From positions 186,001 through 250,000 of the forward strand of contig NZ_STGK01000003.1 of assembly GCF_004919105.1 (NCBI RefSeq): a DNA stretch of 64,000 bases. The letters run 5' to 3'. Numbering within the stretch: position 1 is the first letter of the stretch; the number at the start of each line of letters is the position of its first letter. This stretch comes from Nocardioides sp. GY 10113. Lineage in GTDB: Bacteria > Actinomycetota > Actinomycetes > Propionibacteriales > Nocardioidaceae. A model generated the notes under the pieces. The model searched no databases. It was not told the DNA's origin and was given only the letters and a program-made list of their open reading frames with translations. This document shows, piece after piece, positions 1-64,000 of this stretch. The translations under genes were made by a program, and so were the position numbers.

Positions 1-62
1 CCGCAGCCGCCACCGCGCTGTTCGCCCGGGTCGTCGGCTACGTCGACCGGATCGGTCGCTGA
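1..62 (+). CDS. C-terminal end of an unidentified protein (cut by window edge)
   Basis: An open frame enters from the left edge (first whole codon at base 3) and ends with TGA at 60-62. The visible residues are AAATALFARVVGYVDRIGR. Codons are strongly GC-ending, as in real genes here. Too little is visible to name a family. The palindrome at 81-122 lies 18 bases beyond the stop and may serve as its terminator. Confidence 0.5.
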   Translation, partial: AAATALFARVVGYVDRIGR

Positions 63-80
63 GCCGGCTCCCGTTGACGT

Positions 81-122
81 CGTGTGCCTGAGGCCCTTCT
101 CTCGGGTGGTCTCAGGCACACG
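81..122. repeat. Palindromic repeat family A, copy 1
   Basis: Two perfect 12-base arms, CGTGTGCCTGAG and CTCAGGCACACG, are separated by an 18-base loop that contains TCTCGGGTGGT. A second copy with the same arms lies at 2112-2157. The loop motif TCTCGGG also occurs in the family B palindrome at 35597-35658, so the families may be related. It could also act as a terminator between two convergent genes. Confidence 0.75.
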
Positions 123-140
123 GTCCTGCGGTGGGCGGCC

Positions 141-1214
141 TCAGGCGACCAGGTCCGGCCAGCCCGCTGCCAGGTACTCCACGAACGCCGGCCCGACCGC
201 CTCGGCGCGCAGCTCCTCGCGGGTCACCGGCCGTGACCGGGCCGCGAAGGAGGCGTCGGCCAGCGCGCGGCGGGCGAAGTCGTGGTGCAGGATCGCGCCC
301 GTGCCCACGGTGGCGAAGTCCGCGCCCTGGTCCAGGCACCACTGGGCGTCGGCGGCGGTCAGCACCTTGCCGGCCACGCCGAGCCGGGTCCCCCCGCGGG
401 GCAGGTCGGTGAACCGGTCGATCAGGCGCCCGTCGAGGCCCTCGCCGCGCGGGGCGGCGTAGACGTCCCACAGGGAGAGGTCGAGGTAGTCCAGCAGTCC
501 GGTGCCGAGCATCGCCGCCGCCACCTCGCGGCCCTCGGCCAGGGGCACCCCGAAGCCCTCGGGGCTCAGCCGCAGCCCGAGCTGGAACGCGGGGCCGGTC
601 GCGGCGCGGATCCCCTCGACCACCTCGAGCATGGCGCGCGAGCGGTTCTCCAGCGAGCCGCCGTACCGGTCGGTGCGGCGGTTGTGGCGGTCGTCGAGGA
701 ACTGGCCGAGCAGGTAGCCGTGGGCGCCGTGCACCTCGACCCCGTCGAAGCCGGCCCGCTCCGCGCGCGCCGCGGCCGCCACGAAGTCGGCGACCACCCG
801 CTCGACGCCCTCGGTGGTCAGCGCGACGGTGTTCCGGTCAGGGTCGTCCCAGGGGGCCTCGTTGGGCCTGCCGGTGACGGTGGGGTCCGCGCGGCGGCCG
901 CCGTGGTGGAGCTGGATCGAGGAGACCGCCCCGGTGGCGCGGATCGACGAGGCGAGGTCCCGCAGGCTCGCCTCGTGCTCGTCGTCGGCGACGCCCAGCT
1001 GGCCCCGCCACGCCTGGCCGGTCGGCACGACGTACGCCGCGCAGGTCATCACCAGGCCGAAGCCGCCCTCGCCGCGGGCGGTCAGCCAGCGGTGCTCGTC
1101 CTCGGAGAGCGTGCCGTCGTCGTGGCTCTGGGTGTTGGTCAACGGCGCCAGGGCGAAGCGGTTCCGCCAGGCCGGGCCGCGGGTCAGGGAGAGGGGCTGG
1201 TCCGGAGCAGTCAC
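141..1214 (-). CDS. NADH:flavin oxidoreductase, Old Yellow Enzyme family
   Basis: FMN-dependent TIM-barrel ene-reductase of 357 residues, expected in the cytosol. Family hallmarks are visible: an early RNRFALAPLT block, IQLHHGGRR in the barrel, HGAHGYLLGQF with the two histidines that bind substrate carbonyls, and RYGGSLENR immediately after. The GTG at 1214 was chosen because it has a GAGG ribosome site about 9 bases upstream; the frame stays open further upstream but would run through the tRNA-Phe gene. The substrate cannot be told from sequence. It stands alone, read toward the left edge, and no operon partner is visible. Confidence 0.9.
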   Translation of the reverse strand: MTAPDQPLSLTRGPAWRNRFALAPLTNTQSHDDGTLSEDEHRWLTARGEGGFGLVMTCAAYVVPTGQAWRGQLGVADDEHEASLRDLASSIRATGAVSSIQLHHGGRRADPTVTGRPNEAPWDDPDRNTVALTTEGVERVVADFVAAAARAERAGFDGVEVHGAHGYLLGQFLDDRHNRRTDRYGGSLENRSRAMLEVVEGIRAATGPAFQLGLRLSPEGFGVPLAEGREVAAAMLGTGLLDYLDLSLWDVYAAPRGEGLDGRLIDRFTDLPRGGTRLGVAGKVLTAADAQWCLDQGADFATVGTGAILHHDFARRALADASFAARSRPVTREELRAEAVGPAFVEYLAAGWPDLVA

Positions 1215-1268
1215 GCGCCCATCCTCGCCGGTGAGCGCAAGGCGGCGGCCGTCGGCCCCGGAAAAGGC

Positions 1269-1303
1269 AGAAGCCCCCGCACGGTGACCCGGCGGGGGCT
1301 TCT
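1269..1303 (-). terminator. Hairpin downstream of tRNA-Phe
   Basis: A perfect 12-bp stem (AGAAGCCCCCGC with GCGGGGGCTTCT) around an 11-base loop lies just 3' of the tRNA-Phe gene on the minus strand. It most likely terminates the tRNA transcript. Confidence 0.7.
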
Positions 1304-1310
1304 GGCTCGG

Positions 1311-1384
1311 TGGGCAGGGGCGGGGTCGAACCGCCGACCTTCCACTTTTCAGGCGGACGCTCGTACCAACTGAGCTACCTGCCC
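1311..1384 (-). tRNA. tRNA-Phe (GAA)
   Basis: The reverse complement folds as a standard cloverleaf. The 7-bp acceptor is GGGCAGG/CCTGCCC with discriminator A. The anticodon loop is CTGAAAA on a TCCGC/GTGGA stem, giving anticodon GAA. The T arm is GGCGG-TTCGACC-CCGCC. The 3' CCA is not encoded. Confidence 0.96.
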
Positions 1385-1574
1385 GAGCGATGCGTACGTT
1401 ACCCGACACCTGCCCCAGGAACGAAAGCGGCGCCACCTTCCGGCTGTCTCGCGCACGGGAGGCCGGCGGTGGGACCGGTCGCGGCGCTCGCATCGACACC
1501 CCCGGCCGCGCCGCCGATGGGCGTGGCCCGGCCGGCCGGCACTATGCTGTGGCCACCGCGGTCCGCTGCGGTGG

Positions 1575-1647
1575 GCCCCCGTCGTCTAGCGGCCCAGGAC
1601 CCCGCCCTTTCACGGCGGTAGCGCCGGTTCGAATCCGGTCGGGGGTG
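1575..1647 (+). tRNA. tRNA-Glu (TTC)
   Basis: The acceptor GCCCCCG pairs with CGGGGGT (one G-U), with discriminator G. The anticodon loop CTTTCAC on a CCGCC/GGCGG stem gives anticodon TTC. The T loop is TTCGAAT. The 3' CCA is not encoded. Confidence 0.96.
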
Positions 1648-1973
1648 CAAGGTGGTCCTACGGGTCTGATGGCAGCGATGTCGATCAGGCCCGTCTCTGC
1701 TTTTCCTGCCGGGCAGACCTGGGTGCGCCAGGTGTCTGGTGCCGGGGTCGTGGTCGTCCGTGCGGAGCGCCCGCTGGGCGGGCATGGGGCACACGGATCG
1801 ATGCGGGGGTGACCCGTTGCCGCCACCTTCTGCCCGCTGACCAGCGCAAACGAGGACGGCAGGCAGTGCCTCCGTCGCGGGGTACGTCCCCGATTGGGAA
1901 TCCCCGGCGGCGATGGGTTACGGTTCTACCACCTCGCCGCGAGAGCCGAAAGGCAGAAGCGGCGAAGGAGCGA
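1648..1973. other. Gap between tRNA-Glu and tRNA-Asp, no gene seen
   Basis: A 326-base stretch. Apart from the hairpin at 1660-1694 no feature is convincing. Open frames crossing it run through the tRNA genes and lack sensible starts. Confidence 0.6.
1660..1694 (+). terminator. Terminator after tRNA-Glu
   Basis: Arms ACGGGTCTGAT and ATCAGGCCCGT (one G-U pair) surround a 13-base loop and are followed by CTCTGCTTTT. It lies 12 bases beyond the tRNA-Glu 3' end, in the position and form of an intrinsic terminator. Confidence 0.75.
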
Positions 1974-2047
1974 GGCCCCGTAGCGCAGTTGGTTAGCGCG
2001 CCGCCCTGTCACGGCGGAGGCCGCGGGTTCGAGTCCCGTCGGGGTCG
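1974..2047 (+). tRNA. tRNA-Asp (GTC)
   Basis: The acceptor GGCCCCG pairs with CGGGGTC, with discriminator G. The anticodon loop CTGTCAC on CCGCC/GGCGG gives anticodon GTC. The T loop is TTCGAGT. The 3' CCA is not encoded. Confidence 0.96.
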
Positions 2048-2054
2048 CAGAAGG

Positions 2055-2086
2055 CGAAGGCCCTCCCAAGTCTGGGAGGGCCTTCG
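2055..2086 (+). terminator. Terminator after tRNA-Asp
   Basis: A perfect 14-bp stem (CGAAGGCCCTCCCA with its complement) closes an AGTC tetraloop 7 bases after the tRNA-Asp gene. There is no clear U-tract, which is common in high-GC actinobacteria. Confidence 0.8.
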
Positions 2087-2111
2087 TGCGTTGGCGGGCA
2101 CGCTGTTGGTG

Positions 2112-2157
2112 GTCGTGTGCCTGACACCCCCGCATACGGCGTTCTCAGGCACACGAC
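2112..2157. repeat. Palindromic repeat family A, copy 2
   Basis: Perfect 13-base arms GTCGTGTGCCTGA and TCAGGCACACGAC surround a 20-base loop that differs from copy 1 at 81-122. The arms match copy 1. It sits between the tRNA-Asp terminator and the 3' end of the crcB pair. Confidence 0.75.
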
Positions 2158-2199
2158 TCGGGTCGGTCCAGCAGCGCCACGCAGCGCAGCGGCGTCGCC

Positions 2200-2556
2200 C
2201 TAGAGCCGGCTGCCGATCCACCACCCGAGGCTCACCGCCGCGAGTCCCACGACCAGCGACGCCCCGACGTACCACGCCGCGGTCCGCCAGCGACCGTCCT
2301 CGACCAGTCGCACGGCCTCGAACCCGAAGGTCGAGAACGTGGTCAGCGCGCCGCAGAACCCGGTGCCGGCGGCGCTGCCCAACCAGGTCGCGGGGGCGAG
2401 GCCGGCCAGCAGGCCGAGGAGCAGGGAGCCGGCGACGTTCACCGCGAACGTGCCCCACGGGTAGGGCCCGCGGGCGCGGGAGCGGACCACCAGGTCGATC
2501 GCATAGCGGCTGGGTGCGCCGATCGCGCCGCCGAGCAGCACCATCAGCGCCGTCAC
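2200..2556 (-). CDS. crcB: Fluoride exporter CrcB/Fluc, second subunit
   Basis: Small four-helix membrane protein of 118 residues that exports fluoride as a dual-topology dimer. The family signature GALTTFSTFGFE is visible, as are an N-terminal GGAIGAPSRY and the WGTFAVNVAGS block. The GTG start at 2556 overlaps the stop of the upstream crcB (GTGA) and has a GGAG site, so the two are translationally coupled. Actinobacteria often carry two adjacent crcB genes whose products form a heterodimer. Control by the fluoride riboswitch candidate at 3141-3206 is inferred. Confidence 0.93.
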   Translation of the reverse strand: MTALMVLLGGAIGAPSRYAIDLVVRSRARGPYPWGTFAVNVAGSLLLGLLAGLAPATWLGSAAGTGFCGALTTFSTFGFEAVRLVEDGRWRTAAWYVGASLVVGLAAVSLGWWIGSRL

Positions 2557-3125
2557 TGCGCCGGCTCCTCGACTAGGCGACGGCGCCCGGTGACGGCCCA
2601 CCGGGTCGTGACCAGGCCGAGCACGACCGCGGCGGTGCCGCCGGCGACGTGCAGCGTCAGCGTGGCCACCGCCAGCGGGAACCTGCCGTCGGCCAGGAAG
2701 TCGTGCAGCTCGAGCATCGCGGTCGAGAAGGTGGTGAAGCCGCCCAGCACGCCGACGCCGAAGAACGGGCGTCGGAACCGCGAGTGCGGCGCGCGCTCCA
2801 GCAGCAGCTCCATCAGCACCGCGAGCAGGAAGCAGCCGGCGATGTTGGCCGCGACGGTGCCCCAGTGGACGTGCTCGGCGGGCAGCGCCTCGGCCAGGCC
2901 CCAGCGGGCGAGCGCCCCCAGCGCACCGCCGAGCGCGATCAGTGGCAGCAGCGAGAGGTCGCGGCGCAGCAGGTCGGCGATCGGGAGCACCGGTGCTGGC
3001 GTTGCGCCGGCGCCGGGCTCCTCGTCGGGCGGGCTGATCGGGTCGACGTCGGGATCGACCGGAAGGTCGGTGAACGGATGCGGGTGACCGTGGGCGGCCG
3101 CGGCGTCGTCGGGCTCGTGTGTCAT
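2553..3125 (-). CDS. crcB: Fluoride exporter CrcB/Fluc, first subunit with long N-terminal tail
   Basis: 190 residues. The last 130 or so are a CrcB channel with GGFTTFSTAMLE and WGTVAANIAGCF. The first 60 residues form a non-membrane tail rich in His, Asp and Pro that most CrcB proteins lack. The ATG at 3125 follows a GGAGGAG-like ribosome site. It is first in a two-gene crcB operon and probably forms the channel with the next gene. The role of the tail is unknown. Confidence 0.92.
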   Translation of the reverse strand: MTHEPDDAAAAHGHPHPFTDLPVDPDVDPISPPDEEPGAGATPAPVLPIADLLRRDLSLLPLIALGGALGALARWGLAEALPAEHVHWGTVAANIAGCFLLAVLMELLLERAPHSRFRRPFFGVGVLGGFTTFSTAMLELHDFLADGRFPLAVATLTLHVAGGTAAVVLGLVTTRWAVTGRRRLVEEPAQ

Positions 3126-3140
3126 CGGGGGCAGACTCCT

Positions 3141-3206
3141 CCTACCTCGGTCGCAGGTAGGGACTGTTGGCGCGGCGCCGCGCGGTTGTCGGCGAGCCCC
3201 ACCGCC
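3141..3206 (-). promoter_or_regulatory. Candidate fluoride (crcB) riboswitch
   Basis: On the minus strand, 16 bases ahead of crcB, a GGCG...CGCC hairpin (GGCGGTGGGGCTCGCC, 3191-3206) is followed by ACAACCGC and a GC-rich stem. Then AGTCCC, which can pair with GGGGCT of the first loop as the pseudoknot of this class, leads into CCTACC. That element can form a stem with GGTAGG just before the gene. Order and spacing resemble known fluoride riboswitches recalled from memory. No covariance search was run, so this is a candidate. Confidence 0.55.
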
Positions 3207-3297
3207 GTCGCCGGGAGTGTACCCAGCGGACCGTGCGCGGTGGGGACGATGCGGACCGGGCGCCGGGACGAGGCGCGGCCTCCCGGAGCCCGGCACA

Positions 3298-3663
3298 ATG
3301 GGCGTCGTGCCGGTACAGGTGGACCCCGAACGCTTCGACGAGCTCGTGGACGCCGCGCTGGACCAGATCCCCGAGGAGCTGGCCCGGCTGGTGACCAACG
3401 TCGTGGTGCTGGTCGAGGAGGAGCCGCCGGAGGGGGAGCCGGCGGACCTGCTCGGCCTGTACGACGGGATCGCGCTGACCGAGCGCGACTCCGGCGTGCT
3501 GCCGGGACTGCCGGACAGGATCTTCCTGTTCCGCGGACCGCTCCTCGACATGTGCGAGGACGAGGAGGACCTCGCCGAGGAGATCCGGATCACCGTGGTC
3601 CACGAGGTCGCGCACCACTTCGGCATCGACGACGAGCGGCTGCACGCCCTCGGCTACGGCTGA
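3298..3663 (+). CDS. Metallopeptidase-family (zincin-like) protein
   Basis: 121 residues, acidic and compact. Near the C-terminus it carries HEVAHHFG, the HExxHxxG zinc-binding motif of the small zincin family long annotated as DUF1025. The Asp-Asp-Glu run that follows is usual for the family. The ATG at 3298 matches the family's short N-terminus; the GTG at 3307 is an alternative. The last 10 bases overlap the convergent gene at 3654. Substrate and role are not known for the family. Confidence 0.85.
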   Translation: MGVVPVQVDPERFDELVDAALDQIPEELARLVTNVVVLVEEEPPEGEPADLLGLYDGIALTERDSGVLPGLPDRIFLFRGPLLDMCEDEEDLAEEIRITVVHEVAHHFGIDDERLHALGYG

Positions 3664-4616
3664 GTCTGCTGGGCCCAGGGCACCGGGGTCGCGCCGGCGG
3701 CCTGCCGACGGAACTCGCCGAGGAACCAGATCTGGAACGCCCGCTGGTCGCTCGTACGCGGCGCGGTGAGCAGCCGCTGCGCTCGGCTGAAGTCGTCGGA
3801 GGCGTCCATCAGGTCGATCAGGCCGCCGATCTGCCGGGCTGTCTCGGGGGCCATCCGCAGCCGCAGGTCGATGGTGGGGTCGCCAGACTCGCGCGCCGCG
3901 GCGACCTGTTCGCGGCCCATGTTGGCGCGCAGCGGCGTCTCGAGGGCGTCGAAGTGCTCCGAGAGCACCTTCGCCAGCGGGTAGTCGTCCTGATGGGCCA
4001 GCGCCAGCAGGCGGATCTCGCGACGCAGGTCCAGGAAGTGGTCCTGGAAGCGCTCGAAGGCCTCGATCGGGACGCCCTGGACCTGGACCGCGATCTGGTC
4101 GGCACGGGTGTCGTCGATGTCGGGCGGCGGTGCGCTGCGGGTCAGCTGGTAGTCCGCCCCCGCCTCCTCGGCGAGCTCGGAGGCGGGTTCGAACCAGACG
4201 ATCTTGCCGTCCTCCTCGACCTCGGTGCCCCACGCGAGCGAGGCGCGGGCCACGATGTCGAGGCCGCGGCCGACGGTGAGCAGCGAGACGAGCTGTTCGT
4301 CGTCCAAGCCGTCGACGAGGTCGTCGAGGACGAGGTGGCCGTGCTCGTGCGTGCCGCCGGGCTGGATCGGCTGCGGCGGGATGACGGAGGCGTCGCGGAC
4401 CTCGAAGCGCGGGTGCTCGCGGGTGCCGCGGAGTCGGATCACCATCGGCGGCTCACCGTGCAGCACTGCGTTGGTGACCAGCTCGGAGATCGCGAGCTCG
4501 GCGCACTCGCAGAGGTCCTCGCGGCCCAGGTCCCGGCAACGCGCAATGGCCCAGCGGCGCGCCTCCTGCGCGCTGCGTGGGCCTGGCTCCAGATTCAGGG
4601 CCTGCCGATACGGCAC
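3654..4616 (-). CDS. RsbW-like anti-sigma ATPase domain with an added helical C-terminal domain
   Basis: 320 residues. Roughly 1-150 are a HATPase_c_2 domain with N-box ELVTNAVLHGEPP, then RDAS and GRGLDIV, typical of actinobacterial anti-sigma/regulatory kinases that act in partner-switch pathways. Residues from about 155 are a separate, mainly helical region I do not recognise, so the protein is about twice the size of plain RsbW. GTG start at 4616 with GGAG 11 bases upstream. No sigma factor or anti-anti-sigma gene is adjacent. The 3' end overlaps the zincin gene convergently. Confidence 0.78.
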   Translation of the reverse strand: MPYRQALNLEPGPRSAQEARRWAIARCRDLGREDLCECAELAISELVTNAVLHGEPPMVIRLRGTREHPRFEVRDASVIPPQPIQPGGTHEHGHLVLDDLVDGLDDEQLVSLLTVGRGLDIVARASLAWGTEVEEDGKIVWFEPASELAEEAGADYQLTRSAPPPDIDDTRADQIAVQVQGVPIEAFERFQDHFLDLRREIRLLALAHQDDYPLAKVLSEHFDALETPLRANMGREQVAAARESGDPTIDLRLRMAPETARQIGGLIDLMDASDDFSRAQRLLTAPRTSDQRAFQIWFLGEFRRQAAGATPVPWAQQTQP

Positions 4617-4962
4617 GTGCTGCTACTCCCGTTGTCCTCGGGGATTGGGGAACGTCGGTGTTCCGGTGTGGGCGACTTCCGTCCTCTCGTTGAACTCCTC
4701 ATCGGCCGGATCGACTGGTCGGCCAGTCCTTACCCATGCCGATACTGGCTCAAACCGCGACTTGTCGCACGCCACACGGCGATGCCGGCGCGTCACTCTC
4801 ACCACGACCCTGTGATTCAGCAGACGGCCGTCCTGATTGGCCCGTGCGTGCGCCGGTGGGGAGAATGATCACACGAGAGACAACCGAACCACGGTTGCCC
4901 CTGTCGGCCGGCATCGGAGCCGCTGCCGGGACGGGGCACCGATGCCCCAGGAGGCGGCACTC
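4617..4962. other. Divergent promoter region, no gene seen
   Basis: About 345 bases separate the RsbW-like gene (leftward) from ndh (rightward). The second half has short in-frame ATG codons ahead of ndh, but none has a better ribosome site than the ATG at 4963. I see no reliable promoter, riboswitch or small gene. Confidence 0.5.
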
Positions 4963-6456
4963 ATGTCAGCAGAGGAAGCCACCAGCAGCGATCGCGAGCT
5001 GGTACGACGGTCCGACCGGCACCAGGTCGTCGTGATCGGCTCCGGCTTCGGAGGCCTGTTCGGGACCGAGGCTCTGAAGCGGTCCGACGTCGACGTGACC
5101 ATGATCGCGAAGACCAGTCACCACCTGTTCCAGCCGCTGCTCTACCAGGTGGCCACCGGCATCCTCTCCGAGGGCGAGATCGCGCCGCCGACCCGCGAGG
5201 TGCTGTCCAGCCAGAAGAACGCCCAGGTGCTGCTCGGTGAGGTCACCGACATCGACCTGACCAACCGCATGATCACCTCCCAGGTGCTCGGCCGCGAGCT
5301 GAAGACGCCGTACGACTCGCTGATCGTCGCCGCCGGCGCCGGCCAGTCGTACTTCGGGAACGACCACTTCTCCGAGTACGCGCCCGGCATGAAGAGCATC
5401 GACGACGCGCTGGAGCTGCGCGGCCGCATCTTCGGTGCCTTCGAGATGGCCGAGCTCGGTGCCGCCCGCGGCGAGAACGTCGACCACCTGCTGACCTTCG
5501 TGGTGGTCGGAGCCGGCCCGACCGGTGTCGAGATGGCCGGCCAGATCGCCGAGCTCGCGCACCGGACGCTGAAGAAGGACTTCCGCGCGATCAACTCCAA
5601 GCACGCGCGGGTGATCCTGGTCGACGCCGCGCCGCAGGTGCTGCCGCCGTTCGGCCAGAAGCTCGGCACCTGGACCGAGAAGAAGCTGGAGACCCTCGGC
5701 GTCGAGGTCAAGCTCGGCGGCATGGTCACCGACGTCGACGAGCGCGGCCTGGTCCTGAAGTACAAGGACGGCTCGGAGGAGAAGATCCACGCTGTCACCA
5801 AGGTGTGGGCCGCCGGCGTGCAGGCGAGCCCGCTGGGCAAGACGCTCAGCGAGCAGACCGGTGCCGCGCTGGACCGCGCCGGCCGGATCTCGGTGAACCC
5901 CGACCTGACGCTTCCGGGTCACCCGGAGGTCTTCGTGGTCGGCGACATGATCTCGCTGGACAACCTGCCGGGCGTCGCCCAGGTGGCGATCCAGGGCGCG
6001 AAGTACGCCGCCAAGGAGATCGACCGCCGCCTCGAGGGGAAGGCGCCGCAGGGCCCGTTCAAGTACCACGACAAGGGCTCCATGGCCATCGTCAGCCGCT
6101 TCGAGGCCGTCGCGATGGTCGGCAAGCTGCGCCTGACCGGCTTCCTGGCGTGGCTGATGTGGCTGATCGTGCACCTCTTCTACATCACCGGCTTCAAGAA
6201 CCGCGTCACCGCGATCCTGCACTGGTTCATCTCGTTCATCGGCCGCGGCCGGTCCGAGCGGACGATGACCGAGCAGCAGATCTTCGCCCGGATCGCTCTC
6301 CAGCGCCTCCAGGGCGGCACCACGGACCTGGTCTCCGAGCCCGGCGAGTACGACGCGGAGGCGGAGCGCCGCCGCCGCGAGGAGCTCGAGGAGCGTGCCG
6401 CCGAGGAGGCGCACCTCTCCGACGACAACCTCAGGGGCGTGCACCTGCCCGGCTGA
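4963..6456 (+). CDS. ndh: Type II NADH dehydrogenase (NDH-2)
   Basis: 497-residue single-subunit, non-proton-pumping NADH:menaquinone oxidoreductase on the inner face of the membrane. Two Rossmann motifs are visible: VVIGSGFGGLFG near residue 20 for FAD, and VVVGAGPTGVEMAGQIAEL mid-protein for NADH. The FAD-ribityl VFVVGDM motif follows. Near residues 380-425 a hydrophobic stretch (LAWLMWLIVHLFYITGF) matches the membrane anchor. The last 50 residues are an acidic, Arg/Glu-rich helix. Start chosen at 4963 for its AGGAGG site; the ATG at 4942 is upstream in frame. A hairpin at 6483-6512 follows. Confidence 0.94.
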   Translation: MSAEEATSSDRELVRRSDRHQVVVIGSGFGGLFGTEALKRSDVDVTMIAKTSHHLFQPLLYQVATGILSEGEIAPPTREVLSSQKNAQVLLGEVTDIDLTNRMITSQVLGRELKTPYDSLIVAAGAGQSYFGNDHFSEYAPGMKSIDDALELRGRIFGAFEMAELGAARGENVDHLLTFVVVGAGPTGVEMAGQIAELAHRTLKKDFRAINSKHARVILVDAAPQVLPPFGQKLGTWTEKKLETLGVEVKLGGMVTDVDERGLVLKYKDGSEEKIHAVTKVWAAGVQASPLGKTLSEQTGAALDRAGRISVNPDLTLPGHPEVFVVGDMISLDNLPGVAQVAIQGAKYAAKEIDRRLEGKAPQGPFKYHDKGSMAIVSRFEAVAMVGKLRLTGFLAWLMWLIVHLFYITGFKNRVTAILHWFISFIGRGRSERTMTEQQIFARIALQRLQGGTTDLVSEPGEYDAEAERRRREELEERAAEEAHLSDDNLRGVHLPG

Positions 6457-6482
6457 CGCCTCGGGCGCGTCCCACCTGCCGT

Positions 6483-6512
6483 CGCCGGCCTGCTACTCGT
6501 AGTAGGCCGGCG
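6483..6512. terminator. Bidirectional terminator between ndh and thioesterase
   Basis: A 13-bp stem with one G-U pair (CGCCGGCCTGCTA against TAGTAGGCCGGCG) closes a CTCG loop between two convergent genes. It overlaps the last codons of the thioesterase gene. Confidence 0.65.
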
Positions 6513-7182
6513 TCGCTGCGTCCGGGCCGCGCTTCTCGATCAGCTCCCGCGCCCAGCGGGGCAGGATGAAGACGCCCTCGGCCTCGGCGGTGATGCCGTC
6601 GGGGCCGACGATGTGGCCCTTCGCCCAGGTCTTGATCCCTTCGCTGCGGTCGATCCATGCCTCGGCGCGCAGTGGGCCGAGCGGGGTGCCCTGGCGGTAG
6701 ACGATGGTCAGCGTCCCGGTCATGCCGGGTCGCCCGCCCGATCCGGCGGCCTGGCCGAGCATCTGGTCGAGGATCAGCGAGACCACGCCGCCGTGGACGA
6801 GGCCGGGAGGGCCCTCGTAGACCGCACCGAGGTCGAAGTCGGCGGAGATCCGCCCCTCGCTGCGCTCGCCCTCGCGGACCGGGTCCAGGGGTGGCGCGAT
6901 CGGGTTCCGCAGCCCGATCACGGCGTTGCCCCACGGGCGTCCCTGCCCGTCGGGGCGGTAGCGCACGCCGTACGACCCGGGCAGCTGGTCGGCCGCGAGT
7001 CGTGCGGTGACCTCCTGGATCCGTGCGGTCGCCTCGCGCGCGGTCGCGGCGTCGACCGTGGAGCGGAGGGCCGCGTCGGCGAGCTCCCGGACGGCCTGCG
7101 CCAGTGGACCGAACGCCGCCGCCTCCGCGGCGACCTCCGCGTCGGTGGCCTCGTCCGGCTGGAACGGCTTCATCCCCTTCAT
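6493..7182 (-). CDS. PaaI-like hotdog thioesterase
   Basis: 229 residues. The C-terminal 130 form a hotdog domain with PGLVHGGVVSLILDQMLG, the HGG motif of PaaI-type acyl-CoA thioesterases. The segment from GTLTIVYRQGTPLGP onward is the matching beta-rich half. The first 95 residues are helical and not part of the standard fold. ATG at 7182; another ATG lies 3 codons inside. The substrate is probably an acyl-CoA but cannot be specified. It is divergent from the acetyltransferase at 7266. Confidence 0.85.
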   Translation of the reverse strand: MKGMKPFQPDEATDAEVAAEAAAFGPLAQAVRELADAALRSTVDAATAREATARIQEVTARLAADQLPGSYGVRYRPDGQGRPWGNAVIGLRNPIAPPLDPVREGERSEGRISADFDLGAVYEGPPGLVHGGVVSLILDQMLGQAAGSGGRPGMTGTLTIVYRQGTPLGPLRAEAWIDRSEGIKTWAKGHIVGPDGITAEAEGVFILPRWARELIEKRGPDAATPAYYE

Positions 7183-7265
7183 GGACGAATACTAGAACGG
7201 GTTCTACTTCTGCTCCGCTCGAAATCGGTTGGTGGGCACCTCGCCCGGTCTGCTGGGATGGCTCC

Positions 7266-7782
7266 ATGACCGCGCTCGTTGCCCCCGATCCCTCCCGCTG
7301 GCGCGAGTGGGCGGCCATGCTCGAGGACTTCGGCGGCGTCGACGAGATGCACGGGTCCGGGCACTGGTTCCTCGACGGCGATCCGGAGCCGACCGAAGCC
7401 GGCTGCGCGACCTTCGTCGAGGTGCTCCGTGCGATGGCGCCAGCCGCGGCGGACGGCAGTCGGGTGGCGTCGACCTTCTACTGGATCGCCGAGGGTGACG
7501 GGGTGCCGGGGGAGGAGCTGGTCGGCTTCCTCAACACCCGGCACGAGCTCAACGAGTTCCTGCTCGAGCAGGGCGGGCACATCGGCTACTCGGTGCGGCC
7601 CTCCCGGCGTGGTGAGGGCCATGCGGGACGTGCGCTGGACCGTGCCCTCACGGAGGCCGCCGTGCTCGGCCTGCGGCGGGTGCTGGTCACCTGCGACGAC
7701 GACAACGAGCCGTCGGCGCGCACCATCGAGCGCAACGGCGGCGTGCTGGAGGACGTGCGCGGCGACAAGCGGCGCTACTGGA

Positions 7783-7796
<14 letters not shown>
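7266..7796 (+). CDS. GNAT-family acetyltransferase
   Basis: 176 residues with a GNAT core. IGYSVRPSRRGEGHAGRAL is the acetyl-CoA pyrophosphate-binding loop (motif A), followed by LGLRRVLVTCDDDNEPSAR (motif B), the typical N-acyltransferase pattern for small-molecule or antibiotic targets. The ATG at 7266 follows GGGATGG. The last 14 bases overlap the convergent gene at 7783. The acceptor is unknown. Confidence 0.85.
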
Positions 7797-8733
<937 letters not shown>

Positions 8734-8917
8734 GACGAAATCCCATCCTTTCCCCCGCCCGCCATGCTAGACCCGCCACCCGTGACCTGCGGAAGTTCGC
8801 CAGATTCGCCGCGTGGCGTCACTCATGCGGCTGGCCGTGGGGGGCGGCGGTAGGTTGGGGCGGGACGGGCCGCGGATCCAGCCGCGCGGCCGTACGACGG
8901 GGAGCCGGGAGGTGTCG

Positions 8918-9340
8918 GTGCCGCAGACCGAGGAGCGGCCGAGTGGGCTGCGTCCCACCCGGCAACGGCGCGCGATCACCGACGCCCTGGAGCGCGCGGC
9001 CGACTTCCAGAGCGCCCAGGACATCCACGACGCCCTGCGCCACGCGGGCGAGAAGGTCGGGCTCGCCACCGTCTACCGAACGCTGCAGGCGATGGCGGAC
9101 TCCGGCGAGGTCGACGTCCTGCAGAGCGTTGCCGGCGAGGCGACGTACCGGCGCTGCAGCCCCGACCACCATCACCACCTGGTCTGCCGGGAGTGCGGCC
9201 GGACCGTCGAGATCTCGGCGCCCGCCGTCGAGCGGTGGGCGCGCAGCGTCGCCGCCGATCACGACTTCGCCGAGGTGAGCCACACCATCGAGCTGGTCGG
9301 CACCTGCGCGAGCTGCAGTCGTACGTCGACCGACCGGTAG
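8918..9340 (+). CDS. zur: Zinc uptake regulator, Fur family
   Basis: 140-residue metal-dependent repressor. A winged helix comes first (TRQRRAITDAL, then the recognition region VGLATVYRTLQAMADSGEV). The metal domain has DHHHHLVCRECG with a CxxC pair, and a second CASC near the C-terminus, the structural zinc pattern of Fur proteins. The whole matches actinobacterial Zur more closely than FurA, as recalled. GTG at 8918 chosen for the GGGAGG site 5 bases before it; GTG at 8912 and an ATG at 8813 are in frame. The stop overlaps the 3' end of the convergent tRNA-Lys gene by 3 bases. Confidence 0.88.
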   Translation: MPQTEERPSGLRPTRQRRAITDALERAADFQSAQDIHDALRHAGEKVGLATVYRTLQAMADSGEVDVLQSVAGEATYRRCSPDHHHHLVCRECGRTVEISAPAVERWARSVAADHDFAEVSHTIELVGTCASCSRTSTDR

Positions 9341-9410
9341 GCCCCGTGGGACTCGAACCCACAACCCGCGGATTAAAAGTCCGATGCTCTGCCAATTGAG
9401 CTAGGGGCCC
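9338..9410 (-). tRNA. tRNA-Lys (TTT)
   Basis: Reverse complement: the acceptor GGGCCCC pairs with GGGGCCT (first pair G-U), discriminator A. The anticodon loop CTTTTAA on TCGGA/TCCGC gives anticodon TTT. The T loop is TTCGAGT. The 3' CCA is not encoded. Its last bases coincide with the zur stop codon. Confidence 0.95.
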
Positions 9411-9697
9411 GTGGGATCAGGAGATTCATCGGGAGAACCCTCGGGATGACTCCCGTGTCGTTCGCCGACCGGCCTGATCCGACGGGGGCCACCCTACGGG
9501 AGGAGTCGTGCGCCCCGCCGCCCGGCCGCTCGACCGCCCGGCGGCGCGCCGCTGCCCGAGGGGCGGAGCCGCTGGTGACCCGTACGCCGCGCGCGGTGAC
9601 CTGCCGCCCGCGCGGTCGGAGCCGGGCCCGGACGACGACGCCCCGTGTCCGCATCGCTGCGGCCACGGGGCGTCGTGCTAGGTGCTGGTGGAGCGGA

Positions 9698-10843
9698 TCA
9701 GCTGATCGCGGACCTGCGTCCTGCGGAGTTCCGGAAGGAGACTCCGAAGAGTCCGACACCGGCAGCGATCAGGATGACGCCGAGCGCTGCGGCCGGGATC
9801 GTCCAGGCGGGCGATCCTGTCGCCGGGAGGCTCGTCGGCGGGCTGCTGGTCGGCGTGCTCGGCGTGCAGGTCGGGCACGGGTAGCTGCTCGTCGGCGAGG
9901 TGACCGGGGTGGTCGGCGTCGCGGGGGTGGTCGGCGTCGTCGGCGGGGTGGTCGACTCGGTCGGCGCGGTCGAGGTCGGCGGGGTCGGGCCAGCCGGGGT
10001 GGTCGGCGTGGTGGTCGACTCGGTCGGCGTGGTCGACGGCGGCGGGGTCGGGCCACCGGGGGTGGTCGGCGTCGTCGAGCAGTACAGGCACGGCGAGGTC
10101 GTGGTGGTCGTCGGCGTGGTCGACGGCGGCGGCGTCGGGCCACCGGGCGTGGTCGGCGTGGTGGTCGACTCGGTCGGCGTGGTCGACGGCGGCGGGGTCG
10201 GGCCACCGGGGGTGGTCGGCGTCGTCGAGCAGTACAGGCACGGCGAGGTCGTGGTGGTCGTCGGCGTGGTCGACGGCGGCGGCGTCGGGCCACCGGGCGT
10301 GGTCGGCGTGGTGGTCGACTCGGTCGGCGTGGTCGACGGCGGCGGGGTCGGGCCACCGGGGGTGGTCGGCGTCGTCGAGCAGTACAGGCACGGCGAGGTC
10401 GTGGTGGTCGTCGGCGGGGTCGACGGCGGCGGCGTCGGGCCACCGGGCGTGGTCGGCGTGGTGGTCGACTCGGTCGGCGTGGTCGACGGCGGCGGGGTCG
10501 GGCCACCGGGGGTGGTCGGCGTCGTCGAGCAGTACAGGCACGGCGAGGTCGTGGTGGTCGTCGGCGGCGGCGTCGGGCCGGCCGGAGTGGTCGCCGTCGT
10601 GGGCGTCGTGGACGGCGGCAGCGACGGCGGGGTGCCGACGGTCGCCGTGGGAGGCGTGTCGCACGAGTCGTCGTACAGGTCGCACGTCTTCGATGTCTTC
10701 GTCGTGGTCTCGGGGTCCGCTTGCGCGGGCGAGGCCACGGTGCCGCAGAGGAACCACAAGGCGACACCCATGGCCATCAGGAGCGCGGCGACTCCCCTGA
10801 CCTTACGAGGGGTCGTGAACTTCTCAGACCTGGAACGCACCAT
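9698..10843 (-). CDS. LPXTG-anchored surface protein with Thr/Pro tandem repeats
   Basis: 381 residues. A Sec signal peptide occupies about 1-42 (basic start, hydrophobic core, PAQA before DPE). The body is almost wholly Thr, Pro, Gly and Ser, with four copies of a 50-residue repeat, each holding one CLYC pair. The C-terminus is a textbook sorting signal: LPATG at 339-343, a hydrophobic segment, then a basic tail. It should be covalently attached to peptidoglycan by a sortase, possibly that at 39560. The extended body looks like a cell-wall-spanning stalk, and the cysteines could cross-link; both are inferences. Confidence 0.88.
   Translation of the reverse strand: MVRSRSEKFTTPRKVRGVAALLMAMGVALWFLCGTVASPAQADPETTTKTSKTCDLYDDSCDTPPTATVGTPPSLPPSTTPTTATTPAGPTPPPTTTTTSPCLYCSTTPTTPGGPTPPPSTTPTESTTTPTTPGGPTPPPSTPPTTTTTSPCLYCSTTPTTPGGPTPPPSTTPTESTTTPTTPGGPTPPPSTTPTTTTTSPCLYCSTTPTTPGGPTPPPSTTPTESTTTPTTPGGPTPPPSTTPTTTTTSPCLYCSTTPTTPGGPTPPPSTTPTESTTTPTTPAGPTPPTSTAPTESTTPPTTPTTPATPTTPVTSPTSSYPCPTCTPSTPTSSPPTSLPATGSPAWTIPAAALGVILIAAGVGLFGVSFRNSAGRRSAIS
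9968..10567 (-). repeat. Four tandem 150-bp repeats inside the LPXTG gene
   Basis: The block containing AGTACAGGCACGGCGAGGTC recurs at 10081, 10231, 10381 and 10531, exactly 150 bases apart. Copies are nearly identical at the DNA level; the main differences are short variants such as GGCGTGGTC versus GGCGGGGTC. Each unit encodes 50 residues in frame. Near-identity suggests recent amplification or ongoing homogenisation, and copy number is likely variable between strains. Confidence 0.93.
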
Positions 10844-11289
10844 GTACAGCAGTGTTGCGCAGGTGACTGGCGTTGCGCGCTACGCAAAATTGGTGAAAGC
10901 GGCGAGTGGTCGGGCTGGCGTTCGAGGAGATGGTCGAGGTCGCCCGCGGCACTGCTCACGCCTGGCGGAGCTGTCGGAGGAAGGCTAGCGCGTCGTTGCG
11001 CGCAGCGCGCGCCGGCGATCGGTTTGCATTCGTGTCACGGCTTCGACGCGCAACCTTCACGCTTCTGGGCGAGATCCCTGCGAACTGCCCCTCGCGAACG
11101 GGTCGGTGATTGGTACTGTCCATGCTGCAACAGATGCAAGGTCTGAGGTTAGACGCCTGCGGAGCTTGTTGGCCGACGGCGTTTCTGGTTAGTGGTTCCA
11201 CCAATCACGGTTCCGGAACGACGTGTCACGCATCTGGTGCGGGCCGCCGAAGTGGCGGCTCCCGCCCCGACACTAGGAGTAACGAGCAC
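10844..11289. other. Divergent region between the LPXTG gene and cspA
   Basis: About 446 bases with no convincing gene. It is less GC-rich than its surroundings. A TACTGT hexamer at 11114-11119 could be a -10 element for cspA, giving an untranslated leader of roughly 160 bases, as is usual for cold-shock genes. That placement is a guess from the hexamer alone. Confidence 0.4.
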
Positions 11290-11493
11290 ATGGCTCAGGG
11301 CACCGTGAAGTGGTTCAGCGCCGAGAAGGGCTTCGGCTTCATCGAGCAGGAGGGTGGCGGCGACGACGTCTTCGTCCACTACTCGGCGATCCAGACCCAG
11401 GGCTACAAGTCCCTGGAGGACAACCAGAAGGTCGAGTTCGACGTCACCCAGGGTCCGAAGGGCCCGCAGGCGGAGAACGTTCGTCCCCTCTGA
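11290..11493 (+). CDS. cspA: Cold-shock protein, CspA family
   Basis: 67 residues, a single OB-fold cold-shock domain that binds single-stranded RNA and DNA. The RNP1 motif KGFGFIEQE and RNP2 DVFVHYSAI are both intact, and the start [14 protein letters not shown] is standard. The ATG at 11290 follows AGGAGTAACGAGC. A strong terminator at 11512 makes it monocistronic. Several such genes usually exist per genome, so the symbol is generic. Confidence 0.96.
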
Positions 11494-11511
11494 ACCGGGA
11501 CTGACTTGTCG

Positions 11512-11548
11512 AACCCCGCCGGAGCGATCCGGCGGGGTTCGCGCTTTT
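11512..11548 (+). terminator. Terminator of cspA
   Basis: A perfect 12-bp stem AACCCCGCCGGA/TCCGGCGGGGTT with a GCGA tetraloop is followed by CGCGCTTTTT. It is one of the clearest intrinsic terminators in the window. Confidence 0.92.
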
Positions 11549-11675
11549 TCGGCTTTCTTCTCGTTTCTCCCGGTTTCGGTCGGCGAACTGGGGGCACTAT
11601 GGAAACGGCGTCGGATCCGGGCCGCGCCGATACGCGCTGAGTCGAACCCTTCGCCCGGCGGGAGGTGGGAAGGTC

Positions 11676-11831
11676 GTGGCGGACCCGTTCGATGTGAAGC
11701 TCGAGGATGACGACCTGATGATCGAGGTCGAGTTGACGACGAACCTGATCATCGCTGCGACCGCGTCCGAGGAGCGCCTTCCGCCTGAGGAGATCGACCG
11801 GATCCTCGGCGTCGTGCCGCACGCTGACTGA
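11676..11831 (+). CDS. Small conserved-looking acidic protein, unknown function
   Basis: A 51-residue protein starts at GTG 11676 with a GGGAGG site upstream (11660-11665) and ends at TGA 11829-11831. It begins VADPFDVKLEDDDLM and continues with two predicted segments around IEVELTTNLIIAA and LPPEEIDRILGV. Similar short proteins ending in a DxxLG-like helix occur beside other actinobacterial genes as I recall them, but I know no function. Codon use is typical of the genome. It stands between cspA and csoR. Confidence 0.65.
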   Translation: MADPFDVKLEDDDLMIEVELTTNLIIAATASEERLPPEEIDRILGVVPHAD

Positions 11832-11930
11832 CGCGTTCCCTCCGAGCACCCCACCCGCCTCCCGGCCCTCCACCGTGCGGGGAGCGGGCCGGAGCTGTGC
11901 AGCGGTCTCGCGTCCCATCCTCGAGCAGGA

Positions 11931-11965
11931 CTGGCGCTTATACCCCCTAGGGGTATGATGTGGGT
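11931..11965 (+). promoter_or_regulatory. csoR promoter with CsoR operator
   Basis: ATACCCC-CTA-GGGGTAT at 11940-11956 is the standard CsoR operator type. It overlaps TATGAT at 11954-11959, an excellent -10 hexamer, with a poor -35 (CTGGCG, 11931-11936) 17 bases before. Initiation 6-7 bases after the -10 would fall on the ATG at 11966, so the transcript is probably leaderless. Apo-CsoR bound here would block the promoter, and Cu(I) would release it. Confidence 0.85.
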
Positions 11966-12289
11966 ATGGATGAAGCCCTTGCCGCCGCCGAGGCGGAGCA
12001 GTCCCACCGGCACGGCTACCTCCACCACAAGGAGGACTACGTCAAGCGCCTGCGCCGGATCGAGGGCCAGGCGCGCGGCCTGCAGCGGATGGTCGACGAG
12101 GAGAAGTACTGCATCGACATCCTCACCCAGGTCTCCGCGATGACCAGCGCGCTGCACGCCTTCTCGCTGGCCCTGCTGGAGGAGCACATGGCCCACTGCC
12201 TCGTCGACGCTGCCGCCGCGGGCGGACCCGAGGCCGACGAGAAGGTCGCCGAGGCGATGGCCGCCATCCGGCGCCTCGTCCGCTCCTAG
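11966..12289 (+). CDS. csoR: Copper-sensing repressor CsoR
   Basis: 107 residues. All-helical DUF156 repressor. The Cu(I) ligand triad C-H-C is visible as the Cys in EEKYCIDIL, then His and Cys in LLEEHMAHC. The basic helix KEDYVKRLRRIEGQARGL contacts DNA. A His-rich N-terminus (SHRHGYLHHK) precedes it. ATG 11966 is preferred because the upstream GTG at 11960 lies before the likely transcription start. It heads a csoR-copZ-copA unit and controls itself through the operator at 11940-11956. Confidence 0.95.
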   Translation: MDEALAAAEAEQSHRHGYLHHKEDYVKRLRRIEGQARGLQRMVDEEKYCIDILTQVSAMTSALHAFSLALLEEHMAHCLVDAAAAGGPEADEKVAEAMAAIRRLVRS

Positions 12290-12347
12290 CCAGCGCGGCC
12301 CGCGCCGCCGCGCGGGCCGCACCACCCGATCCTGAGGGAGGAAACCG

Positions 12348-12554
12348 ATGAGCACCACGAGCACCTGGACCGTCACCGGCATGACCTGCGAGCACTGTGT
12401 CGCCTCGGTCACGGAGGAGATCGAGGAGATCGCCGGCGTCGAGGACGTCGAGGTGGACCTGCCGACCGGCGCGGTCACGGTGACCAGCGCCGCGCCGCTC
12501 GACGCAGCCGCGGTCGCGGCCGCCGTCGAGGAGGCCGGCTACGCCCTCGCCTGA
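12348..12554 (+). CDS. copZ: Copper chaperone CopZ (heavy-metal-associated domain)
   Basis: 68 residues forming a single ferredoxin-like HMA domain with GMTCEHC, the Cu(I)-binding MxCxxC motif, at residues 11-17. It delivers Cu(I) to the CopA ATPase encoded 10 bases downstream. GAGGGAGGAAACCG before the ATG is a strong ribosome site. Transcribed with csoR and copA. Confidence 0.95.
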   Translation: MSTTSTWTVTGMTCEHCVASVTEEIEEIAGVEDVEVDLPTGAVTVTSAAPLDAAAVAAAVEEAGYALA

Positions 12555-12563
12555 CGGAGCGCC

Positions 12564-14894
12564 ATGAGCACCAGGACGAGCACCGATACGAGCGCCGAGA
12601 ACGTCGGCGCCCAGCCCGGCGCCGAGTCAGACCAGCTCGACGTCGACCTGGACCTGACCGGGATGACCTGCGCCTCGTGCGCGAACCGGATCGAGCGCAA
12701 GCTCAACAAGCTCGACGGCGTGATCGCCACGGTGAACTACGCGACCGAGCGGGCGCGGGTCACCCACGACCCGAGCGTGGACGTGCCGCGGCTGATCGCG
12801 ACCGTCGAGGCTGCCGGGTACGGCGCCACCGTGCACCGGCCCGAGCCCGAGCCGGAGCCGGCGCATCCCCCCGACGGCGGTACGGCGGACGCCGCCGAGC
12901 CGCCGGCCGACCGGGACCCCGAGCTCGAGGCGCTGCGGACCCGGCTGATCTGGTCGGCCGTGCTCGCCGTACCGGTGATCGTGCTGGCGATGGTGCCCGC
13001 CTGGCAGTTCCAGTACTGGCAGTGGGCGTCGCTGACGCTGGCGGCACCGGTCGCCACCTGGGGCGCCTGGCCCTTCCACCGCGCCGCGTGGATCAACCTG
13101 CGTCACGGAGCCACCACGATGGACACGCTCGTCTCGGTGGGCGTGCTGGCGGCGTTCGGCTGGTCCCTGGTCGCCCTGTTCCTCGGCGACGCCGGGATGC
13201 CGGGGATGACCCACGGCTTCGACCTGTTCGCCGGATGGGGCGAGGCGCCGACCTCCGGGCTCGACAACATCTACCTGGAGACCGCGGCCGGCGTCACCAC
13301 GTTCCTGCTGGCCGGCCGGTACTTCGAGAAGCGCTCCAAGCGCCAGGCCGGCGCCGCGCTGCGCGCGCTGGCCACCGCCGGCACCGCCGAGGTCGTCGTC
13401 CTCCCGGACGGGCCCGACGGCCCCGAGCGGCGGCTGCCGTTGAACCGGGTGCGCGTCGGCGACCTGTTCGTCGTGCGACCGGGTGAGCGGGTCGCCACCG
13501 ACGGCACGGTCGTCACCGGCGAGTCCGCCATCGACCAGTCCCTGATGACCGGCGAGTCCCTCCCGGTCGAGACCGGACCCGGCGACGAGGTCGTCGGCGG
13601 CGCGGTCAACACGACCGGCCGACTGGTCGTGCGCGCCCGTCGGGTCGGGGCGGACACCCAGGTCGCGCAGATGGCGCGCCTGGTCGAGGAGGCGCAGGCC
13701 GGCAAGGCCGCGGCGCAGCGTCTGGCGGACCGGATCTCCGCCTTCTTCGTGCCGGCGGTGATCGTCCTCTCGGCGGCCACCCTCGCCTTCTGGCTGCTCG
13801 CGGGTGCCGGCGCCGCGGTCGCGTTCACCGCCGCCGTCGCGGTGCTGATCATCGCCTGCCCGTGCGCGCTCGGGCTGGCCACGCCGACCGCCCTGATGGT
13901 CGGCACCGGCCGGGGCGCCCAGCTCGGCATCCTGATCCGTGGCCCCGAGGTGCTGGAGGCCACCCGCGCGGTCGACACCGTGGTGCTGGACAAGACCGGC
14001 ACCGTCACCACCGGCCGGATGCGCCTGGTCGGGGTGGTCGCCGACGGCGCCCCCGAGGAGGAGGTACGCCGACGGGCGGCCGCCCTGGAGTCGGGCTCCG
14101 AGCACCCGATCGCCCGCGCCGTCGTGGCGGGCTGGGACGGCCCCCGGGAGCAGGTCGAGGCGTTCGCGGCGCTGGCCGGGCTCGGGGTGAGCGGCACCGT
14201 GGACGGCGTCGCCGCCGTACTCGGCCGGCCGTCGCTGCTGGCCGAGCGGGGGATGCCGCTGACGCCGGCGCTCGACGCGGCGGTGGAGGAGGCCGAGGCC
14301 CGCGGGGCGACCGCGGTCGCCGTCGGCTGGGACGGTGCGACGCGCGGCGTGCTGGTGGTGGCCGACACGGTCAAGGAGGGCGCGGCGGAGGCGGTCGCGG
14401 CCCTGCACGACCTCGGCCTCTCCCCGGTGCTGCTGACCGGCGACAACGAGCGCGCCGCCCGCGCCGTGGCCGCCGAGGTCGGCATCGACGACGTCGTCGC
14501 CGGGGTGCTGCCGGAGGGCAAGGTGGCGCACGTCCGTTCTCTGCAGGAGAAGGGCCGGGTGGTGGCGATGGTCGGTGACGGGATCAACGACGCCCCCGCC
14601 TTGGCCACCGCGGACCTGGGGATCGCGATGGGCACCGGCACCGACGTGGCGCGTGAGGCCAGCGACCTGACGATCGTCTCCGGAGACCTGCGCGTCGCCG
14701 CGGACGGCGTACGGCTGGCCAGGCGGACGCTGGCCACGATCCGCGGCAACCTCTTCTGGGCGTTCGCCTACAACGTGGCCGCCCTGCCGCTGGCCGCCGC
14801 GGGACTGTTGAGCCCGATGATCGCCGGTGCCGCGATGGCGCTGTCCAGCGTGTTCGTGGTCAGCAACTCGCTGCGGCTGCGGCGCTTCCGCTGA
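12564..14894 (+). CDS. copA: Cu(I)-exporting P1B-type ATPase
   Basis: 776-residue membrane pump. An N-terminal HMA domain carries GMTCASC at 33-39. An acidic Pro/Glu linker follows, then paired helices, the actuator TGES loop, and IIACPCALGLATPTALM with the CPC copper site. The phosphorylation motif DKTGTVT, SEHPIA in the nucleotide domain and GDGINDAPAL are all intact. CPC and the neighbouring copZ/csoR indicate Cu(I) specificity. Length is normal. It ends in a convergent terminator-like hairpin. Confidence 0.96.
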   Translation: MSTRTSTDTSAENVGAQPGAESDQLDVDLDLTGMTCASCANRIERKLNKLDGVIATVNYATERARVTHDPSVDVPRLIATVEAAGYGATVHRPEPEPEPAHPPDGGTADAAEPPADRDPELEALRTRLIWSAVLAVPVIVLAMVPAWQFQYWQWASLTLAAPVATWGAWPFHRAAWINLRHGATTMDTLVSVGVLAAFGWSLVALFLGDAGMPGMTHGFDLFAGWGEAPTSGLDNIYLETAAGVTTFLLAGRYFEKRSKRQAGAALRALATAGTAEVVVLPDGPDGPERRLPLNRVRVGDLFVVRPGERVATDGTVVTGESAIDQSLMTGESLPVETGPGDEVVGGAVNTTGRLVVRARRVGADTQVAQMARLVEEAQAGKAAAQRLADRISAFFVPAVIVLSAATLAFWLLAGAGAAVAFTAAVAVLIIACPCALGLATPTALMVGTGRGAQLGILIRGPEVLEATRAVDTVVLDKTGTVTTGRMRLVGVVADGAPEEEVRRRAAALESGSEHPIARAVVAGWDGPREQVEAFAALAGLGVSGTVDGVAAVLGRPSLLAERGMPLTPALDAAVEEAEARGATAVAVGWDGATRGVLVVADTVKEGAAEAVAALHDLGLSPVLLTGDNERAARAVAAEVGIDDVVAGVLPEGKVAHVRSLQEKGRVVAMVGDGINDAPALATADLGIAMGTGTDVAREASDLTIVSGDLRVAADGVRLARRTLATIRGNLFWAFAYNVAALPLAAAGLLSPMIAGAAMALSSVFVVSNSLRLRRFR

Positions 14895-14897
14895 GCC

Positions 14898-14933
14898 GCC
14901 GGCGCCTGCGACGGCCCCCTGCCGGGTGCCGGC
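14898..14933. terminator. Hairpin between convergent genes
   Basis: GCCGGCGCC and GGTGCCGGC (one G-U) form a 9-bp stem around an 18-base loop, between the copA stop and the convergent gene ending at 14940. A bidirectional terminator is plausible. Confidence 0.45.
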
Positions 14934-14939
14934 CAGCGC

Positions 14940-16055
14940 TCAGCAGGTCGCGAACAGCACCGGCCCGCTCGCCATGTCCGAGAGCACGAACGTGCCCGGC
15001 CGCGGGGAGAGGCCGAGGGTGACCACGCGCCCGTCGGCGGTGGCCTCGTCCAGTGCGAACCGGTCGGGGAAGGAGCCGCCCTGCCCCGGGGCCTGGCCGG
15101 AGGCGAGCGCCGAGCGGCTGTCGGCGTCGGCCCGCGCCGCCTCCTCCGACTCCAACGCCATCGTCACCCGGACGCTGCCGCCCGGCTGGGTGCCGATGGC
15201 GTAGGCGTCCAACGGGTGCACGCCGCCGGCGGCCTCGATCAGCCGGGCGCCGTCGGCCTGGTCGGCAGCGTCGGCCTGGTTCAGGGCGAGCCCGACGCAG
15301 GCGTAGTCGCCGCTGTAGACGGCGGCGGCGACCACCTCGCCGAGCGCCTCGACCGCCGCGTCGATCCCGCCGGCGGAGCCGTCCGCCGAGCTGGACCCCG
15401 AGGCGGGCTCGGCGACCGCGCCCCGGAGCTCCTCGCCGGGCGAGAGCGGTGCGCGCTGGTCGCTGGAGGCGAGCACGCGGTGCTCGTCGTCGATGCGGAG
15501 GTAGGCGAGCTCGGGGGTGAGGGAGCCGATCGTCGGGAGCAGCTCGGGGCCGCCGTCCCAGACCCCGTCACCGGTGTCGGGCGCCCGGTAGCCGAGGCGG
15601 CCGAGCCGCGCCCGCAGCTCGTCGAGGTCGAGGTCGTCGGGGAGCCCCATCAGGACGACGGCGCCGCGGCGGCTCTGCGCGTAGAGCTCCCACTCCAGCG
15701 ACGCGGGCGAGAGGCGGTACCTCTCCTGCAGGACGGGGGCGGAGGAGATCAGCGCCGACATCGCGCTGAGGTCCGCGTCGAAGGCGGCGCCGAGGAAGGC
15801 GTCGAGGTCGTCGGCGGAGCTCGATCCCGACACGGTGGCGTCGAGCTCGGAGCGCACCGCGGCCCAGTCGGTCCAGGTGAGCCGGACCGCGTCGGCCGGC
15901 GCCAGCTCCATCGCCGCCGAGAGTCGCGACGGGGGCTCGGCGAGCACCCGTCGGGCGACCAGCACGCCGGTCCCGGCGAGCGCCGCGACCACCGCCGTCG
16001 CCAGCGCGATCACCAGCCAGCGGCGTCGGCTGGAGGGTCGGCTGGGGCGGGACAT
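14940..16055 (-). CDS. Membrane-anchored extracytoplasmic protein, unknown function
   Basis: 371 residues. A basic N-terminus with one transmembrane helix at about 12-36 is followed by an all-extracytoplasmic body of alternating helix and strand with few cysteines (one mid-protein, one as the very last residue). A low-complexity Ser/Ala/Gly loop occurs mid-way. I do not recognise a family. It resembles actinobacterial DUF-type proteins made of a repeated ~150-residue module, since both halves contain LxxDExR-like pieces, but this is weak. It is divergent from the Nudix gene with only 45 bases between starts. Confidence 0.7.
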   Translation of the reverse strand: MSRPSRPSSRRRWLVIALATAVVAALAGTGVLVARRVLAEPPSRLSAAMELAPADAVRLTWTDWAAVRSELDATVSGSSSADDLDAFLGAAFDADLSAMSALISSAPVLQERYRLSPASLEWELYAQSRRGAVVLMGLPDDLDLDELRARLGRLGYRAPDTGDGVWDGGPELLPTIGSLTPELAYLRIDDEHRVLASSDQRAPLSPGEELRGAVAEPASGSSSADGSAGGIDAAVEALGEVVAAAVYSGDYACVGLALNQADAADQADGARLIEAAGGVHPLDAYAIGTQPGGSVRVTMALESEEAARADADSRSALASGQAPGQGGSFPDRFALDEATADGRVVTLGLSPRPGTFVLSDMASGPVLFATC

Positions 16056-16100
16056 CGGTGCAGGCTCCTGTCGTTCACGCGGAGGTGTGAGACTAGCGTC

Positions 16101-16997
16101 GTGCCCAGCCCGCGACCGACCAAGGACGACGCGACGCGCAGGCCGATCACCGCGGCCGGGGTGGTGACGTTCCGGCCCGGCCGGGAGGTGCTGCTGGTGC
16201 ACCGCCCCAAGTACGACGACTGGTCGTTCCCCAAGGGCAAGCTGGAGCGGTGGGAGCACCCCACCGCGGCGGCCGTGCGCGAGGTGGCGGAGGAGACCGG
16301 CGTGCACGTGCGGCTCGGGCCGCCGCTGGCCGACCAGCACTACCCGGTCAACGACCGCCCCAAGACGGTCCACTACTGGACCGGGCGGGTCGTGGGCGGG
16401 TCGGACCCGCGCGACTTCCGGCCGAACGCCGAGATCGACGCGGCGCGCTGGGTGCCGGCGACGAAGGCGGCCACGATGCTCACCCACGCTCGGGACCGGG
16501 ACACGCTGGCCGAGGCGCTCGGGCTGCGGCCGAAGACCCGCGCCCTGGTGGTGCTGCGGCACGCCGCGGCGCGGTCCCGGTCGCGCTGGCACGAGGAGGA
16601 CACCCGGCGGCCGCTGCTGGCCGACGGGGAGCAGCACGCGCGCCGGCTGGTGCCGCTGCTCGCCGCCTACGACGTGCGCCGCCTCGTCTCCTCCAGCAGC
16701 ACCCGCTGCCTGCAGACGGTCGCGCCGTACGCCGAGGCGACCGGCCGGGACCTGGAGCCGCGGCGGAGGCTGAGCGAGGAGCGGGCGAGCGCGGACGGCG
16801 TCGCGGCGGTGATGGCCGACCTGCTGGCGGACCGCGGCGGCGTCGTGGTCTGCACGCACCGTCCGGTGCTGCCGTTGGTCCTCGATGCGGTGGGGCTCAA
16901 CGGGACCCACCGGGGTGGCCCGCTGGCGCCCGGGGAGATGCTCGTCGTCCACCTGCGCAAGCAACGGCTGGTGGCCGTGGAGCGCCACCTGGTGTGA
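16101..16997 (+). CDS. mutT1: MutT1-like Nudix hydrolase fused to histidine phosphatase
   Basis: 298 residues in two domains. Residues 46-68 are a complete Nudix box (GX5EX7REVxEExGV). From about 148 a histidine-phosphatase domain begins with LRHA at 152-155 and CTHRPVLP later, as in mycobacterial MutT1, which hydrolyses 8-oxo-dGTP, 8-oxo-GTP and diadenosine polyphosphates. GTG at 16101 matches the family start; the frame is open upstream, but that region is the start of the divergent gene. It lies next to the pst operon, as in Streptomyces from memory. Confidence 0.9.
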   Translation: MPSPRPTKDDATRRPITAAGVVTFRPGREVLLVHRPKYDDWSFPKGKLERWEHPTAAAVREVAEETGVHVRLGPPLADQHYPVNDRPKTVHYWTGRVVGGSDPRDFRPNAEIDAARWVPATKAATMLTHARDRDTLAEALGLRPKTRALVVLRHAAARSRSRWHEEDTRRPLLADGEQHARRLVPLLAAYDVRRLVSSSSTRCLQTVAPYAEATGRDLEPRRRLSEERASADGVAAVMADLLADRGGVVVCTHRPVLPLVLDAVGLNGTHRGGPLAPGEMLVVHLRKQRLVAVERHLV

Positions 16998-17064
16998 GCC
17001 GGGTCGCGTTCATCGCGACGCCGGTGTGACCCGGGCGACGACCGTCGCCGACTGCTCCGTCGCT

Positions 17065-17086
17065 GTTCACGTTCCGTTCAGTTCGG
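17065..17086 (+). promoter_or_regulatory. PHO box upstream of pstS
   Basis: Two 11-base direct repeats, GTTCACGTTCC and GTTCAGTTCGG, match the Streptomyces PhoP-box design of 11-bp units starting GTTCA. The pstS start lies 99 bases downstream. PhoP activation under phosphate limitation is inferred from this motif and the gene it precedes. Confidence 0.75.
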
Positions 17087-17184
17087 CTGGCCATTTGCGT
17101 TACCGACGGTGCCTACGTTCTGGTCGTCCACTGAAACAACGGGGGGTAGAGAGTCGAGCCCCCGGCTCCCGAGAGGCAGATCTC

Positions 17185-18300
17185 TTGAACGTCACCCACC
17201 TTCGGCGCGCGGTGGTTCCCGGCCTCGCCGCTCTGGCCCTCGTGCTGACCGCCTGCGGTAGCGACGACAGCGACGGCTCCGGTTCGGACTCCGCCGACAC
17301 CGCCTCGCTCTCCGGCACCCTCGCGGCCGGTGGCTCCTCGGCCCAGCAGGCCGCCCAGGAGGCGTGGATCGCCGGCTTCACCGCCGTGGCGCCCGACGTC
17401 ACCGTCACCTACGACGCGATCGGCTCCGGCGGCGGTCGCGAGAACTTCATCTCCGGCGCGTTCCCGTTCGCGGGCTCCGACGCCTACCTGACCGACGACG
17501 AGGGCGAGCTCTCCGCCGCCACCGAGCGGTGCGGCGGCGAGGCCCCGATCGAGGTCCCCGACTACATCAGCCCGATCGCGCTGGTCTACAACATCGAGGG
17601 CGTCGACGAGCTCAACCTGTCGGCCGACACGATCGCGGGCATCTTCGCCGGCAAGATCACCAAGTGGAACGACAAGGCGATCGCCGCCGACAACCCGAAC
17701 GCGAAGCTGCCGAGCGCGCCGATCGACGCGGTCCACCGCTCGGACGAGTCCGGCACCACCGAGAACTTCACCGACTACCTCGACGCCGTCGCGCCCGACG
17801 TGTGGGACGCCGGCGTGATCGAGGTCTGGCCCAAGGAGTACGGCGGCCAGGGCGCGCAGGGCACCTCCGGTGTCATCGACGCGGTCAAGGGCGGCACCAA
17901 CTCGATCGGCTACGCGGACGCCAGCCAGGCCGGTGAGCTGGGCGTGGCCAACGTCGGCGTCGGCGACGAGTTCGTCGGCCCCACCGCCGAGGCCGCGGCC
18001 AAGATCCTCGACGTCTCCTCGCCCGCTGAGGGCGCGACCGACACCGAGCTGATCTTCGACCTCGACCACGAGACCACCGAGTCGGGCACCTACCCGGTCG
18101 TGCTGACCTCGTACCTGATCGCGTGCCCGTCGTACACGGGCGACGAGGCCGAGGTGGGCACGCTGGCCAAGGCCTACCTGAACTTCATCGTGAGCGAGGA
18201 GGGCCAGCAGTTCGGCGCCGAGGAGGCGGGCTCCGCCCCGCTGAGCGCCGAGCTGGGCGACAAGGTGCGCTCGGTGATCGACAGCATTACCGTCGAGTGA
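17185..18300 (+). CDS. pstS: Phosphate ABC transporter, substrate-binding lipoprotein PstS
   Basis: 371 residues. The signal peptide ends in a lipobox LTAC with Cys24, so the mature protein is tethered to the outer face of the membrane. A short Ser/Asp-rich linker precedes the binding domain. Phosphate-binding pieces are visible as GSGGGRENF, the FAGSDAY loop and HRSDESGTTENF. Start is TTG 17185 with a GAGAGG site; no better ATG fits the signal peptide. First gene of pstSCAB, under a PHO box, and separated from pstC by a hairpin that likely raises pstS yield over the rest. Confidence 0.95.
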   Translation: MNVTHLRRAVVPGLAALALVLTACGSDDSDGSGSDSADTASLSGTLAAGGSSAQQAAQEAWIAGFTAVAPDVTVTYDAIGSGGGRENFISGAFPFAGSDAYLTDDEGELSAATERCGGEAPIEVPDYISPIALVYNIEGVDELNLSADTIAGIFAGKITKWNDKAIAADNPNAKLPSAPIDAVHRSDESGTTENFTDYLDAVAPDVWDAGVIEVWPKEYGGQGAQGTSGVIDAVKGGTNSIGYADASQAGELGVANVGVGDEFVGPTAEAAAKILDVSSPAEGATDTELIFDLDHETTESGTYPVVLTSYLIACPSYTGDEAEVGTLAKAYLNFIVSEEGQQFGAEEAGSAPLSAELGDKVRSVIDSITVE

Positions 18301-18318
18301 TCGACAGTTGAACCCGAT

Positions 18319-18349
18319 GGGGTCCGGGCCACGTACCGGCCCGGACCCC
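18319..18349 (+). terminator. Intercistronic hairpin between pstS and pstC
   Basis: A perfect 12-bp stem GGGGTCCGGGCC/GGCCCGGACCCC with a 7-base loop lies 18 bases after the pstS stop. With no U-tract it may be a partial terminator or an mRNA-stabilising hairpin that sets pstS above pstCAB. Confidence 0.7.
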
Positions 18350-18393
18350 GTCACCACTTCCGGCAGCACCACCATGATTGAGAGAGTTCACCG

Positions 18394-19338
18394 GTGACGA
18401 CCACCACCGAACCCCCGGCCCCGGAGGCCGACTCCCAGGCCCGAACCACCCGCGTGGGTGACAGCATCTTCTCGGGCCTGGCGACCGCCGCCGGCCTGCT
18501 GATCATGCTGGCGCTCGCGGGTGTGGCGATCTTCCTGATCCTCGAGGGAGCCCCCGCGATCACCGCGTCGGGGGAGTCGCTCTACGGCGAGGACAACATC
18601 GTCGTCTACGTGTGGCCGCTGCTGTTCGGCACACTGCTGGCGGCCATCCTGGCGATGATCATCGCCGGGCCGCTGGCGATCGGCATCGCGCTGGTGATCT
18701 CCCACTACGCGCCGCGCCGGGTGGCGGTCTACCTCGGCTACCTGATCGACCTGCTGGCCGCGGTGCCCTCGGTCGTCTACGGCCTGTGGGGCCGCGTCGT
18801 CCTCGCGCCGGCGGTCCTGCCGGCCTACGTGTGGCTCGGCGACCACCTGGGGTGGCTGCCGTTCTTCGCGCCGCCGGTGACCCACGGCCGTACCATCCTC
18901 ACCGCCTCCATCGTGCTCGCGGTGATGGCGCTGCCGATCATCACCGCGATCTGCCGCGAGGTCTTCCAGCAGACGCCGCGGATGCACGAGGAGGCGGCGC
19001 TGGCGCTGGGCGCCACCCGCTGGGAGATGGTCCGGATGACCGTCTTCCCCTACTCCCGCTCCGGGGTCATCTCGGCCATGATGCTCGGCCTGGGCCGCGC
19101 GCTCGGCGAGACCATGGCGGTCGCGATGGTGCTCTCCGCCGGCGGCTTCGTCACGATCAACCTGATCGGCACCGACCAGCCCTCGACCATCGCCGCCAAC
19201 ATCGCGCTGAACTTCGGCAACGCCTCGGGCAGCAAGATCAACACCCTGATCTTCAGCGGCCTGGTGCTCTTCGTGGTCTCCTTCGCGGTCAACTTCGCCG
19301 GTCGTTGGATCGCCTCCCGCGGTGAGGTGAAGGCATGA
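18394..19338 (+). CDS. pstC: Phosphate ABC transporter permease PstC
   Basis: 314-residue inner-membrane permease with six helices. The cytoplasmic EAA loop that docks onto PstB is visible as EEAALALGATRWEMVRMTVF. A 20-residue charged N-terminus precedes the first helix. GTG start. The stop overlaps the pstA start (ATGA), so the two are translationally coupled. Confidence 0.95.
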   Translation: MTTTTEPPAPEADSQARTTRVGDSIFSGLATAAGLLIMLALAGVAIFLILEGAPAITASGESLYGEDNIVVYVWPLLFGTLLAAILAMIIAGPLAIGIALVISHYAPRRVAVYLGYLIDLLAAVPSVVYGLWGRVVLAPAVLPAYVWLGDHLGWLPFFAPPVTHGRTILTASIVLAVMALPIITAICREVFQQTPRMHEEAALALGATRWEMVRMTVFPYSRSGVISAMMLGLGRALGETMAVAMVLSAGGFVTINLIGTDQPSTIAANIALNFGNASGSKINTLIFSGLVLFVVSFAVNFAGRWIASRGEVKA

Positions 19339-20426
19339 GCGACACCCTGCAGAAGGCCGAGCCGCGGCCCTCCGTGCCGCTGCAGAGCCCCCAGCTGCCG
19401 TCGATCGCACCGATCCTGGTCGGCGTCATCGCGCTCGCGCTGGGCGCCCTGGTGAGCCTCACCGCCGGCACCGGTCCGGTCGCGCTCGCGGTCGTCGCGT
19501 GGATCGTGTTCGTCCTGGTGCTGACCGGCTGGTCCGGCGCCGTCGAGGGGCGTCGCAAGTCCGTCGACCGCCTCGCCACCACCCTGGTCTGGTCGACCTT
19601 CCTGGTCGCGATGGTGCCGCTGGTCGCGGTCACCTGGGAGGTCATCAGCAAGGGGCACGGCGCGATCAGCGCTGGCTTCTTCAGCAACGACATGCTCGGT
19701 GTGCTGGGCGAGACCAACCGGCTGACCGGCGAGCCCGGCGGCATCAAGCACGCGCTGGTCGGCACGCTGCTGATCACCCTGACCGCGACCGTGATGTCGG
19801 TCCCCGTCGGTGTGATGGCGGCGATCTACCTGGTGGAGTACGGCAAGAAGAACCGCCTCTCGCGGGTGCTGACCTTCCTGGTCGACGTGATGACCGGCAT
19901 CCCGTCCATCGTCGCCGGCCTGTTCGCCTTCTCGCTGCTGACGCTGACCTTCGGCCCCGCCTACCGCTCCGGCTTCGGCGGCGCGCTGGCGCTCTCGGTG
20001 CTGATGGTCCCGATCGTGGTCCGCGCCACCGAGGAGATGCTCAAGCTGGTGCCGGACGAGCTGCGCGAGGCGTCGTACGCGCTGGGTGTGCCGAAGTGGC
20101 GCACCATCGTGAAGGTCGTCCTGCCGACCGCCTTCGGCGGCATCGCCACGGGCGTCACGCTCGCCATCGCCCGGGTCGCGGGTGAGACCGCGCCGCTGCT
20201 GATCATCGCCGGCAGCACCACGGTGACCAACTGGAACGTCTTCTCCGACCGGATGATGACGCTGCCGGTGTTCATCTACTCCAGCGTGACGCAGGGCGGC
20301 AAGTACGCCGAGATCCAGGAGCAGCGCGCCTGGGGCGCCGCCCTCGTCCTGGTCGTGATCGTGATGACCCTCAACCTGATCGCCCGGTTGCTGGGCAAGA
20401 TCTTCAGCCCCAAGACCGGCCGCTGA
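19335..20426 (+). CDS. pstA: Phosphate ABC transporter permease PstA
   Basis: 363 residues, the second permease half of the Pst importer. The EAA loop is REASYALGVPKWRTIVKVVLP. The N-terminus is longer than in enteric PstA and adds two hydrophobic helices (about 20-70), which is usual for actinobacteria. Start ATG overlaps pstC by 4 bases. PstB follows after 25 bases. Confidence 0.95.
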   Translation: MSDTLQKAEPRPSVPLQSPQLPSIAPILVGVIALALGALVSLTAGTGPVALAVVAWIVFVLVLTGWSGAVEGRRKSVDRLATTLVWSTFLVAMVPLVAVTWEVISKGHGAISAGFFSNDMLGVLGETNRLTGEPGGIKHALVGTLLITLTATVMSVPVGVMAAIYLVEYGKKNRLSRVLTFLVDVMTGIPSIVAGLFAFSLLTLTFGPAYRSGFGGALALSVLMVPIVVRATEEMLKLVPDELREASYALGVPKWRTIVKVVLPTAFGGIATGVTLAIARVAGETAPLLIIAGSTTVTNWNVFSDRMMTLPVFIYSSVTQGGKYAEIQEQRAWGAALVLVVIVMTLNLIARLLGKIFSPKTGR

Positions 20427-20451
20427 CCCGGCCTAGAGAAGGAACCCACCC

Positions 20452-21231
20452 ATGGCCAAGAGCATCGACGTCTCCGACGTCAACATCTACTACGGCGACT
20501 TCCTCGCGGTCGAGGGCGTCAACATGTCCGTCCGTGCGCGGGCGGTGACGGCCTTCATCGGCCCGTCGGGCTGCGGCAAGTCCACCTTCCTGCGCTCGCT
20601 GAACCGGATGCACGAGGTGATCCCGGGGGCCCGCGTCGAGGGCAAGATCGTGGTCGACGGTCACGACCTGTACGGTCCGGGCGTCGACCCGGTGGCGGTG
20701 CGGCGCCAGATCGGCATGGTCTTCCAGCGGCCGAACCCGTTCCCGACGATGTCGATCTACGACAACGTCCTGGCCGGCAACAAGCTGAACGCCAAGCGGA
20801 TGAAGAAGTCCGAGGCCGACGACATCGTCGAGAAGTCGCTGCGCGGGGCCAACCTCTGGAACGAGGTCAAGGACCGCCTCGGCAAGCCCGGCATGGGCCT
20901 CTCCGGTGGCCAGCAGCAGCGGCTGTGCATCGCCCGGGCGATCGCCGTCGAGCCGGAGGTGCTGCTGATGGACGAGCCGTGCTCGGCGCTCGACCCGATC
21001 TCCACCGCCGCGATCGAGGACCTGATCCACGAGCTCAAGTCCGACTACACGATCGTCATCGTCACCCACAACATGCAGCAGGCGGCACGGGTCAGCGACG
21101 ACACCGGCTTCTTCAACCTCAAGGCGACCGGAGAGCCCGGCCACCTGGTCGAGTTCAACCCGACCACCAAGATGTTCGCCAACCCCGACGACCCGGCCAC
21201 CGAGGCCTACATCTCGGGTCGCTTCGGCTGA
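20452..21231 (+). CDS. pstB: Phosphate ABC transporter ATPase PstB
   Basis: 259 residues. Walker [10 protein letters not shown], signature [14 protein letters not shown], Walker [14 protein letters not shown], and the switch His in [12 protein letters not shown] are all intact. It drives phosphate import with PstC and PstA. ATG with GAGAAGGAA upstream. The next gene starts 3 bases after the stop, so it belongs to the same transcript. Confidence 0.97.
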
Positions 21232-21234
21232 GCC

Positions 21235-22005
21235 ATGAGCAGCTCGCCTGGCCGTGATACGCGACCGGCGACTGTCGGGACTGGATCAACGCGGCGGGCA
21301 GCCGTGCGCAGCTACCTGCACCGCTGGGCGGAGGCGGCGGGCGCGCAGCTGCTCGTCGTCGACCCCGACCAGGAGCGCCAGGACCTCAGCGACGCGATGG
21401 CCGGGCGCGGGGTCCACGTCACCTGGGTGCACTCGACCACGGACGCGCTGGTCGCCTTCGGGCGCACCGACCCGCACGCCGTCGTGGTGGCGCCCACCGC
21501 GCACGGGATCCCCGCCGAGGAGTTCGTGACGACGATCCGGCGCCACGGGTCCCCCTACGTGATCGCCGCGGTGGACGGGGTCGCCGGCGAGTCCGCCGGC
21601 AGCCTGCTGGTCGCCGGCGCCAGCACCTGGGTGAGCCGCCCCTACCGGGCCGGCGACCTGTGGGAGCTGCTGGTCGCCACGCCGGGGGCGCTCGAGGAGC
21701 ACGCGCACGTCACGGTCGGGCCGCTCGAGCTCGACGCGGCGGCGTACCGGGTGAGCGTCGCGGGGGAGCGCCAGCCGGACCTGCCGCTCAAGGAGTTCGA
21801 GCTGCTCCGGGCGCTGATGCTGCGCGCCCCCGAGGTGGTCTCCGACGACGAGCTGCGGGTCGCCCTGTGGGGTCCGAGCGAGGAGAGCCGGGTGAGCGGC
21901 AGCACCATCGCGATGCACGTGACCCGGCTCCGGGCGCGGCTCGAGGGCGCGGCGGAGATCCGCCGGGTCCGCGGCCGTGGGTACTCGCTCACGACCGAGG
22001 GCTGA
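21235..22005 (+). CDS. Winged-helix DNA-binding protein with degenerate receiver domain
   Basis: 256 residues with OmpR/PhoB architecture. The receiver-like domain (about 37-150) keeps the acidic DPDQE at strand 1, but the phospho-acceptor Asp is replaced (VVVAPTA) and the usual Lys-Pro is Arg-Pro (WVSRPY). The C-terminal winged helix is intact, with LPLKEFELLRALM and the wing RVRGRGYSL. It is therefore a regulator unlikely to be phosphorylated. It is co-transcribed with pstB (3-base gap) and may couple phosphate-transporter state to gene expression, which is inference. Confidence 0.85.
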   Translation: MSSSPGRDTRPATVGTGSTRRAAVRSYLHRWAEAAGAQLLVVDPDQERQDLSDAMAGRGVHVTWVHSTTDALVAFGRTDPHAVVVAPTAHGIPAEEFVTTIRRHGSPYVIAAVDGVAGESAGSLLVAGASTWVSRPYRAGDLWELLVATPGALEEHAHVTVGPLELDAAAYRVSVAGERQPDLPLKEFELLRALMLRAPEVVSDDELRVALWGPSEESRVSGSTIAMHVTRLRARLEGAAEIRRVRGRGYSLTTEG

Positions 22006-22012
22006 GAAGCCG

Positions 22013-22044
22013 ACAGGCCCGACCGCCGAGGCGATCGGGCCTGT
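22013..22044. terminator. Bidirectional terminator after the pst operon
   Basis: ACAGGCCCGA and TCGGGCCTGT form a perfect 10-bp stem around a 12-base loop, between the convergent genes ending at 22005 and 22073. Confidence 0.8.
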
Positions 22045-22072
22045 GGAGTTGGACGGAGCCGGACGGGCTCGG

Positions 22073-23077
22073 TCAGATACCGGTGAGGCCGTGCAGCAGG
22101 TAGTAGCTCGCGGCGGCGACCGCGGCGGCCGCGGGGAACGTGAGCACCCACGCCGCGAGGATCGTGCGCGCGACGCCCCAACGGACGGCCGAGAGCCGCT
22201 TGGTCGCGCCGACGCCCATCACCGCGGAGGTGATCGTGTGGGTCGTCGAGATCGGCGCCGAGTAGACGAAGGCCGTCGTGTAGAGCACCGACGCCGCCAC
22301 CGTCTCCGCGGCGAAGCCCTGCGGCGGGTCGAGGTGGATGATCCGCCGGCCCAGCGTCCGCATGATCCGCCAGCCGCCTGCCCAGGTGCCGGCCGAGATC
22401 GCGGCGGCCGCGGCGACGATGACCCAGATCGGCAGCGGGTCGCCGGCGGAGACGTACCCGCCGGTGAGCAGCGCCAGGAAGATCACGCCCATCGTCTTCT
22501 GGGCGTCCTGCAGGCCGTGGCCCAGCGCCATCGCGGCGGCCGAGAAGGTCTGCGCGATGCGGAAGCCGCGGTTGGCCCGGTGCGGGTTGGCACGCTTGAA
22601 GAGCCACAGCAGCGCCAGCATCACGGCGAAGCCGGCGGCGAAGGCGAAGAGCGGGGACAGGAGCATCGGGATCACGACCTTGTTCAGCACCGTGTCCCAG
22701 TTGACCGTCACGCCGGCCGCGATGGCGGAGCCGGCGAGGCCGCCGATCAGCGCGTGCGAGGACGACGAGGGCAGCCCGAAGTACCAGGTGATCAGGTTCC
22801 AGGCGATCGCGCCGAACAGGCCGGCGCAGACGATGATCAGGCCGTGGTTGTCCTGAGGTGGGCTGATCACGTCGCTCACCGTCTGGGCGACCTTCTGGCC
22901 GAGGAAGGCGCCGACGAAGTTCATCACCGCGGCCAACGCGAGCGCGATCCTCGGCGTGAGGGCGCGCGTCGAGACCGAGGTGGCGATCGCGTTCGCAGCG
23001 TCGTGGAACCCGTTGGTGTAGTCGAAGACCAGCGCTACGACGACGACGAGGATGACGATCGCAAGGGTGACGTCCAC
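22073..23077 (-). CDS. pit: Low-affinity inorganic phosphate transporter Pit
   Basis: 334 residues, about 10 membrane helices. The duplicated PiT signature is present: FDYTNGFHDAANAIATSVST near the start and STTHTITSAVMGVG in the second half. It imports metal-phosphate driven by protons. It lies 4 bases after the PhoU-like gene, the usual pair in actinobacteria, and faces the pst operon convergently. Confidence 0.94.
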   Translation of the reverse strand: MDVTLAIVILVVVVALVFDYTNGFHDAANAIATSVSTRALTPRIALALAAVMNFVGAFLGQKVAQTVSDVISPPQDNHGLIIVCAGLFGAIAWNLITWYFGLPSSSSHALIGGLAGSAIAAGVTVNWDTVLNKVVIPMLLSPLFAFAAGFAVMLALLWLFKRANPHRANRGFRIAQTFSAAAMALGHGLQDAQKTMGVIFLALLTGGYVSAGDPLPIWVIVAAAAAISAGTWAGGWRIMRTLGRRIIHLDPPQGFAAETVAASVLYTTAFVYSAPISTTHTITSAVMGVGATKRLSAVRWGVARTILAAWVLTFPAAAAVAAASYYLLHGLTGI

Positions 23078-23081
23078 CCGC

Positions 23082-23699
23082 TCAGCTTTCCTTGACGGCG
23101 ATCTGCTCGACGGTGTTCGCGACCTTCTCGAACGCGTCGATGGCGCCCTCGAGGGAGGTCACGATGTCCTTGAGCTTCAGGACCTCGATCGTCTTGTACT
23201 CACCCGAGAACAGCTTGGCCAGCGTGCGCCGGTGGTTGCGGTCGCCGGTGTTCTCGAGGCGGTTGATCTCGATCCAGTAGTCCTCGAGCGACTTCATCGA
23301 CTGCAGCCGCGGCATCGCGTCCGCGGTCAGCTCGGCACAGCGCTGGAGGACCTCGACCTGCTCGGAGAGCTCGGCCGGGATGGTGTCCACCTCGTAGAGG
23401 AGGATGAAGTCGACGGCCTCGTCCATCCAGTCCATCACGTCGTCGAGGCCGGCGCCGAGGTCGTAGATGTCCTCGCGGTCGAACGGCGTGACGAAGGTGC
23501 TGTTCACCTTCTTGATGATCGCGTGCGTCGTCTCGTCGGCGGCGTGCTCGGCAGCACGCATCCGCTCGGCGACGTCCGGCTTGTCCGAGGACTCGGAGAG
23601 CATCTCGGCAAGCAGCGCAGCGCCCTTCACCAGGTGCTGAGCCGACTCGGTGAAGAGGTCGTAGAAAGAGGTATCGACAGGACGCAGACGCAGACCCAC
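23082..23699 (-). CDS. PhoU-like regulator (DUF47 family)
   Basis: 205 residues, all-helical. The metal-binding repeats of PhoU/DUF47 proteins are visible as AEHAADETTHAI and ENTGDRNHR, each with the acidic/His pattern. DUF47 proteins pair with Pit transporters and are thought to gate or regulate them. GTG at 23699 was chosen for the standard VGLRLRPVDTSFYDLF start; open frame upstream has no sensible sequence. First of a two-gene operon with pit. Confidence 0.9.
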   Translation of the reverse strand: MGLRLRPVDTSFYDLFTESAQHLVKGAALLAEMLSESSDKPDVAERMRAAEHAADETTHAIIKKVNSTFVTPFDREDIYDLGAGLDDVMDWMDEAVDFILLYEVDTIPAELSEQVEVLQRCAELTADAMPRLQSMKSLEDYWIEINRLENTGDRNHRRTLAKLFSGEYKTIEVLKLKDIVTSLEGAIDAFEKVANTVEQIAVKES

Positions 23700-23884
23700 A
23701 GTGACTCCCGTAGAGGCGGAGACGAACGGACTCATGCTAGGGGGTGACGAACAGGAGAACGCAAACCGCCGAGATTCGGGGAGCATGTGTTCCAGCCCAC
23801 CCCCCGGGCGACGCGCAGGTGGGTGGCCCCGCAACGCGGCGTGTCGCGGGGGTGCGACGCCTCAGTGCGAGCGCGTGATCCCGG

Positions 23885-26065
23885 TCAGCGGTCGCGGTTC
23901 GGCGCGGAGCTGATCGGCCGGGTGGTGTGTCGGTGGGCCTCGATCAGGGTCTCCTGGAGGTGCACCGAGCCCGCGTTGCGGTGCCACTCGCCGGTCGGCG
24001 CCAGCACCCAGGCCTGCGTGTCGGCGGCGAAGGCCAGGTCCAGCATCTCGCCCACCGACCGCTTCGACTCCTCACCGGGCAGCCGCACCATCGCCTCGAC
24101 CCGGCGGTCGAGGTTGCGGTGCATCATGTCCGCGGAGCCGATCCAGGCGCTGGGGTCGCCGCCTCCGGCGAACCAGAACACCCTGCTGTGCTCAAGGAAC
24201 CGGCCCAGGATCGAGCGGACCTCGATGTTCTCGCTCAACCCCGGTACGCCGGGCCGCAGCGCGCAGATGCCGCGGATCAGCAGGTCCACCGGGACCCCCG
24301 CCCGCGACGCGCCGTACAGCGCGTCGATCAGCTGCTCGTCGACGATCGAGTTCGCCTTGATCCGGATCCGCGCCGGGCGCCCCGCGCGGTGGTGCTCGAT
24401 CTCGGCGTCGATCAGGTCGATCAGGCCGCTGCGCACCGAGTCCGGCGCCACCAGCAGCTGCTCGTACTGCGCGTTGCGGGACCAGCCGGAGAGGTTGTTG
24501 AACAGGTGCGCGACGTCCTCGCAGATCTCCGGGTTGGTGGTCAGCAGGCCGAGGTCCTCGTAGAGCCGGGAGGTCTTCGGGTTGTAGTTGCCGGTGCCGA
24601 TGTGGGCGTAGCGGCGGATCCCGTCCGCCTCGTCGCGGACCACCAGGGCCAGCTTGCAGTGGGTCTTGAGGCCGACCAGCCCGTAGACCACGTGGCAGCC
24701 GGCCTGCTCCAGCTTGCGGGCCCACCGGATGTTGGCCTGCTCGTCGAAGCGGGCCTTGATCTCGACCAGCACGAGCACCTGCTTGCCCGCCTCGGCCGCG
24801 TCGATCAGGGCGTCGATGATGGGGGAGTCGCCCGAGGTCCGGTACAGCGTCTGCTTGATCGCGAGCACGTGCGGGTCGGCGGCGGCCTGCTCGATGAAGC
24901 GCTGCACCGAGGTGGAGAACGAGTCGTAGGGGTGGTGCAGCAGCACGTCGCGACGGCGCACCGCCTTGAAGACGTCGACCGGGGCGGCCGACTCCACCTC
25001 GGCGAGCCGGACATGGGTGGAGGGCAGGAACGCCGGGTACTTCAGCTCCTCGCGCGCCAGGTCGGCGATGCCGTGCAGGCCGCGCAGGTCCAGCGGGCCG
25101 GGCAGTCGGACGACCTCCTCGGTGCCGATGTCCAGCTCGGAGATCAGCAGCTCCAGCACGGAGGGGGTGATCGACTCCTCCACCTCGAGGCGGACCGGCG
25201 GACCGAACTTGCGGCGCAGCAGCTCCTTCTCCAGGGCGGCCAGCAGGTTCTCCGCGTCGTCCTCCTCGACCTCGAGGTCCTCGTTGCGGGTCACCCGGAA
25301 GGTGTGCGCCTCGACCACCTCCATGCCCGGGAAGAGCCGCTTGAGCTGCGCGCCGATGACGTCCTCCAGCGGCACGAACCGGGCGTTCCCGAGCGGGATG
25401 AACCGCTCGAAGTTCGAGGGCACCTTCACCCGGGCGAAGTGCTCCTTGCCGGTGCGCGGGTTGCGGACCACGACGGCCAGGTTGAGGGAGAGGCCGGAGA
25501 TGTAGGGGAAGGGGTGCGCGGGGTCGACGGCCAGCGGGGTGAGCACCGGGAAGATCCGGTTCCTGAAGAGCGTCTTGCAGGTGCGCTGCTCGTCGGCGTC
25601 CAGGTCGGCCCAGCGCACCAGGTGGATCCCCTCACGGGACAGCTCGGGGCTGATCCGGTCGCGGAACAGCGCCGCCTGCCGCTGGCTGAGCTCGCCGCTG
25701 GTCTCCCAGATCTGCTCGAGGACGTCGCGGGGCATCAGGCCGGAGGCCGCGCGGACCGCCAGGCCGGTCGCGATCCGCCGCTTGAGACCGGCCACGCGGA
25801 CCATGAAGAACTCGTCGAGGTTGCTGGTGAAGATCGCCAGGAAGCGGGCGCGCTCGAGCAGCGGGATCGACTCGTCCTCGGCCAGCTCCAGCACCCGCTC
25901 GTTGAACCGCAGCCAGGAGAGCTCGCGATCCAGGAACCGGTTGTGGAACTCCTCGATCGGCGGCTGCGCGTCCGTCTGCTCCGCCGGCTCGGCGAGGGCC
26001 GGGGCGGAGCTCGGCGGGGAGTCCGCGGGGATCGGTGTGGGGTCCTCGCGCATCTCCGCCGTCAT
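23885..26065 (-). CDS. ppk: Polyphosphate kinase PPK1
   Basis: 726 residues. PPK1 makes polyphosphate from ATP. The autophosphorylated His is His469 in [10 protein letters not shown], with [11 protein letters not shown] after it; the second conserved His is His649 in [12 protein letters not shown]. All PPK1 domains are present, from [20 protein letters not shown] at about 42. A 40-residue acidic Pro-rich N-terminal tail is extra. ATG 26065 is chosen because a CAAACT -10 lies 7 bases before it and a PHO box (26084-26105) before that, suggesting a leaderless PhoP-controlled mRNA; ATG 26053 is an alternative. Confidence 0.95.
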
Positions 26066-26083
26066 GTCCACGAGTTTGGCATC

Positions 26084-26105
26084 TCCGGGTGAACAGTGGG
26101 TGACG
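26084..26105 (-). promoter_or_regulatory. PHO box upstream of ppk
   Basis: On the minus strand the 11-base units CGTCACCCACT and GTTCACCCGGA adjoin, fitting the PhoP-box design; the second unit is close to the consensus. The box ends 18 bases before the ppk ATG, with CAAACT between them as a possible -10. Confidence 0.6.
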
Positions 26106-26158
26106 GCAAAGATGACGACCGGCCCACAGGTGGGTGACCCGCCGGTAGGTTGCTGCGC

Positions 26159-27187
26159 GTGACCCTGCGGACGAGGTTCGAGGCTGCTTCCCTGCGAGCG
26201 CTGCTCGCCCTGCCGGCGCCGCTGCTGCGGGCGGTCGCCGGGCCTCCGCTGCGGCTCGACGGGCAGACGCTGGCCCCCGACACCCAGCTCACGCTGCGCC
26301 TGCAGCGGCTGCTGCGGATGCCGGGCGCCGAGACCCTGCCGATCGCCGAGGGGCGGCTGGCGATGCGTGAGCACACCGCGCTCGTCCGCGGCCACCAGCC
26401 GGTCGGCGCCGTCGAGCACCTCACGGTCGCCGGGCTGCCGGCGCGCCGCTACCTGCCCACGGGGTACGCCGAGGCGCCGGGCCCGCTGCTGCTCTTCTTC
26501 CACGGCGGCGGCTTCCTCTACGGCGACCTGGAGACCCACGACGCCCCGTGCCGGGTGCTCGCCGAGCGCTCCGGCGTGCCGGTGCTGGCGGTCGAGTACC
26601 GACTCGCGCCCGAGGCGCCCTTCCCGGCGGCCTTCGACGACGCCGAGGCGGCGTACGCCTGGGTGCTGGACCACGCCGCGGAGATCGACGTCGACCCGGG
26701 CCGGCTCGCGGTCGGCGGTGACTCCGCCGGCGGCAACCTCGCGGCGTGGGTGGCCGTGTGCGCCGCCCGCCGCCGCACGCCGCTGGCCTTCCAGCTGCTC
26801 GTCTACCCGGTGGCCTGCACCGATCACGACACGGAGAGCTACCGCCTCTTCAACCGTGACCTCTACCTGACCGACGAGTTCATGCGGCTGGCCACGGAGA
26901 CCTTCCTCCCCACCGACCTCGACCGCAAGGACGAGCGGGTCAACCTCCGGTACGCCGACCTGCCCGCCCGCCTGGCGCCGGCCTACGTCGCGACCGCGGG
27001 CTTCGATCCGCTGCGCGACGAGGGGGAGGACTACGCCGACCGGCTGGCCAGCGCCGGCGCCCGCGTGGAGTGTCGTCGGTTCGACGACCAGATCCACGGC
27101 TTCCTCAACATCGTGGGCGCCGGTCGGACCAGCCCGGCCGCGGTGGCCGAGATCGCGGACCGGCTGCGCGAGGCGCTGCGCCCCTGA
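26159..27187 (+). CDS. Alpha/beta hydrolase, hormone-sensitive-lipase family esterase
   Basis: 342 residues. The oxyanion-hole motif HGGGFLYGD, the nucleophile elbow GDSAGGN, and the acid and His of the triad in [12 protein letters not shown] and DQIHGFLN are all present. This family hydrolyses short and medium acyl esters. GTG 26159 is chosen; TTG 26150 with a GGTAGG site is possible. No signal peptide, so cytosolic. It is divergent from ppk. Confidence 0.9.
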
Positions 27188-27197
27188 CCCTCCGGCG

Positions 27198-27227
27198 GTC
27201 GAGGTGCGAGGAGGGCGAGCCTCGACC
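27198..27227. repeat. Palindromic element family C, intergenic copy
   Basis: GGTCGAGGTGCGAGG, AGGGCG and AGCCTCGACC form a near-perfect palindrome 10 bases after the esterase stop. It shares the core GAGGTGCGAGG...GCCTCGA with copies at 38644, 42490, 49518 and 49578. Here it lies outside a gene and could help terminate the two convergent transcripts. Confidence 0.75.
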
Positions 27228-27243
27228 CCGCAAATCCGAGCCG

Positions 27244-27927
27244 TCAGAGGTCGGGACGCCACTCCCGCAGCTGGCCCACGAGGTCGTGGGCGTCGACCAT
27301 GCTCGCGTCGATCACGAAGGGGTCCAGCCCGCGGCGGTAGAACCGCAGCTCCCACCCGGGATCGCCCGGGCGGCCGACCATCTCCACGACGGTCGCGGAG
27401 GAGTCGCGCACGTCGAAGCGGTGGGTGGAGTCGCCCTTCTGGATGTGCACGATGCCGCGGGTCACCGACACCTCGACCGGCACCACCCGGGTTCGAGCGG
27501 CCGCCCACGCCAGCCCCACGGTGACCAGGGCCATCACGATCCCGAACGGCGAGAGCAGCGTGCCGGTGCGCATCGCCAGCAGCGTCACCAGGCCGGCGAG
27601 GACGGCCGTCCCGGCCAGGATCCTGGACAGGACGTGCGGGTCGCTGCCGTCGCCGGCCAGTGGGTCGGAGCCGTCGCTCGCCCCGTCGGGGTCGAACAGG
27701 TCGATGGTGTCCCGGGCGTCCGCGCCGCGCTCGCTGAAGGCGGGCGGCTGCCCGACCTCCCCGTACGGGTCGACGTGGCCGCCCGGCCCGGGCTGGGCCG
27801 CCCGGACGGCGTCGAGAGCCGCGGAGAGCCGGGCGATCTCGGCCTCGGCGGCGCTCAGCCGCTCCGCGAGATCGGTGACCCGAGCGCGGAGGGCTGCTGG
27901 GTCCTCGTCTACAGCTCCGGACGCCAC
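27244..27927 (-). CDS. Two-TM protein, second member of the local paralogous family
   Basis: 227 residues. Residues 5-45 are a heptad-rich coiled coil ([20 protein letters not shown]). An acidic linker follows, then two hydrophobic helices near 105-145. The last 85 residues share with the genes at 7783 and 27909 the pattern VGRPGDPGW, RxGxxPFVIDA and a terminal WRPDL. GTG 27927 overlaps the end of the upstream gene by 19 bases, so the two are translationally coupled and probably work together. No family of known function is recognised. Confidence 0.75.
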
Positions 27928-30900
27928 TGGTGCACCGCCTCGAGGAAGAGGGAGGCCTGGACCGAGCGGGCGTCGATCGCCACCGGCGGCATGCCGCGGC
28001 GCATCACCATCACCCGCCAGCCGCGGCGGCCGGGGGTGCCGACCTGCTCGATCTGGGTGTTCGGGTTGGTCAGGTCGAACTTGGTGGAGGAGTCGCCCGC
28101 CGTCACCTTGAGCAGGCCGTACTCGTCGATGTCGACGCTGCGCGAGTTGCCGCCCAGGCGCATCGCGTAGAGCAGCAGCGCCGCGGCGGTCACGGTCATG
28201 ACGCCGGCGAGCCCCGGGTCGGAGGTCAGGGTGCGCTCGACCGCCATCCGGCCGACCACGGCCGCGCAGGCGAGCGCCGCGATGATCGCGACCGGCAGCA
28301 GGATGTCCAGTCCGCGCTTGGAGTGGTACGGCTGCTTGCGCACCGGCTCGCCGTAGGCGTCGGGGGACGGGGCCGCGGTGCCTTCCGCGCTGTCTGCCGC
28401 GCTGTCTGCCGCGCTGTCTGCCTCGGTGGCGGGCTCGGTGGCGGGCTCGGCGACGGCGGCGTCCGCGGCGGTGGCGTCGCCGGTGATGCCCTCCACAGGG
28501 GCCTCGACGGTGACCTCGTCCGGGGCGTCGACCTCGACCTGTTCCTCGGCCTCGACCTCCTCGGCCTCGACCTCGCCGGCCTCGACCTCCTCGACCTCGG
28601 CCCCGGTCGCCTCGGCGTCCTCCTCGAGCCCGACGGCCCGGTCCTCGACGGCCCGTTCCTCGGCGGCCAGATCCTCGACGGACCCGTGCGCATCCCGATC
28701 CTCGGGGTCGGCCTCGACCTCGTGGTCCCCGGGCGCGGTGTCCAGCGCCTGAGCGGCTTCCAGGTTGCGGCGCGCGAGCCACTGCGCCAGAAGGCTCGGC
28801 GTGGCCGGCCCCTCGGCGGCCTCCTCGGCGGCCTCCTGCTCGGGCTCCGCCGGCGCGAGCGCCTCGGTCTCGGGCTCGTCGGTCTCGGGGTCCTCGACGT
28901 CCTCGTCCAGGTAGAGGTAGTCGTCGAGCGCGTCCTCGTCCACGTGGAGGTTCTCGTCGAGCGCGTCCTCGTCCACGTGGAGGTTCTCGTCGAGCGCGTC
29001 CTCGTCGAGCGCGTCGGCCTGGAGCGCGTCGGCCTGGAGCGCGTCGTCCTCGTCGGTGGCGAGGGCGGCGGGGAGCACGGCCGGCTCCTCCACCAGGGCG
29101 ACCAGCTCCGGGGTGAACGCGGCCTCCTCGCGGAGGTCCTCGTCCATCTCGTGGTCCAGGTCCTCGGCGACGTCGCCCAGGTCCAGCACGTCAGGCTCGA
29201 CGGTCCCCTCGATCTCGGGGAGCGCGTCGATCTCCTCGAGCGGATCCGGGGCCAGGAGCGGCGCCGCTGCGGCTCGCTCGAGCTGCTGCTCCAGCTCGGC
29301 CACCCGGGCCTCCGCGTCGGCGCGGGCCGCGGCCTCGGCGCGCGCCTCCTCGACGGCGGCGTCACGCTCCGCATCGACGGTACGCCGCATCTCGGCGAGC
29401 GCGGCCTCGTGCTCCTCGACCTGAGCGGCCCCGCGGGCTTCCGCCTCCTCCAGCGCGATCTCCGCGGCCCTCGCTTCCGCGATCGCCCGCGCGCGCTCCT
29501 CCTCGGCGACCTCGGCGCGGTCGGCGTCGCCCTCGCCGCGCAGCCCGACCAGGGTCTCCTCGTGCTTGAGCACCAGCGTGGCGGTCCGCGCCTCGGCCTG
29601 GGTGCGCGCCAGCGCCTGCTCGGTGGCCGCCCGCTCCGCCTCGGCACGCGCCCTCGTGGCGGCGAGCAGCTGCTCCTGCACCGCGACCAGCTCGCGGCGC
29701 AGGGTGGCCAGCGACTCCTGGTGGTCCTGCGCGGTGGCGTGCAGCCGGGCCAGCGTCTCGACGGCCCGCTCCTCGGCGGCGGCGCGGGCCCGGTGGGCCT
29801 CCGCGGCGCGCTGCTCGGCGGCCGCCAGCGCGGCCGCGGTCGCGCGCTGCTCCTCCGCCGCGACGGCGGCCGACTCGTGGGCGAGCGCAGCGGAGGCCTG
29901 GGCCTCGAGCGCGATCGCGATCTGGGCCTGGACCGCCTGCTCCGCCGCGAGGCGCGCCTCGACCGCCTCCTCGGCGAGCCGCGCCTGAGCGGCGGCCGCC
30001 TCCTCGGCGGTGCGGCGGGCCTCGTGGGCCTCCGCGGCGAGCCGTGCCTGGGCGGCGGCGTCGGCGTCGGCGGCGACGCGCGCGGCCGTCTGCTCCTCGG
30101 CCAGCTCGGCGGCCTCCCTGGCCCGCCGCTCGGCGGTCTCGGAGGACTCCAGTGCGATCATCGCCAGCTCGGCCTGCTGGCGGGCGGCCTCCTCGGCGAT
30201 GCTCCGCGCCTCGTGGGCCTCGCGGGCCAGCCGCGCATGCTCCTCCGCGGCGGCCTCGGCGGCGGCGCGACCCTCGGCGGCGAGCCTGCTCAGCTCGGCA
30301 TGCTCCGCTGCCTGCTCGGCGAGAGCATGAGCCCTCTCCTCGGCGAGCACGGCTGCCTCGTTGGCCTGCGCGGCCAGCGCCGCCTGCTGGCGCGCGGCCT
30401 CCTCGGCCAGCGTGCGGGCCGCGGCGATCTCGGCCGACGTACGCTCGGCGTCCTCGCGCTCCTGCAGCATTCGGCGCGCGAACTCGGCGTGCTCGGCGGC
30501 CGACGACGCAGCGGCCTCGGCCAGGGCGCGGGCCCGCTCCTCGGCCATCGCCCGCTCCTCGTAGGCCCGCTGTGCCTCGGCCGCGAACCGCTGGGCGGTC
30601 TCCTCGGCCTCCTGGCGGGCCATCGTGGCCTGCTCGGCGAGCTCGGTCTGGGCCTGGGCGCGGGCCTCCGCGGCCTCCCGCTCGGCGTGCGCGGCGGCGG
30701 CGCGCTCCGCCTGCTCGATCGCGTTGCGCTCGGCCTCGCTGCGACGGGCCGCCTCCGCGCCGGCGAGCTCGGCGCGCTCACGCGCGGCGCGCTCGGCGGC
30801 CTCGCGGGCCAGCGCCTCGGCGCGGGCCAGGGTCTCGGCCTCGACGCGGGCGCGGTGCGCCTCCGCGGCGACGCCGGCCTGCTCCTGGGCGAGGCGGTCG

Positions 30901-32447
30901 GCCTCGGCACGCGCCTCGGCGGCACGCTGGGCGGCCTCCTCGGCGGCCAGGCGCTCGGCTGCCTGCTCGGCCGCGGCCAGCTCCGCGTCCCGGCGCAGAC
31001 GGGCGGCCTGCGCGGCGACGGCCTCGGCCTGCTTGGCGGCCTCGCCGCTGAGCGGCTCGGCCACCTCGGCGGCGGCCGCGAAGACCTCCTCGGCCGGGAG
31101 CGGAGCGGGGGCCTCGGACCCGGCGAGGCCGTCGGGCATCTCGACGTCGGACTCCAGGTCGGTGTCGATCAGGTCCTCGGGCATGGTGGCGGTCAGCTCT
31201 TCCATCGGGCGCTCCTCGGGCGATGGGGACGTCCCAGCGGCGGCCGTCGGGGCCTCGCCGTCCAGCGGTACGCCGTGCTCGGCGTCCACTCCGGGATGTG
31301 CGATGTCCGAGACGGTCTGGTTGTCGTGGGCCGCGGGCTCGTCGTGCGGCTCGTCGTGCGGCTCGTCGTGGGGCTCGGCGACGGCGGGATGTGCGTCGCC
31401 GTGTGCGTCGCGGGCGGTGTCCGCGTCTGGCTCGTCGTGCAGGAGGGTCGCCGGGATGTCGCCGGTGAGCGGGTCCTCCTCGAACGTGGGGCGGGCGGCT
31501 CGCATCGGCGCGGCCCCGTCCTCGGCAGCCGCCCCGTCCTCGGCAGCCGCCACGTCCTCGGTGTCGTCCACCGCGGTGCCGTCATCGGCGTGCTCGACCT
31601 CGGCGTGCTCGACCTCGGCGTGCTCGACCTCGGCGTGCTCGACCTCGGCGTGCTCGACCTCCGCGGAGTCCGCCACGTCGTCGAGGGCGGAGCGTGGGAG
31701 CGGGGCGGCGGGTCGGACGCGCTCGACGGTGTCGGTGGGTGCGACCGCATCCTCGTCCGCGGTCGCCGCGTCGGCTTCGTCGGACGGCTCGGGCGGCTCG
31801 GGCGGCGCCGAGGACCCAGCCCGGTCCTGCTCGGCCTCGTCCGTGGCGTCGGCGACGGCGGCGGCCGCATCGTCGGCCGCCAGCTGTGCCTGGGTCGCGC
31901 TGAGTCGAGCGATCGGCGACGTCGGCAGCTCCGCGGTCCCGGCCGACATGCCGGCCCGGAGGCGGTGGATCCGGTCGCTGAGGGTTCCCTGGTCGGTGGC
32001 TTCCGCCGGGCTCCCCCCGGTGGAGACGGCGGCATCCGCGGGAGCCGACGTACGGCCCAGGGCGACGGAGCGGTTGATCAGGCGCGCCCAGGCGTCCTCG
32101 CTCGAGGCCTCCGGCGTCGAGGCCTCGGCGGGCACCGCCGGCAGCTCACTGGTGTCGGTGCGCGTGGCACCGTCGGTCGGCGGCGCGAAGACCGAGGCGA
32201 AGGCCGACGCGGGGGTCGGCGCGGGGGTCGGCCCGGGGGTCGGCGTGGGGGGTGGCGTGGCCGCGGCGTCCGCACCAGCGTCCGTGCCAGCGTCGCCGGG
32301 GGTGGCGTCGCCGTCAGGGCGACCCTGGTCGCCCTTCTCCACGGAGGTGTCCCGGCCCCAGCGGCGCCCACGGCGCCCGCGCAGTCGTCCGGTTTCCCCG
32401 ACGCCGGACTCCCCAGGGTCCCGTCCGCCGTCAGTGAGGAACGTCAT
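27909..32447 (-). CDS. 1512-residue coiled-coil membrane protein, third member of the paralogous family
   Basis: 1512 residues, dominated by Ala and Glu. About 1-460 is acidic and low-complexity, with tandem EVEHA and DEPH repeats. About 460-1045 is a very long Ala/Glu/Arg heptad region typical of a continuous coiled coil. About 1050-1370 is again acidic, with a three-fold [11 protein letters not shown] repeat. Two helices near 1381-1430 anchor it, and the last 85 residues share the family pattern ([16 protein letters not shown]). A long rod tethered at its C-terminus suggests a polar or cell-envelope scaffold like those in other actinobacteria, but I recognise no specific homologue. Confidence 0.85.
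31586..31660 (-). repeat. Five 15-bp tandem repeats in the giant coiled-coil gene
   Basis: Five identical units CGGCGTGCTCGACCT are read on the minus strand as repeated EVEHA. DNA identity is exact, so slippage is likely recent and frame is kept because the unit is a multiple of three. Confidence 0.9.
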
Positions 32448-32522
32448 GAGCCGTGATGCTACCCACGGTTAGGGATGATTGCCCCCGGTTCCCGGACAAC
32501 ATGTCACGGACAAAGTCCCGGT

Positions 32523-33377
32523 TCAGGGACGGGCGTACTGCACGTGCGTGTCGACCGCTGCGTGGTCGAACCCGAGGCCCTCGTAGAGCCGCCTCGCGGG
32601 CGCGTTGTCAGCCTCGACGTAGAGGTGGACCTCCCTGACGCCCCGGCGGGCCAGGTGATCCAGCCCCGCGATGGTGAGCGCGCGGCCCAGGCCGCGTCCC
32701 TGGGCCTGCGGCGCGATCCCGACGACGTACACCTCGCCGTGGTCGGCGTCGTGCCGCTTGGTCCAGTGGAAGCCCAGCAGGGAGCCGTCCGCGTCGAAGG
32801 CCTGGAGCAGTCCGTCGGCCTCGAACCACCGCTCGGCCATCCGCTCGGCCAGACCGGCGGCGTCCAGCGAGCCCTGCTCGGGATGGGTGGCGAAGGCGGC
32901 GGCGTTGACCGCCAGCAGGGCAGGTACGTCGTCGGCGCCGGCGAACCCGCGGATGCTGACCCCCGCGGGCAGCGCCACCGCCGGCAGGGGGAGCGCGGTC
33001 GACCGCCGCATCACCCACAGCTCGCGGGCACGAGCCATGCCGTGCACGGCGGCCAGCTCGCGCGCAGCCGGGTGGTCGCCGTGGGACCACGCCGTGACCG
33101 GCCCGGGAGCCGCGAGCGCGGCGGCGGCCAGGGCACCGCCGAGGCCGTGCTCCCGGGCCCGCGGGGCGACGGCCACGTCGAGACTCCCGTCGTGGCGCAG
33201 CGCGAAGCCGTCGCTGGTCACCCAGGCGTCGATCCCGGAAATCCCGTGGTGCTTGAGCAACAGGTCCGCTGCCTCGTCCAACGGGTCGCGACCGTCCTCA
33301 CGGCGGCAGGCGCGTCGTACGCCCTGGATCGCCGCGAGGGCGGCCTCTCCGGTGAGCAGGTCGGCGGTGAGGAACAC
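32523..33377 (-). CDS. mshD: Mycothiol synthase
   Basis: 284 residues with two GNAT domains. MshD uses acetyl-CoA to acetylate Cys-GlcN-Ins, the last step of mycothiol synthesis. In the first domain the CoA loop is partly degenerate (APRAREHGLGGALAAA). In the second it is intact, with VVGIAPQAQGRGLGRAL and LYVEADNAPARRLYEGLGF. GTG 33377 lies 26 bases after the glnR stop and gives the usual length. The order glnR-mshD is conserved in actinobacteria. Confidence 0.93.
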   Translation of the reverse strand: MFLTADLLTGEAALAAIQGVRRACRREDGRDPLDEAADLLLKHHGISGIDAWVTSDGFALRHDGSLDVAVAPRAREHGLGGALAAAALAAPGPVTAWSHGDHPAARELAAVHGMARARELWVMRRSTALPLPAVALPAGVSIRGFAGADDVPALLAVNAAAFATHPEQGSLDAAGLAERMAERWFEADGLLQAFDADGSLLGFHWTKRHDADHGEVYVVGIAPQAQGRGLGRALTIAGLDHLARRGVREVHLYVEADNAPARRLYEGLGFDHAAVDTHVQYARP

Positions 33378-33403
33378 CCCCGGCACGCTACCGGTCGGCC
33401 CGC

Positions 33404-34138
33404 TCAGGCGTCCTGGTGCTCCTGCTCGGCGATCCGCGCGGCGTCCGCGGCGGCCTCCTTCGACGGGAGCACGAAGCGGTAGCCCACGTTGCGGACGGTG
33501 CCGATCAGCGTCTCGTTCTCGGCGCCGAGCTTGGCGCGCAGGCGACGCACGTGGACGTCGACGGTGCGGGTGCCGCCGAAGTAGTCGTAGCCCCACACCT
33601 CCTGCAGCAGCTGCTGGCGGCTGAAGACGCGGCCCGGGTGCTGGGCGAGGAACTTCAGGAGCTCGAACTCCTTGAAGGTCAGGTCCAGCGTGCGGCCACC
33701 GACCTTGGCGGTGTAGGTCGCCTCGTCGACGACCACCTCGCCGGAGCGGATGACGTGCGCCTCGGGGTCCGCGGCGTCGCGGGCGGCGACCAGCCGGCCG
33801 ATGGCCAGCTTGATCCGGGCCTCCAGCTCGGCCGGACCGCAGGTGTGCAGGACGACGTCGTCCATGCCCCAGTCGTGGGTGACGACCGACAGGCCGCCCT
33901 CGGTGACCACGAGCAGCACTGGCACCTCGGTGCCGGTCGCGCGGATCAGGCGGCAGAGGTCGCGGGCGTTCGCGAGGTCCTGGCGACCGTCGACCAGGAG
34001 CAGGTCGGACTCGGGCGCCTCGAGCAGGGCGCTTCCCTCGGCGGGGAGGATCTTCACCTGGTGGCCCAGCAGGGCGAGACCGGGCAGTACCTCGGCGGAG
34101 GGTTGCAGCGCGCTGGTCAGAAGAAGGAGAGTGCTCAT
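33404..34138 (-). CDS. glnR: Orphan response regulator GlnR (nitrogen regulator)
   Basis: 244 residues. The start [18 protein letters not shown], the receiver core [17 protein letters not shown] and [18 protein letters not shown] with [17 protein letters not shown] match actinobacterial GlnR closely. GlnR controls nitrogen assimilation and has no partner kinase; its Asp (in LLLVDG) holds the dimer rather than being phosphorylated, from published work. The C-terminal 25 residues are extra and charged. ATG at 34138. mshD follows on the same strand. Confidence 0.93.
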
Positions 34139-34262
34139 CCCATGGTCTCCTATCGCGGCAAAATGGCCGTCCGAGAGACCAGAACGCAACGTTGGGCTCC
34201 GGCCGGTTTTCCGTTCCGGGGACTTTATCGAAACATCCGTGTGACGGGGAAGTGAATCCGAG

Positions 34263-34535
34263 ATGAGTGAGACGCAGTTCACCCAGGTGCACTACTGGGC
34301 CGCGGCCCGGGCGGCCGCGGGGACCGCGTCGGAGGGGTTCGAGCTGCCCGCGCCGGTCACCCTGGCGGCGCTGCGCGCGGCGGCGGTCGACCGCCACCCC
34401 GGTCGGCTCGGCGACGTACTGGGTGTCTGCTCCGTCCTGCTCGGAGACCAGCCGGTCGGCACGCGCGACCCCGGGGACGTGGTGGTCCCGGCCGGCGTGG
34501 CGGTGGAGTTCCTGCCGCCGTTCGCCGGCGGCTGA
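34263..34535 (+). CDS. MoaD/ThiS-family sulfur-carrier protein
   Basis: 90 residues, ubiquitin-like fold, ending in FAGG; the C-terminal Gly-Gly is the thiocarboxylated end. The [11 protein letters not shown] ending is typical of MoaD and related carriers in molybdopterin or cysteine/thiamine sulfur transfer. No moaE or moeB gene lies beside it, so the pathway is open. ATG at 34263, divergent from glnR. Confidence 0.88.
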
Positions 34536-34605
34536 GGCGTCGCGAGCCGGGCCGCATCCGTGAACACCTGCGGGCCGGCGGCACCCGCGCCGTAGGCTCT
34601 GCCGC

Positions 34606-35580
34606 GTGAAGCGCGCATTCATCACCGGGATCACCGGCCAGGACGGCTCCTACCTCGCCGAGCTGCTGCTGGCCAAGGGGTACGACGTCCACGGCCTGGT
34701 GCGCCGGTCGTCGATGTTGAACCGTGGTCGGATCGACCACCTCAAGGACGACCCGCACCTGACGCTGCACTACGGCGACCTCACCGACGGGGTCAGCCTG
34801 GTCAACCTGGTCCGGCTGATCGAGCCCCACGAGGTCTACAACCTGGGCGCACAGAGCCACGTCAAGATCTCCTTCGAGATGCCCGACCACACCGCGTCGA
34901 CCAACGCGATCGGCACGCTGCGGCTGCTCGAGGCGATCCGCGCCGCGGGCCTGGACTGCCGCTTCTACCAGGCCTCCACCTCGGAGATGTTCGGCCTCAC
35001 CCCGCCGCCGCAGAACGAGTCGTCGGTCTTCCACCCGCGCTCGCCGTACGGCGCCTCGAAGCTGCAGGCGCACTGGGTGACGGTGAACTACCGCGAGGCG
35101 TACGGGCTGTACGCGGTGTCGGGGATCCTGTTCAACCACGAGTCGCCGCGGCGCGGGGAGAACTTCGTGACCCGCAAGATCACCAAGGCGGTCGCCGCGA
35201 TCGAGGCCGGGATCACCGACCACGTCGAGCTCGGCAACCTGGACGCCGTACGGGACTGGGGCTTTGCTCCCGAGTACGTCGAGGGCATGTGGCGGATGCT
35301 GCAGGCCGACGACCCCGACGACTACGTGCTGGCCACCGGCGTGGGGCACACGGTGCGCGACTTCTGCGACGCCGCCTTCTCGCACGCGGGGCTGAACTGG
35401 GCCGACCACGTCAAGCACAACGAGGCGTTCGAGCGCCCCGCCGAGGTGGACGCGCTGATCGGTGACGCCTCCAAGGCGAAGTCGTTGCTCGGGTGGGAGC
35501 CGGCGACGCTCGCGCCCGACCTGGCGCGGCTGATGGTCGACGCCGACCGCGAGGACCTGCGGCGGTTGTTGCACGGCTGA
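34606..35580 (+). CDS. gmd: GDP-mannose 4,6-dehydratase
   Basis: 324 residues, extended short-chain dehydrogenase. The NADP Rossmann motif [14 protein letters not shown] opens the protein, the catalytic YGASK follows mid-way, and the [14 protein letters not shown] and [19 protein letters not shown] blocks are diagnostic of Gmd. It makes GDP-4-keto-6-deoxymannose, precursor of GDP-fucose or GDP-rhamnose. GTG at 34606. It likely feeds the glycan locus further right, with manA at 62453 supplying mannose phosphate; no epimerase is visible here. Confidence 0.93.
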
Positions 35581-35596
35581 CCTGGCGCTGTTTGTC

Positions 35597-35658
35597 GTCG
35601 TCACATGCGGTTTGGCTCCCTCTCGGGCGGTGGTGGGGGCCAATCCGCATGTGACGAC
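35597..35658. repeat. Palindromic repeat family B, left copy
   Basis: Arms GTCGTCACATGCGG and CCGCATGTGACGAC are perfect, extended by TTTGGC/GCCAAT; the loop has TCTCGGGCGGTGGT. A second copy in opposite orientation lies at 36783-36844, on the other side of the nuclease-fold gene. Confidence 0.88.
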
Positions 35659-35690
35659 GCACGTCGACCGCCCATGACCCCGGTCGGACC

Positions 35691-36704
35691 TCAGCGCCGC
35701 CAGCGAAGCCAGACGGCCCGCTCGCTCGCTGAGAGCGCCCGGCGGCGAGCCACCGTCGAGGTGTCGACCCACCACTCGGGGTGGTCGAGCGTCCAGCGGA
35801 GTGATCCCCGGCCGCCGGACGAGCGGCCGTACGCCCGGTGCAGGCGGGTCAGGAATGCGGTGGTGTCGCGCAGGTCGGTCGACATCATCGTGACCAGCTC
35901 GATGCCGAGCTCCCGGTAGAGGTCCTCCCGGTCCAGGTCCCGCCGCCGCGGTTCGAGTCCGGCGTGGTCCGCGCCGTCGTACTCGCCGGCGACGCCGGCC
36001 ACCGGATCGAGCAGGTCCGGGGTGAGGAGGTGATCCCCGGCGAGGTCGAAGATCGGAGCGTTGCTCAGCGGTCGGGGGCGGCCGGTCTCTCGCCACAGGC
36101 ATCGCATCACCGACTCCATCGGCGACCACGCGTTCTCCTCCGCCCGCGCGAACGCGCGTCGCGCCCGGCGGATCCCGGGGCGACCCCCGAGGCGTGAGAG
36201 GTGGAGCCAGAAGGGATCAGGCGCGGTGAGGTCCCAGGCGTACGCCATGTCGATGAGCCCGACCGCGGCCCGGTCGGACCGCGCGCGTCGTACGGCGAAC
36301 GAGAGGGATCGCTCCGGGACGGTCATCGGTACCCCGTCGACCATCGTCACCTCGCCGTCGAAGAGCCAGTCGTGGCACGCCAGCACGCCGGGACGCCGGA
36401 CGGCGAGGCGGTGGTCGTCCAGTGCGATGGGCACGGGCAGCAGCTGACCGGTCGCCGTCGTCCCGGCGAACCACCGCGCGCCACCCCACCCCAGGGCTGC
36501 CCAGCCGGTGACCGCGGAACCCTCCGGGACGCTCGCCACTGCCTCGACGATCCGCTGCTGGAGGTGGGTCGGGTCCACGGTGGCGGGGACGAAGCGGTTC
36601 GCGCTGGTGCGCCGCCAGTGGGGCCCGCGGGCCTGCCGTCTCGTGGGGCCGTGCTGGCCGCTGGGGTCCACCGCGACAGGCGCGGTCACCGCTGGGTGGG
36701 TCAC
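35691..36704 (-). CDS. Nuclease-fold (DUF559/VSR-like) protein bracketed by palindromes
   Basis: 337 residues. The C-terminal third has the pattern of a very-short-patch-repair-like nuclease: PDLLDPVAGVAGEYDG followed by His, then DREDLYRELGIELV, the D...ExD region of PD-(D/E)XK folds. The middle has a conserved LxVRxPGVLxCHDW-type domain seen in antitoxin-like AbiEi relatives. GTG 36704 is a reasonable start, but others are possible because the frame extends into the repeat. It lies between two inverted palindromes with nothing else, and may be part of a mobile unit. Function unproven. Confidence 0.68.
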   Translation of the reverse strand: MTHPAVTAPVAVDPSGQHGPTRRQARGPHWRRTSANRFVPATVDPTHLQQRIVEAVASVPEGSAVTGWAALGWGGARWFAGTTATGQLLPVPIALDDHRLAVRRPGVLACHDWLFDGEVTMVDGVPMTVPERSLSFAVRRARSDRAAVGLIDMAYAWDLTAPDPFWLHLSRLGGRPGIRRARRAFARAEENAWSPMESVMRCLWRETGRPRPLSNAPIFDLAGDHLLTPDLLDPVAGVAGEYDGADHAGLEPRRRDLDREDLYRELGIELVTMMSTDLRDTTAFLTRLHRAYGRSSGGRGSLRWTLDHPEWWVDTSTVARRRALSASERAVWLRWRR

Positions 36705-36782
36705 GTGGAGGAGCACGCACGCGAGGCTGCCGGCTTCCGGGCGGTCGCGTGCTCGCCCTCCACAGGGGCCGCCGACGTTGGT

Positions 36783-36844
36783 GTCGTCACATGCGGATTG
36801 GCCCCCCAACGGCCCGAGATAGGGGCCAAACGACATGTGACGAC
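36783..36844. repeat. Palindromic repeat family B, right copy (inverted)
   Basis: Same element as 35597-35658 in reverse orientation: the CGG/CCG end and the GATTGG arm are swapped. Arms GTCGTCACATG and CATGTGACGAC are perfect, and the loop complement contains TCTCGGGC. It lies 79 bases upstream of the nuclease-fold gene start. Confidence 0.88.
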
Positions 36845-36950
36845 GCAACCAGCGTCCAGATCAGCCGCCCGCTCCACGCTCAGCATCTCATTATATGAGC
36901 AACAGTCTCACGATGCGAAACCCGATTGGGCGAACGACCGCCCTCGGCCC

Positions 36951-36963
36951 TACTGTTGTCGCC
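36951..36963 (+). promoter_or_regulatory. Promoter -10 for the leader peptide
   Basis: TACTGT at 36951-36956 is followed after 7 bases by the ATG at 36964. Initiation at about that ATG would make the mRNA leaderless, as reported for the related mycobacterial locus. Confidence 0.6.
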
Positions 36964-37041
36964 ATGCCCACGACCATGCTGACCAAGCGCCGCGCGGTGG
37001 ACAACTGCCGCGTCTCCTCGGCGCTGTGTCGCATGCGCTGA
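36964..37041 (+). CDS. Cys-containing leader peptide (Ms5788A-like) upstream of cysA2
   Basis: 25 residues: MPTTMLTKRRAV, then DNCRVSSALCRMR, TGA at 37039-37041. The MLTKRRAVDxCRV core and position match the leader peptides found in mycobacteria ahead of cysA2-sseC, where translation of Cys codons controls downstream expression. Two Cys codons (TGC, TGT) occur near the end. It appears to be leaderless, with the -10 TACTGT just before. This assignment rests on recalled homologues; attenuation here is inferred. Confidence 0.75.
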   Translation: MPTTMLTKRRAVDNCRVSSALCRMR

Positions 37042-37322
37042 GCGGGGTTCACCTCCCGGCCGCCGGCCCCCACGGACCGGCCCGCCCCGACTGACTCCCG
37101 GCGCCACGCCGACCGGCCAGCAACCGGCAGCGACCAGAGCGCCCGACGACCACCCCGCGTCGTCTCCGAGCCAGTCATCCAGCGTCACCGCCGACCTGGC
37201 ACCCCGTCGCACCCGTCGCCCCAGCGCGGCGACCGCGACCCCGTGTCGGCGTACTCAAGCCCGGACGGGCCCGCTGCCACCAGGGCCCGCACCACTCGAA
37301 AACGATTGCAAAGGGATACGCA
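37042..37322 (+). promoter_or_regulatory. Putative attenuator/5' leader of cysA2
   Basis: 281 bases between the leader peptide and cysA2. No gene is seen. A hairpin at 37266-37289 (CGGGCCC/GGGCCCG, 10-base loop) lies 33 bases before the cysA2 start, and AAAGGGA at about 37310 is the ribosome site. Whether the hairpin or Rho responds to Cys-codon stalling is open. Confidence 0.45.
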
Positions 37323-38171
37323 ATGAGCCGCGAGAACACCCTCGTCTCCGCCCAGTGGGTCGAGGACAACCTGGACAACCCGAAGGTCGTGCTGGTCGAG
37401 GTCGACGAGGACACCTCGGCCTACGACAAGGGCCACATCAAGGGCGCCATCAAGCTCGACTGGACGACCGACCTCCAGGACCAGGTCCGCCGCGACTTCG
37501 TCAACAAGGCCCAGTTCGAGGCGCTGCTCTCGAGCCGCGGCGTCGCCAACGACGACACCGTCGTCCTGTACGGCGGCAACAACAACTGGTTCGCCGCCTA
37601 CGCGTACTGGTACTTCAAGCTCTACGGCCACACCGACGTCAAGCTGCTCGACGGCGGCCGCAAGAAGTGGGAGCTGGACAGCCGCGAGCTGACCGACGAG
37701 CTGCCCGAGCGCGCGGCGACCACCTACACCGCGACGGAGCAGGACTCCTCGATCCGCGCGTTCCGCGACGAGGTCGTGGCCGCCATCGGCACCCAGAACC
37801 TGGTCGACGTGCGCAGCCCCGACGAGTACGCCGGCCGGCTGCTCGCCCCGGCCCACCTCCCGCAGGAGCAGGCGCAGCGCGCGGGCCATATCCCGACCGC
37901 CGCGAACGTCCCGTGGAGCAAGGCGGCCAACGACGACGGCACCTTCAAGTCCGACGACGACCTGCGCCAGATCTACACCGAGGCCGGCGTGGACTGGAGC
38001 AAGGACACCATCGCCTACTGCCGCATCGGCGAGCGCTCCTCGCACACCTGGTTCGTGCTCAAGGAGCTGCTGGGCCAGGAGAACGTCAAGAACTACGACG
38101 GCTCCTGGACCGAGTACGGCTCCCTCGTCGGCGTCCCGGTGGCGCTCGGTGACGAGAAGGGTGACGCCTGA
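37323..38171 (+). CDS. cysA2: Thiosulfate sulfurtransferase (rhodanese), CysA2/SseA type
   Basis: 282 residues, two rhodanese domains. The N-terminal domain lacks the catalytic Cys. The C-terminal one has the active-site loop CRIGERSSHTWF with the persulfide Cys, as in mycobacterial CysA2. It transfers sulfane sulfur and links thiosulfate or cysteine catabolism with sulfur-carrier proteins. The stop overlaps the sseC ATG by one base (TGATG). Its expression is probably set by the upstream leader peptide. Confidence 0.94.
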   Translation: MSRENTLVSAQWVEDNLDNPKVVLVEVDEDTSAYDKGHIKGAIKLDWTTDLQDQVRRDFVNKAQFEALLSSRGVANDDTVVLYGGNNNWFAAYAYWYFKLYGHTDVKLLDGGRKKWELDSRELTDELPERAATTYTATEQDSSIRAFRDEVVAAIGTQNLVDVRSPDEYAGRLLAPAHLPQEQAQRAGHIPTAANVPWSKAANDDGTFKSDDDLRQIYTEAGVDWSKDTIAYCRIGERSSHTWFVLKELLGQENVKNYDGSWTEYGSLVGVPVALGDEKGDA

Positions 38172-38467
38172 TGTGCGGCGCGACCAAGGGCGGGCTCTCC
38201 CTGGACGGCGTGAACGTCGCCAAGGAGGCCGTGATCCAGGGCCAGGTGCTGCGCGGCGAGGAGCCCGTGCCGAACGCCTACGTGCGGCTGCTCGACAAGA
38301 CCGGTGAGTTCACCGCCGAGGTCCCGACCTCGGCGAGCGGCCACTTCCGGTTCTTCGCCGGCGAGGGCCAGTGGACCCTGCGGACCCTGGCCCCCAAGGC
38401 CGACCCGACCGACCGCGTCGTCCAGGCCGCGGTGGGCTCGGTGGCCGAGGTGACCATCACCCTCTGA
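38171..38467 (+). CDS. sseC: SseC/DUF1416 protein
   Basis: 98 residues, beta-sandwich-like with the conserved MCGATKGGLSLDGV start of DUF1416. It always follows the rhodanese gene in actinobacteria and is assumed to take part in thiosulfate or sulfur metabolism, but no reaction is known. The conserved first Cys is Cys2. A hairpin at 38494 ends this transcript. Confidence 0.92.
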   Translation: MCGATKGGLSLDGVNVAKEAVIQGQVLRGEEPVPNAYVRLLDKTGEFTAEVPTSASGHFRFFAGEGQWTLRTLAPKADPTDRVVQAAVGSVAEVTITL

Positions 38468-38493
38468 GGGTGAGAGACCCGATGTGACGCGTT

Positions 38494-38528
38494 CGATGGC
38501 GGATCCCGGATGACGGGGTCCGCCATCG
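38494..38528 (+). terminator. Terminator between sseC and the thioredoxin-like gene
   Basis: CGATGGCGGATCCC and GGGGTCCGCCATCG form a 14-bp stem (one G-U) around a 7-base loop. It lies after sseC and before the ribosome site of the next gene. Confidence 0.75.
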
Positions 38529-38542
38529 ACGTTGGAGGAGAC

Positions 38543-39025
38543 ATGACCGGAATCGTTGTGCTGGCCCTCGCGGTCGTCGTCGCGGTGGGCTTCGGCCTCT
38601 ACCGCCGTACGACGGACGGCGCCTTCCGTGGCGCCGAGGACTCGGTGGTCGAGGTGCGAAGCGAAGCGAGCCTCGAAGCCGCCGCGCCCGCGACCACCTG
38701 GACCCAGGTCGCCGCCGCGCTGCCCGACGCCGTGCTCGGCGAGCGGGCGACGCTCGTGCAGTTCTCCTCCGCCTTCTGCGCGCCCTGCCGCACCACCCGC
38801 GTCCTGCTGGCCGACGTCTCCGCCCGTGAGGACGGCGTCGTGCACCTCGAGGTCGACGCGGAGCAGCACCTCGACCTGGTCCGGGCCCTCGACGTACGAC
38901 GTACGCCGACCACGCTGATCCTCGACCCGAACGGCGCCGAGGTCACCCGTGCCGCCGGCGCCCCGCGCCGCGACCAGGTGCTCGCCGCGCTGAGCAGCCT
39001 CGACAACCTGAAGGAGACCGCGTGA
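38543..39025 (+). CDS. Membrane-anchored thioredoxin-like protein with in-frame palindromic insert
   Basis: 160 residues. One transmembrane helix (about 2-20), then residues 35-48 (VVEVRSEASLEAAA) encoded by a palindromic element, then a thioredoxin fold with CAPC at 79-82 in QFSSAFCAPCRTTR. The cis-Pro loop reads RRTPTTLIL. ATG 38543 has a GGAGGAG site. It overlaps the next gene (GTGA) and corresponds in position to the M. tuberculosis thiX gene as recalled. The insert lies in the linker, which explains tolerance. Confidence 0.87.
   Translation: MTGIVVLALAVVVAVGFGLYRRTTDGAFRGAEDSVVEVRSEASLEAAAPATTWTQVAAALPDAVLGERATLVQFSSAFCAPCRTTRVLLADVSAREDGVVHLEVDAEQHLDLVRALDVRRTPTTLILDPNGAEVTRAAGAPRRDQVLAALSSLDNLKETA
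38644..38682 (+). repeat. Palindromic element family C inside the thioredoxin-like gene
   Basis: GGTGGTCGAGGTGCGA-AGCGAAGCGAGCCTCGAAGCCGCC-type palindrome: the core GAGGTGCGA/AGCCTCGA is shared with the other copies. It keeps the reading frame and encodes VVEVRSEASLEAA. Confidence 0.8.
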
Positions 39026-39453
39026 GCGGCATCGACCCCCGCGGCCCCCGGTTCACCGCGGCCGTCACCGTCGTCATCCTGGCCGCCGCGCTGGTCAGCC
39101 CCAACGCGACGGTCTCCGCCGCGATCATGGCGGCGCAGGCCGCCTGCTTCGCGATCGGCGTCTTCGCCGGCATCCAGCACACCCCGACCGGCATCGTCTT
39201 CCGCCGCTTCGTGCGTCCGCGGCTGACCCCGCCGGCCGAGCTCGAGGACCCGCGCCCGCCGCGGTTCGCCCAGGCGGTCGGGCTGGTCTTCGCGACGCTG
39301 TCGCTGATCGGGTACCTGACCGGCGCCCTGGTGCTGGCCCAGGTCGCCGCCGGCTTCGCGGTGTTCGCCGCGCTGCTCAACGCGGTCTTCGGGTTCTGCC
39401 TGGGCTGCGAGATGTACCTGCTGGGCCTGCGCCTCACCCGCCGCCCCGCCTGA
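39022..39453 (+). CDS. DUF4395 membrane protein
   Basis: 143 residues, four hydrophobic helices: one pair at about 12-50 and one at about 85-130. A cytosolic loop RFVRPRLTPPAELEDPRPPRF separates them, and GFCLGCEMYLLG near the end has a CxxC. This matches DUF4395 proteins, which travel with cysA2-sseC and thioredoxin-like genes. GTG at 39022 overlaps the preceding stop. The CxxC next to a membrane-anchored thioredoxin suggests a redox pair (inference). Confidence 0.87.
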   Translation: MSGIDPRGPRFTAAVTVVILAAALVSPNATVSAAIMAAQAACFAIGVFAGIQHTPTGIVFRRFVRPRLTPPAELEDPRPPRFAQAVGLVFATLSLIGYLTGALVLAQVAAGFAVFAALLNAVFGFCLGCEMYLLGLRLTRRPA

Positions 39454-39559
39454 CCTGCACCGCCCGTCCTGCATCGCCTGACCTTTCCCGCCGCCCCGCG
39501 CCCCGCCGATCGGTGACGAAAGCCCTTCTCGCGGAGGGCGCCGACGTAGAGTCGCGGGC

Positions 39560-40264
39560 GTGACCCAGGACGCGCTCGCCGAGGAGACCGCCGCCCCGCC
39601 CGGGAGGCCGCCGCGCCGGCGCGGACGCCTGGTCCTGATGCTGTTCGGCCTGCTGCTGATCGCCACGGGCCTGTCGCTCCTGGGGTGGTTGGGCTGGCAG
39701 GTCTACGGCACCAACTGGCAGTCCGCGCAGAAGCAGGACGAGGTCACCCAGGAGATCGAGGAGGCGTGGCAGTCCGGCCGGGCCACCGCGACCACGGACT
39801 TCGGCGACGCGACCGCGATCCTGCACGTGGCACGGTTCGGCAAGGACTACGCCGTACCGGTGCTGGAGGGCTCCACCGACGAGGTGCTGGCCGCGGGCAT
39901 CGGCCACGTCGAGGGCACCGGCAAGCCGGGCAAGGTCGGCAACTACGTGCTGGCGGCGCACCGGGTGACGCACGGTGAGCCGTTCGCGGAGTTCCCCAGC
40001 CTGCGCCCGGGCGACGAGGTGGTCGTGGAGACCCGGAAGGCGACGTACACCTACGTGCTCGACAGCGGGGGCGAGGACCTGATCCTGCCGTTCACCGAGA
40101 CCTGGGTGCTCGAGGCGAACCCGAAGAACCCCAACGGCGGCGTGCAGCCGCCGGCCGGCGTCGGCAAGCGGCTGATCACGCTGGTCACCTGCTCGGAGAT
40201 CTTCCACACCGACAACCGCAGCATCGTCTTCGGGCACCTGGTCGAGCGCACGCCGGTCGCCTGA
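39560..40264 (+). CDS. Class E-type sortase
   Basis: 234 residues. One transmembrane anchor (about 25-45), then a sortase domain. The catalytic Cys is in TLVTCSEIF, the Arg in HTDNRSIVF, and the His in LAAHRVTHGEPF. Sortases cut the LPXTG-like signal and link surface proteins to the cell wall. It could act on the LPATG protein at 9698, the only substrate seen here. GTG at 39560. No substrate gene is adjacent. Confidence 0.9.
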   Translation: MTQDALAEETAAPPGRPPRRRGRLVLMLFGLLLIATGLSLLGWLGWQVYGTNWQSAQKQDEVTQEIEEAWQSGRATATTDFGDATAILHVARFGKDYAVPVLEGSTDEVLAAGIGHVEGTGKPGKVGNYVLAAHRVTHGEPFAEFPSLRPGDEVVVETRKATYTYVLDSGGEDLILPFTETWVLEANPKNPNGGVQPPAGVGKRLITLVTCSEIFHTDNRSIVFGHLVERTPVA

Positions 40265-40286
40265 GCGCCCCCGTGGTGCCGGCGGG

Positions 40287-40715
40287 TCAGGGAGTCTCCA
40301 ACCACACCGTGAACGGCCCGTCGTTGACGGAGGCGACCTCCATCGCCGCACCGAAGACGCCCCGGGAGACCGGCACGCCCAGCCCGGCCAACGCCTCGCA
40401 CACCGACTCGTAGAGCGGCTCGCTCACGGGGCCCGGCGCCGCCGCGACCCAGGTAGGGCGGCGGCCCTTGCGCGCGTCGCCGTACAGCGTGAACTGGGAG
40501 ACGACCAGCGCGCCGGCGCCGGTGTCGGAGAGGGACCGCTCGTCGCGCAGGATCCGCAGGCCGTGCAGCTTGCGGGCCATCCACTCGATCTGATCCGGGC
40601 CGTCGGAGTGCGTGATGCCGAGGTAGACCAGCAGGCCGGGGGAGTCGAGCGCGCCGACCACCCGCCCGTCGACCGTCACCGACGCCGAGGAGACCCGCTG
40701 CACCACCGCTCGCAC
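40287..40715 (-). CDS. dtd: D-aminoacyl-tRNA deacylase
   Basis: 142 residues. The start MRAVVQRVSSASVTVDG, SQFTLYGDARKGRRP and the FGAAMEVASVNDGPFT end are diagnostic (SQxT and GxxMxV, NxGP). It removes D-amino acids and Gly misloaded on tRNA. GTG start. It stands on the minus strand, convergent with the sortase gene. Confidence 0.96.
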   Translation of the reverse strand: MRAVVQRVSSASVTVDGRVVGALDSPGLLVYLGITHSDGPDQIEWMARKLHGLRILRDERSLSDTGAGALVVSQFTLYGDARKGRRPTWVAAAPGPVSEPLYESVCEALAGLGVPVSRGVFGAAMEVASVNDGPFTVWLETP

Positions 40716-40743
40716 GGCGGCGATTCTGTCAGGCCGGCGGTGC

Positions 40744-41106
40744 TCAGTAGACGAGCGCCTGCACCCCGTCGCGCAGCGCCTCCTCGACGAACGCCGCCGC
40801 CCCGGCGATCCTCGCGCCGGGCACCAGGTCGGCCTCGCCCAGCGAGCGGCGGGAGGCGCACTGCCCGCACACGGTGACCGATCCGAGCTCGAGGACCGTC
40901 TCGAGCAGCTCCGCGAGCGGGGTCGCCAGGTCCAACGAGAACGAGTCGGCCCGGCCCGGCACGGCCACCCAGGTCGCGTCGCCGGTCAACCACAACGACA
41001 CCGGTACGCCGGAGGCGGCCGCCGTGGCCGCCACGGTGAAGCCCTGGTTGAGCCGCTCCGGCGCCTCGTCGCCGCAGGTGACCTTGACCAGGAGCTCGCG
41101 AGTCAT
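40744..41106 (-). CDS. DsrE-family protein
   Basis: 120 residues with a flavodoxin-like fold: LVKVTCGDEAPERLNQGFTVA and VCGQCASRRSL. The pattern and length resemble DsrE/YchN-type sulfur-trafficking proteins; the CxxC in VCGQC may carry sulfur. In actinobacteria it adjoins the nitrobindin gene as here. ATG 41106 starts 35 bases from the divergent nitrobindin gene. Function is not established. Confidence 0.82.
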   Translation of the reverse strand: MTRELLVKVTCGDEAPERLNQGFTVAATAAASGVPVSLWLTGDATWVAVPGRADSFSLDLATPLAELLETVLELGSVTVCGQCASRRSLGEADLVPGARIAGAAAFVEEALRDGVQALVY

Positions 41107-41141
41107 GGCCTCAGCGTAGGTCCCCACTAGACTCAGCCGAC

Positions 41142-41636
41142 GTGGCGTTCGAACTCCCCGACAACCTGCACCCCAACTGCGGCCCGATCGCGTGGCTCCT
41201 CGGCACGTGGCGGGGCAACGGCCACGGCGACTACCCGACGATCGACAAGTTCCAGTACGGCCAGGAGCTGATCTTCACCCACGACGGTCGGCCGTTCTTC
41301 CACTACTTCGCGCGGTCGTGGATCGTCGACGAGAACGGTGAGAAGGTCCGCGACGCGGCCCTGGAGACCGGCTTCATGCGCGCCGTCGGCGACGGCAAGC
41401 TCGAGCTCGTCCTCACGCACTCCAGTGGCATCACGGAGATCTGGTACGGCCACGCCGACGCCGGCAAGATCGAGCTGCACACCGCCGGGGTCGGGTTCAC
41501 CGAGACCGCGAAGGAGGTCGCCGGCGGCCAGCGCATGTACGGCAACGTCGAGGGCGACCTGCTCTACGCCTACGACATGGCCGCCGTCGGCCAGGAGCTG
41601 CAGCCGCACCTGTGGGCGAGGCTCAAGCGTGCCTGA
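41142..41636 (+). CDS. Nitrobindin-like FABP-family heme protein
   Basis: 164 residues. The beta-barrel motif GTWRGNGHGDYPTI near residue 21 and a C-terminal HLWARLKRA with the heme-ligand His match the nitrobindin family (M. tuberculosis Rv0813c relatives). Known members bind heme and isomerise peroxynitrite. GTG at 41142. It overlaps the nur-like gene by 8 bases, so they are co-translated. Confidence 0.92.
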   Translation: MAFELPDNLHPNCGPIAWLLGTWRGNGHGDYPTIDKFQYGQELIFTHDGRPFFHYFARSWIVDENGEKVRDAALETGFMRAVGDGKLELVLTHSSGITEIWYGHADAGKIELHTAGVGFTETAKEVAGGQRMYGNVEGDLLYAYDMAAVGQELQPHLWARLKRA

Positions 41637-42060
41637 CTGGCGTGCCAGGCTCCGTGACTCGGGCTACCGCCTGACCCCGCAGCGCGAGCTGATCCTCGCC
41701 GCGGTCACCGAGCTGGGGCACGCCACCCCGGACGAGGTCCTCGCCCACGTGCAGAGGACCGCGTCCACCGTCAACGCCTCCACGGTCTACCGGACCCTGG
41801 AGGTGCTCGAGGAGCTCGGCCTGGTGCGCCACACGCACCTGAGCGACCGGGCCCCGACGTACCACTCCACGGCCGGCCACGAGCACTTCCACCTGGTCTG
41901 CCGGGGCTGCCGCACGGTGGTCTCGGTGGACGTGGAGGAGGCGGCCGGGTTCGTGGAATCACTGACCACCCGCCACGCGTTCACCCCTGATGTGGGGCAC
42001 CTGACGGTGTTCGGCATGTGCCAGGAGTGTGAGCGCAAGCAGTGCGAGGAGAAGTCATGA
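41629..42060 (+). CDS. nur: Fur-family repressor, Nur-like (nickel)
   Basis: 143 residues. The winged helix YRLTPQRELILAAV with NASTVYRTLEVLEELG, then HFHLVCRGCRTVV (one CxxC) and a C-terminal MCQECE (second CxxC). Overall it resembles Streptomyces Nur (SCO4180) in memory more than Zur or FurA. Nur represses nickel uptake and controls superoxide dismutases. GTG at 41629. The stop overlaps the ygfZ ATG. Metal identity should be confirmed experimentally. Confidence 0.75.
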   Translation: MPDWRARLRDSGYRLTPQRELILAAVTELGHATPDEVLAHVQRTASTVNASTVYRTLEVLEELGLVRHTHLSDRAPTYHSTAGHEHFHLVCRGCRTVVSVDVEEAAGFVESLTTRHAFTPDVGHLTVFGMCQECERKQCEEKS

Positions 42061-43061
42061 CGAGCCAGCCCAGCCCCCTGCTGGACCTTCCCGGGGCGGT
42101 CGCCGGCGACGGCATCGACGCCGGGGTGGCCGCCCACTACGGCTCCCTGTACGGCGAGCAGAAGGCGCTCGCCGCGGGCGAGGGGTTCGTCGACCTCTCG
42201 CACCGCGACGTGTTCCGGGTCAGCGGCCCCGAGCGGCTCACCTGGCTGCACTCGCTGACCACCCAGTACTTCGAGAATCTCGCGCCCGGGGTGTGGGTGC
42301 AGGCGCTGGTGCTGAGCCCGCAGGGGCACGTCGAGCACGCCTTCGCCGGCGTCGACGACGGCGAGGCGTTCACCGCGCACACCGAGCCGGGGCGTGCCGC
42401 CGCGCTGGTGACGTTCCTGGAGCGGATGAAGTTCATGACCCGCGTCGAGGTCGGCGAGGTCGACGACGTGGCCGCGATGTGGCGACCCCCGGTGGTTGAG
42501 GTGCGAGGCGCCCCGGCGCCGAGCCTCGAAACCACCGGTCGATACGACCTCGTGCCCCGCGACCAGCTGGCGGCGTACGCCGACGCGGCCGGTCCCGCGG
42601 CCGGCCTGTGGGCCTTCGAGGCGCTGCGGATCGAGCGCGGCGAGCCCCGCTTCGGCGTGGACACCGACGAGCGGACGATCCCGAACGAGGTCGGCTGGCT
42701 GCAGGGCGAGGCGCCGTGGGCGGCGGTGCACCTGGACAAGGGCTGCTACCGCGGCCAGGAGACGGTGGCCCGGGTGCACAACCTCGGCCGCCCGCCGCGT
42801 CGGCTGACGCTGCTGCACCTGGACGGCTCGGAGAACCGGCTGCCCGCCCCGGGCACCGCGATCACCGTCCAGTCCGGCCTTGCGAAGCCCGTCGGCGCGA
42901 TGGGCTCCTCGGCCCGCCACCACGAGCTGGGCCCGATCGGTCTGGCGCTGCTCAAGCGCAACACGGCGACGGACGCCGCCCTCGAGGTCGACGGTCTGCC
43001 GGCGGCGCAGGAGACGATCGTCGACCCCGACGTGGGGAAGCACTTCCGCCCCACGCGCTGA
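42057..43061 (+). CDS. ygfZ: Folate-binding iron-sulfur assembly protein YgfZ, with a palindromic insert
   Basis: 334 residues. The diagnostic KGCYRGQE occurs at 228-235, and the GcvT-like folate fold is intact. YgfZ helps repair and assemble Fe-S clusters. Residues 145-160 (PVVEVRGAPAPSLETT) are encoded by a family C palindromic element that replaces a surface loop and leaves the frame intact. ATG 42057 overlaps the preceding stop. The gene order nur-ygfZ is common. Confidence 0.92.
   Translation: MTSQPSPLLDLPGAVAGDGIDAGVAAHYGSLYGEQKALAAGEGFVDLSHRDVFRVSGPERLTWLHSLTTQYFENLAPGVWVQALVLSPQGHVEHAFAGVDDGEAFTAHTEPGRAAALVTFLERMKFMTRVEVGEVDDVAAMWRPPVVEVRGAPAPSLETTGRYDLVPRDQLAAYADAAGPAAGLWAFEALRIERGEPRFGVDTDERTIPNEVGWLQGEAPWAAVHLDKGCYRGQETVARVHNLGRPPRRLTLLHLDGSENRLPAPGTAITVQSGLAKPVGAMGSSARHHELGPIGLALLKRNTATDAALEVDGLPAAQETIVDPDVGKHFRPTR
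42490..42538 (+). repeat. Palindromic element family C inside ygfZ
   Basis: Outer arms CCGGTGGTT and AACCACCGG are perfect; inner arms CGAGGCG and CGAGCCTCG-type are near perfect. This is the most complete copy. It encodes VVEVRGAPAPSLETT in frame. Confidence 0.9.
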
Positions 43062-43237
43062 CGCGCTTCCGTGCCGGCACGGCACCGCAACACGCCGGAA
43101 TACGACGCCGGGTGACGCGTCCCAGACCTTGGGGATGTTTGCCCGCTCGCGTGCGCCCAGGCGTGCGGGTGCTGCCAGCCTGCTGGATGTCTCGTGGGCG
43201 CTGGCGCCCATCCGTGCATCGTCCCGGGGGTACCACG

Positions 43238-43642
43238 ATGAAGAAGGTGATCGTCGCACTCCTCGCCGCCGTGCTGGTCTCCGCCGGCCTCGTCGGCGCC
43301 GCATCCGTCCCGGCCCAGGCCTCCTGCCTGCCGGCCTACCCCGGCTGCCCGCACGCGGGCGTGTCCTGGGTCAAGGCGGCGAACGTGGTCACGAAGGCCA
43401 AGCCGTTCACCGCGAAGGTGAAGGTCGCCACCTACGGCAACATGCCCGCCACCGGCCCGGTCTTCGTCGTCTGCAAGCACGGCGAGTCGACGGCGCGGAG
43501 CTGGGCGACGGTCAAGACGAAGGCGAAGAAGGCGTACCCCAGGCTGCGCCTGTGGCGGAAGGGCATGTGGTCCTGCATCGCGTCCTACTCGCCCGCGGGG
43601 ATGGCCAAGGGCACGAAGGGCTTCACCGTCCGCGCGAAGTAG
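43238..43642 (+). CDS. Small secreted protein A
   Basis: 134 residues. A Sec signal peptide (MKKVIVALLAAVLVSAGL, cleavage near PAQA-SC at about 29) leads to a 105-residue beta-rich domain with four cysteines, two near CLPAYPGC, one in FVVCKHG and one in MWSCIAS. It has many Lys residues. The paralogue at 45770 shares signal and cysteine spacing. Ig-like folding with disulfides is suggested. It sits 24 bases before a DUF4012 gene. No function known. Confidence 0.8.
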   Translation: MKKVIVALLAAVLVSAGLVGAASVPAQASCLPAYPGCPHAGVSWVKAANVVTKAKPFTAKVKVATYGNMPATGPVFVVCKHGESTARSWATVKTKAKKAYPRLRLWRKGMWSCIASYSPAGMAKGTKGFTVRAK

Positions 43643-43666
43643 CAGGGGCCGGCCGGGCGGTGCGCC

Positions 43667-45511
43667 GTGACGACACCTGATTCAGGCTCACGACAGCGAA
43701 CCGCGAGGAGGCTCCCCATCCGCGCCAGCAGCCGGGTCAAGCGTCCGATCGTCCTCGGCGGCGCTGCCGTCGTCGTGCTCGTGGTGGGGCTCGCCGCGTG
43801 GAGCGGGTGGCAGGCGTACGCGGTCGCCCGGAGCCTCGACGACGCCGTCGACCACGCCACGACGCTGCGGGCCGCGCTCGCGGCGCCCGATGCGCGGGGC
43901 GACGAGGACCTCGACGCCTCCGCCGTGGCGGCCGTCGAGCTGGAGGCCCTCCGCTCGGCCAGCGACGACGCCGCCGCGCGCACCTCTGGCGCCACCTGGT
44001 CGCTGCTGACGCACCTGCCGTGGATCGGTGACGACGCGCACGGCGTACGGACCACCAGCCGGGTGCTGGACGACATCGCCCGCGACGGGCTGGAGCCGCT
44101 GGTCGAGGTGTCGGACCGGGTCAAGGAGATGCTGCCCCACCGTGGTGGCGTCGACCTGGCCGCTGTCGACGACCTCGCGGAGCCGGTCGCCGCGGCGCAG
44201 GCCGTCTTCGCCGACGCCGACGCCACCCTCCGCGCCGAGGACGACTCGGACTTCACCGATCGCCTGGCCGACCGGTTCGCCGAGTTCCGCGGCCAGGTCG
44301 CGGAGGCGGACCGGGCGATGACGGCGACGAGCACCGCGATGAGCCTGCTGCCGGGCATGCTCGGCGCCGACGGCCCGCGCACCACGCTGCTGGTCTTCCA
44401 GAACAACGCCGAGATCCGCGCCACCGGTGGCCTGCCGGGGGCGGTGATGTCGCTGCACGCCGAGGACGGTGCGCTGTCGATCGGGCGCCAGGTCGCCGGC
44501 AGCAGCCTGGGGCGGACGTCGGAGCCGGTGCTGCCGCTGACCCCGGCCGAGCGGGACCAGTACGGCGACATCCTCGGCACCTACTTCGTCGACGCGAACA
44601 TGACGCCCGACGTGCCGCGGGCCGCGGACCTGATGCGGGCCCGCTGGGAGGCGGCCTTTCCCGACGAGCGGCTCGACGCGGTGCTCCTGATCGACACGGT
44701 GACGTTGGGCTACGTGCTGCAGGAGAACGGCCCGGTCACCGTCGACGGGGTCACCCTGACCGGTGACAACGTCGTCGACGAGCTGCTGCACGGCACCTAC
44801 CTGCGGCTGCCCGACCCGGCCGACCAGGACGACTTCTTCGCCGACGTCGCGGCCAAGGCGTTCGCGCACTTCGTCGACGGGGCCGGCGACGGACCCGGCA
44901 CGGTCCGGGCGCTGGCCCGGGCGGTGGCCGAGCGCCGCGCCTTCGTCCACTCCTTCCACGACGAGGAGCAGGCCGCGCTGGCCGGCTCGCCGGTCGCCGG
45001 CGAGCTGGTCGCCGACCCGGACGTGGCCGCGCCCCAGGTCACGGTGACGATGAACGACACCACGGGCGCGAAGATGTCGTACTTCCTGCGGTACGACGTC
45101 GACGTCCGCGCGACCTACTGCACCGACGGTGTGCAGGGCTTCAGCGCGAAGGCGCGGCTGTGGTCGGCGGCGCCGGCCGACGCGGCGGACCTGCCCGCCT
45201 ACGTGACCGGGGCCAACGGCCGCGGCTACGTCGATGCCGGCTCGCAGCTGGTCACGGTCCGGGTGATGGGCCCGGCCGGCGGGCGGATCAAGGGCATGAC
45301 GGTGGCGTCGAAGCCGACGGAGGCGCGCCGTACCCACCAGGCCGGCCGACCGGTGGCCGAGCTCTACGTCCTGCTGGAACCGGGGCAGAAGGTCGACCTG
45401 GCCTGGACGATGCGCGGCGGCCCCGGCCAGGACGGCGACGCCGCGTTGTGGGTCACCCCGTCGGTCGAGCAGGGGAGCGACGCGGGCACCGTGGCGGCCG
45501 TCTGCCGCTGA
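43667..45511 (+). CDS. DUF4012 protein A
   Basis: 614 residues. One N-terminal helix (about 28-48), then a large extracytoplasmic domain. TWSLLTHLPWIGDDAHGVR and LVFQNNAEIRATGGLPGAV are the DUF4012 hallmarks. Family members sit in actinobacterial exopolysaccharide loci and are assumed to act in glycan export or attachment; none is characterised. Paralogue at 46345 shares these segments. GTG at 43667. Confidence 0.86.
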   Translation: MTTPDSGSRQRTARRLPIRASSRVKRPIVLGGAAVVVLVVGLAAWSGWQAYAVARSLDDAVDHATTLRAALAAPDARGDEDLDASAVAAVELEALRSASDDAAARTSGATWSLLTHLPWIGDDAHGVRTTSRVLDDIARDGLEPLVEVSDRVKEMLPHRGGVDLAAVDDLAEPVAAAQAVFADADATLRAEDDSDFTDRLADRFAEFRGQVAEADRAMTATSTAMSLLPGMLGADGPRTTLLVFQNNAEIRATGGLPGAVMSLHAEDGALSIGRQVAGSSLGRTSEPVLPLTPAERDQYGDILGTYFVDANMTPDVPRAADLMRARWEAAFPDERLDAVLLIDTVTLGYVLQENGPVTVDGVTLTGDNVVDELLHGTYLRLPDPADQDDFFADVAAKAFAHFVDGAGDGPGTVRALARAVAERRAFVHSFHDEEQAALAGSPVAGELVADPDVAAPQVTVTMNDTTGAKMSYFLRYDVDVRATYCTDGVQGFSAKARLWSAAPADAADLPAYVTGANGRGYVDAGSQLVTVRVMGPAGGRIKGMTVASKPTEARRTHQAGRPVAELYVLLEPGQKVDLAWTMRGGPGQDGDAALWVTPSVEQGSDAGTVAAVCR

Positions 45512-45533
45512 CGCCCACCCGCGTCGATCAACG

Positions 45534-45590
45534 GGCGGCCGAGGTGGCTCGAGGCGTACCCCACACGCGCGCGCCTCAACCGCCGACCGG
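45534..45590. repeat. Possible degenerate palindromic element
   Basis: The reverse complement holds GGCGGTTGAGGCGCG and CGCCTCGAGCCACC, resembling a decayed family C copy. Confidence is low. Confidence 0.3.
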
Positions 45591-45769
45591 GACTATGTCC
45601 CGCCTTGGGTAACGGCCGTGCAACGAAGCCGCTACGTCTGCACCGTGCCGTACGATCTCTCTGAAATTAACCCCAACTTTGATGACGCGCCGGTGATACT
45701 CATTCCCGTTAGCCCGGCTCCACGAGCCGGGCGTGCTCGTGCTCGCAACGAACTAAGGGGACCCCCCGG

Positions 45770-46177
45770 ATGAAGAAGTTGATCGTCGGCCTGCTCGCCG
45801 CCGCGATGATGACCCTCGGCCTGGTCGGCACCACGACCGGCACCGCCCACGCCTACTGCGGCTACCCGGCGGCGTGCCTGGACTCGAAGATTGCGGCCAA
45901 GGCGCCCAAGAAGGTGAAGGCGGGCAAGGCGTTCAAGATCAAGGCGAACGTGAAGATCAGGTACAGCACCACCAAGCCGCAGGGCAAGGTCGTCGTGAAC
46001 TGCAAGCCCGGCGGCATCCAGAAGACGATCGAGCTGGGCCGCTTCGGCAACGGCAACACCACGATCAAGCTGGCGAAGCCCGGCAAGTACAAGTGCGTCG
46101 CCACCTTCCGCGGTGTCGTCAACCAGCGCAACAGCTCGGACGACTTCACGGTCATTGTGAAGTCCAACAAGCGCTGA
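45770..46177 (+). CDS. Small secreted protein B
   Basis: 135 residues. Signal peptide MKKLIVGLLAAAMMTLGL with cleavage near AHA-Y at about 28, then a Lys-rich beta domain with four cysteines (Cys at CGYPAAC, VVNC and KYKC). It is paralogous to the protein at 43238. It precedes the second DUF4012 gene, repeating the module order. An Ig-like fold is plausible. Terminator hairpin at 46235. Confidence 0.8.
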   Translation: MKKLIVGLLAAAMMTLGLVGTTTGTAHAYCGYPAACLDSKIAAKAPKKVKAGKAFKIKANVKIRYSTTKPQGKVVVNCKPGGIQKTIELGRFGNGNTTIKLAKPGKYKCVATFRGVVNQRNSSDDFTVIVKSNKR

Positions 46178-46234
46178 ATCTCTCCGCGACGCGGATGAGC
46201 CCTGGGCGTCTCGCCGACGCCCGATAGAAGTGCC

Positions 46235-46270
46235 GCAGGGGGCCCCGAGGCAGTGCCCGGGGCCCTCTGC
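46235..46270 (+). terminator. Terminator after small secreted protein B
   Basis: GCAGGGGGCCCCG and CGGGGCCCTCTGC form a 13-bp stem with one G-U around a 10-base loop. It lies between secreted protein B and the DUF4012 B gene, so the latter probably needs its own promoter or read-through. Confidence 0.8.
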
Positions 46271-46344
46271 AGCGTCCTGAGTCGTGGGACCGGCCTCCGG
46301 TCGCCCGCGGCTCGCCTCGGGATAGAGATGAAGTGGTTGTACCC

Positions 46345-48096
46345 ATGCTGAGCCCCCGGCCGATCCGCCTGGCCGCCGTCGGCGCCGCCGTGGTCGCGCT
46401 CCTGCTCGCCGCCTGGTGCGCCTGGCAGGCGTGGCAGGTGCAGCGCGACCTGAACGACGCCGTCGCCGGCGCCCGCGCTCTCCAGTCGTCGCTCGACGCC
46501 GGGCAGACCGCGCGAACCGCCGCCGCCCTCGACGCAGTGCAGACGGCCAGCGGTCGCGCCGCCGAGCGGACCGCCGGTCCCACCTGGTCGCTGCTGACGC
46601 ACGTGCCCTGGTTCGGTGACGACGCCTCGGGCGTCCGGGTCACCAGCCGGGTCCTCGACGACCTGGCCCGCGACGGGATCGCGCCGCTGGTCGCCGTGGT
46701 CGACGACCTCGACCGGCTGCTGCCCGATGGCGGCGCGGTCGACGTCGATGCGGTCCGCGCCCTGCAGGAGCCGGTCGCCTCGGCCCGGGCTGCCCTGGCC
46801 GCGGCCCACGAGGACCTGCAGGCGCAGGACGCGTCGGGCTACGTCGCCCGCCTCCGCGACCAGTTCACCGACTTCCGCGACGAGGTCGCCCGCGCCGACC
46901 GCGCCGTGCGCGCCGCGGATACCGCGGCCGCTCTGCTGCCGGCGATGCTCGGCGGAGACGGCGACCGCAACTACCTGCTGGTCTTCCAGAACAACGCCGA
47001 GATCCGCGCCACCGGGGGACTGCCCGGTGCGGTCTCGGAGGTGCGCGCCGCCGACGGCACCCTCGGGATCACCCGCCACGTCACAGGCGCGTCCTTCGGC
47101 CGGACCGACCAGCCAGTGCTCGCCGAGACGAAGACCGAGCGGCAGTTGTACCAAGGCGTGCTGGGGCGCTACTTCCTCGACGCCAACATGACGCCCGACT
47201 TCCCCCGTGCGGCCGACCTGATGCGCGCCCGTTGGGCGCAGGAGTTCCCCGACGACGAGCTCGCCGGGGTACTGATGGTCGACGCGGTGACGCTCGCCTA
47301 TGTGCTCGATGCCACCGGGCCGATCACGGTCGACGGGGTCACCCTGACCGGCGACAACGCGGTGGACGAGCTGCTCAGCGGCACCTACCAGCGGCTCGAG
47401 GACCCGCGGCAGCAGGACGCCTTCTTCGCCGAGGTCGCGGCGGCGGCGTTCGAGCGCTTCGCCACCGGCACAATGAACCCGACCGGCGTGCTCCGCGCCC
47501 TGTCGCGGGCCGCCGACGAGCGTCGGGTCTACCTGCACTCCTTCGACGTCGACGAGCAGGCGCTACTGGCGGGGTCCGCCGTGGCCGGCGAGCTCGTCAC
47601 CGACCCGGGGGTGACCGCGCCCCAGGTCGACGTCACCCTCAACGACTCCACCGGCGCGAAGATGTCGTACTACCTGCGCTACGACGTCGACGTGGACGCG
47701 ACGTACTGCGCCGAGGGCGTGCAGGCGTTCGCCGCGAAGGCCCACCTGGAGTCCGTGGCCCCGCGCGACGCCGCGGACCTGCCCGCCTACATCACCGGTG
47801 GCGGCGTCTACGGCACCGAGCCGGGTCGCCAGCTGGTCACCGTGCGGATCTACGCGCCGGTCGACGGCGCGATCAGCGAGTTCGAGCTCAACGGCAAGAG
47901 GTTCGAGCCGTTGTACACCGACGAGAACGGCCGCCCCATCGCGATGGCCTACATCGAGCTCAAGCCCGGCCAGCGGGTGGACCTCGGCTGGCGGATGAAG
48001 GGCGGACCCGGCCAGGTCGACGACGCCGACCTCACGGTCACGCCGACCATCGAAGAGCAGGACAACGCCGTGACCGTCGAGAGCGCGTGCCGATGA
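46345..48096 (+). CDS. DUF4012 protein B
   Basis: 583 residues from ATG 46345; the frame is open to a GTG at 46333. One N-terminal helix (about 8-28), then TWSLLTHVPWFGDDASGVR and LVFQNNAEIRATGGLPGAV, as in the paralogue at 43667. The C-terminus ends VTVESACR. The same VESACR plus stop reappears 1.75 kb downstream at 49849. It lies directly before a BY-kinase gene. Confidence 0.86.
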   Translation: MLSPRPIRLAAVGAAVVALLLAAWCAWQAWQVQRDLNDAVAGARALQSSLDAGQTARTAAALDAVQTASGRAAERTAGPTWSLLTHVPWFGDDASGVRVTSRVLDDLARDGIAPLVAVVDDLDRLLPDGGAVDVDAVRALQEPVASARAALAAAHEDLQAQDASGYVARLRDQFTDFRDEVARADRAVRAADTAAALLPAMLGGDGDRNYLLVFQNNAEIRATGGLPGAVSEVRAADGTLGITRHVTGASFGRTDQPVLAETKTERQLYQGVLGRYFLDANMTPDFPRAADLMRARWAQEFPDDELAGVLMVDAVTLAYVLDATGPITVDGVTLTGDNAVDELLSGTYQRLEDPRQQDAFFAEVAAAAFERFATGTMNPTGVLRALSRAADERRVYLHSFDVDEQALLAGSAVAGELVTDPGVTAPQVDVTLNDSTGAKMSYYLRYDVDVDATYCAEGVQAFAAKAHLESVAPRDAADLPAYITGGGVYGTEPGRQLVTVRIYAPVDGAISEFELNGKRFEPLYTDENGRPIAMAYIELKPGQRVDLGWRMKGGPGQVDDADLTVTPTIEEQDNAVTVESACR

Positions 48097-48123
48097 CCAC
48101 CGCCGACTCGGGAGAGAAGTGAC

Positions 48124-49668
48124 ATGGAGCTTCGTGACTACCTGCTGATCGCGCGCCGCCGTTGGCTCAGCATCCTCGCGATCACCCTCGTTGTGGTGGC
48201 CGCCGCAGCCGGCGTGACCGCCGTACAGGCCCCGCTGTACGCGTCCGACGCGCGGATCTTCGTCTCGACCGCGCAGTCTGCGGACGGCGCGCTGCTGCAG
48301 GGCGGGCAGTTCGCCGCGCAGCGGGCCATGTCGTACGCCGACCTGGTCAGCAGCCAGGAGCTGGCGCAGCGCGTCGCTGCGGATCTGGGCCTGGACACCG
48401 ACCCCGCGGCCCTCGCCAACCAGGTCGGGGCCAAGGTCGTACTGGACACCGTGAACCTGGCGCTGACCGCGACCGACACCGACCCGGCGGAGGCGCAGCG
48501 GATCGCGCAGGCCTACGCCGAGCACCTCGCCGACCTGGTCCGCGAGCTGGAGACCCCGCCCGGCGCGACCGACGCGCCGATCAAGGCCACGATCGTCGAT
48601 GCTGCGTCGTACTCGGACGCTCCGGTATCGCCGAGCTGGCCGCGCAACCTCGGCCTCGGCCTGGTGGTCGGGCTGCTGCTCGGCGTCGGACTGGCGGTGC
48701 TGCGGCACGTGCTGGACACCCGGGTGCGGACGGTCGAGGACCTCCAGGCCGCGGTGGCGGCGCCCGTGCTCGGTGCTATCCCGTTCGACAACACGGCCGA
48801 GAAGGCGCCGCTGGTCACCGACCTGCCCTCGCACGCCCCGCGTGGCGAGGCCTACCGGGTGCTGCGCACCAACCTGCGGTTCGTCGACGTCGACGCCGAG
48901 GACAAGGTGTACGTCGTCTCCTCGGCCATCCCGGGCGAGGGCAAGACCTCGACCGCCGTCAACCTCGCGCTCAGCCTGGCGCAGGGCGGATCCCGGACGC
49001 TGCTGATCGAGTGCGACCTGCGTCGCCCCCGCGCCGCGAAGCGCCTGGGCATGGACGACGCGATCGGCGTGACGAGTGTGCTGATCGGCAAGGTCGGGTT
49101 CGAGGAGGCGCTCCAGCAGGGCGCCAACGGGCTGGGCCTGCTGGCCGCGGGCCCGACCCCGCCGAACCCGGCCGAGCTCATCCAGTCCCAGGCGATGGCG
49201 GAGCTGCTGGACCAGGCGCGGGCGGCCTTCGATGTGGTGATCGTCGACGCCCCGCCCCTCCTGCCGGTCACCGACGCCGCGCTGCTGGCAGCGAAGGCCG
49301 ACGGCGCGATCCTGGTGGTCAGCCACGGCATGGTGACCCGCGACCAGGTCGCGGGCGCGGTGGAGCGGCTGGCCCAGGTCGACGCGGCGCCGGTCGGCGT
49401 CGTGTTCAACAAGGTGCCGACCAAGGGCCGCGGCTATGGCTATGGCTATGGCTACGCCCCCGACGAGCCCCCCGAACCGCCGGTTGAGGGCGACCCGCTG
49501 GTTGAGCGCGACCCGCTGGTTGAGGTGCGAGGCGCGCTAGCGCCGAGCATCGAAACCAAGGCACCAACTGATCCGCCGGTTGAGGTGCGAGGGGTGCTAG
49601 CGCCGAGCCTCGAAACCACCGACCCGTCCGGACGGGAAGCCCTGGGCAACGCCCCGGCCTCGGCCTGA
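48124..49668 (+). CDS. Polysaccharide co-polymerase/BY-kinase A (Wzz-Wzc type) with repeat-filled tail
   Basis: 514 residues. Wzz domain with two helices (about 13-31 and 176-192). The kinase has Walker A near 268-276 (AIPGEGKTS), A' LLIECDLRRPR near 294-303 and Walker B VVIVDAPPLLPVTD. A Tyr cluster GYGYGYGYAP at 437-446 is the autophosphorylation site. The tail after 450 consists largely of two in-frame palindromic elements and partial copies. BY-kinases control chain length and export of exopolysaccharide. ATG 48124, 27 bases after DUF4012 B. Confidence 0.9.
   Translation: MELRDYLLIARRRWLSILAITLVVVAAAAGVTAVQAPLYASDARIFVSTAQSADGALLQGGQFAAQRAMSYADLVSSQELAQRVAADLGLDTDPAALANQVGAKVVLDTVNLALTATDTDPAEAQRIAQAYAEHLADLVRELETPPGATDAPIKATIVDAASYSDAPVSPSWPRNLGLGLVVGLLLGVGLAVLRHVLDTRVRTVEDLQAAVAAPVLGAIPFDNTAEKAPLVTDLPSHAPRGEAYRVLRTNLRFVDVDAEDKVYVVSSAIPGEGKTSTAVNLALSLAQGGSRTLLIECDLRRPRAAKRLGMDDAIGVTSVLIGKVGFEEALQQGANGLGLLAAGPTPPNPAELIQSQAMAELLDQARAAFDVVIVDAPPLLPVTDAALLAAKADGAILVVSHGMVTRDQVAGAVERLAQVDAAPVGVVFNKVPTKGRGYGYGYGYAPDEPPEPPVEGDPLVERDPLVEVRGALAPSIETKAPTDPPVEVRGVLAPSLETTDPSGREALGNAPASA
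49479..49617 (+). repeat. Palindromic element family C, two copies and partial units in the BY-kinase tail
   Basis: Complete copies lie at 49518-49557 and 49578-49617, each with GGTTGAGGTGCGAGG...CGCCGAGC(A/C)TCGAAACC. Partial CGGTTGAGGGCGA/GGTTGAGCGCGA units precede them. All are in frame and encode (V/L)VEVRGxLAPS(I/L)ET. Confidence 0.88.
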
Positions 49669-49848
49669 CGGCCCCAACGGTCACGGGCAGGTCAACTCTC
49701 GAAGGATCGCGACGGACCGCCGCGCGGACGATGCGACGGTGGAGCCCTGCTTTCCGGTGGGGCTGCCTGGCAACGGCGGGGTGAGGCATGCGCGGCGCCG
49801 TCGATCTGGCGGCGCCCCCACCGCGCGCAGAACGACGCCGCGGCGTCC

Positions 49849-49869
49849 GTCGAGAGTGCGTGCCGATGA
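49849..49869 (+). pseudogene. Vestigial 3' end of a third DUF4012 gene
   Basis: GTCGAGAGTGCGTGCCGATGA reads VESACR-stop and matches the end of DUF4012 B (48079-48096) at all but one base. Beyond it the spacer to the next BY-kinase start also resembles that after DUF4012 B. So the [DUF4012 - BY-kinase] unit was duplicated and the DUF4012 copy lost. Confidence 0.7.
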
Positions 49870-49895
49870 CGGCTGACGCTGGAAGTGGAGTAGGT

Positions 49896-51269
49896 ATGGA
49901 GTTACGGGACTATCTGCAGATCCTGAGGAAGCGCTGGCTCAGCATCCTCCTGGTGACGCTGCTGGTCGCGGGCGCTGCGGCCGGCGTCACCGCGCTACAG
50001 ACGCCGATCTACTCCTCGACCGCGCGGCTCTTCGTCTCGACCGCGGAGACGGACGATTCGGCGCTCTTCCAGGGCGGTCAGTACTCCGCCCAGCGCGTGA
50101 AGTCGTACGCCGACCTGGTAACCAGCCGTGAGTTGGCCAACCGCGTGATCGACGACCTGGGTCTCGACGTCGAGGCGGCCGACCTCAGTCAGGAGGTGTC
50201 GTCGGCGGTCGTGCTGGATACCGTCAATCTCACTCTCACCGTCACCAACACCGACCCGAGTGACGCTCAACGGATCGCCCAGTCGTACGCCGAGCAGCTG
50301 ACGGACCTCGTACGAGAGCTCGAGACGCCACTGGGGGAGAGGGTCCCTCCGATCAAGGCGACGATCGTCGATGCCGCCTCGTTCAGCGGTCTCCCGGTCT
50401 CGCCGAGCTGGCCCCGCAACATCGGCCTCGGCGTGGTGGTCGGCTTCCTGCTCGGCGTCGGCATCGCGGTGCTCCGCGAGACTCTCGACACCCGGGTGCG
50501 CACAGCGAGCGACGTGACCGACGTGATCGATGCCCCGATCCTCGGTTCGATCGGTTTCGACCCCGACGCAGACAAGGCCCCCCTCCTGACCGACATCGGC
50601 ACCCACTCGGCGAGGTCGGAGGCGTTCCGGGTGCTGCGCACCAACCTGCAGTTCGTCGACGTCGACGGGGCGAACAAGGTCTTCGTCGTCACGTCGTCCG
50701 TGCCGGAGGAGGGGAAGACGACCACAGCCGTCAACCTTGCAATGAGCATCGCTCAGGGCGGCGCCAAGGTGTTGTTGATCGAGTGTGACTTGCGCCGGCC
50801 GCGGGCGATCGTGCGGCTAGGGCTCGACGACGCTGTAGGCGTGACCAGTCTCCTGATCGGTCACGCCCTGCCGAACGACCCGGTTCAACTGCATGGCCCT
50901 AGCGGCCTGCACGTGCTCGCAGCGGGGCCGATCCCACCAAACCCTGCGGAACTGCTTCAGTCCAAGTCGATGGCGGATCTGATCGCGCTGGCACGGGAGA
51001 GTTACGACGTCGTTCTGATGGATGCTCCGCCACTCCTGCCGGTCACCGACGCGGCTCTGCTAGCGGCCAAGGCGGATGGCGCCCTCTTGGTTGTCGGCCA
51101 TGGAAGGTTAACTCGCGATCAGCTCTCTCACTCGGTGGAGCGTCTTGCTCAGGTCGAGGGTCAGCTTGTTGGGGTCGTGCTCAACAAGATGCCTGCAAGG
51201 TCGAAGGCGTACGGATACGGATACGGATACGCGCCGGACTCAGTTGACGGAAAGCGCGACAGGCCGTGA
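49896..51269 (+). CDS. Polysaccharide co-polymerase/BY-kinase B (Wzz-Wzc type)
   Basis: 457 residues, close paralogue of the 48124 gene. The N-terminal MELRDYLQILRKRWLSI mirrors it; the Wzz helices, Walker A (VPEEGKTTTA), CDLRRPR and VVLMDAPPLLPVTDA are intact. The Tyr cluster AYGYGYGYAP closes the kinase, without the palindromic tail of copy A. ATG 49896 with a GGAAGTGGAG site. The stop overlaps the next GT start (GTGA). Third-position GC is lower than in copy A. Confidence 0.9.
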   Translation: MELRDYLQILRKRWLSILLVTLLVAGAAAGVTALQTPIYSSTARLFVSTAETDDSALFQGGQYSAQRVKSYADLVTSRELANRVIDDLGLDVEAADLSQEVSSAVVLDTVNLTLTVTNTDPSDAQRIAQSYAEQLTDLVRELETPLGERVPPIKATIVDAASFSGLPVSPSWPRNIGLGVVVGFLLGVGIAVLRETLDTRVRTASDVTDVIDAPILGSIGFDPDADKAPLLTDIGTHSARSEAFRVLRTNLQFVDVDGANKVFVVTSSVPEEGKTTTAVNLAMSIAQGGAKVLLIECDLRRPRAIVRLGLDDAVGVTSLLIGHALPNDPVQLHGPSGLHVLAAGPIPPNPAELLQSKSMADLIALARESYDVVLMDAPPLLPVTDAALLAAKADGALLVVGHGRLTRDQLSHSVERLAQVEGQLVGVVLNKMPARSKAYGYGYGYAPDSVDGKRDRP

Positions 51270-52276
51270 AGATCCTTCACGTAACTGAGACGTACGCGAC
51301 CGGCGTTGCGCGGGCTCTCTCCGGAATTGTGACGGCAGCTCCTGAGCACGAGCACTTCCTCTTGTACGACGGCTGGGAGCGCCCAGCGATGGATGCGACC
51401 TTTGCCGGCGTCATGACCTTGCCGGCGGGCGGCCTGCGGCGAGTGAAAGCAGTTCGGCGTGCACTCGAGTCGACCGGTGCTGAGGTCGTTCACCTGCATT
51501 CCAGCTGGGCCGGTGTGTATGGGCGGGTGCGAAGACTGGACGCGCGAGTCCTGTACCAACCGCATTGCTTCGTTTTCGAAGATCTGGGCCGCCCTTACTT
51601 GCATCGAAAGTTCTATCGACTGGCTGAGCGCGTGCTTGGCCGCAACACAGACGTGATGGTGGCCGTCAGCGAGCGTGAGCGGGCTCTGGGGCAGGCAGTC
51701 GCGCCGCTAGCCACAACGGTGCTGGTTCCCAACCGCTCGGACCTTGCGCTGGTCGGCTCGCGACCGATCTCCGCGGCGCCTAGGCGGGCGGTTGTCATGT
51801 GCGGTGAGATCCGTTCCCAGAAGGACCCAACGTTCTTCGCCGCGGTCGCCCGGAGAGTACGGGCGGAGGGAGTGAACGCAGAGCTTGTGTGGGTCGGCGA
51901 TGGTGATCCTGGCCAGAGGAAGGCACTCGAGAGTTCGGGGGTAAGGGTCACGGGCTGGCTCGACGCTGATGGGTTGACCGAAGAGCTCGACGGCGCTGCG
52001 ATCTATCTTCACACCGCGCGTTATGAGGGTTTCCCACTGAGTGTGCTCGACGCCGCAGCTCGCCAGGTGCCACTGGTCGTCCGCACCGCTGCGGCTTATG
52101 ACGGGCTAGGCCTTGATAGCTTCGATACCGTTCCGGAGGCAGCGATGATGGTGCGAGAATATCTCGCGGGTTGTTCCACCGCTGCCCTTCGGAATCTTGA
52201 GCGTATTCGGACGCAATTTGACCCGGAGCTCGTTGCGCCTGCGGTCGCGAGGCTATACCGAGGTGAGAATGCCTAA
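51266..52276 (+). CDS. Glycosyltransferase, GT-B/GT4-like
   Basis: 336 residues. The first half starts KILHVTETYATGVARAL, and the second has GEIRSQKDPTFF, VWVGDGDPGQRKALE and YEGFPLSVLDAAARQVPLV, the GT4 donor-site pattern. It transfers a sugar to a growing glycan; donor unknown. GTG 51266 overlaps the BY-kinase stop, and 8 bases overlap the next gene. Codon use is less GC-rich than the flanks. Confidence 0.88.
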   Translation: MKILHVTETYATGVARALSGIVTAAPEHEHFLLYDGWERPAMDATFAGVMTLPAGGLRRVKAVRRALESTGAEVVHLHSSWAGVYGRVRRLDARVLYQPHCFVFEDLGRPYLHRKFYRLAERVLGRNTDVMVAVSERERALGQAVAPLATTVLVPNRSDLALVGSRPISAAPRRAVVMCGEIRSQKDPTFFAAVARRVRAEGVNAELVWVGDGDPGQRKALESSGVRVTGWLDADGLTEELDGAAIYLHTARYEGFPLSVLDAAARQVPLVVRTAAAYDGLGLDSFDTVPEAAMMVREYLAGCSTAALRNLERIRTQFDPELVAPAVARLYRGENA

Positions 52277-53354
52277 CCGGAGTGCGCGCGAGATGGCTGC
52301 GCAGAATCAGACGATGACCGGTGCTGGTTACGTTGTTGCCGCGGAGATTGCGGCTTGCGTCGTGGGCGTAGCGGCTGTCGCGATGCAGGGCAATCTTCCG
52401 GGGAACTTTGGTGACGACGACCTGAAGATCCAGCAGATTGCACAGGGGACCCTCGTGGTCAGCGACAAAGCTTTCGAAGCTGTCGCGTCCGTCTATAGTG
52501 CGGTGGGGCTGGCGGACCACGCCTTCCTTGCCGGATTGTTTTCCTTCGGATTGTTCTTCCTCGTTCAGCTCGCCATTATCCGTCCGCGCGAGCTCGCAAG
52601 AGCGCATGGATTCGTTCTTGCGCTTGTGGTCGGTTCAGTGGTGATTGGTGGGGTCTTCCTCGGCCAGTACACCAAGGAGATCGTGACGCTGTCGGTGGTC
52701 CTGGTGATCGGTCTGAGCCGGCGTCGAAGTATCAACGTCGAGATGGCGATACTGGCCGCCATGCTGACGATCAGCATCGGTGTCCGCCGGTACTGGTTGT
52801 TGGTGCTGGTGGTCTACCTCGCGTTCAGGTATCTCCATCGGCGAAGGGTGGCGCTTCGATGGCATCTCGTCCTGCCAATGGCCGTCTGGTCTGTGTTAGC
52901 CGTCGTGTTCCTGGTTAGGTTGGGCGGGCCGCTTGATATGTACCGGGCGCGGGCGAATTCCAGGGAGCACAGGCTTGGCACGAACACGATTATCGACCCA
53001 CTCTTCGGTGGGGACGGTCCGTTCGTGGGATTTCTTAATACCGTTGGTGCCGCCGTCGAGTTGGTGCTGCCGTGGTCACTGCTCACTGTCGGTGCGGTCT
53101 ACGCGGTGGTTGGCGCCCTGATCGCGCTTCTCTGGATGCAGTTCTTCTCCTGTTATCGGCGCTTCGTTCGGATGGGGACGCCGGACGTTGTTCAGGAGCG
53201 GATCTACTCTCTAGTGCCTGCCCTGCTGACGATCCAGGCATTGTTCGAACCGGATTACGGATCGTACGTGCGACACTTGACTCCGCTGCTGCCATTGATG
53301 GCGCTCGCGATGTTGAGGGTCGCTCTGATCGGAGAAGAGAGGGACGATCGATGA
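52269..53354 (+). CDS. Polytopic membrane protein, candidate polysaccharide polymerase (Wzy-like)
   Basis: 361 residues with about nine predicted helices. Basic loops RRRSINVEM and RYLHRRRVALRW separate helices. A larger extracytoplasmic loop with MYRARANSREHRLG lies in the second half, as in Wzy proteins. No sequence motif defines Wzy, so the call is based on topology and position between a GT and a sulfotransferase. ATG 52269 (GAGGTGAGA before it). ATGA overlap with the next gene. Confidence 0.62.
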   Translation: MPNRSAREMAAQNQTMTGAGYVVAAEIAACVVGVAAVAMQGNLPGNFGDDDLKIQQIAQGTLVVSDKAFEAVASVYSAVGLADHAFLAGLFSFGLFFLVQLAIIRPRELARAHGFVLALVVGSVVIGGVFLGQYTKEIVTLSVVLVIGLSRRRSINVEMAILAAMLTISIGVRRYWLLVLVVYLAFRYLHRRRVALRWHLVLPMAVWSVLAVVFLVRLGGPLDMYRARANSREHRLGTNTIIDPLFGGDGPFVGFLNTVGAAVELVLPWSLLTVGAVYAVVGALIALLWMQFFSCYRRFVRMGTPDVVQERIYSLVPALLTIQALFEPDYGSYVRHLTPLLPLMALAMLRVALIGEERDDR

Positions 53355-54271
53355 GCGATCTTCCATCGATATTGATCGCGGGCGCTGGACGCGCCGGTAC
53401 CACGGCGCTCGCCTCAGCGATGGCGCACCATCCCGATCTTCGGCTATCCACGCCGAAGGAACCGCACTACCTCGCTTTGCACGGTCAGTCGGCCTCGTTT
53501 AGTGGCCCTGGTGACGCAGCGACGATCAACCGGGAGGCTATTACTCATGAGTCTGGCTACCGAGCGCTGTTTTCTGACCTTGGGGCGGAAGAGTTGGGCG
53601 TGGATGCATCTGTTTCGACGCTCTATCATTTTGAGCGGTCAATTCCTGAGATCCGGCGCCTCCTTGATGACCCCCGGATCATCGTCATCCTTCGGGAACC
53701 GGTCGCCCGAGCGCGATCGGCGTACGACTACATGCGGAGCCGAGGATTCGAGACGTCCGCGAGCCTAACCGACGCCGTCGCACAGGAGGACCACCGCGTC
53801 GCGGCTGGTTGGCACCATCTGTGGCACTACACTCGAATGAGCAGGTATGCGGATGCTCTGGCAGCGTTTGCACGGGAATTTGGTCGCGATCGGATGCTCG
53901 TCCTGTTTCACGACGACCTCGAGGTGCGCTACGAGGTAACGATAGCTAGAGCCCTCAACTTCGCGGGCGTTTCGGACCTGCCGCGCGATGTGCTGGTCAA
54001 TACTCGGGTGAATTCTTCCGGTGTTCCCCGCAATTGGGCGGTGGCGGCTGTCCTCCGCGGCGTCGTCGGTACGCCGCGATTCCGCTCGCTGGCGAAGTCG
54101 GTGACCACGCTCGAGACGAGAGAACGATTGCGGCGATTGGCGCTGAGAAGGCCGGACGCTTCCGCTAACCAACCGGAGGACGAAGCGCTGTCGCGCCTTT
54201 TCGTGGACGACCTGGCGGCGTTGCGGGAGTTCTTGGTGGATGACGCAGAGGTTCCGAGGTGGCTGGCGTGA
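53351..54271 (+). CDS. PAPS-dependent sulfotransferase
   Basis: 306 residues. The 5'-phosphosulfate loop GAGRAGTTAL lies at 11-20, and the 3'-phosphate motif REPVARARSAYDYMRS at 115-130, both diagnostic of sulfotransferases. HHLWHYTRMSRYADAL follows as in carbohydrate sulfotransferases. It would add sulfate from PAPS to a hydroxyl of the glycan. ATG 53351 overlaps the previous stop; GTG of the next gene overlaps this one. Context with cysDN at 60130-62330 supports a sulfated product. Confidence 0.88.
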   Translation: MSDLPSILIAGAGRAGTTALASAMAHHPDLRLSTPKEPHYLALHGQSASFSGPGDAATINREAITHESGYRALFSDLGAEELGVDASVSTLYHFERSIPEIRRLLDDPRIIVILREPVARARSAYDYMRSRGFETSASLTDAVAQEDHRVAAGWHHLWHYTRMSRYADALAAFAREFGRDRMLVLFHDDLEVRYEVTIARALNFAGVSDLPRDVLVNTRVNSSGVPRNWAVAAVLRGVVGTPRFRSLAKSVTTLETRERLRRLALRRPDASANQPEDEALSRLFVDDLAALREFLVDDAEVPRWLA

Positions 54272-55362
54272 GCGGGGCAGCGCGGGTCGTCCTCTTCTGG
54301 CTTGAGCCGGTTCCGCCCGGCACTGCGGCGCGGACACACTTCGACGGCTCTAGAGCCCGACTGCGCGCGGAGGGCGAGCAGGTTGGGGCGGAGGTGTACG
54401 CGGACACCCCGTCGCCGCGCTCGAAGTTCGCGCGCGCGGCGCGAGTGCTCAGGCTGTTCGCAGCGGTCATCCGTGTGTCTCGGCCTGGCGACGTCGTCGT
54501 CTGTCGGTTCCACGTGCTCGTGGGGTTGGTGACCTGGTTGCTCCGCTTGCGCGGCCGGAAGATTGTTCTGCTTGTTCAGGGCAACGGCGAAGCCGCGTTC
54601 GAGTCGAACCGATGGCTCAGGAGAATCCCTGGAACTCGGGCGGTGCTCCGCCTCGGACTGCGTCAGGCAGACGCGGCGTTCGTCATCAACGAGCCTCTGA
54701 GGGAACTGGTGCGTTCAGCTGGTCTGCCCGACGACAAGATCCATGCGATCTCTCAAGGTGTCGCCGCAGTCTTCTTCGAAGCCCGCGCTGCTCAAGGCGC
54801 CGGCGAAGATTCTGACCGGTATGCAGTGTTCTTCGGGAACCTCGCTCCCTGGCAGGGACTTGAGACGGTTCTGCGCGCCACCGAGCTCCCGTCCTGGCCT
54901 CAAGGGCTGCGCCTCGTGGTCGTTGGCGATGGTGCCCAGGCGTCGATGCTAGCCACGCGTAGCGATTCCCTTGTCGACTGGCGCGGTGCTCTGCCGCCCG
55001 AGCAGCTTGCGCCCATTGTCGCTGGCGCCATGATGACCTTCTGCCCGAAGAGGGCGACGGCCTCGATGGCTGAGGTGACGGCACCGTTCAAGATCCTAGA
55101 GAGCGTCGCAGCTGGTGTGCCGGTGATCGCCACCGACATACCGGCGCAACGCCGGATGCTTTCTGCGGGTGGTTATGGGGTGGTTGTTCCCATCGATGAC
55201 CCTGACGCGCTGGCGAAGGCTGCGCGACGCCTCGTCCAAGACGATGACCTGCGCTACCAGCTCCGCGATGCTTGCGACCGGATTGCTCCCAGTTTGGCCT
55301 GGGAAGTGACCGGCGCTGGCTTGGTTGCGGTGGTGCGAGGCCTAAGGGAGTTGGCGTCGTGA
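54268..55362 (+). CDS. Glycosyltransferase, GT4 family
   Basis: 364 residues. GT-B pattern: VVLFWLEPVPPGTAARTHF opening, LLVQGNGEAAFESN, FFGNLAPWQGLETVLRATEL, and KILESVAAGVPVIATDIPAQ as the donor-binding end. GTG 54268 overlaps the sulfotransferase stop; 54259 is also GTG. The next gene starts at 55359 over the stop. Donor sugar unknown. Confidence 0.87.
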   Translation: MSGAARVVLFWLEPVPPGTAARTHFDGSRARLRAEGEQVGAEVYADTPSPRSKFARAARVLRLFAAVIRVSRPGDVVVCRFHVLVGLVTWLLRLRGRKIVLLVQGNGEAAFESNRWLRRIPGTRAVLRLGLRQADAAFVINEPLRELVRSAGLPDDKIHAISQGVAAVFFEARAAQGAGEDSDRYAVFFGNLAPWQGLETVLRATELPSWPQGLRLVVVGDGAQASMLATRSDSLVDWRGALPPEQLAPIVAGAMMTFCPKRATASMAEVTAPFKILESVAAGVPVIATDIPAQRRMLSAGGYGVVVPIDDPDALAKAARRLVQDDDLRYQLRDACDRIAPSLAWEVTGAGLVAVVRGLRELAS

Positions 55363-56309
55363 CCGGCGACCGGATTGAGCGGATCGCCGTACTTATCGCG
55401 ACGTACGGTCGCCCGGAGTTGCTCATGCGTCTGCTTGACTCGCTTGCCGTCCAGCGCACCGCGCGTTCGCTGCGCGTCGTTGTTGTCGATAATGATCCAG
55501 ATTCTTCAGCGAGGGCTGCCGTCGCGAGTCATCCGCTTGACGTCGAATATCACCACGAACCCGATCCAGGAATCGTCTCGGCGCGGAACCGAGGGCTGGC
55601 CAGCCTTCAGGCGGCCGACGACGCGATGATGTTCATCGACGACGACGAGTGGGCGCCCCCCGACTGGGTCGAAACACTTGCCCGCGCATGCGAGGAATGG
55701 GGCTGCGCAGTTACGACGGGGCCCGTGGAGCAAGCGTTCCCGGTTGGCACCCCGGACTGGCTGCAGGTGGGAGATCTCCACAGTCGCGCCGATCGGCGTA
55801 CTGGTTCACCAGTCCATCGGGTCGCCACCAACAATACGCTCGTCCTAGTTAGTGCGTGGATCGATGCGGGACGGCCCGAGTTCGATCAGCGCTTTCGCTA
55901 CACCGGGGGCAGTGACACGGACTTCTTCGGGCGGATGATCGACCTCGGTGCCGATTGCCGCTGGGTGAGCGCGGCCGTGGTGCGCGAGTCGGTGCCGGTT
56001 GAGCGCACCACCACGAGCTGGGTGCTCCGCCGCGCGATCCGGTTGGGAAACGTCCGCGCGCGACGGAGTCGGAACCGGATCACCATGGTCCTGGGCGGTC
56101 TCACGCGCCTCTCAGTCGGTGGCCTTGCAACGCTGGGCGACCTCGTCTTGCGACGGCACCCGACTGTTCGGTGGCTGCGGATGTTCGGGCGAGGCGTGGG
56201 TATGCTCGGATCGGCTATCGGTCTGGAATACGCCGAATATCGACGCACCTCGACCGGTGCGATCAGTCCGGTCCTCGACGACTCCAAGTCACTTCCTGGC
56301 CCGATGTGA
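55359..56309 (+). CDS. Glycosyltransferase, GT2 family
   Basis: 316 residues. GT-A fold with ERIAVLIATYGRPELLMRLL and VVVDNDPDSS opening, MFIDDDEWAPP carrying the metal-binding DxD, and a Trp/Asp acceptor-site region GGSDTDFFGRMIDLGADC. A basic, hydrophobic tail follows (about 230-290). GTG 55359 overlaps the preceding stop. Last gene of the overlapping run from 49896. Confidence 0.9.
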   Translation: MTGDRIERIAVLIATYGRPELLMRLLDSLAVQRTARSLRVVVVDNDPDSSARAAVASHPLDVEYHHEPDPGIVSARNRGLASLQAADDAMMFIDDDEWAPPDWVETLARACEEWGCAVTTGPVEQAFPVGTPDWLQVGDLHSRADRRTGSPVHRVATNNTLVLVSAWIDAGRPEFDQRFRYTGGSDTDFFGRMIDLGADCRWVSAAVVRESVPVERTTTSWVLRRAIRLGNVRARRSRNRITMVLGGLTRLSVGGLATLGDLVLRRHPTVRWLRMFGRGVGMLGSAIGLEYAEYRRTSTGAISPVLDDSKSLPGPM

Positions 56310-56643
56310 ACTGCCCCGGTGCTGTGCCTCACCTATTCGAGTTGCTCTCGGTTGAGGGCCGCGGCATGGGTGGTCTCGGACTCTGGTGTGTCTGGTTTCT
56401 CAGGTGATTCGCGGGGCCGGTAGCGGAACTCGATGTCCGTGAGGTCCCATGTCGTAGGCCCCGTGGTGGAGGGCCGCGACTGGTATTCACCCGATCTTGT
56501 GGATGCTATTGAGAACCCGCCCGACAGTGTACGGGAGCGGCGGCGCGCATGGTTTCGGATGGGCCTGCGGCATCTGCGGTGACGTAGCGAACACTTCTTG
56601 AGAAAGCGCCAAGGGTGGTGCTCGTGGCGTCTAGCATGTCGTA
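56310..56643. other. Gap with coding-like remnants on both strands
   Basis: 334 bases after the GT2 gene. On the plus strand 56433-56582 could encode a 49-residue peptide with DWYSPDLVDAIENPPDS. On the minus strand a frame ending in TAG at 56333 reads EYQSRPSTTGPTTWDL and DIEFRYRPRESPEKP with gene-like codons. They overlap, so at most one is real. Both look like pieces of a lost gene, perhaps at a recombination join. Neither is named. Confidence 0.4.
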
Positions 56644-57768
56644 GTGACTAACCACGGTGGACAGAGTAAGTTCATCCCGTCGCTGGACGGTTTGCGCGCT
56701 ATTTCGGTACTGATCGTATTCTGGGGACACGCCGAGCGCGTGCCCCACGTTCTCCAAGCCAGCGTCGGCGTCACGATCTTCTTCTTTATCAGCGGCTATC
56801 TAATCACTACCTTGCTCCGGATGGAGTACGAGCGTCATGGCAGGATTTCGATCAAGAACTTCTACCTGCGCCGGGTGTTTCGTATTTTCCCGCCATTGTA
56901 TGCGTCGATCGTTCTCGGCCTGATTCTGACCGCTTCCGGATTGGTCGCCGCGACGATGAACTGGGGTGGCCTCGTGTCAGCCATCTTGCAGGTCACGAAT
57001 TGGCGCCTCATCGTTGAGGGCGACAACGCGGGTGTACCGACCGCCATGCGTGTTCTCTGGTCCCTCGCGGTCGAGGAGCACTTCTACCTCGTGTTCCCAT
57101 TGCTCTACGTGGGCCTAATCAAGTGGCTGCCCAACAACCGAAGTCGCGGCACCGCGCTGATTGCGATCTGCCTCGCCGTGCTCGCCTGGCGGTGCGTGCT
57201 GATGTACGGCTACGGTGCCCCCTACTTCGACCGGATTTACATGGGCACCGACACTCGAGCCGATTCGATCCTGTGGGGCTGTGTCATGGCCTTGGTTGCG
57301 AACCCGTTCCTGGATCGCAGTCGGATCCCGGATCGCGTGTGGGCATGGGTCGGGCTTCCGGTGGGACTCGTCGTTCTCTATTCGGTGCACGCTGCAGGGG
57401 GCAACCGGCCCTCCTTCGCCCTCACCATCCAAGCTGCTGCGATCTGGTTGATCGTCGCTGCCGTGATCCGAAACCCGGAGTGGGGTCCGATCCGCGTCCT
57501 GAACTGGCGCCCGGTCGCCTTCATTGGCGTTCTGTCTTACTCGCTCTATCTGGTGCACCGTTGGTTCATTCAGTGGACCGACGAGCGCATAGTGAACCCC
57601 TGGATCGGGTTCGCCGTCGCCGCAGTTGTCTCGATAGGAGTCGCGTGGCTATTCCACGTAGGGCTTGAGAAGCCGTTTACCAGGCTTAGAAAGCGGTTCT
57701 CGGAGGTCAGGCCCGTGGTGGCGGATGCCGATGATCCAGTGCTGGCGCGGACACGCGTCCTGACGTGA
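56644..57768 (+). CDS. Acyltransferase 3-family membrane O-acyltransferase
   Basis: 374 residues, about ten helices. FIPSLDGLRAISVLIVFWGH with the essential His, FFFISGYLITTLL, FYLRRVFRIFPPLYA and WSLAVEEHFYLVFPLL are the family signatures. It transfers acetyl or similar groups to a sugar on the membrane. GTG 56644. A tail of 30 residues without a helix follows. It likely decorates the glycan made by the preceding genes. Confidence 0.93.
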   Translation: MTNHGGQSKFIPSLDGLRAISVLIVFWGHAERVPHVLQASVGVTIFFFISGYLITTLLRMEYERHGRISIKNFYLRRVFRIFPPLYASIVLGLILTASGLVAATMNWGGLVSAILQVTNWRLIVEGDNAGVPTAMRVLWSLAVEEHFYLVFPLLYVGLIKWLPNNRSRGTALIAICLAVLAWRCVLMYGYGAPYFDRIYMGTDTRADSILWGCVMALVANPFLDRSRIPDRVWAWVGLPVGLVVLYSVHAAGGNRPSFALTIQAAAIWLIVAAVIRNPEWGPIRVLNWRPVAFIGVLSYSLYLVHRWFIQWTDERIVNPWIGFAVAAVVSIGVAWLFHVGLEKPFTRLRKRFSEVRPVVADADDPVLARTRVLT

Positions 57769-58720
57769 AGCCTGCGCGGATAGGAGACGTGCTTCCTTGC
57801 CCTTCAGTCTGGCCTCCACTCGGAGCGTTGGTCCCTCAGGTAGGCACGATCACTCCAGCACGAGGCCAGCAGGTTGGATCAGGACTTGGCACCGAGCGCG
57901 GAGCGGCATCAATGCCGCGCTGTCCCCGGTCGGGCCGACCCGGCACATCGAGCCGATCGTGGCGTGGATGTTGAGAGCATCGACGGACGTTCGATCCAAA
58001 GATCGGTGATGTCGTGCTGCCCCGTGGTTCGTTGGCGCTGAACTGGTGCCGGCCCCGGCGGCGTGGTCAGGTCGCCGATGATCGGGTCTCGTCGACCAGG
58101 TGCCAGTGCCGAACGCAGGACCGTCACGGTCGGTGTCGGGCAACGCTCTGCCTCGGTAGACTGCGGTCAATTCGGCGTCCGCGACCGGCCTAGGCAGCCA
58201 TCGGCCAGAAGGGCTGGAGGGCAATCCTGAAGCCCGCCCGCCGCGGCTCCGGGGATCCCGTTGAGGGCCAGTTCGCGGACCAGTTGTGTATGTCAGTTTG
58301 TCGGCACGGCGCCCTAGCGAGGTAGGGAGCGGTCCGGCTCGGGATCTCACTCGGTTTCTCGACAGCCAGATGCGGTTGTCGCCTCCCGTGATGGGACGCG
58401 GACGCACATCAGGTGTTATCAGATCATGCGGTAGGCCGTTATCGGTTTCGTGCGCCTGTCCTGGGAAGTCGGTCCGTATGGAGGGTCCACTGTCGGGTGC
58501 CCCTATTGTTCGGGCGTACTTACGTCCGCCTGGGGCGATCGTCAGCGCGTAGTTCTGGCTGACACGCTCTGCCACGGCTTTCGCTGCCAGGGGAAATGCG
58601 GTTGGCGATGAAGCTCCCTCGAGCGTCCGCGATACATGGGCAGGCTTGCTCCCGAAGTTTGGTGGTTAACCCAGAAGCCGTGCTATTCGTTCTGAGGTCC
58701 TGAATTCTGGTCGTTAAGGG
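57769..58720. other. 952-base region without a recognisable gene
   Basis: Between the acyltransferase and the flippase (convergent). It has long open stretches on both strands, but the translations have no domain pattern and no good starts, and codon bias is absent. No inverted repeats or transposase pieces were found by eye. It may be eroded DNA at an island edge. Confidence 0.6.
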
Positions 58721-60127
58721 CTACCTCTGGGCCTGATCAGATCGACCCTTCGGTGTGAACGTGGCCGCGGCGGGTGCGCTCCGGGCAATTGTGGTTTCCT
58801 GCTTGAGGCGCGCAACAACCAATCGGGCCGGTGCCGCAATAGCCAGTGACATCTGCACTCCGGCAACGCGAGTGTCACGCCCAATGAAACAGGCTAGGTA
58901 AGAGGCGAGAATGTACGACGTCACTGTGGCAATCGCAGAACCTCGTATCCCGAGAGTGGGTATGAGCAATAGGTTGAGTCCGATATTCGCCCCTGCTCCG
59001 GCGCTGTGCCGGATGAGCGCCGACCACAGTGCCCCCTCCGCGATGATCCATTTGGCGTACACCGCGCCCATAAATACGAATGGGCAGGCGAGCAGGTGGA
59101 TCCAGAGCACGCCGATCGAGGGGGAGTAATCGGGTCCGAGCAGTCCGATCACGATGCTCCCGCTCGCACCAGCTGCCGCAGCGATCGCGACTCCGTACCA
59201 GAATGCCTGGTCGTACGACTTCTGGAGCATCGCTACATACCGAGGGTCGTCTGCGCCGACCTCGCGCCGTAGCTTGACGAGTAGCGGCAGGGTTGCGTTC
59301 ATGAACACGACCGGAAGGAAGTAGGCGACCTCACTAATGCGGGCCGCCACGGAGTATGCGCCGACCGCTGCAGAACCGAGCAGTGCCTGGATCAGAATGA
59401 TGTCGCCGCGAAGATTCACCTGATTCGCGACGCCGGACAGAAATAGTGGGAAAGATTCGCGGACCAGTGGAGCGCACTCGGCGGCGCGCGGCCGCGACAA
59501 CCCGGGTGACTGTCGGTCGCGGAGATATCGCACGGCGATCCAGGTGCTTGCGATGACCGACTCGAGAACATAGAGAGCCAGGAACACCCAGATCGACGAC
59601 CAGAAGACCAGTGCGAGAAGTCTGACGGCAAGGAGTGCCACAGTCACGGTGATCCGGATTCGGGCGACCACCGGTGATCGCATCTCCGCTTGGAACCAGA
59701 GTTCGGGCGCGTCGGCCGCTCTCGCCAGTAGGGCGGTGCCAGCGACGAGGGTCGCTGCGATTGTCTGCGAGGATCCGCTAGTGACGCTCACAGCGGCGAT
59801 GGCTGCATATCCAGCGAGGCCGAAAGCCTCGCGGATGAGCATCAGTGAGCTCACAAGTCGAGCGCTCGACTCTGGGTGGATGACCAGAGCCTTGACGGCT
59901 ATCCCCCACAGGCCGGCGCCCATGATGGTGATCCCAAGGGACGCAAGCGTGATGGCGTACGAGTAGGCGCCGAACTCCTCGACCGGTAGGACCAGCACAA
60001 GAATGAGCGTGGTCAAGGAGTTCGACGCAATGGCGAGGCCGCGGTGTGCGGCGCTCCACGTCCCGTTCCTACGAACGAGCCTTACGTCTGCGGGGGGAGC
60101 GCTTGATGACGGAAGAGCCCCCGCCAT
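58721..60127 (-). CDS. Wzx-type polysaccharide flippase
   Basis: 468 residues, about 12-14 helices, MATE/MVF-like oligosaccharide flippase. Features: an N-terminal ASNSLTTLILVLVLPVEEFGAY, paired helices throughout and a conserved GxxxG pair. ATG 60127 lies 2 bases beyond the cysN stop. So it is the third gene of cysD-cysN-wzx, an unusual operon. It would carry undecaprenyl-linked repeat units to the outside. Codons are less GC-rich than in cysN, so the boundary of transferred DNA may be here. Confidence 0.86.
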   Translation of the reverse strand: MAGALPSSSAPPADVRLVRRNGTWSAAHRGLAIASNSLTTLILVLVLPVEEFGAYSYAITLASLGITIMGAGLWGIAVKALVIHPESSARLVSSLMLIREAFGLAGYAAIAAVSVTSGSSQTIAATLVAGTALLARAADAPELWFQAEMRSPVVARIRITVTVALLAVRLLALVFWSSIWVFLALYVLESVIASTWIAVRYLRDRQSPGLSRPRAAECAPLVRESFPLFLSGVANQVNLRGDIILIQALLGSAAVGAYSVAARISEVAYFLPVVFMNATLPLLVKLRREVGADDPRYVAMLQKSYDQAFWYGVAIAAAAGASGSIVIGLLGPDYSPSIGVLWIHLLACPFVFMGAVYAKWIIAEGALWSALIRHSAGAGANIGLNLLLIPTLGIRGSAIATVTSYILASYLACFIGRDTRVAGVQMSLAIAAPARLVVARLKQETTIARSAPAAATFTPKGRSDQAQR

Positions 60128-60129
60128 TG

Positions 60130-61416
60130 TCAGCCGTTGATCATGCCTGCGCCGACGGTCACGCCGGTCGCCTCGTCGATCAGGATGAACGACCCAGTGG
60201 TCCGGTTCTTCGAGTACGGGTCGCACAGCAGCGGGACGGTGGTGCGCAGCTGGACGCGGCCGATCTCGTTGAGGCCGAGCTCCTTGGTGTCCTGGTCGCG
60301 GTGCAGGGTGTTGACGTCCATGCGGTACTGGATGTCCTTCACCAGGGCGCGGCCGGTGCGGGTGGTGTGCTTGATGGCCAGCTTCTGCCGCGGCTTGAGC
60401 GGGGTCGTGGTCATCCAGCAGACCATCGCGTCGATGTCCTGGCTGGGGGACGGGGCGTTCTTGACCCGGGCGATCATGTCGCCGCGGGAGACGTCCACGT
60501 CGTCCTCGAGGCGGATCGTCACCGACATCGGCGGGAACGCCTCGTCGATCTCCTGGTCGAACAGGTCGATGCCCTGGATCTTGCTGGTCATGCCCGAGGG
60601 CAGAACGACGACCTCGTCGCCCGGCTTCAGCACGCCGCCGGCCACCTGGCCGGCGTAGCCGCGGTAGTCGTGGTGCTCGTCCGACTTCGGGCGCACGACG
60701 TACTGCACCGGGAAGCGGACGTCGACCAGGTCGCGGTCGGAGGCGACATGGACGTGCTCGAGATGGTGCATCAGGGTCGGGCCGGAGTACCACGGCATCG
60801 ACTCGGAGCGGTCCACCACGTTGTCGCCCTTGAGCGCGGAGATCGGGATCACCGCGAGGTCGGGGATGTTCAGCTTGGTGGCGAACTGGGTGAACTCGGC
60901 GTGGATCTTCTCGTAGACCTCCTCCGAGTAGTCCACGAGGTCCATCTTGTTCACGCACAGCACCAGGTGCGGCACCCGCAGCAGCGACAGCAGCACCGCG
61001 TGGCGGCGCGACTGCTCGGTCAGGCCGTGGCGGGCGTCGACCAGCACCAGGCCGAGGTCGGCGGTCGAGGCGCCGGTGACCATGTTCCGGGTGTACTGCA
61101 CGTGGCCCGGGGTGTCGGCGATGATGAACTTGCGGTTCGGGGTCGCGAAGTAGCGGTAGGCGACATCGATGGTGATGCCCTGCTCCCGCTCCGAGCGCAG
61201 GCCGTCGGTGAGCAGGCTCAGGTCGACGTAGTCGTGGCCCTTGGCCGACGACGTGGCCTCCACGGCCTCGAGCTGGTCGGCGAAGATCGACTTGCTGTCG
61301 TACAGCAGGCGGCCGATCAGCGTGGACTTGCCGTCGTCGACGGAGCCGGCGGTGGCGAAGCGAAGGAGGTCCATCGGCTTCTTCTCGCCCGTCATCTCAG
61401 CGGTGGGGGTGCTCAT
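60130..61416 (-). CDS. cysN: Sulfate adenylyltransferase subunit 1 CysN
   Basis: 428 residues. GTPase domain with GSVDDGKSTLIGRLL (P-loop), DTPGHVQYTRNM (G3) and NKMDLVD (G4). Beta-barrel domains follow, ending VTVGAGMING. CysN hydrolyses GTP to drive APS synthesis by CysD. There is no APS kinase (CysC) domain at the C-terminus, so PAPS for the sulfotransferase needs a separate CysC. ATG overlaps the cysD stop. Flippase starts 2 bases after. Confidence 0.96.
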   Translation of the reverse strand: MSTPTAEMTGEKKPMDLLRFATAGSVDDGKSTLIGRLLYDSKSIFADQLEAVEATSSAKGHDYVDLSLLTDGLRSEREQGITIDVAYRYFATPNRKFIIADTPGHVQYTRNMVTGASTADLGLVLVDARHGLTEQSRRHAVLLSLLRVPHLVLCVNKMDLVDYSEEVYEKIHAEFTQFATKLNIPDLAVIPISALKGDNVVDRSESMPWYSGPTLMHHLEHVHVASDRDLVDVRFPVQYVVRPKSDEHHDYRGYAGQVAGGVLKPGDEVVVLPSGMTSKIQGIDLFDQEIDEAFPPMSVTIRLEDDVDVSRGDMIARVKNAPSPSQDIDAMVCWMTTTPLKPRQKLAIKHTTRTGRALVKDIQYRMDVNTLHRDQDTKELGLNEIGRVQLRTTVPLLCDPYSKNRTTGSFILIDEATGVTVGAGMING

Positions 61417-62330
61417 CAGAAGTAGCCTTCCTTCTTGCGGTCCTCCATGGCGGCCTCGGAGAACCGGTCGTCACCGCGGGTCGCGCCGCGCTCGGTGAGC
61501 CGGGCGGCCGCGACCTCCTCGATGATCTCGGGGATGGTCGACGCGGTGGACTCCACGCAGCCGGTGAGGGTGATGTCGCCGCAGGTGCGGAAACGGACGG
61601 TGCGCTCCTCCACGACCTCGCCCTCGCGGGTCGGGTTGAGCGGGGTCTCGCTCATCAGCATGCCGTCGCGCTCGAAGACGCGGCGCTGGTGGCTGAAGTA
61701 GATGTTGGGGATCTCGATGCCCTCGCGGCCGATGTAGTCCCAGATGTCCAGCTCGGTCCAGTTGGAGATCGGGAAGATCCGCATGTGCTCGCCCTCGTGC
61801 AGGCGGCCGTTGTAGAGGCTCCACAGCTCGGGGCGCTGGTTCTTCGGGTCCCACTGGCCGAACTCGTCGCGGTGGGAGTAGACGCGCTCCTTGGCGCGGG
61901 CCTTCTCCTCGTCGCGGCGACCGCCACCGAAGGCGGCGGTGAAGCCGTTCTCCTCGATCGCGTTGAGCAGCGTGCCGATCTGGAGGCGGTTGCGGCTGGT
62001 CTTGCCGTCGTCGACCACGACGCCGTTGGCGATCGCCTCGTCGATGCTGGCCACGACGAGCTTCACGCCCAGGCGGTTGACCCAGTTGTCCCGGGTCGCG
62101 AGGACCTCGGGGAAGTCCAGACCGGTGTCGACCTGCAGCACCGGGAAGGGGATCTTCGCGGGGAAGAAGGCCTTCTCGGCGAGGCGCAGCATCACGATGG
62201 AGTCCTTGCCGCCCGAGAACATCAGGACGGGCTTCTCGAACTCGGCGGCGACCTCACGGAAGATGTGGATCGACTCCGCCTCCAGCTGGTCCAGCTGGCT
62301 CATTCGATAGTCGGCATGCGTTTGCGTCAT
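61416..62330 (-). CDS. cysD: Sulfate adenylyltransferase subunit 2 CysD
   Basis: 304 residues, PP-loop ATP pyrophosphatase. FSGGKDSIVMLRLAEKAF at about 39-56, GGRRDEEKARAKERVYSHRD, and the C-terminal RKKEGYF are standard for CysD. With CysN it makes APS from ATP and sulfate for cysteine synthesis and sulfation. ATG 62330; internal ATG (MSQLDQLEAES) is possible. First gene of cysD-cysN-wzx. Confidence 0.96.
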   Translation of the reverse strand: MTQTHADYRMSQLDQLEAESIHIFREVAAEFEKPVLMFSGGKDSIVMLRLAEKAFFPAKIPFPVLQVDTGLDFPEVLATRDNWVNRLGVKLVVASIDEAIANGVVVDDGKTSRNRLQIGTLLNAIEENGFTAAFGGGRRDEEKARAKERVYSHRDEFGQWDPKNQRPELWSLYNGRLHEGEHMRIFPISNWTELDIWDYIGREGIEIPNIYFSHQRRVFERDGMLMSETPLNPTREGEVVEERTVRFRTCGDITLTGCVESTASTIPEIIEEVAAARLTERGATRGDDRFSEAAMEDRKKEGYF

Positions 62331-62452
62331 GGGTGGACAGGCGTCCTCTCGGATCGGTACAAGCAGCGGCCATCGTAGCCGCCCGTCGCTCGCGCTGAGT
62401 AAACCGCACCCGTGCTGGACGCCCGGGCGGCCCGGGGCGATGGCCCCGTGAT

Positions 62453-63634
62453 CTACACCAGATCGGTCAACTTGCCGGCGTGGGCGTTCTCGGGCTGGTA
62501 GGCCTGCGCCACCTCACCGGTCCCGACCACCCGCAGCTCGCCGTCGCTGTCGTCGGCGTACGCCACGTCGCCGCGCTCCATCCACAGCGACTGGCCGTGC
62601 TGGTTGACCAGCGCCACATCTCCGGCGGTGCAGACCAGGATCCGGCGTCCGGTGGCCGGCAGCACGGCGCCGGCCGGCTCCGCCTGGGAGATCTGGGTGA
62701 CCGAGAGCGCGAAGTCGCCGAGGCCCGGCCGGTAGACGTCGGTGGAGAAGCCATGGAGCTCCGGGGTCACCCGCGCGACCCGGGACATTCCCTCCTGGAG
62801 GCACTGCACCATGTCGGCGGGCGCGATGTGCTTGCTGGTCAGGCCCGCACGCATCACGTTGTCGGAGGAGACCATCACCTCCAGGCACATGCCGGAGAGG
62901 TGGGCGTGGATGATCCCCGCGTCGAGGTACGCCGCCTCGCCGGCCTGGAGCGTCAGCCGGTTGAGCAGCAGCGAGATCACCACGCCGACGTCGCCGGGGT
63001 GGTGCTTGTCGACCTCCACGGCGGTCAGGTAGGCGCGCTTCACGTCCAGTCCGCGCTCCAGCGCCGAGGCGCACGCGGCCACCACCTCCGCGACCTGCTG
63101 CTCGCTCGGCGGCTCCATCAGCCGCCGCTCGACCAGCTGCACGATGCCCTTGAAGCCGGGCTTGCTGCGCAGCTCGGCGGCCATCCGCCGGGTCAGCGGC
63201 GTATCCAGACCGGCCAGCACCCGCAGGATCTCCGCGGTCGGGCGGAACCCGACCAGCGTGTCGAACTGGGAGAGCGCGTAGACCATCTCCGGCTTCGGGT
63301 TCCGGTCTTTGAAGACCCGCTCCCGCGAGTCCAGGGGGATACCGGCGGCGTCCTCCTCGGCGTACCCGGCCTCGGCGCGGGCCGCGTTGGGGTGAACCTG
63401 GATCGACAGCGGCCGCTCCGCGGCGAGGATCTTCAGCATGAAGCCGAGCTCGCCGGCGACCTCGGTCAGCGGCCGGTTGCCCTCCTCCAGCCGCACGCTG
63501 GCCGTGCCGAGCGGGTGGGTGCCCATCCACACCTCGGCGACCGGGCTCCCGTCGCCCTCGTGGCGGCGGAACCGGGGGATGCCGTCCGTCGAGCCCCAGT
63601 CGTAACCCTGGGTCGGACAGTCGAGGGCGTACAC
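62453..63634 (-). CDS. manA: Mannose-6-phosphate isomerase, class I
   Basis: 393 residues, cupin metalloenzyme converting fructose-6-P and mannose-6-P. QVHPNAARAEAGY and MCLEVMVSSDNVMRAGLTSKH are present; YDWGSTDGIPRF opens the protein. It supplies mannose phosphate, precursor of GDP-mannose for gmd and the glycan genes. GTG 63634 with a strong AGGAGGAG site. Divergent from the dehydrogenase at 63811. Confidence 0.93.
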   Translation of the reverse strand: MYALDCPTQGYDWGSTDGIPRFRRHEGDGSPVAEVWMGTHPLGTASVRLEEGNRPLTEVAGELGFMLKILAAERPLSIQVHPNAARAEAGYAEEDAAGIPLDSRERVFKDRNPKPEMVYALSQFDTLVGFRPTAEILRVLAGLDTPLTRRMAAELRSKPGFKGIVQLVERRLMEPPSEQQVAEVVAACASALERGLDVKRAYLTAVEVDKHHPGDVGVVISLLLNRLTLQAGEAAYLDAGIIHAHLSGMCLEVMVSSDNVMRAGLTSKHIAPADMVQCLQEGMSRVARVTPELHGFSTDVYRPGLGDFALSVTQISQAEPAGAVLPATGRRILVCTAGDVALVNQHGQSLWMERGDVAYADDSDGELRVVGTGEVAQAYQPENAHAGKLTDLV

Positions 63635-63810
63635 GTCTCCTCCTGGGGCGGGAATGTGGTCGTTGCCACGAAACGCTACACGTGACTGCCGGTGGCGAGG
63701 GCGTTCGTGTGGGAGCGATCCCGACGCGACGTCTGGCGGTGTGAAGGCGTTCACTCTCCGGACGTCGGAAGAATGCCGTGTCGATCCCGTGGGACTCATA
63801 CGATCCGCAC

Positions 63811-64000
63811 ATGCAGATCTCAGTTTTCGGTTGCGGGTATCTCGGAGCGGTGCACGCGGCTTGCATGGCCCACCTCGGACACGAGGTGGTGGGAATCGAC
63901 GTGTTGCCCGAGCAGGTGGCGCTCCTCGGCCAGGGGCGGGCCCCCTTCCACGAGCCGGGACTGCCCGAGCTGCTGGAGTCGTCGCTGGCGACCGGCCGGC
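63811..64000 (+). CDS. UDP-glucose/GDP-mannose 6-dehydrogenase (5' part, cut by window edge)
   Basis: 63 codons of the NAD-binding domain: QISVFGCGYLGAVHAACMAHLG, VVGIDVLPEQVALL and FHEPGLPELLE. GxGYxG and the EPGL motif are diagnostic. It makes a uronic acid (UDP-glucuronate or GDP-mannuronate) for the glycan; the substrate is not determinable from this part. ATG 63811. Confidence 0.9.
   Translation, partial: MQISVFGCGYLGAVHAACMAHLGHEVVGIDVLPEQVALLGQGRAPFHEPGLPELLESSLATGR

Follow-up and report, generated by a model that had tools for sequence, protein, structure and literature searches.

Where does the long C-terminal tail of one of two neighbouring kinases in Nocardioides sp. GY 10113 come from, and does it belong to the regulation of that kinase? 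The window, i.e. the whole stretch of DNA analysed (64,000 nt), encodes on its forward strand kinase A (48124..49668, an ORF of 514 aa) and its paralogue, kinase B (49896..51269, with the start taken from the alignment to kinase A). The two are 67% identical to each other, and because both score above the curated Pfam cut-offs for Wzz and AAA_31 (in kinase A 34.6 bits against 25.5 and 38.4 against 27, respectively) they are regarded as fusions of a Wzz chain-length domain with a BY-kinase-type P-loop domain. In this they resemble the BY-kinases Wzc and CapA-CapB as described in the available part of PMC3795738, kinase A also having the C-terminal Tyr cluster (YGYGYGY, the last Tyr being residue 444). 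Unlike those proteins, to judge from the same part of that paper, kinase A continues for 70 residues behind the cluster (49456..49665, forward strand, 210 nt), largely as a dispersed DNA repeat. Kinase B lacks the repeat and ends 12 residues behind its last Tyr, in agreement with the initial annotation, which had it stop soon after the cluster.

The tail contains two palindromic elements of 40 nt, both in frame behind the Tyr cluster. Copy 1 (49518..49557, forward strand) encodes VEVRGALAPSIET and copy 2, which follows 60 nt later (49578..49617, forward strand), encodes VEVRGVLAPSLET. They are preceded by partial units (49473..49517, forward strand), 18-nt repeats of the left arm lying at 49473-49490 and 49491-49508, with a third (49509-49526) that extends into copy 1. 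Within the tail, a 49-nt unit recurs 60 nt on with 90% identity; this best internal self-match (44/49) lies far outside the range of 500 dinucleotide shuffles (mean 25.9, maximum 33). The description of the tail as two palindromic elements plus partial units thus holds, but not that it is built from them almost wholly, as they cover 125 of the 210 nt (60%); the other parts are about six residues before the elements, 16 residues after them and a 20-nt spacer. The last part of the tail includes a perfect 14-nt palindrome (49623..49636, unstranded; contig position 235623), which is not a member of the element family and occurs once in 277 kb of this genome. As DNA, copy 1 forms a hairpin of -11.9 kcal/mol (z -3.08), matched by 1 of 200 shuffles. 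The hairpin of copy 2 is weaker (z -1.13, 28 of 200 shuffles as good) and has decayed, and the core of this copy has diverged; among other single elements folded, the one at 42494 in the window likewise exceeds its shuffles only weakly (z -1.60).

Both elements belong to a dispersed, REP-like palindrome family. In the 4.51-Mb genome (G000) the 40-nt tail pattern has 42 matches with up to three mismatches and a looser pattern with exact arms has 82, while both patterns read backward have none, and so a chance origin of the element is not credible. The element occurs in 40-nt and 33-nt forms that differ in the core. Inverted pairs are common, some 13-20 bp apart, and opposite-orientation pairs are found for example at C2:30036+/30095-, C5:98163-/98209+ and C6:96845+/96897-. 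Apart from the two tail copies, the only zero-mismatch 40-nt matches in the genome are an intergenic pair (C2:29971/30036), which lies 7 nt behind a stop codon, has the same core as the tail copies and shares their flanks. Tandem arrays of the 33-nt form were also noticed at C34:68555-68947 (seven copies, 60-bp period) and C3:103501-103863 (six copies, 66-bp period), both intergenic according to our gene caller. The window itself includes a degenerate intergenic copy (27197..27229, forward strand). The arm pattern is present in 87 of 215 genomes of the genus, this one included, and reaches 199 copies in one of them (G149).

The position of the elements relative to genes was determined in 277 kb made up of the window and the surroundings of known copies, using our own gene caller, which is based on a simple codon model. 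There, 103 elements (up to three substitutions) were found, 85 of them intergenic, five across a gene edge and 13 inside genes. They form 63 clusters, of which 27 lie between tandem genes, 18 between convergent and three between divergent ones, and 15 are genic, overlapping or at an edge. Of 63 distances measured from a cluster edge to the 3' end of a flanking gene, 34 are 20 bp or less, a raw count that comes without a background rate. The family is thus a short multi-copy palindrome located near gene 3' ends, rarely between divergent genes and often in opposite-orientation pairs, as is expected of REP-like sequences. How closely elements and gene ends can meet is seen in a P450-like gene (C29:34950-36206; named by sequence reading), in which the GGTTGA of an element arm provides the stop codon.

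The layout of the elements, behind genes and in inverted pairs, is the same as that described for published REPs in the available part of a study of the GTAG and CGTC REP super-families (BMC Genomics 2013, PMC3733652), which also reports REPs inside ORFs. The present element differs from those super-families in that its ends, CGGTGGTTGAGG...CTCGAAACCACCG, read directly, have neither a GTAG nor a CGTC tag, and in the result of a profile search for the RAYT-type domain Y1_Tnp (PF01797), which gave no match in this genome and matches in five of 14 control genomes. A RAYT-driven REP was rejected as a candidate on account of this search. Neither Actinobacteria nor Nocardioides is mentioned by name in the available main text of PMC3733652. 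Among the literature searched, both the element family and the case of kinase A look undescribed.

Frequent REPs within 20 bp of gene ends, together with a draft assembly of 36 contigs, raise the suspicion that an assembly or base error has joined the two, i.e. that the true stop of the kinase precedes the repeats, which would be ordinary 3'-flanking REPs. We consider this very improbable, since the ORF 48124-49668 is open across the whole repeat region, over 210 nt and through both copies and the partial units, and since in-frame copies inside other genes, discussed below, show that the phenomenon is real.

If the tail were an ancestral part of the kinase, it should be seen in relatives. A kinase match at an E value of 1e-100 or better was obtained in 128 of the 215 genomes of the genus, own genome included, and among the hits listed none from another genome passes query residue 472 without an internal stop. 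We read the 3' ends at 115 loci, comprising kinase A, two genes that were read twice (in G003 and G024) and a further 112 genes, of which 104 belong to the same genus and eight to the same order. The tails at these 115 loci range from 7 to 99 aa (median 20), those of the twelve best-scoring homologues from 7 to 23 aa; the nearest kinase outside this genome is 67% identical. Element arms were found in the tail of none of the 112 other genes, and identical tails in distant relatives, a finding that would point to an ancestral domain, were not seen. A kinase-specific ancestral tail domain was rejected on this basis. A hairpin scan detected a perfect arm of at least 8 nt in five of the 115 tails and in 13 of 115 stretches of 150 nt behind them. 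Arm-like matches within 300 nt behind the stop occur at 14 of the 115 loci, mostly as one weak match and counted without a chance control. Two loci show three element-like arms each behind the kinase stop, at +14, +39 and +66 in L146 and at +103, +129 and +173 in L171.

Taken together, these observations suggest that the tail of kinase A is probably a captured cluster of the dispersed REP-like palindrome. The ancestral kinase would have had only a short stretch behind the Tyr cluster, like paralogue B and the twelve best-scoring homologues, and an element cluster would have lain behind the end of the gene or have been inserted at it. Loss of the original stop codon could then have brought the cluster into the frame of kinase A. 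The element arms contain no stop codon in five of their six frames, so that read-through yields a VEVR...SLET-type peptide. Subsequently, the tail may have been lengthened by duplication of the 18-nt and the 60-nt unit, the lengths of which are divisible by three. Capture is favoured by the genome-wide repetition of the element (82 matches against none), its positions behind gene ends and the intergenic twin pair at C2:29971/30036, as well as by the homologue tails free of it and the in-frame copies elsewhere, at sites where relatives lack the element. The arms behind the stop in L146 and L171 indicate that the state before capture exists. Against it, the position of the lost stop cannot be pinpointed, and an intermediate state was found in no sister strain or species.

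The alternative closest to capture by stop loss is that the elements were inserted in frame into an already coding tail, in the manner of Rickettsia palindromic elements, the last 16 residues being the old C terminus. The end of the tail, NAPASA, is not unlike the small-residue ends of two short homologue tails, L116 (APDNASA) and L120 (APDNSASPSA), which speaks against stop loss and fits insertion, although this likeness covers a few small residues only; moreover, the element stands about where it would be expected had it lain behind an old stop. As internal in-frame copies in conserved genes (YgfZ-like, RecQ-like and carboxyltransferase) make insertion inside genes certain in this genome, insertion before the stop has almost the same probability as loss of the stop, and our preference for the latter is slight. 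As a complete account of the tail, with no stop lost and the old C terminus retained, in-frame insertion is a serious but rather doubtful candidate.

The kinase is indeed not the only protein to have acquired the element: 13 units are located inside ten genes of this genome. Within the window these include, besides the two units of kinase A, an element (42494..42533, forward strand) in frame in a YgfZ/GcvT-like gene (42057-43061; Pfam GCV_T/CAF17) and a short-core element (38647..38680, forward strand) in frame in a thioredoxin-like gene (38510-39025; Pfam). Elsewhere, two units lie in frame in a RecQ-like helicase (C6:87017-89242; Pfam DEAD/Helicase_C/RecQ_Zn_bind), two in an AAA ATPase (Pfam) and one, at C11:140585, in an acyl-CoA carboxyltransferase (L081, C11:139799-141433; Pfam Carboxyl_trans). 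An HrpA-like helicase (named by sequence reading) and an APS-kinase/low-molecular-weight-phosphatase ORF (Pfam) also carry the element. The labels YgfZ, RecQ and acyl-CoA are our reading of the Pfam hits. In a Ham1-family gene (Pfam) and a reductase-like ORF (named by sequence reading) the element is situated at the N terminus, and these two cases could be start-site errors.

A VEVR...SLET-like reading is used by ten of the 13 intragenic units, in eight of the ten genes. In the genomes G149 and G112, sampled at the first 30 loci per genome and with up to two substitutions instead of the three allowed in the own genome, only three of 82 elements lie within genes; each of the three is read differently, and one of them in the VEVR frame. 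As the VEVR preference was not replicated there, it was rejected as evidence proving selection.

Comparison with relatives shows that the intragenic sites are variable. At the YgfZ-like site the element is absent in all 24 other rows aligned; the YgfZ-like gene of G033 (L329), read separately, has two units at the same site as the single unit in the own genome. At the RecQ-like site it is absent in 23 of 24 other rows, the exception being again G033 (L220), which has one unit with another core. The two genomes thus share both sites and differ in unit number and core, which may reflect turnover in place or repeated hits. In spite of these two shared sites, the kinase of G033 has an 8-aa tail without the element; capture in kinase A therefore looks younger than the insertions in the YgfZ-like and RecQ-like genes, unless it took place on another paralogue. 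In the carboxyltransferase the element was not seen in 24 other rows. Folding of the loop in the five long-loop rows (L314 and L325-L328) revealed strong in-frame palindromes unrelated to the REP, with the same palindrome in L326 and L327. One loop thus holds the REP in this genome and other palindromes in G007, G012/G021, G016 and G029, making it a possible hot spot for coding palindromes. A wider reading would be that several unrelated palindrome families in this genus enter the same flexible coding sites time and again, always in frame, that their copies then change number and core in place, and that REP-like elements are a continuing source of new peptide segments in conserved proteins, the kinase A tail being one of the outcomes and retained by selection since. 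We regard this wider reading as improbable.

Palindromes that are translated in frame are a known kind of element, both as intragenic REPs and as Rickettsia palindromic elements (RPE), which according to the available part of PMC3733652 are inserted in frame into genes whose proteins are probably functional. Like an RPE, the present element is inserted in frame inside conserved ORFs and is absent from most homologues; its host is different, and the likeness lies in the described mode of insertion.

In the initial annotation the tail was viewed as a repeat expansion fixed next to the phosphorylation site of the kinase, which might alter partner binding or length sensing. That the tail is repeat-derived, adjoins the Tyr cluster and, by the comparison with the 112 homologues, is lineage-specific is borne out. 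A specificity of the expansion for kinase regulation is not: the same element stands in the spaces separating many unrelated genes and is read in frame in about ten, and homologous tails differ freely in length (7 to 99 aa) without it. No support was obtained for an involvement of the tail in partner binding or length sensing. In Wzc, according to the available part of PMC3795738, the Y-cluster of one subunit binds to the active site of the next, so that a tail behind the cluster might matter. Together with the reading frame kept through the 18-nt and 60-nt duplications, the location of the tail beside this cluster could argue for a selected functional module that tunes partner binding, ring assembly or chain-length control. 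However, unrelated proteins contain the same peptide, none of the 112 homologues has the element in its tail, tail lengths vary widely, and the core of copy 2 has diverged. We thus find such a module hardly probable. The predicted tail of kinase A is most likely an extension that is tolerated downstream of the Tyr cluster; if it influences the assembly of the kinase or the kinase A message at all, the influence should be mild.

Kinase A offers a clear example of a mostly gene-flanking palindrome turned into protein, in a bacterium of high GC content whose genome has no recognisable RAYT domain. The same element forms a C-terminal tail here, supplies internal loops to a helicase and a YgfZ-like protein, and provides another gene with its stop codon. 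The route from a 3'-flanking repeat to a protein tail becomes testable, and some caution is called for, in that tails built from repeats should not be read as kinase-specific modules.

Some further observations concern the kinases and their surroundings. A tree was built from kinases A and B and eight relatives, after 27 of 35 input relatives had been dropped by a start-motif filter; the fork joining A, B and the others stays open in it. An AlphaFold model of kinase A, based on an alignment of A and B, had a mean pLDDT of 32.8, too poor to use. The 3' end of the upstream neighbour of kinase A (48056-48097) recurs with 81% identity before kinase B (49829-49870), which may be the trace of a tandem duplication or a cassette exchange at the kinase pair. 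Given this recurrence, the tail of kinase A could be the junction sequence of a duplication. Upstream of the kinases, the tandem ORFs 43775-45511 and 46345-48096 appear similar by eye, and the kinase locus may thus contain duplicated gene pairs.
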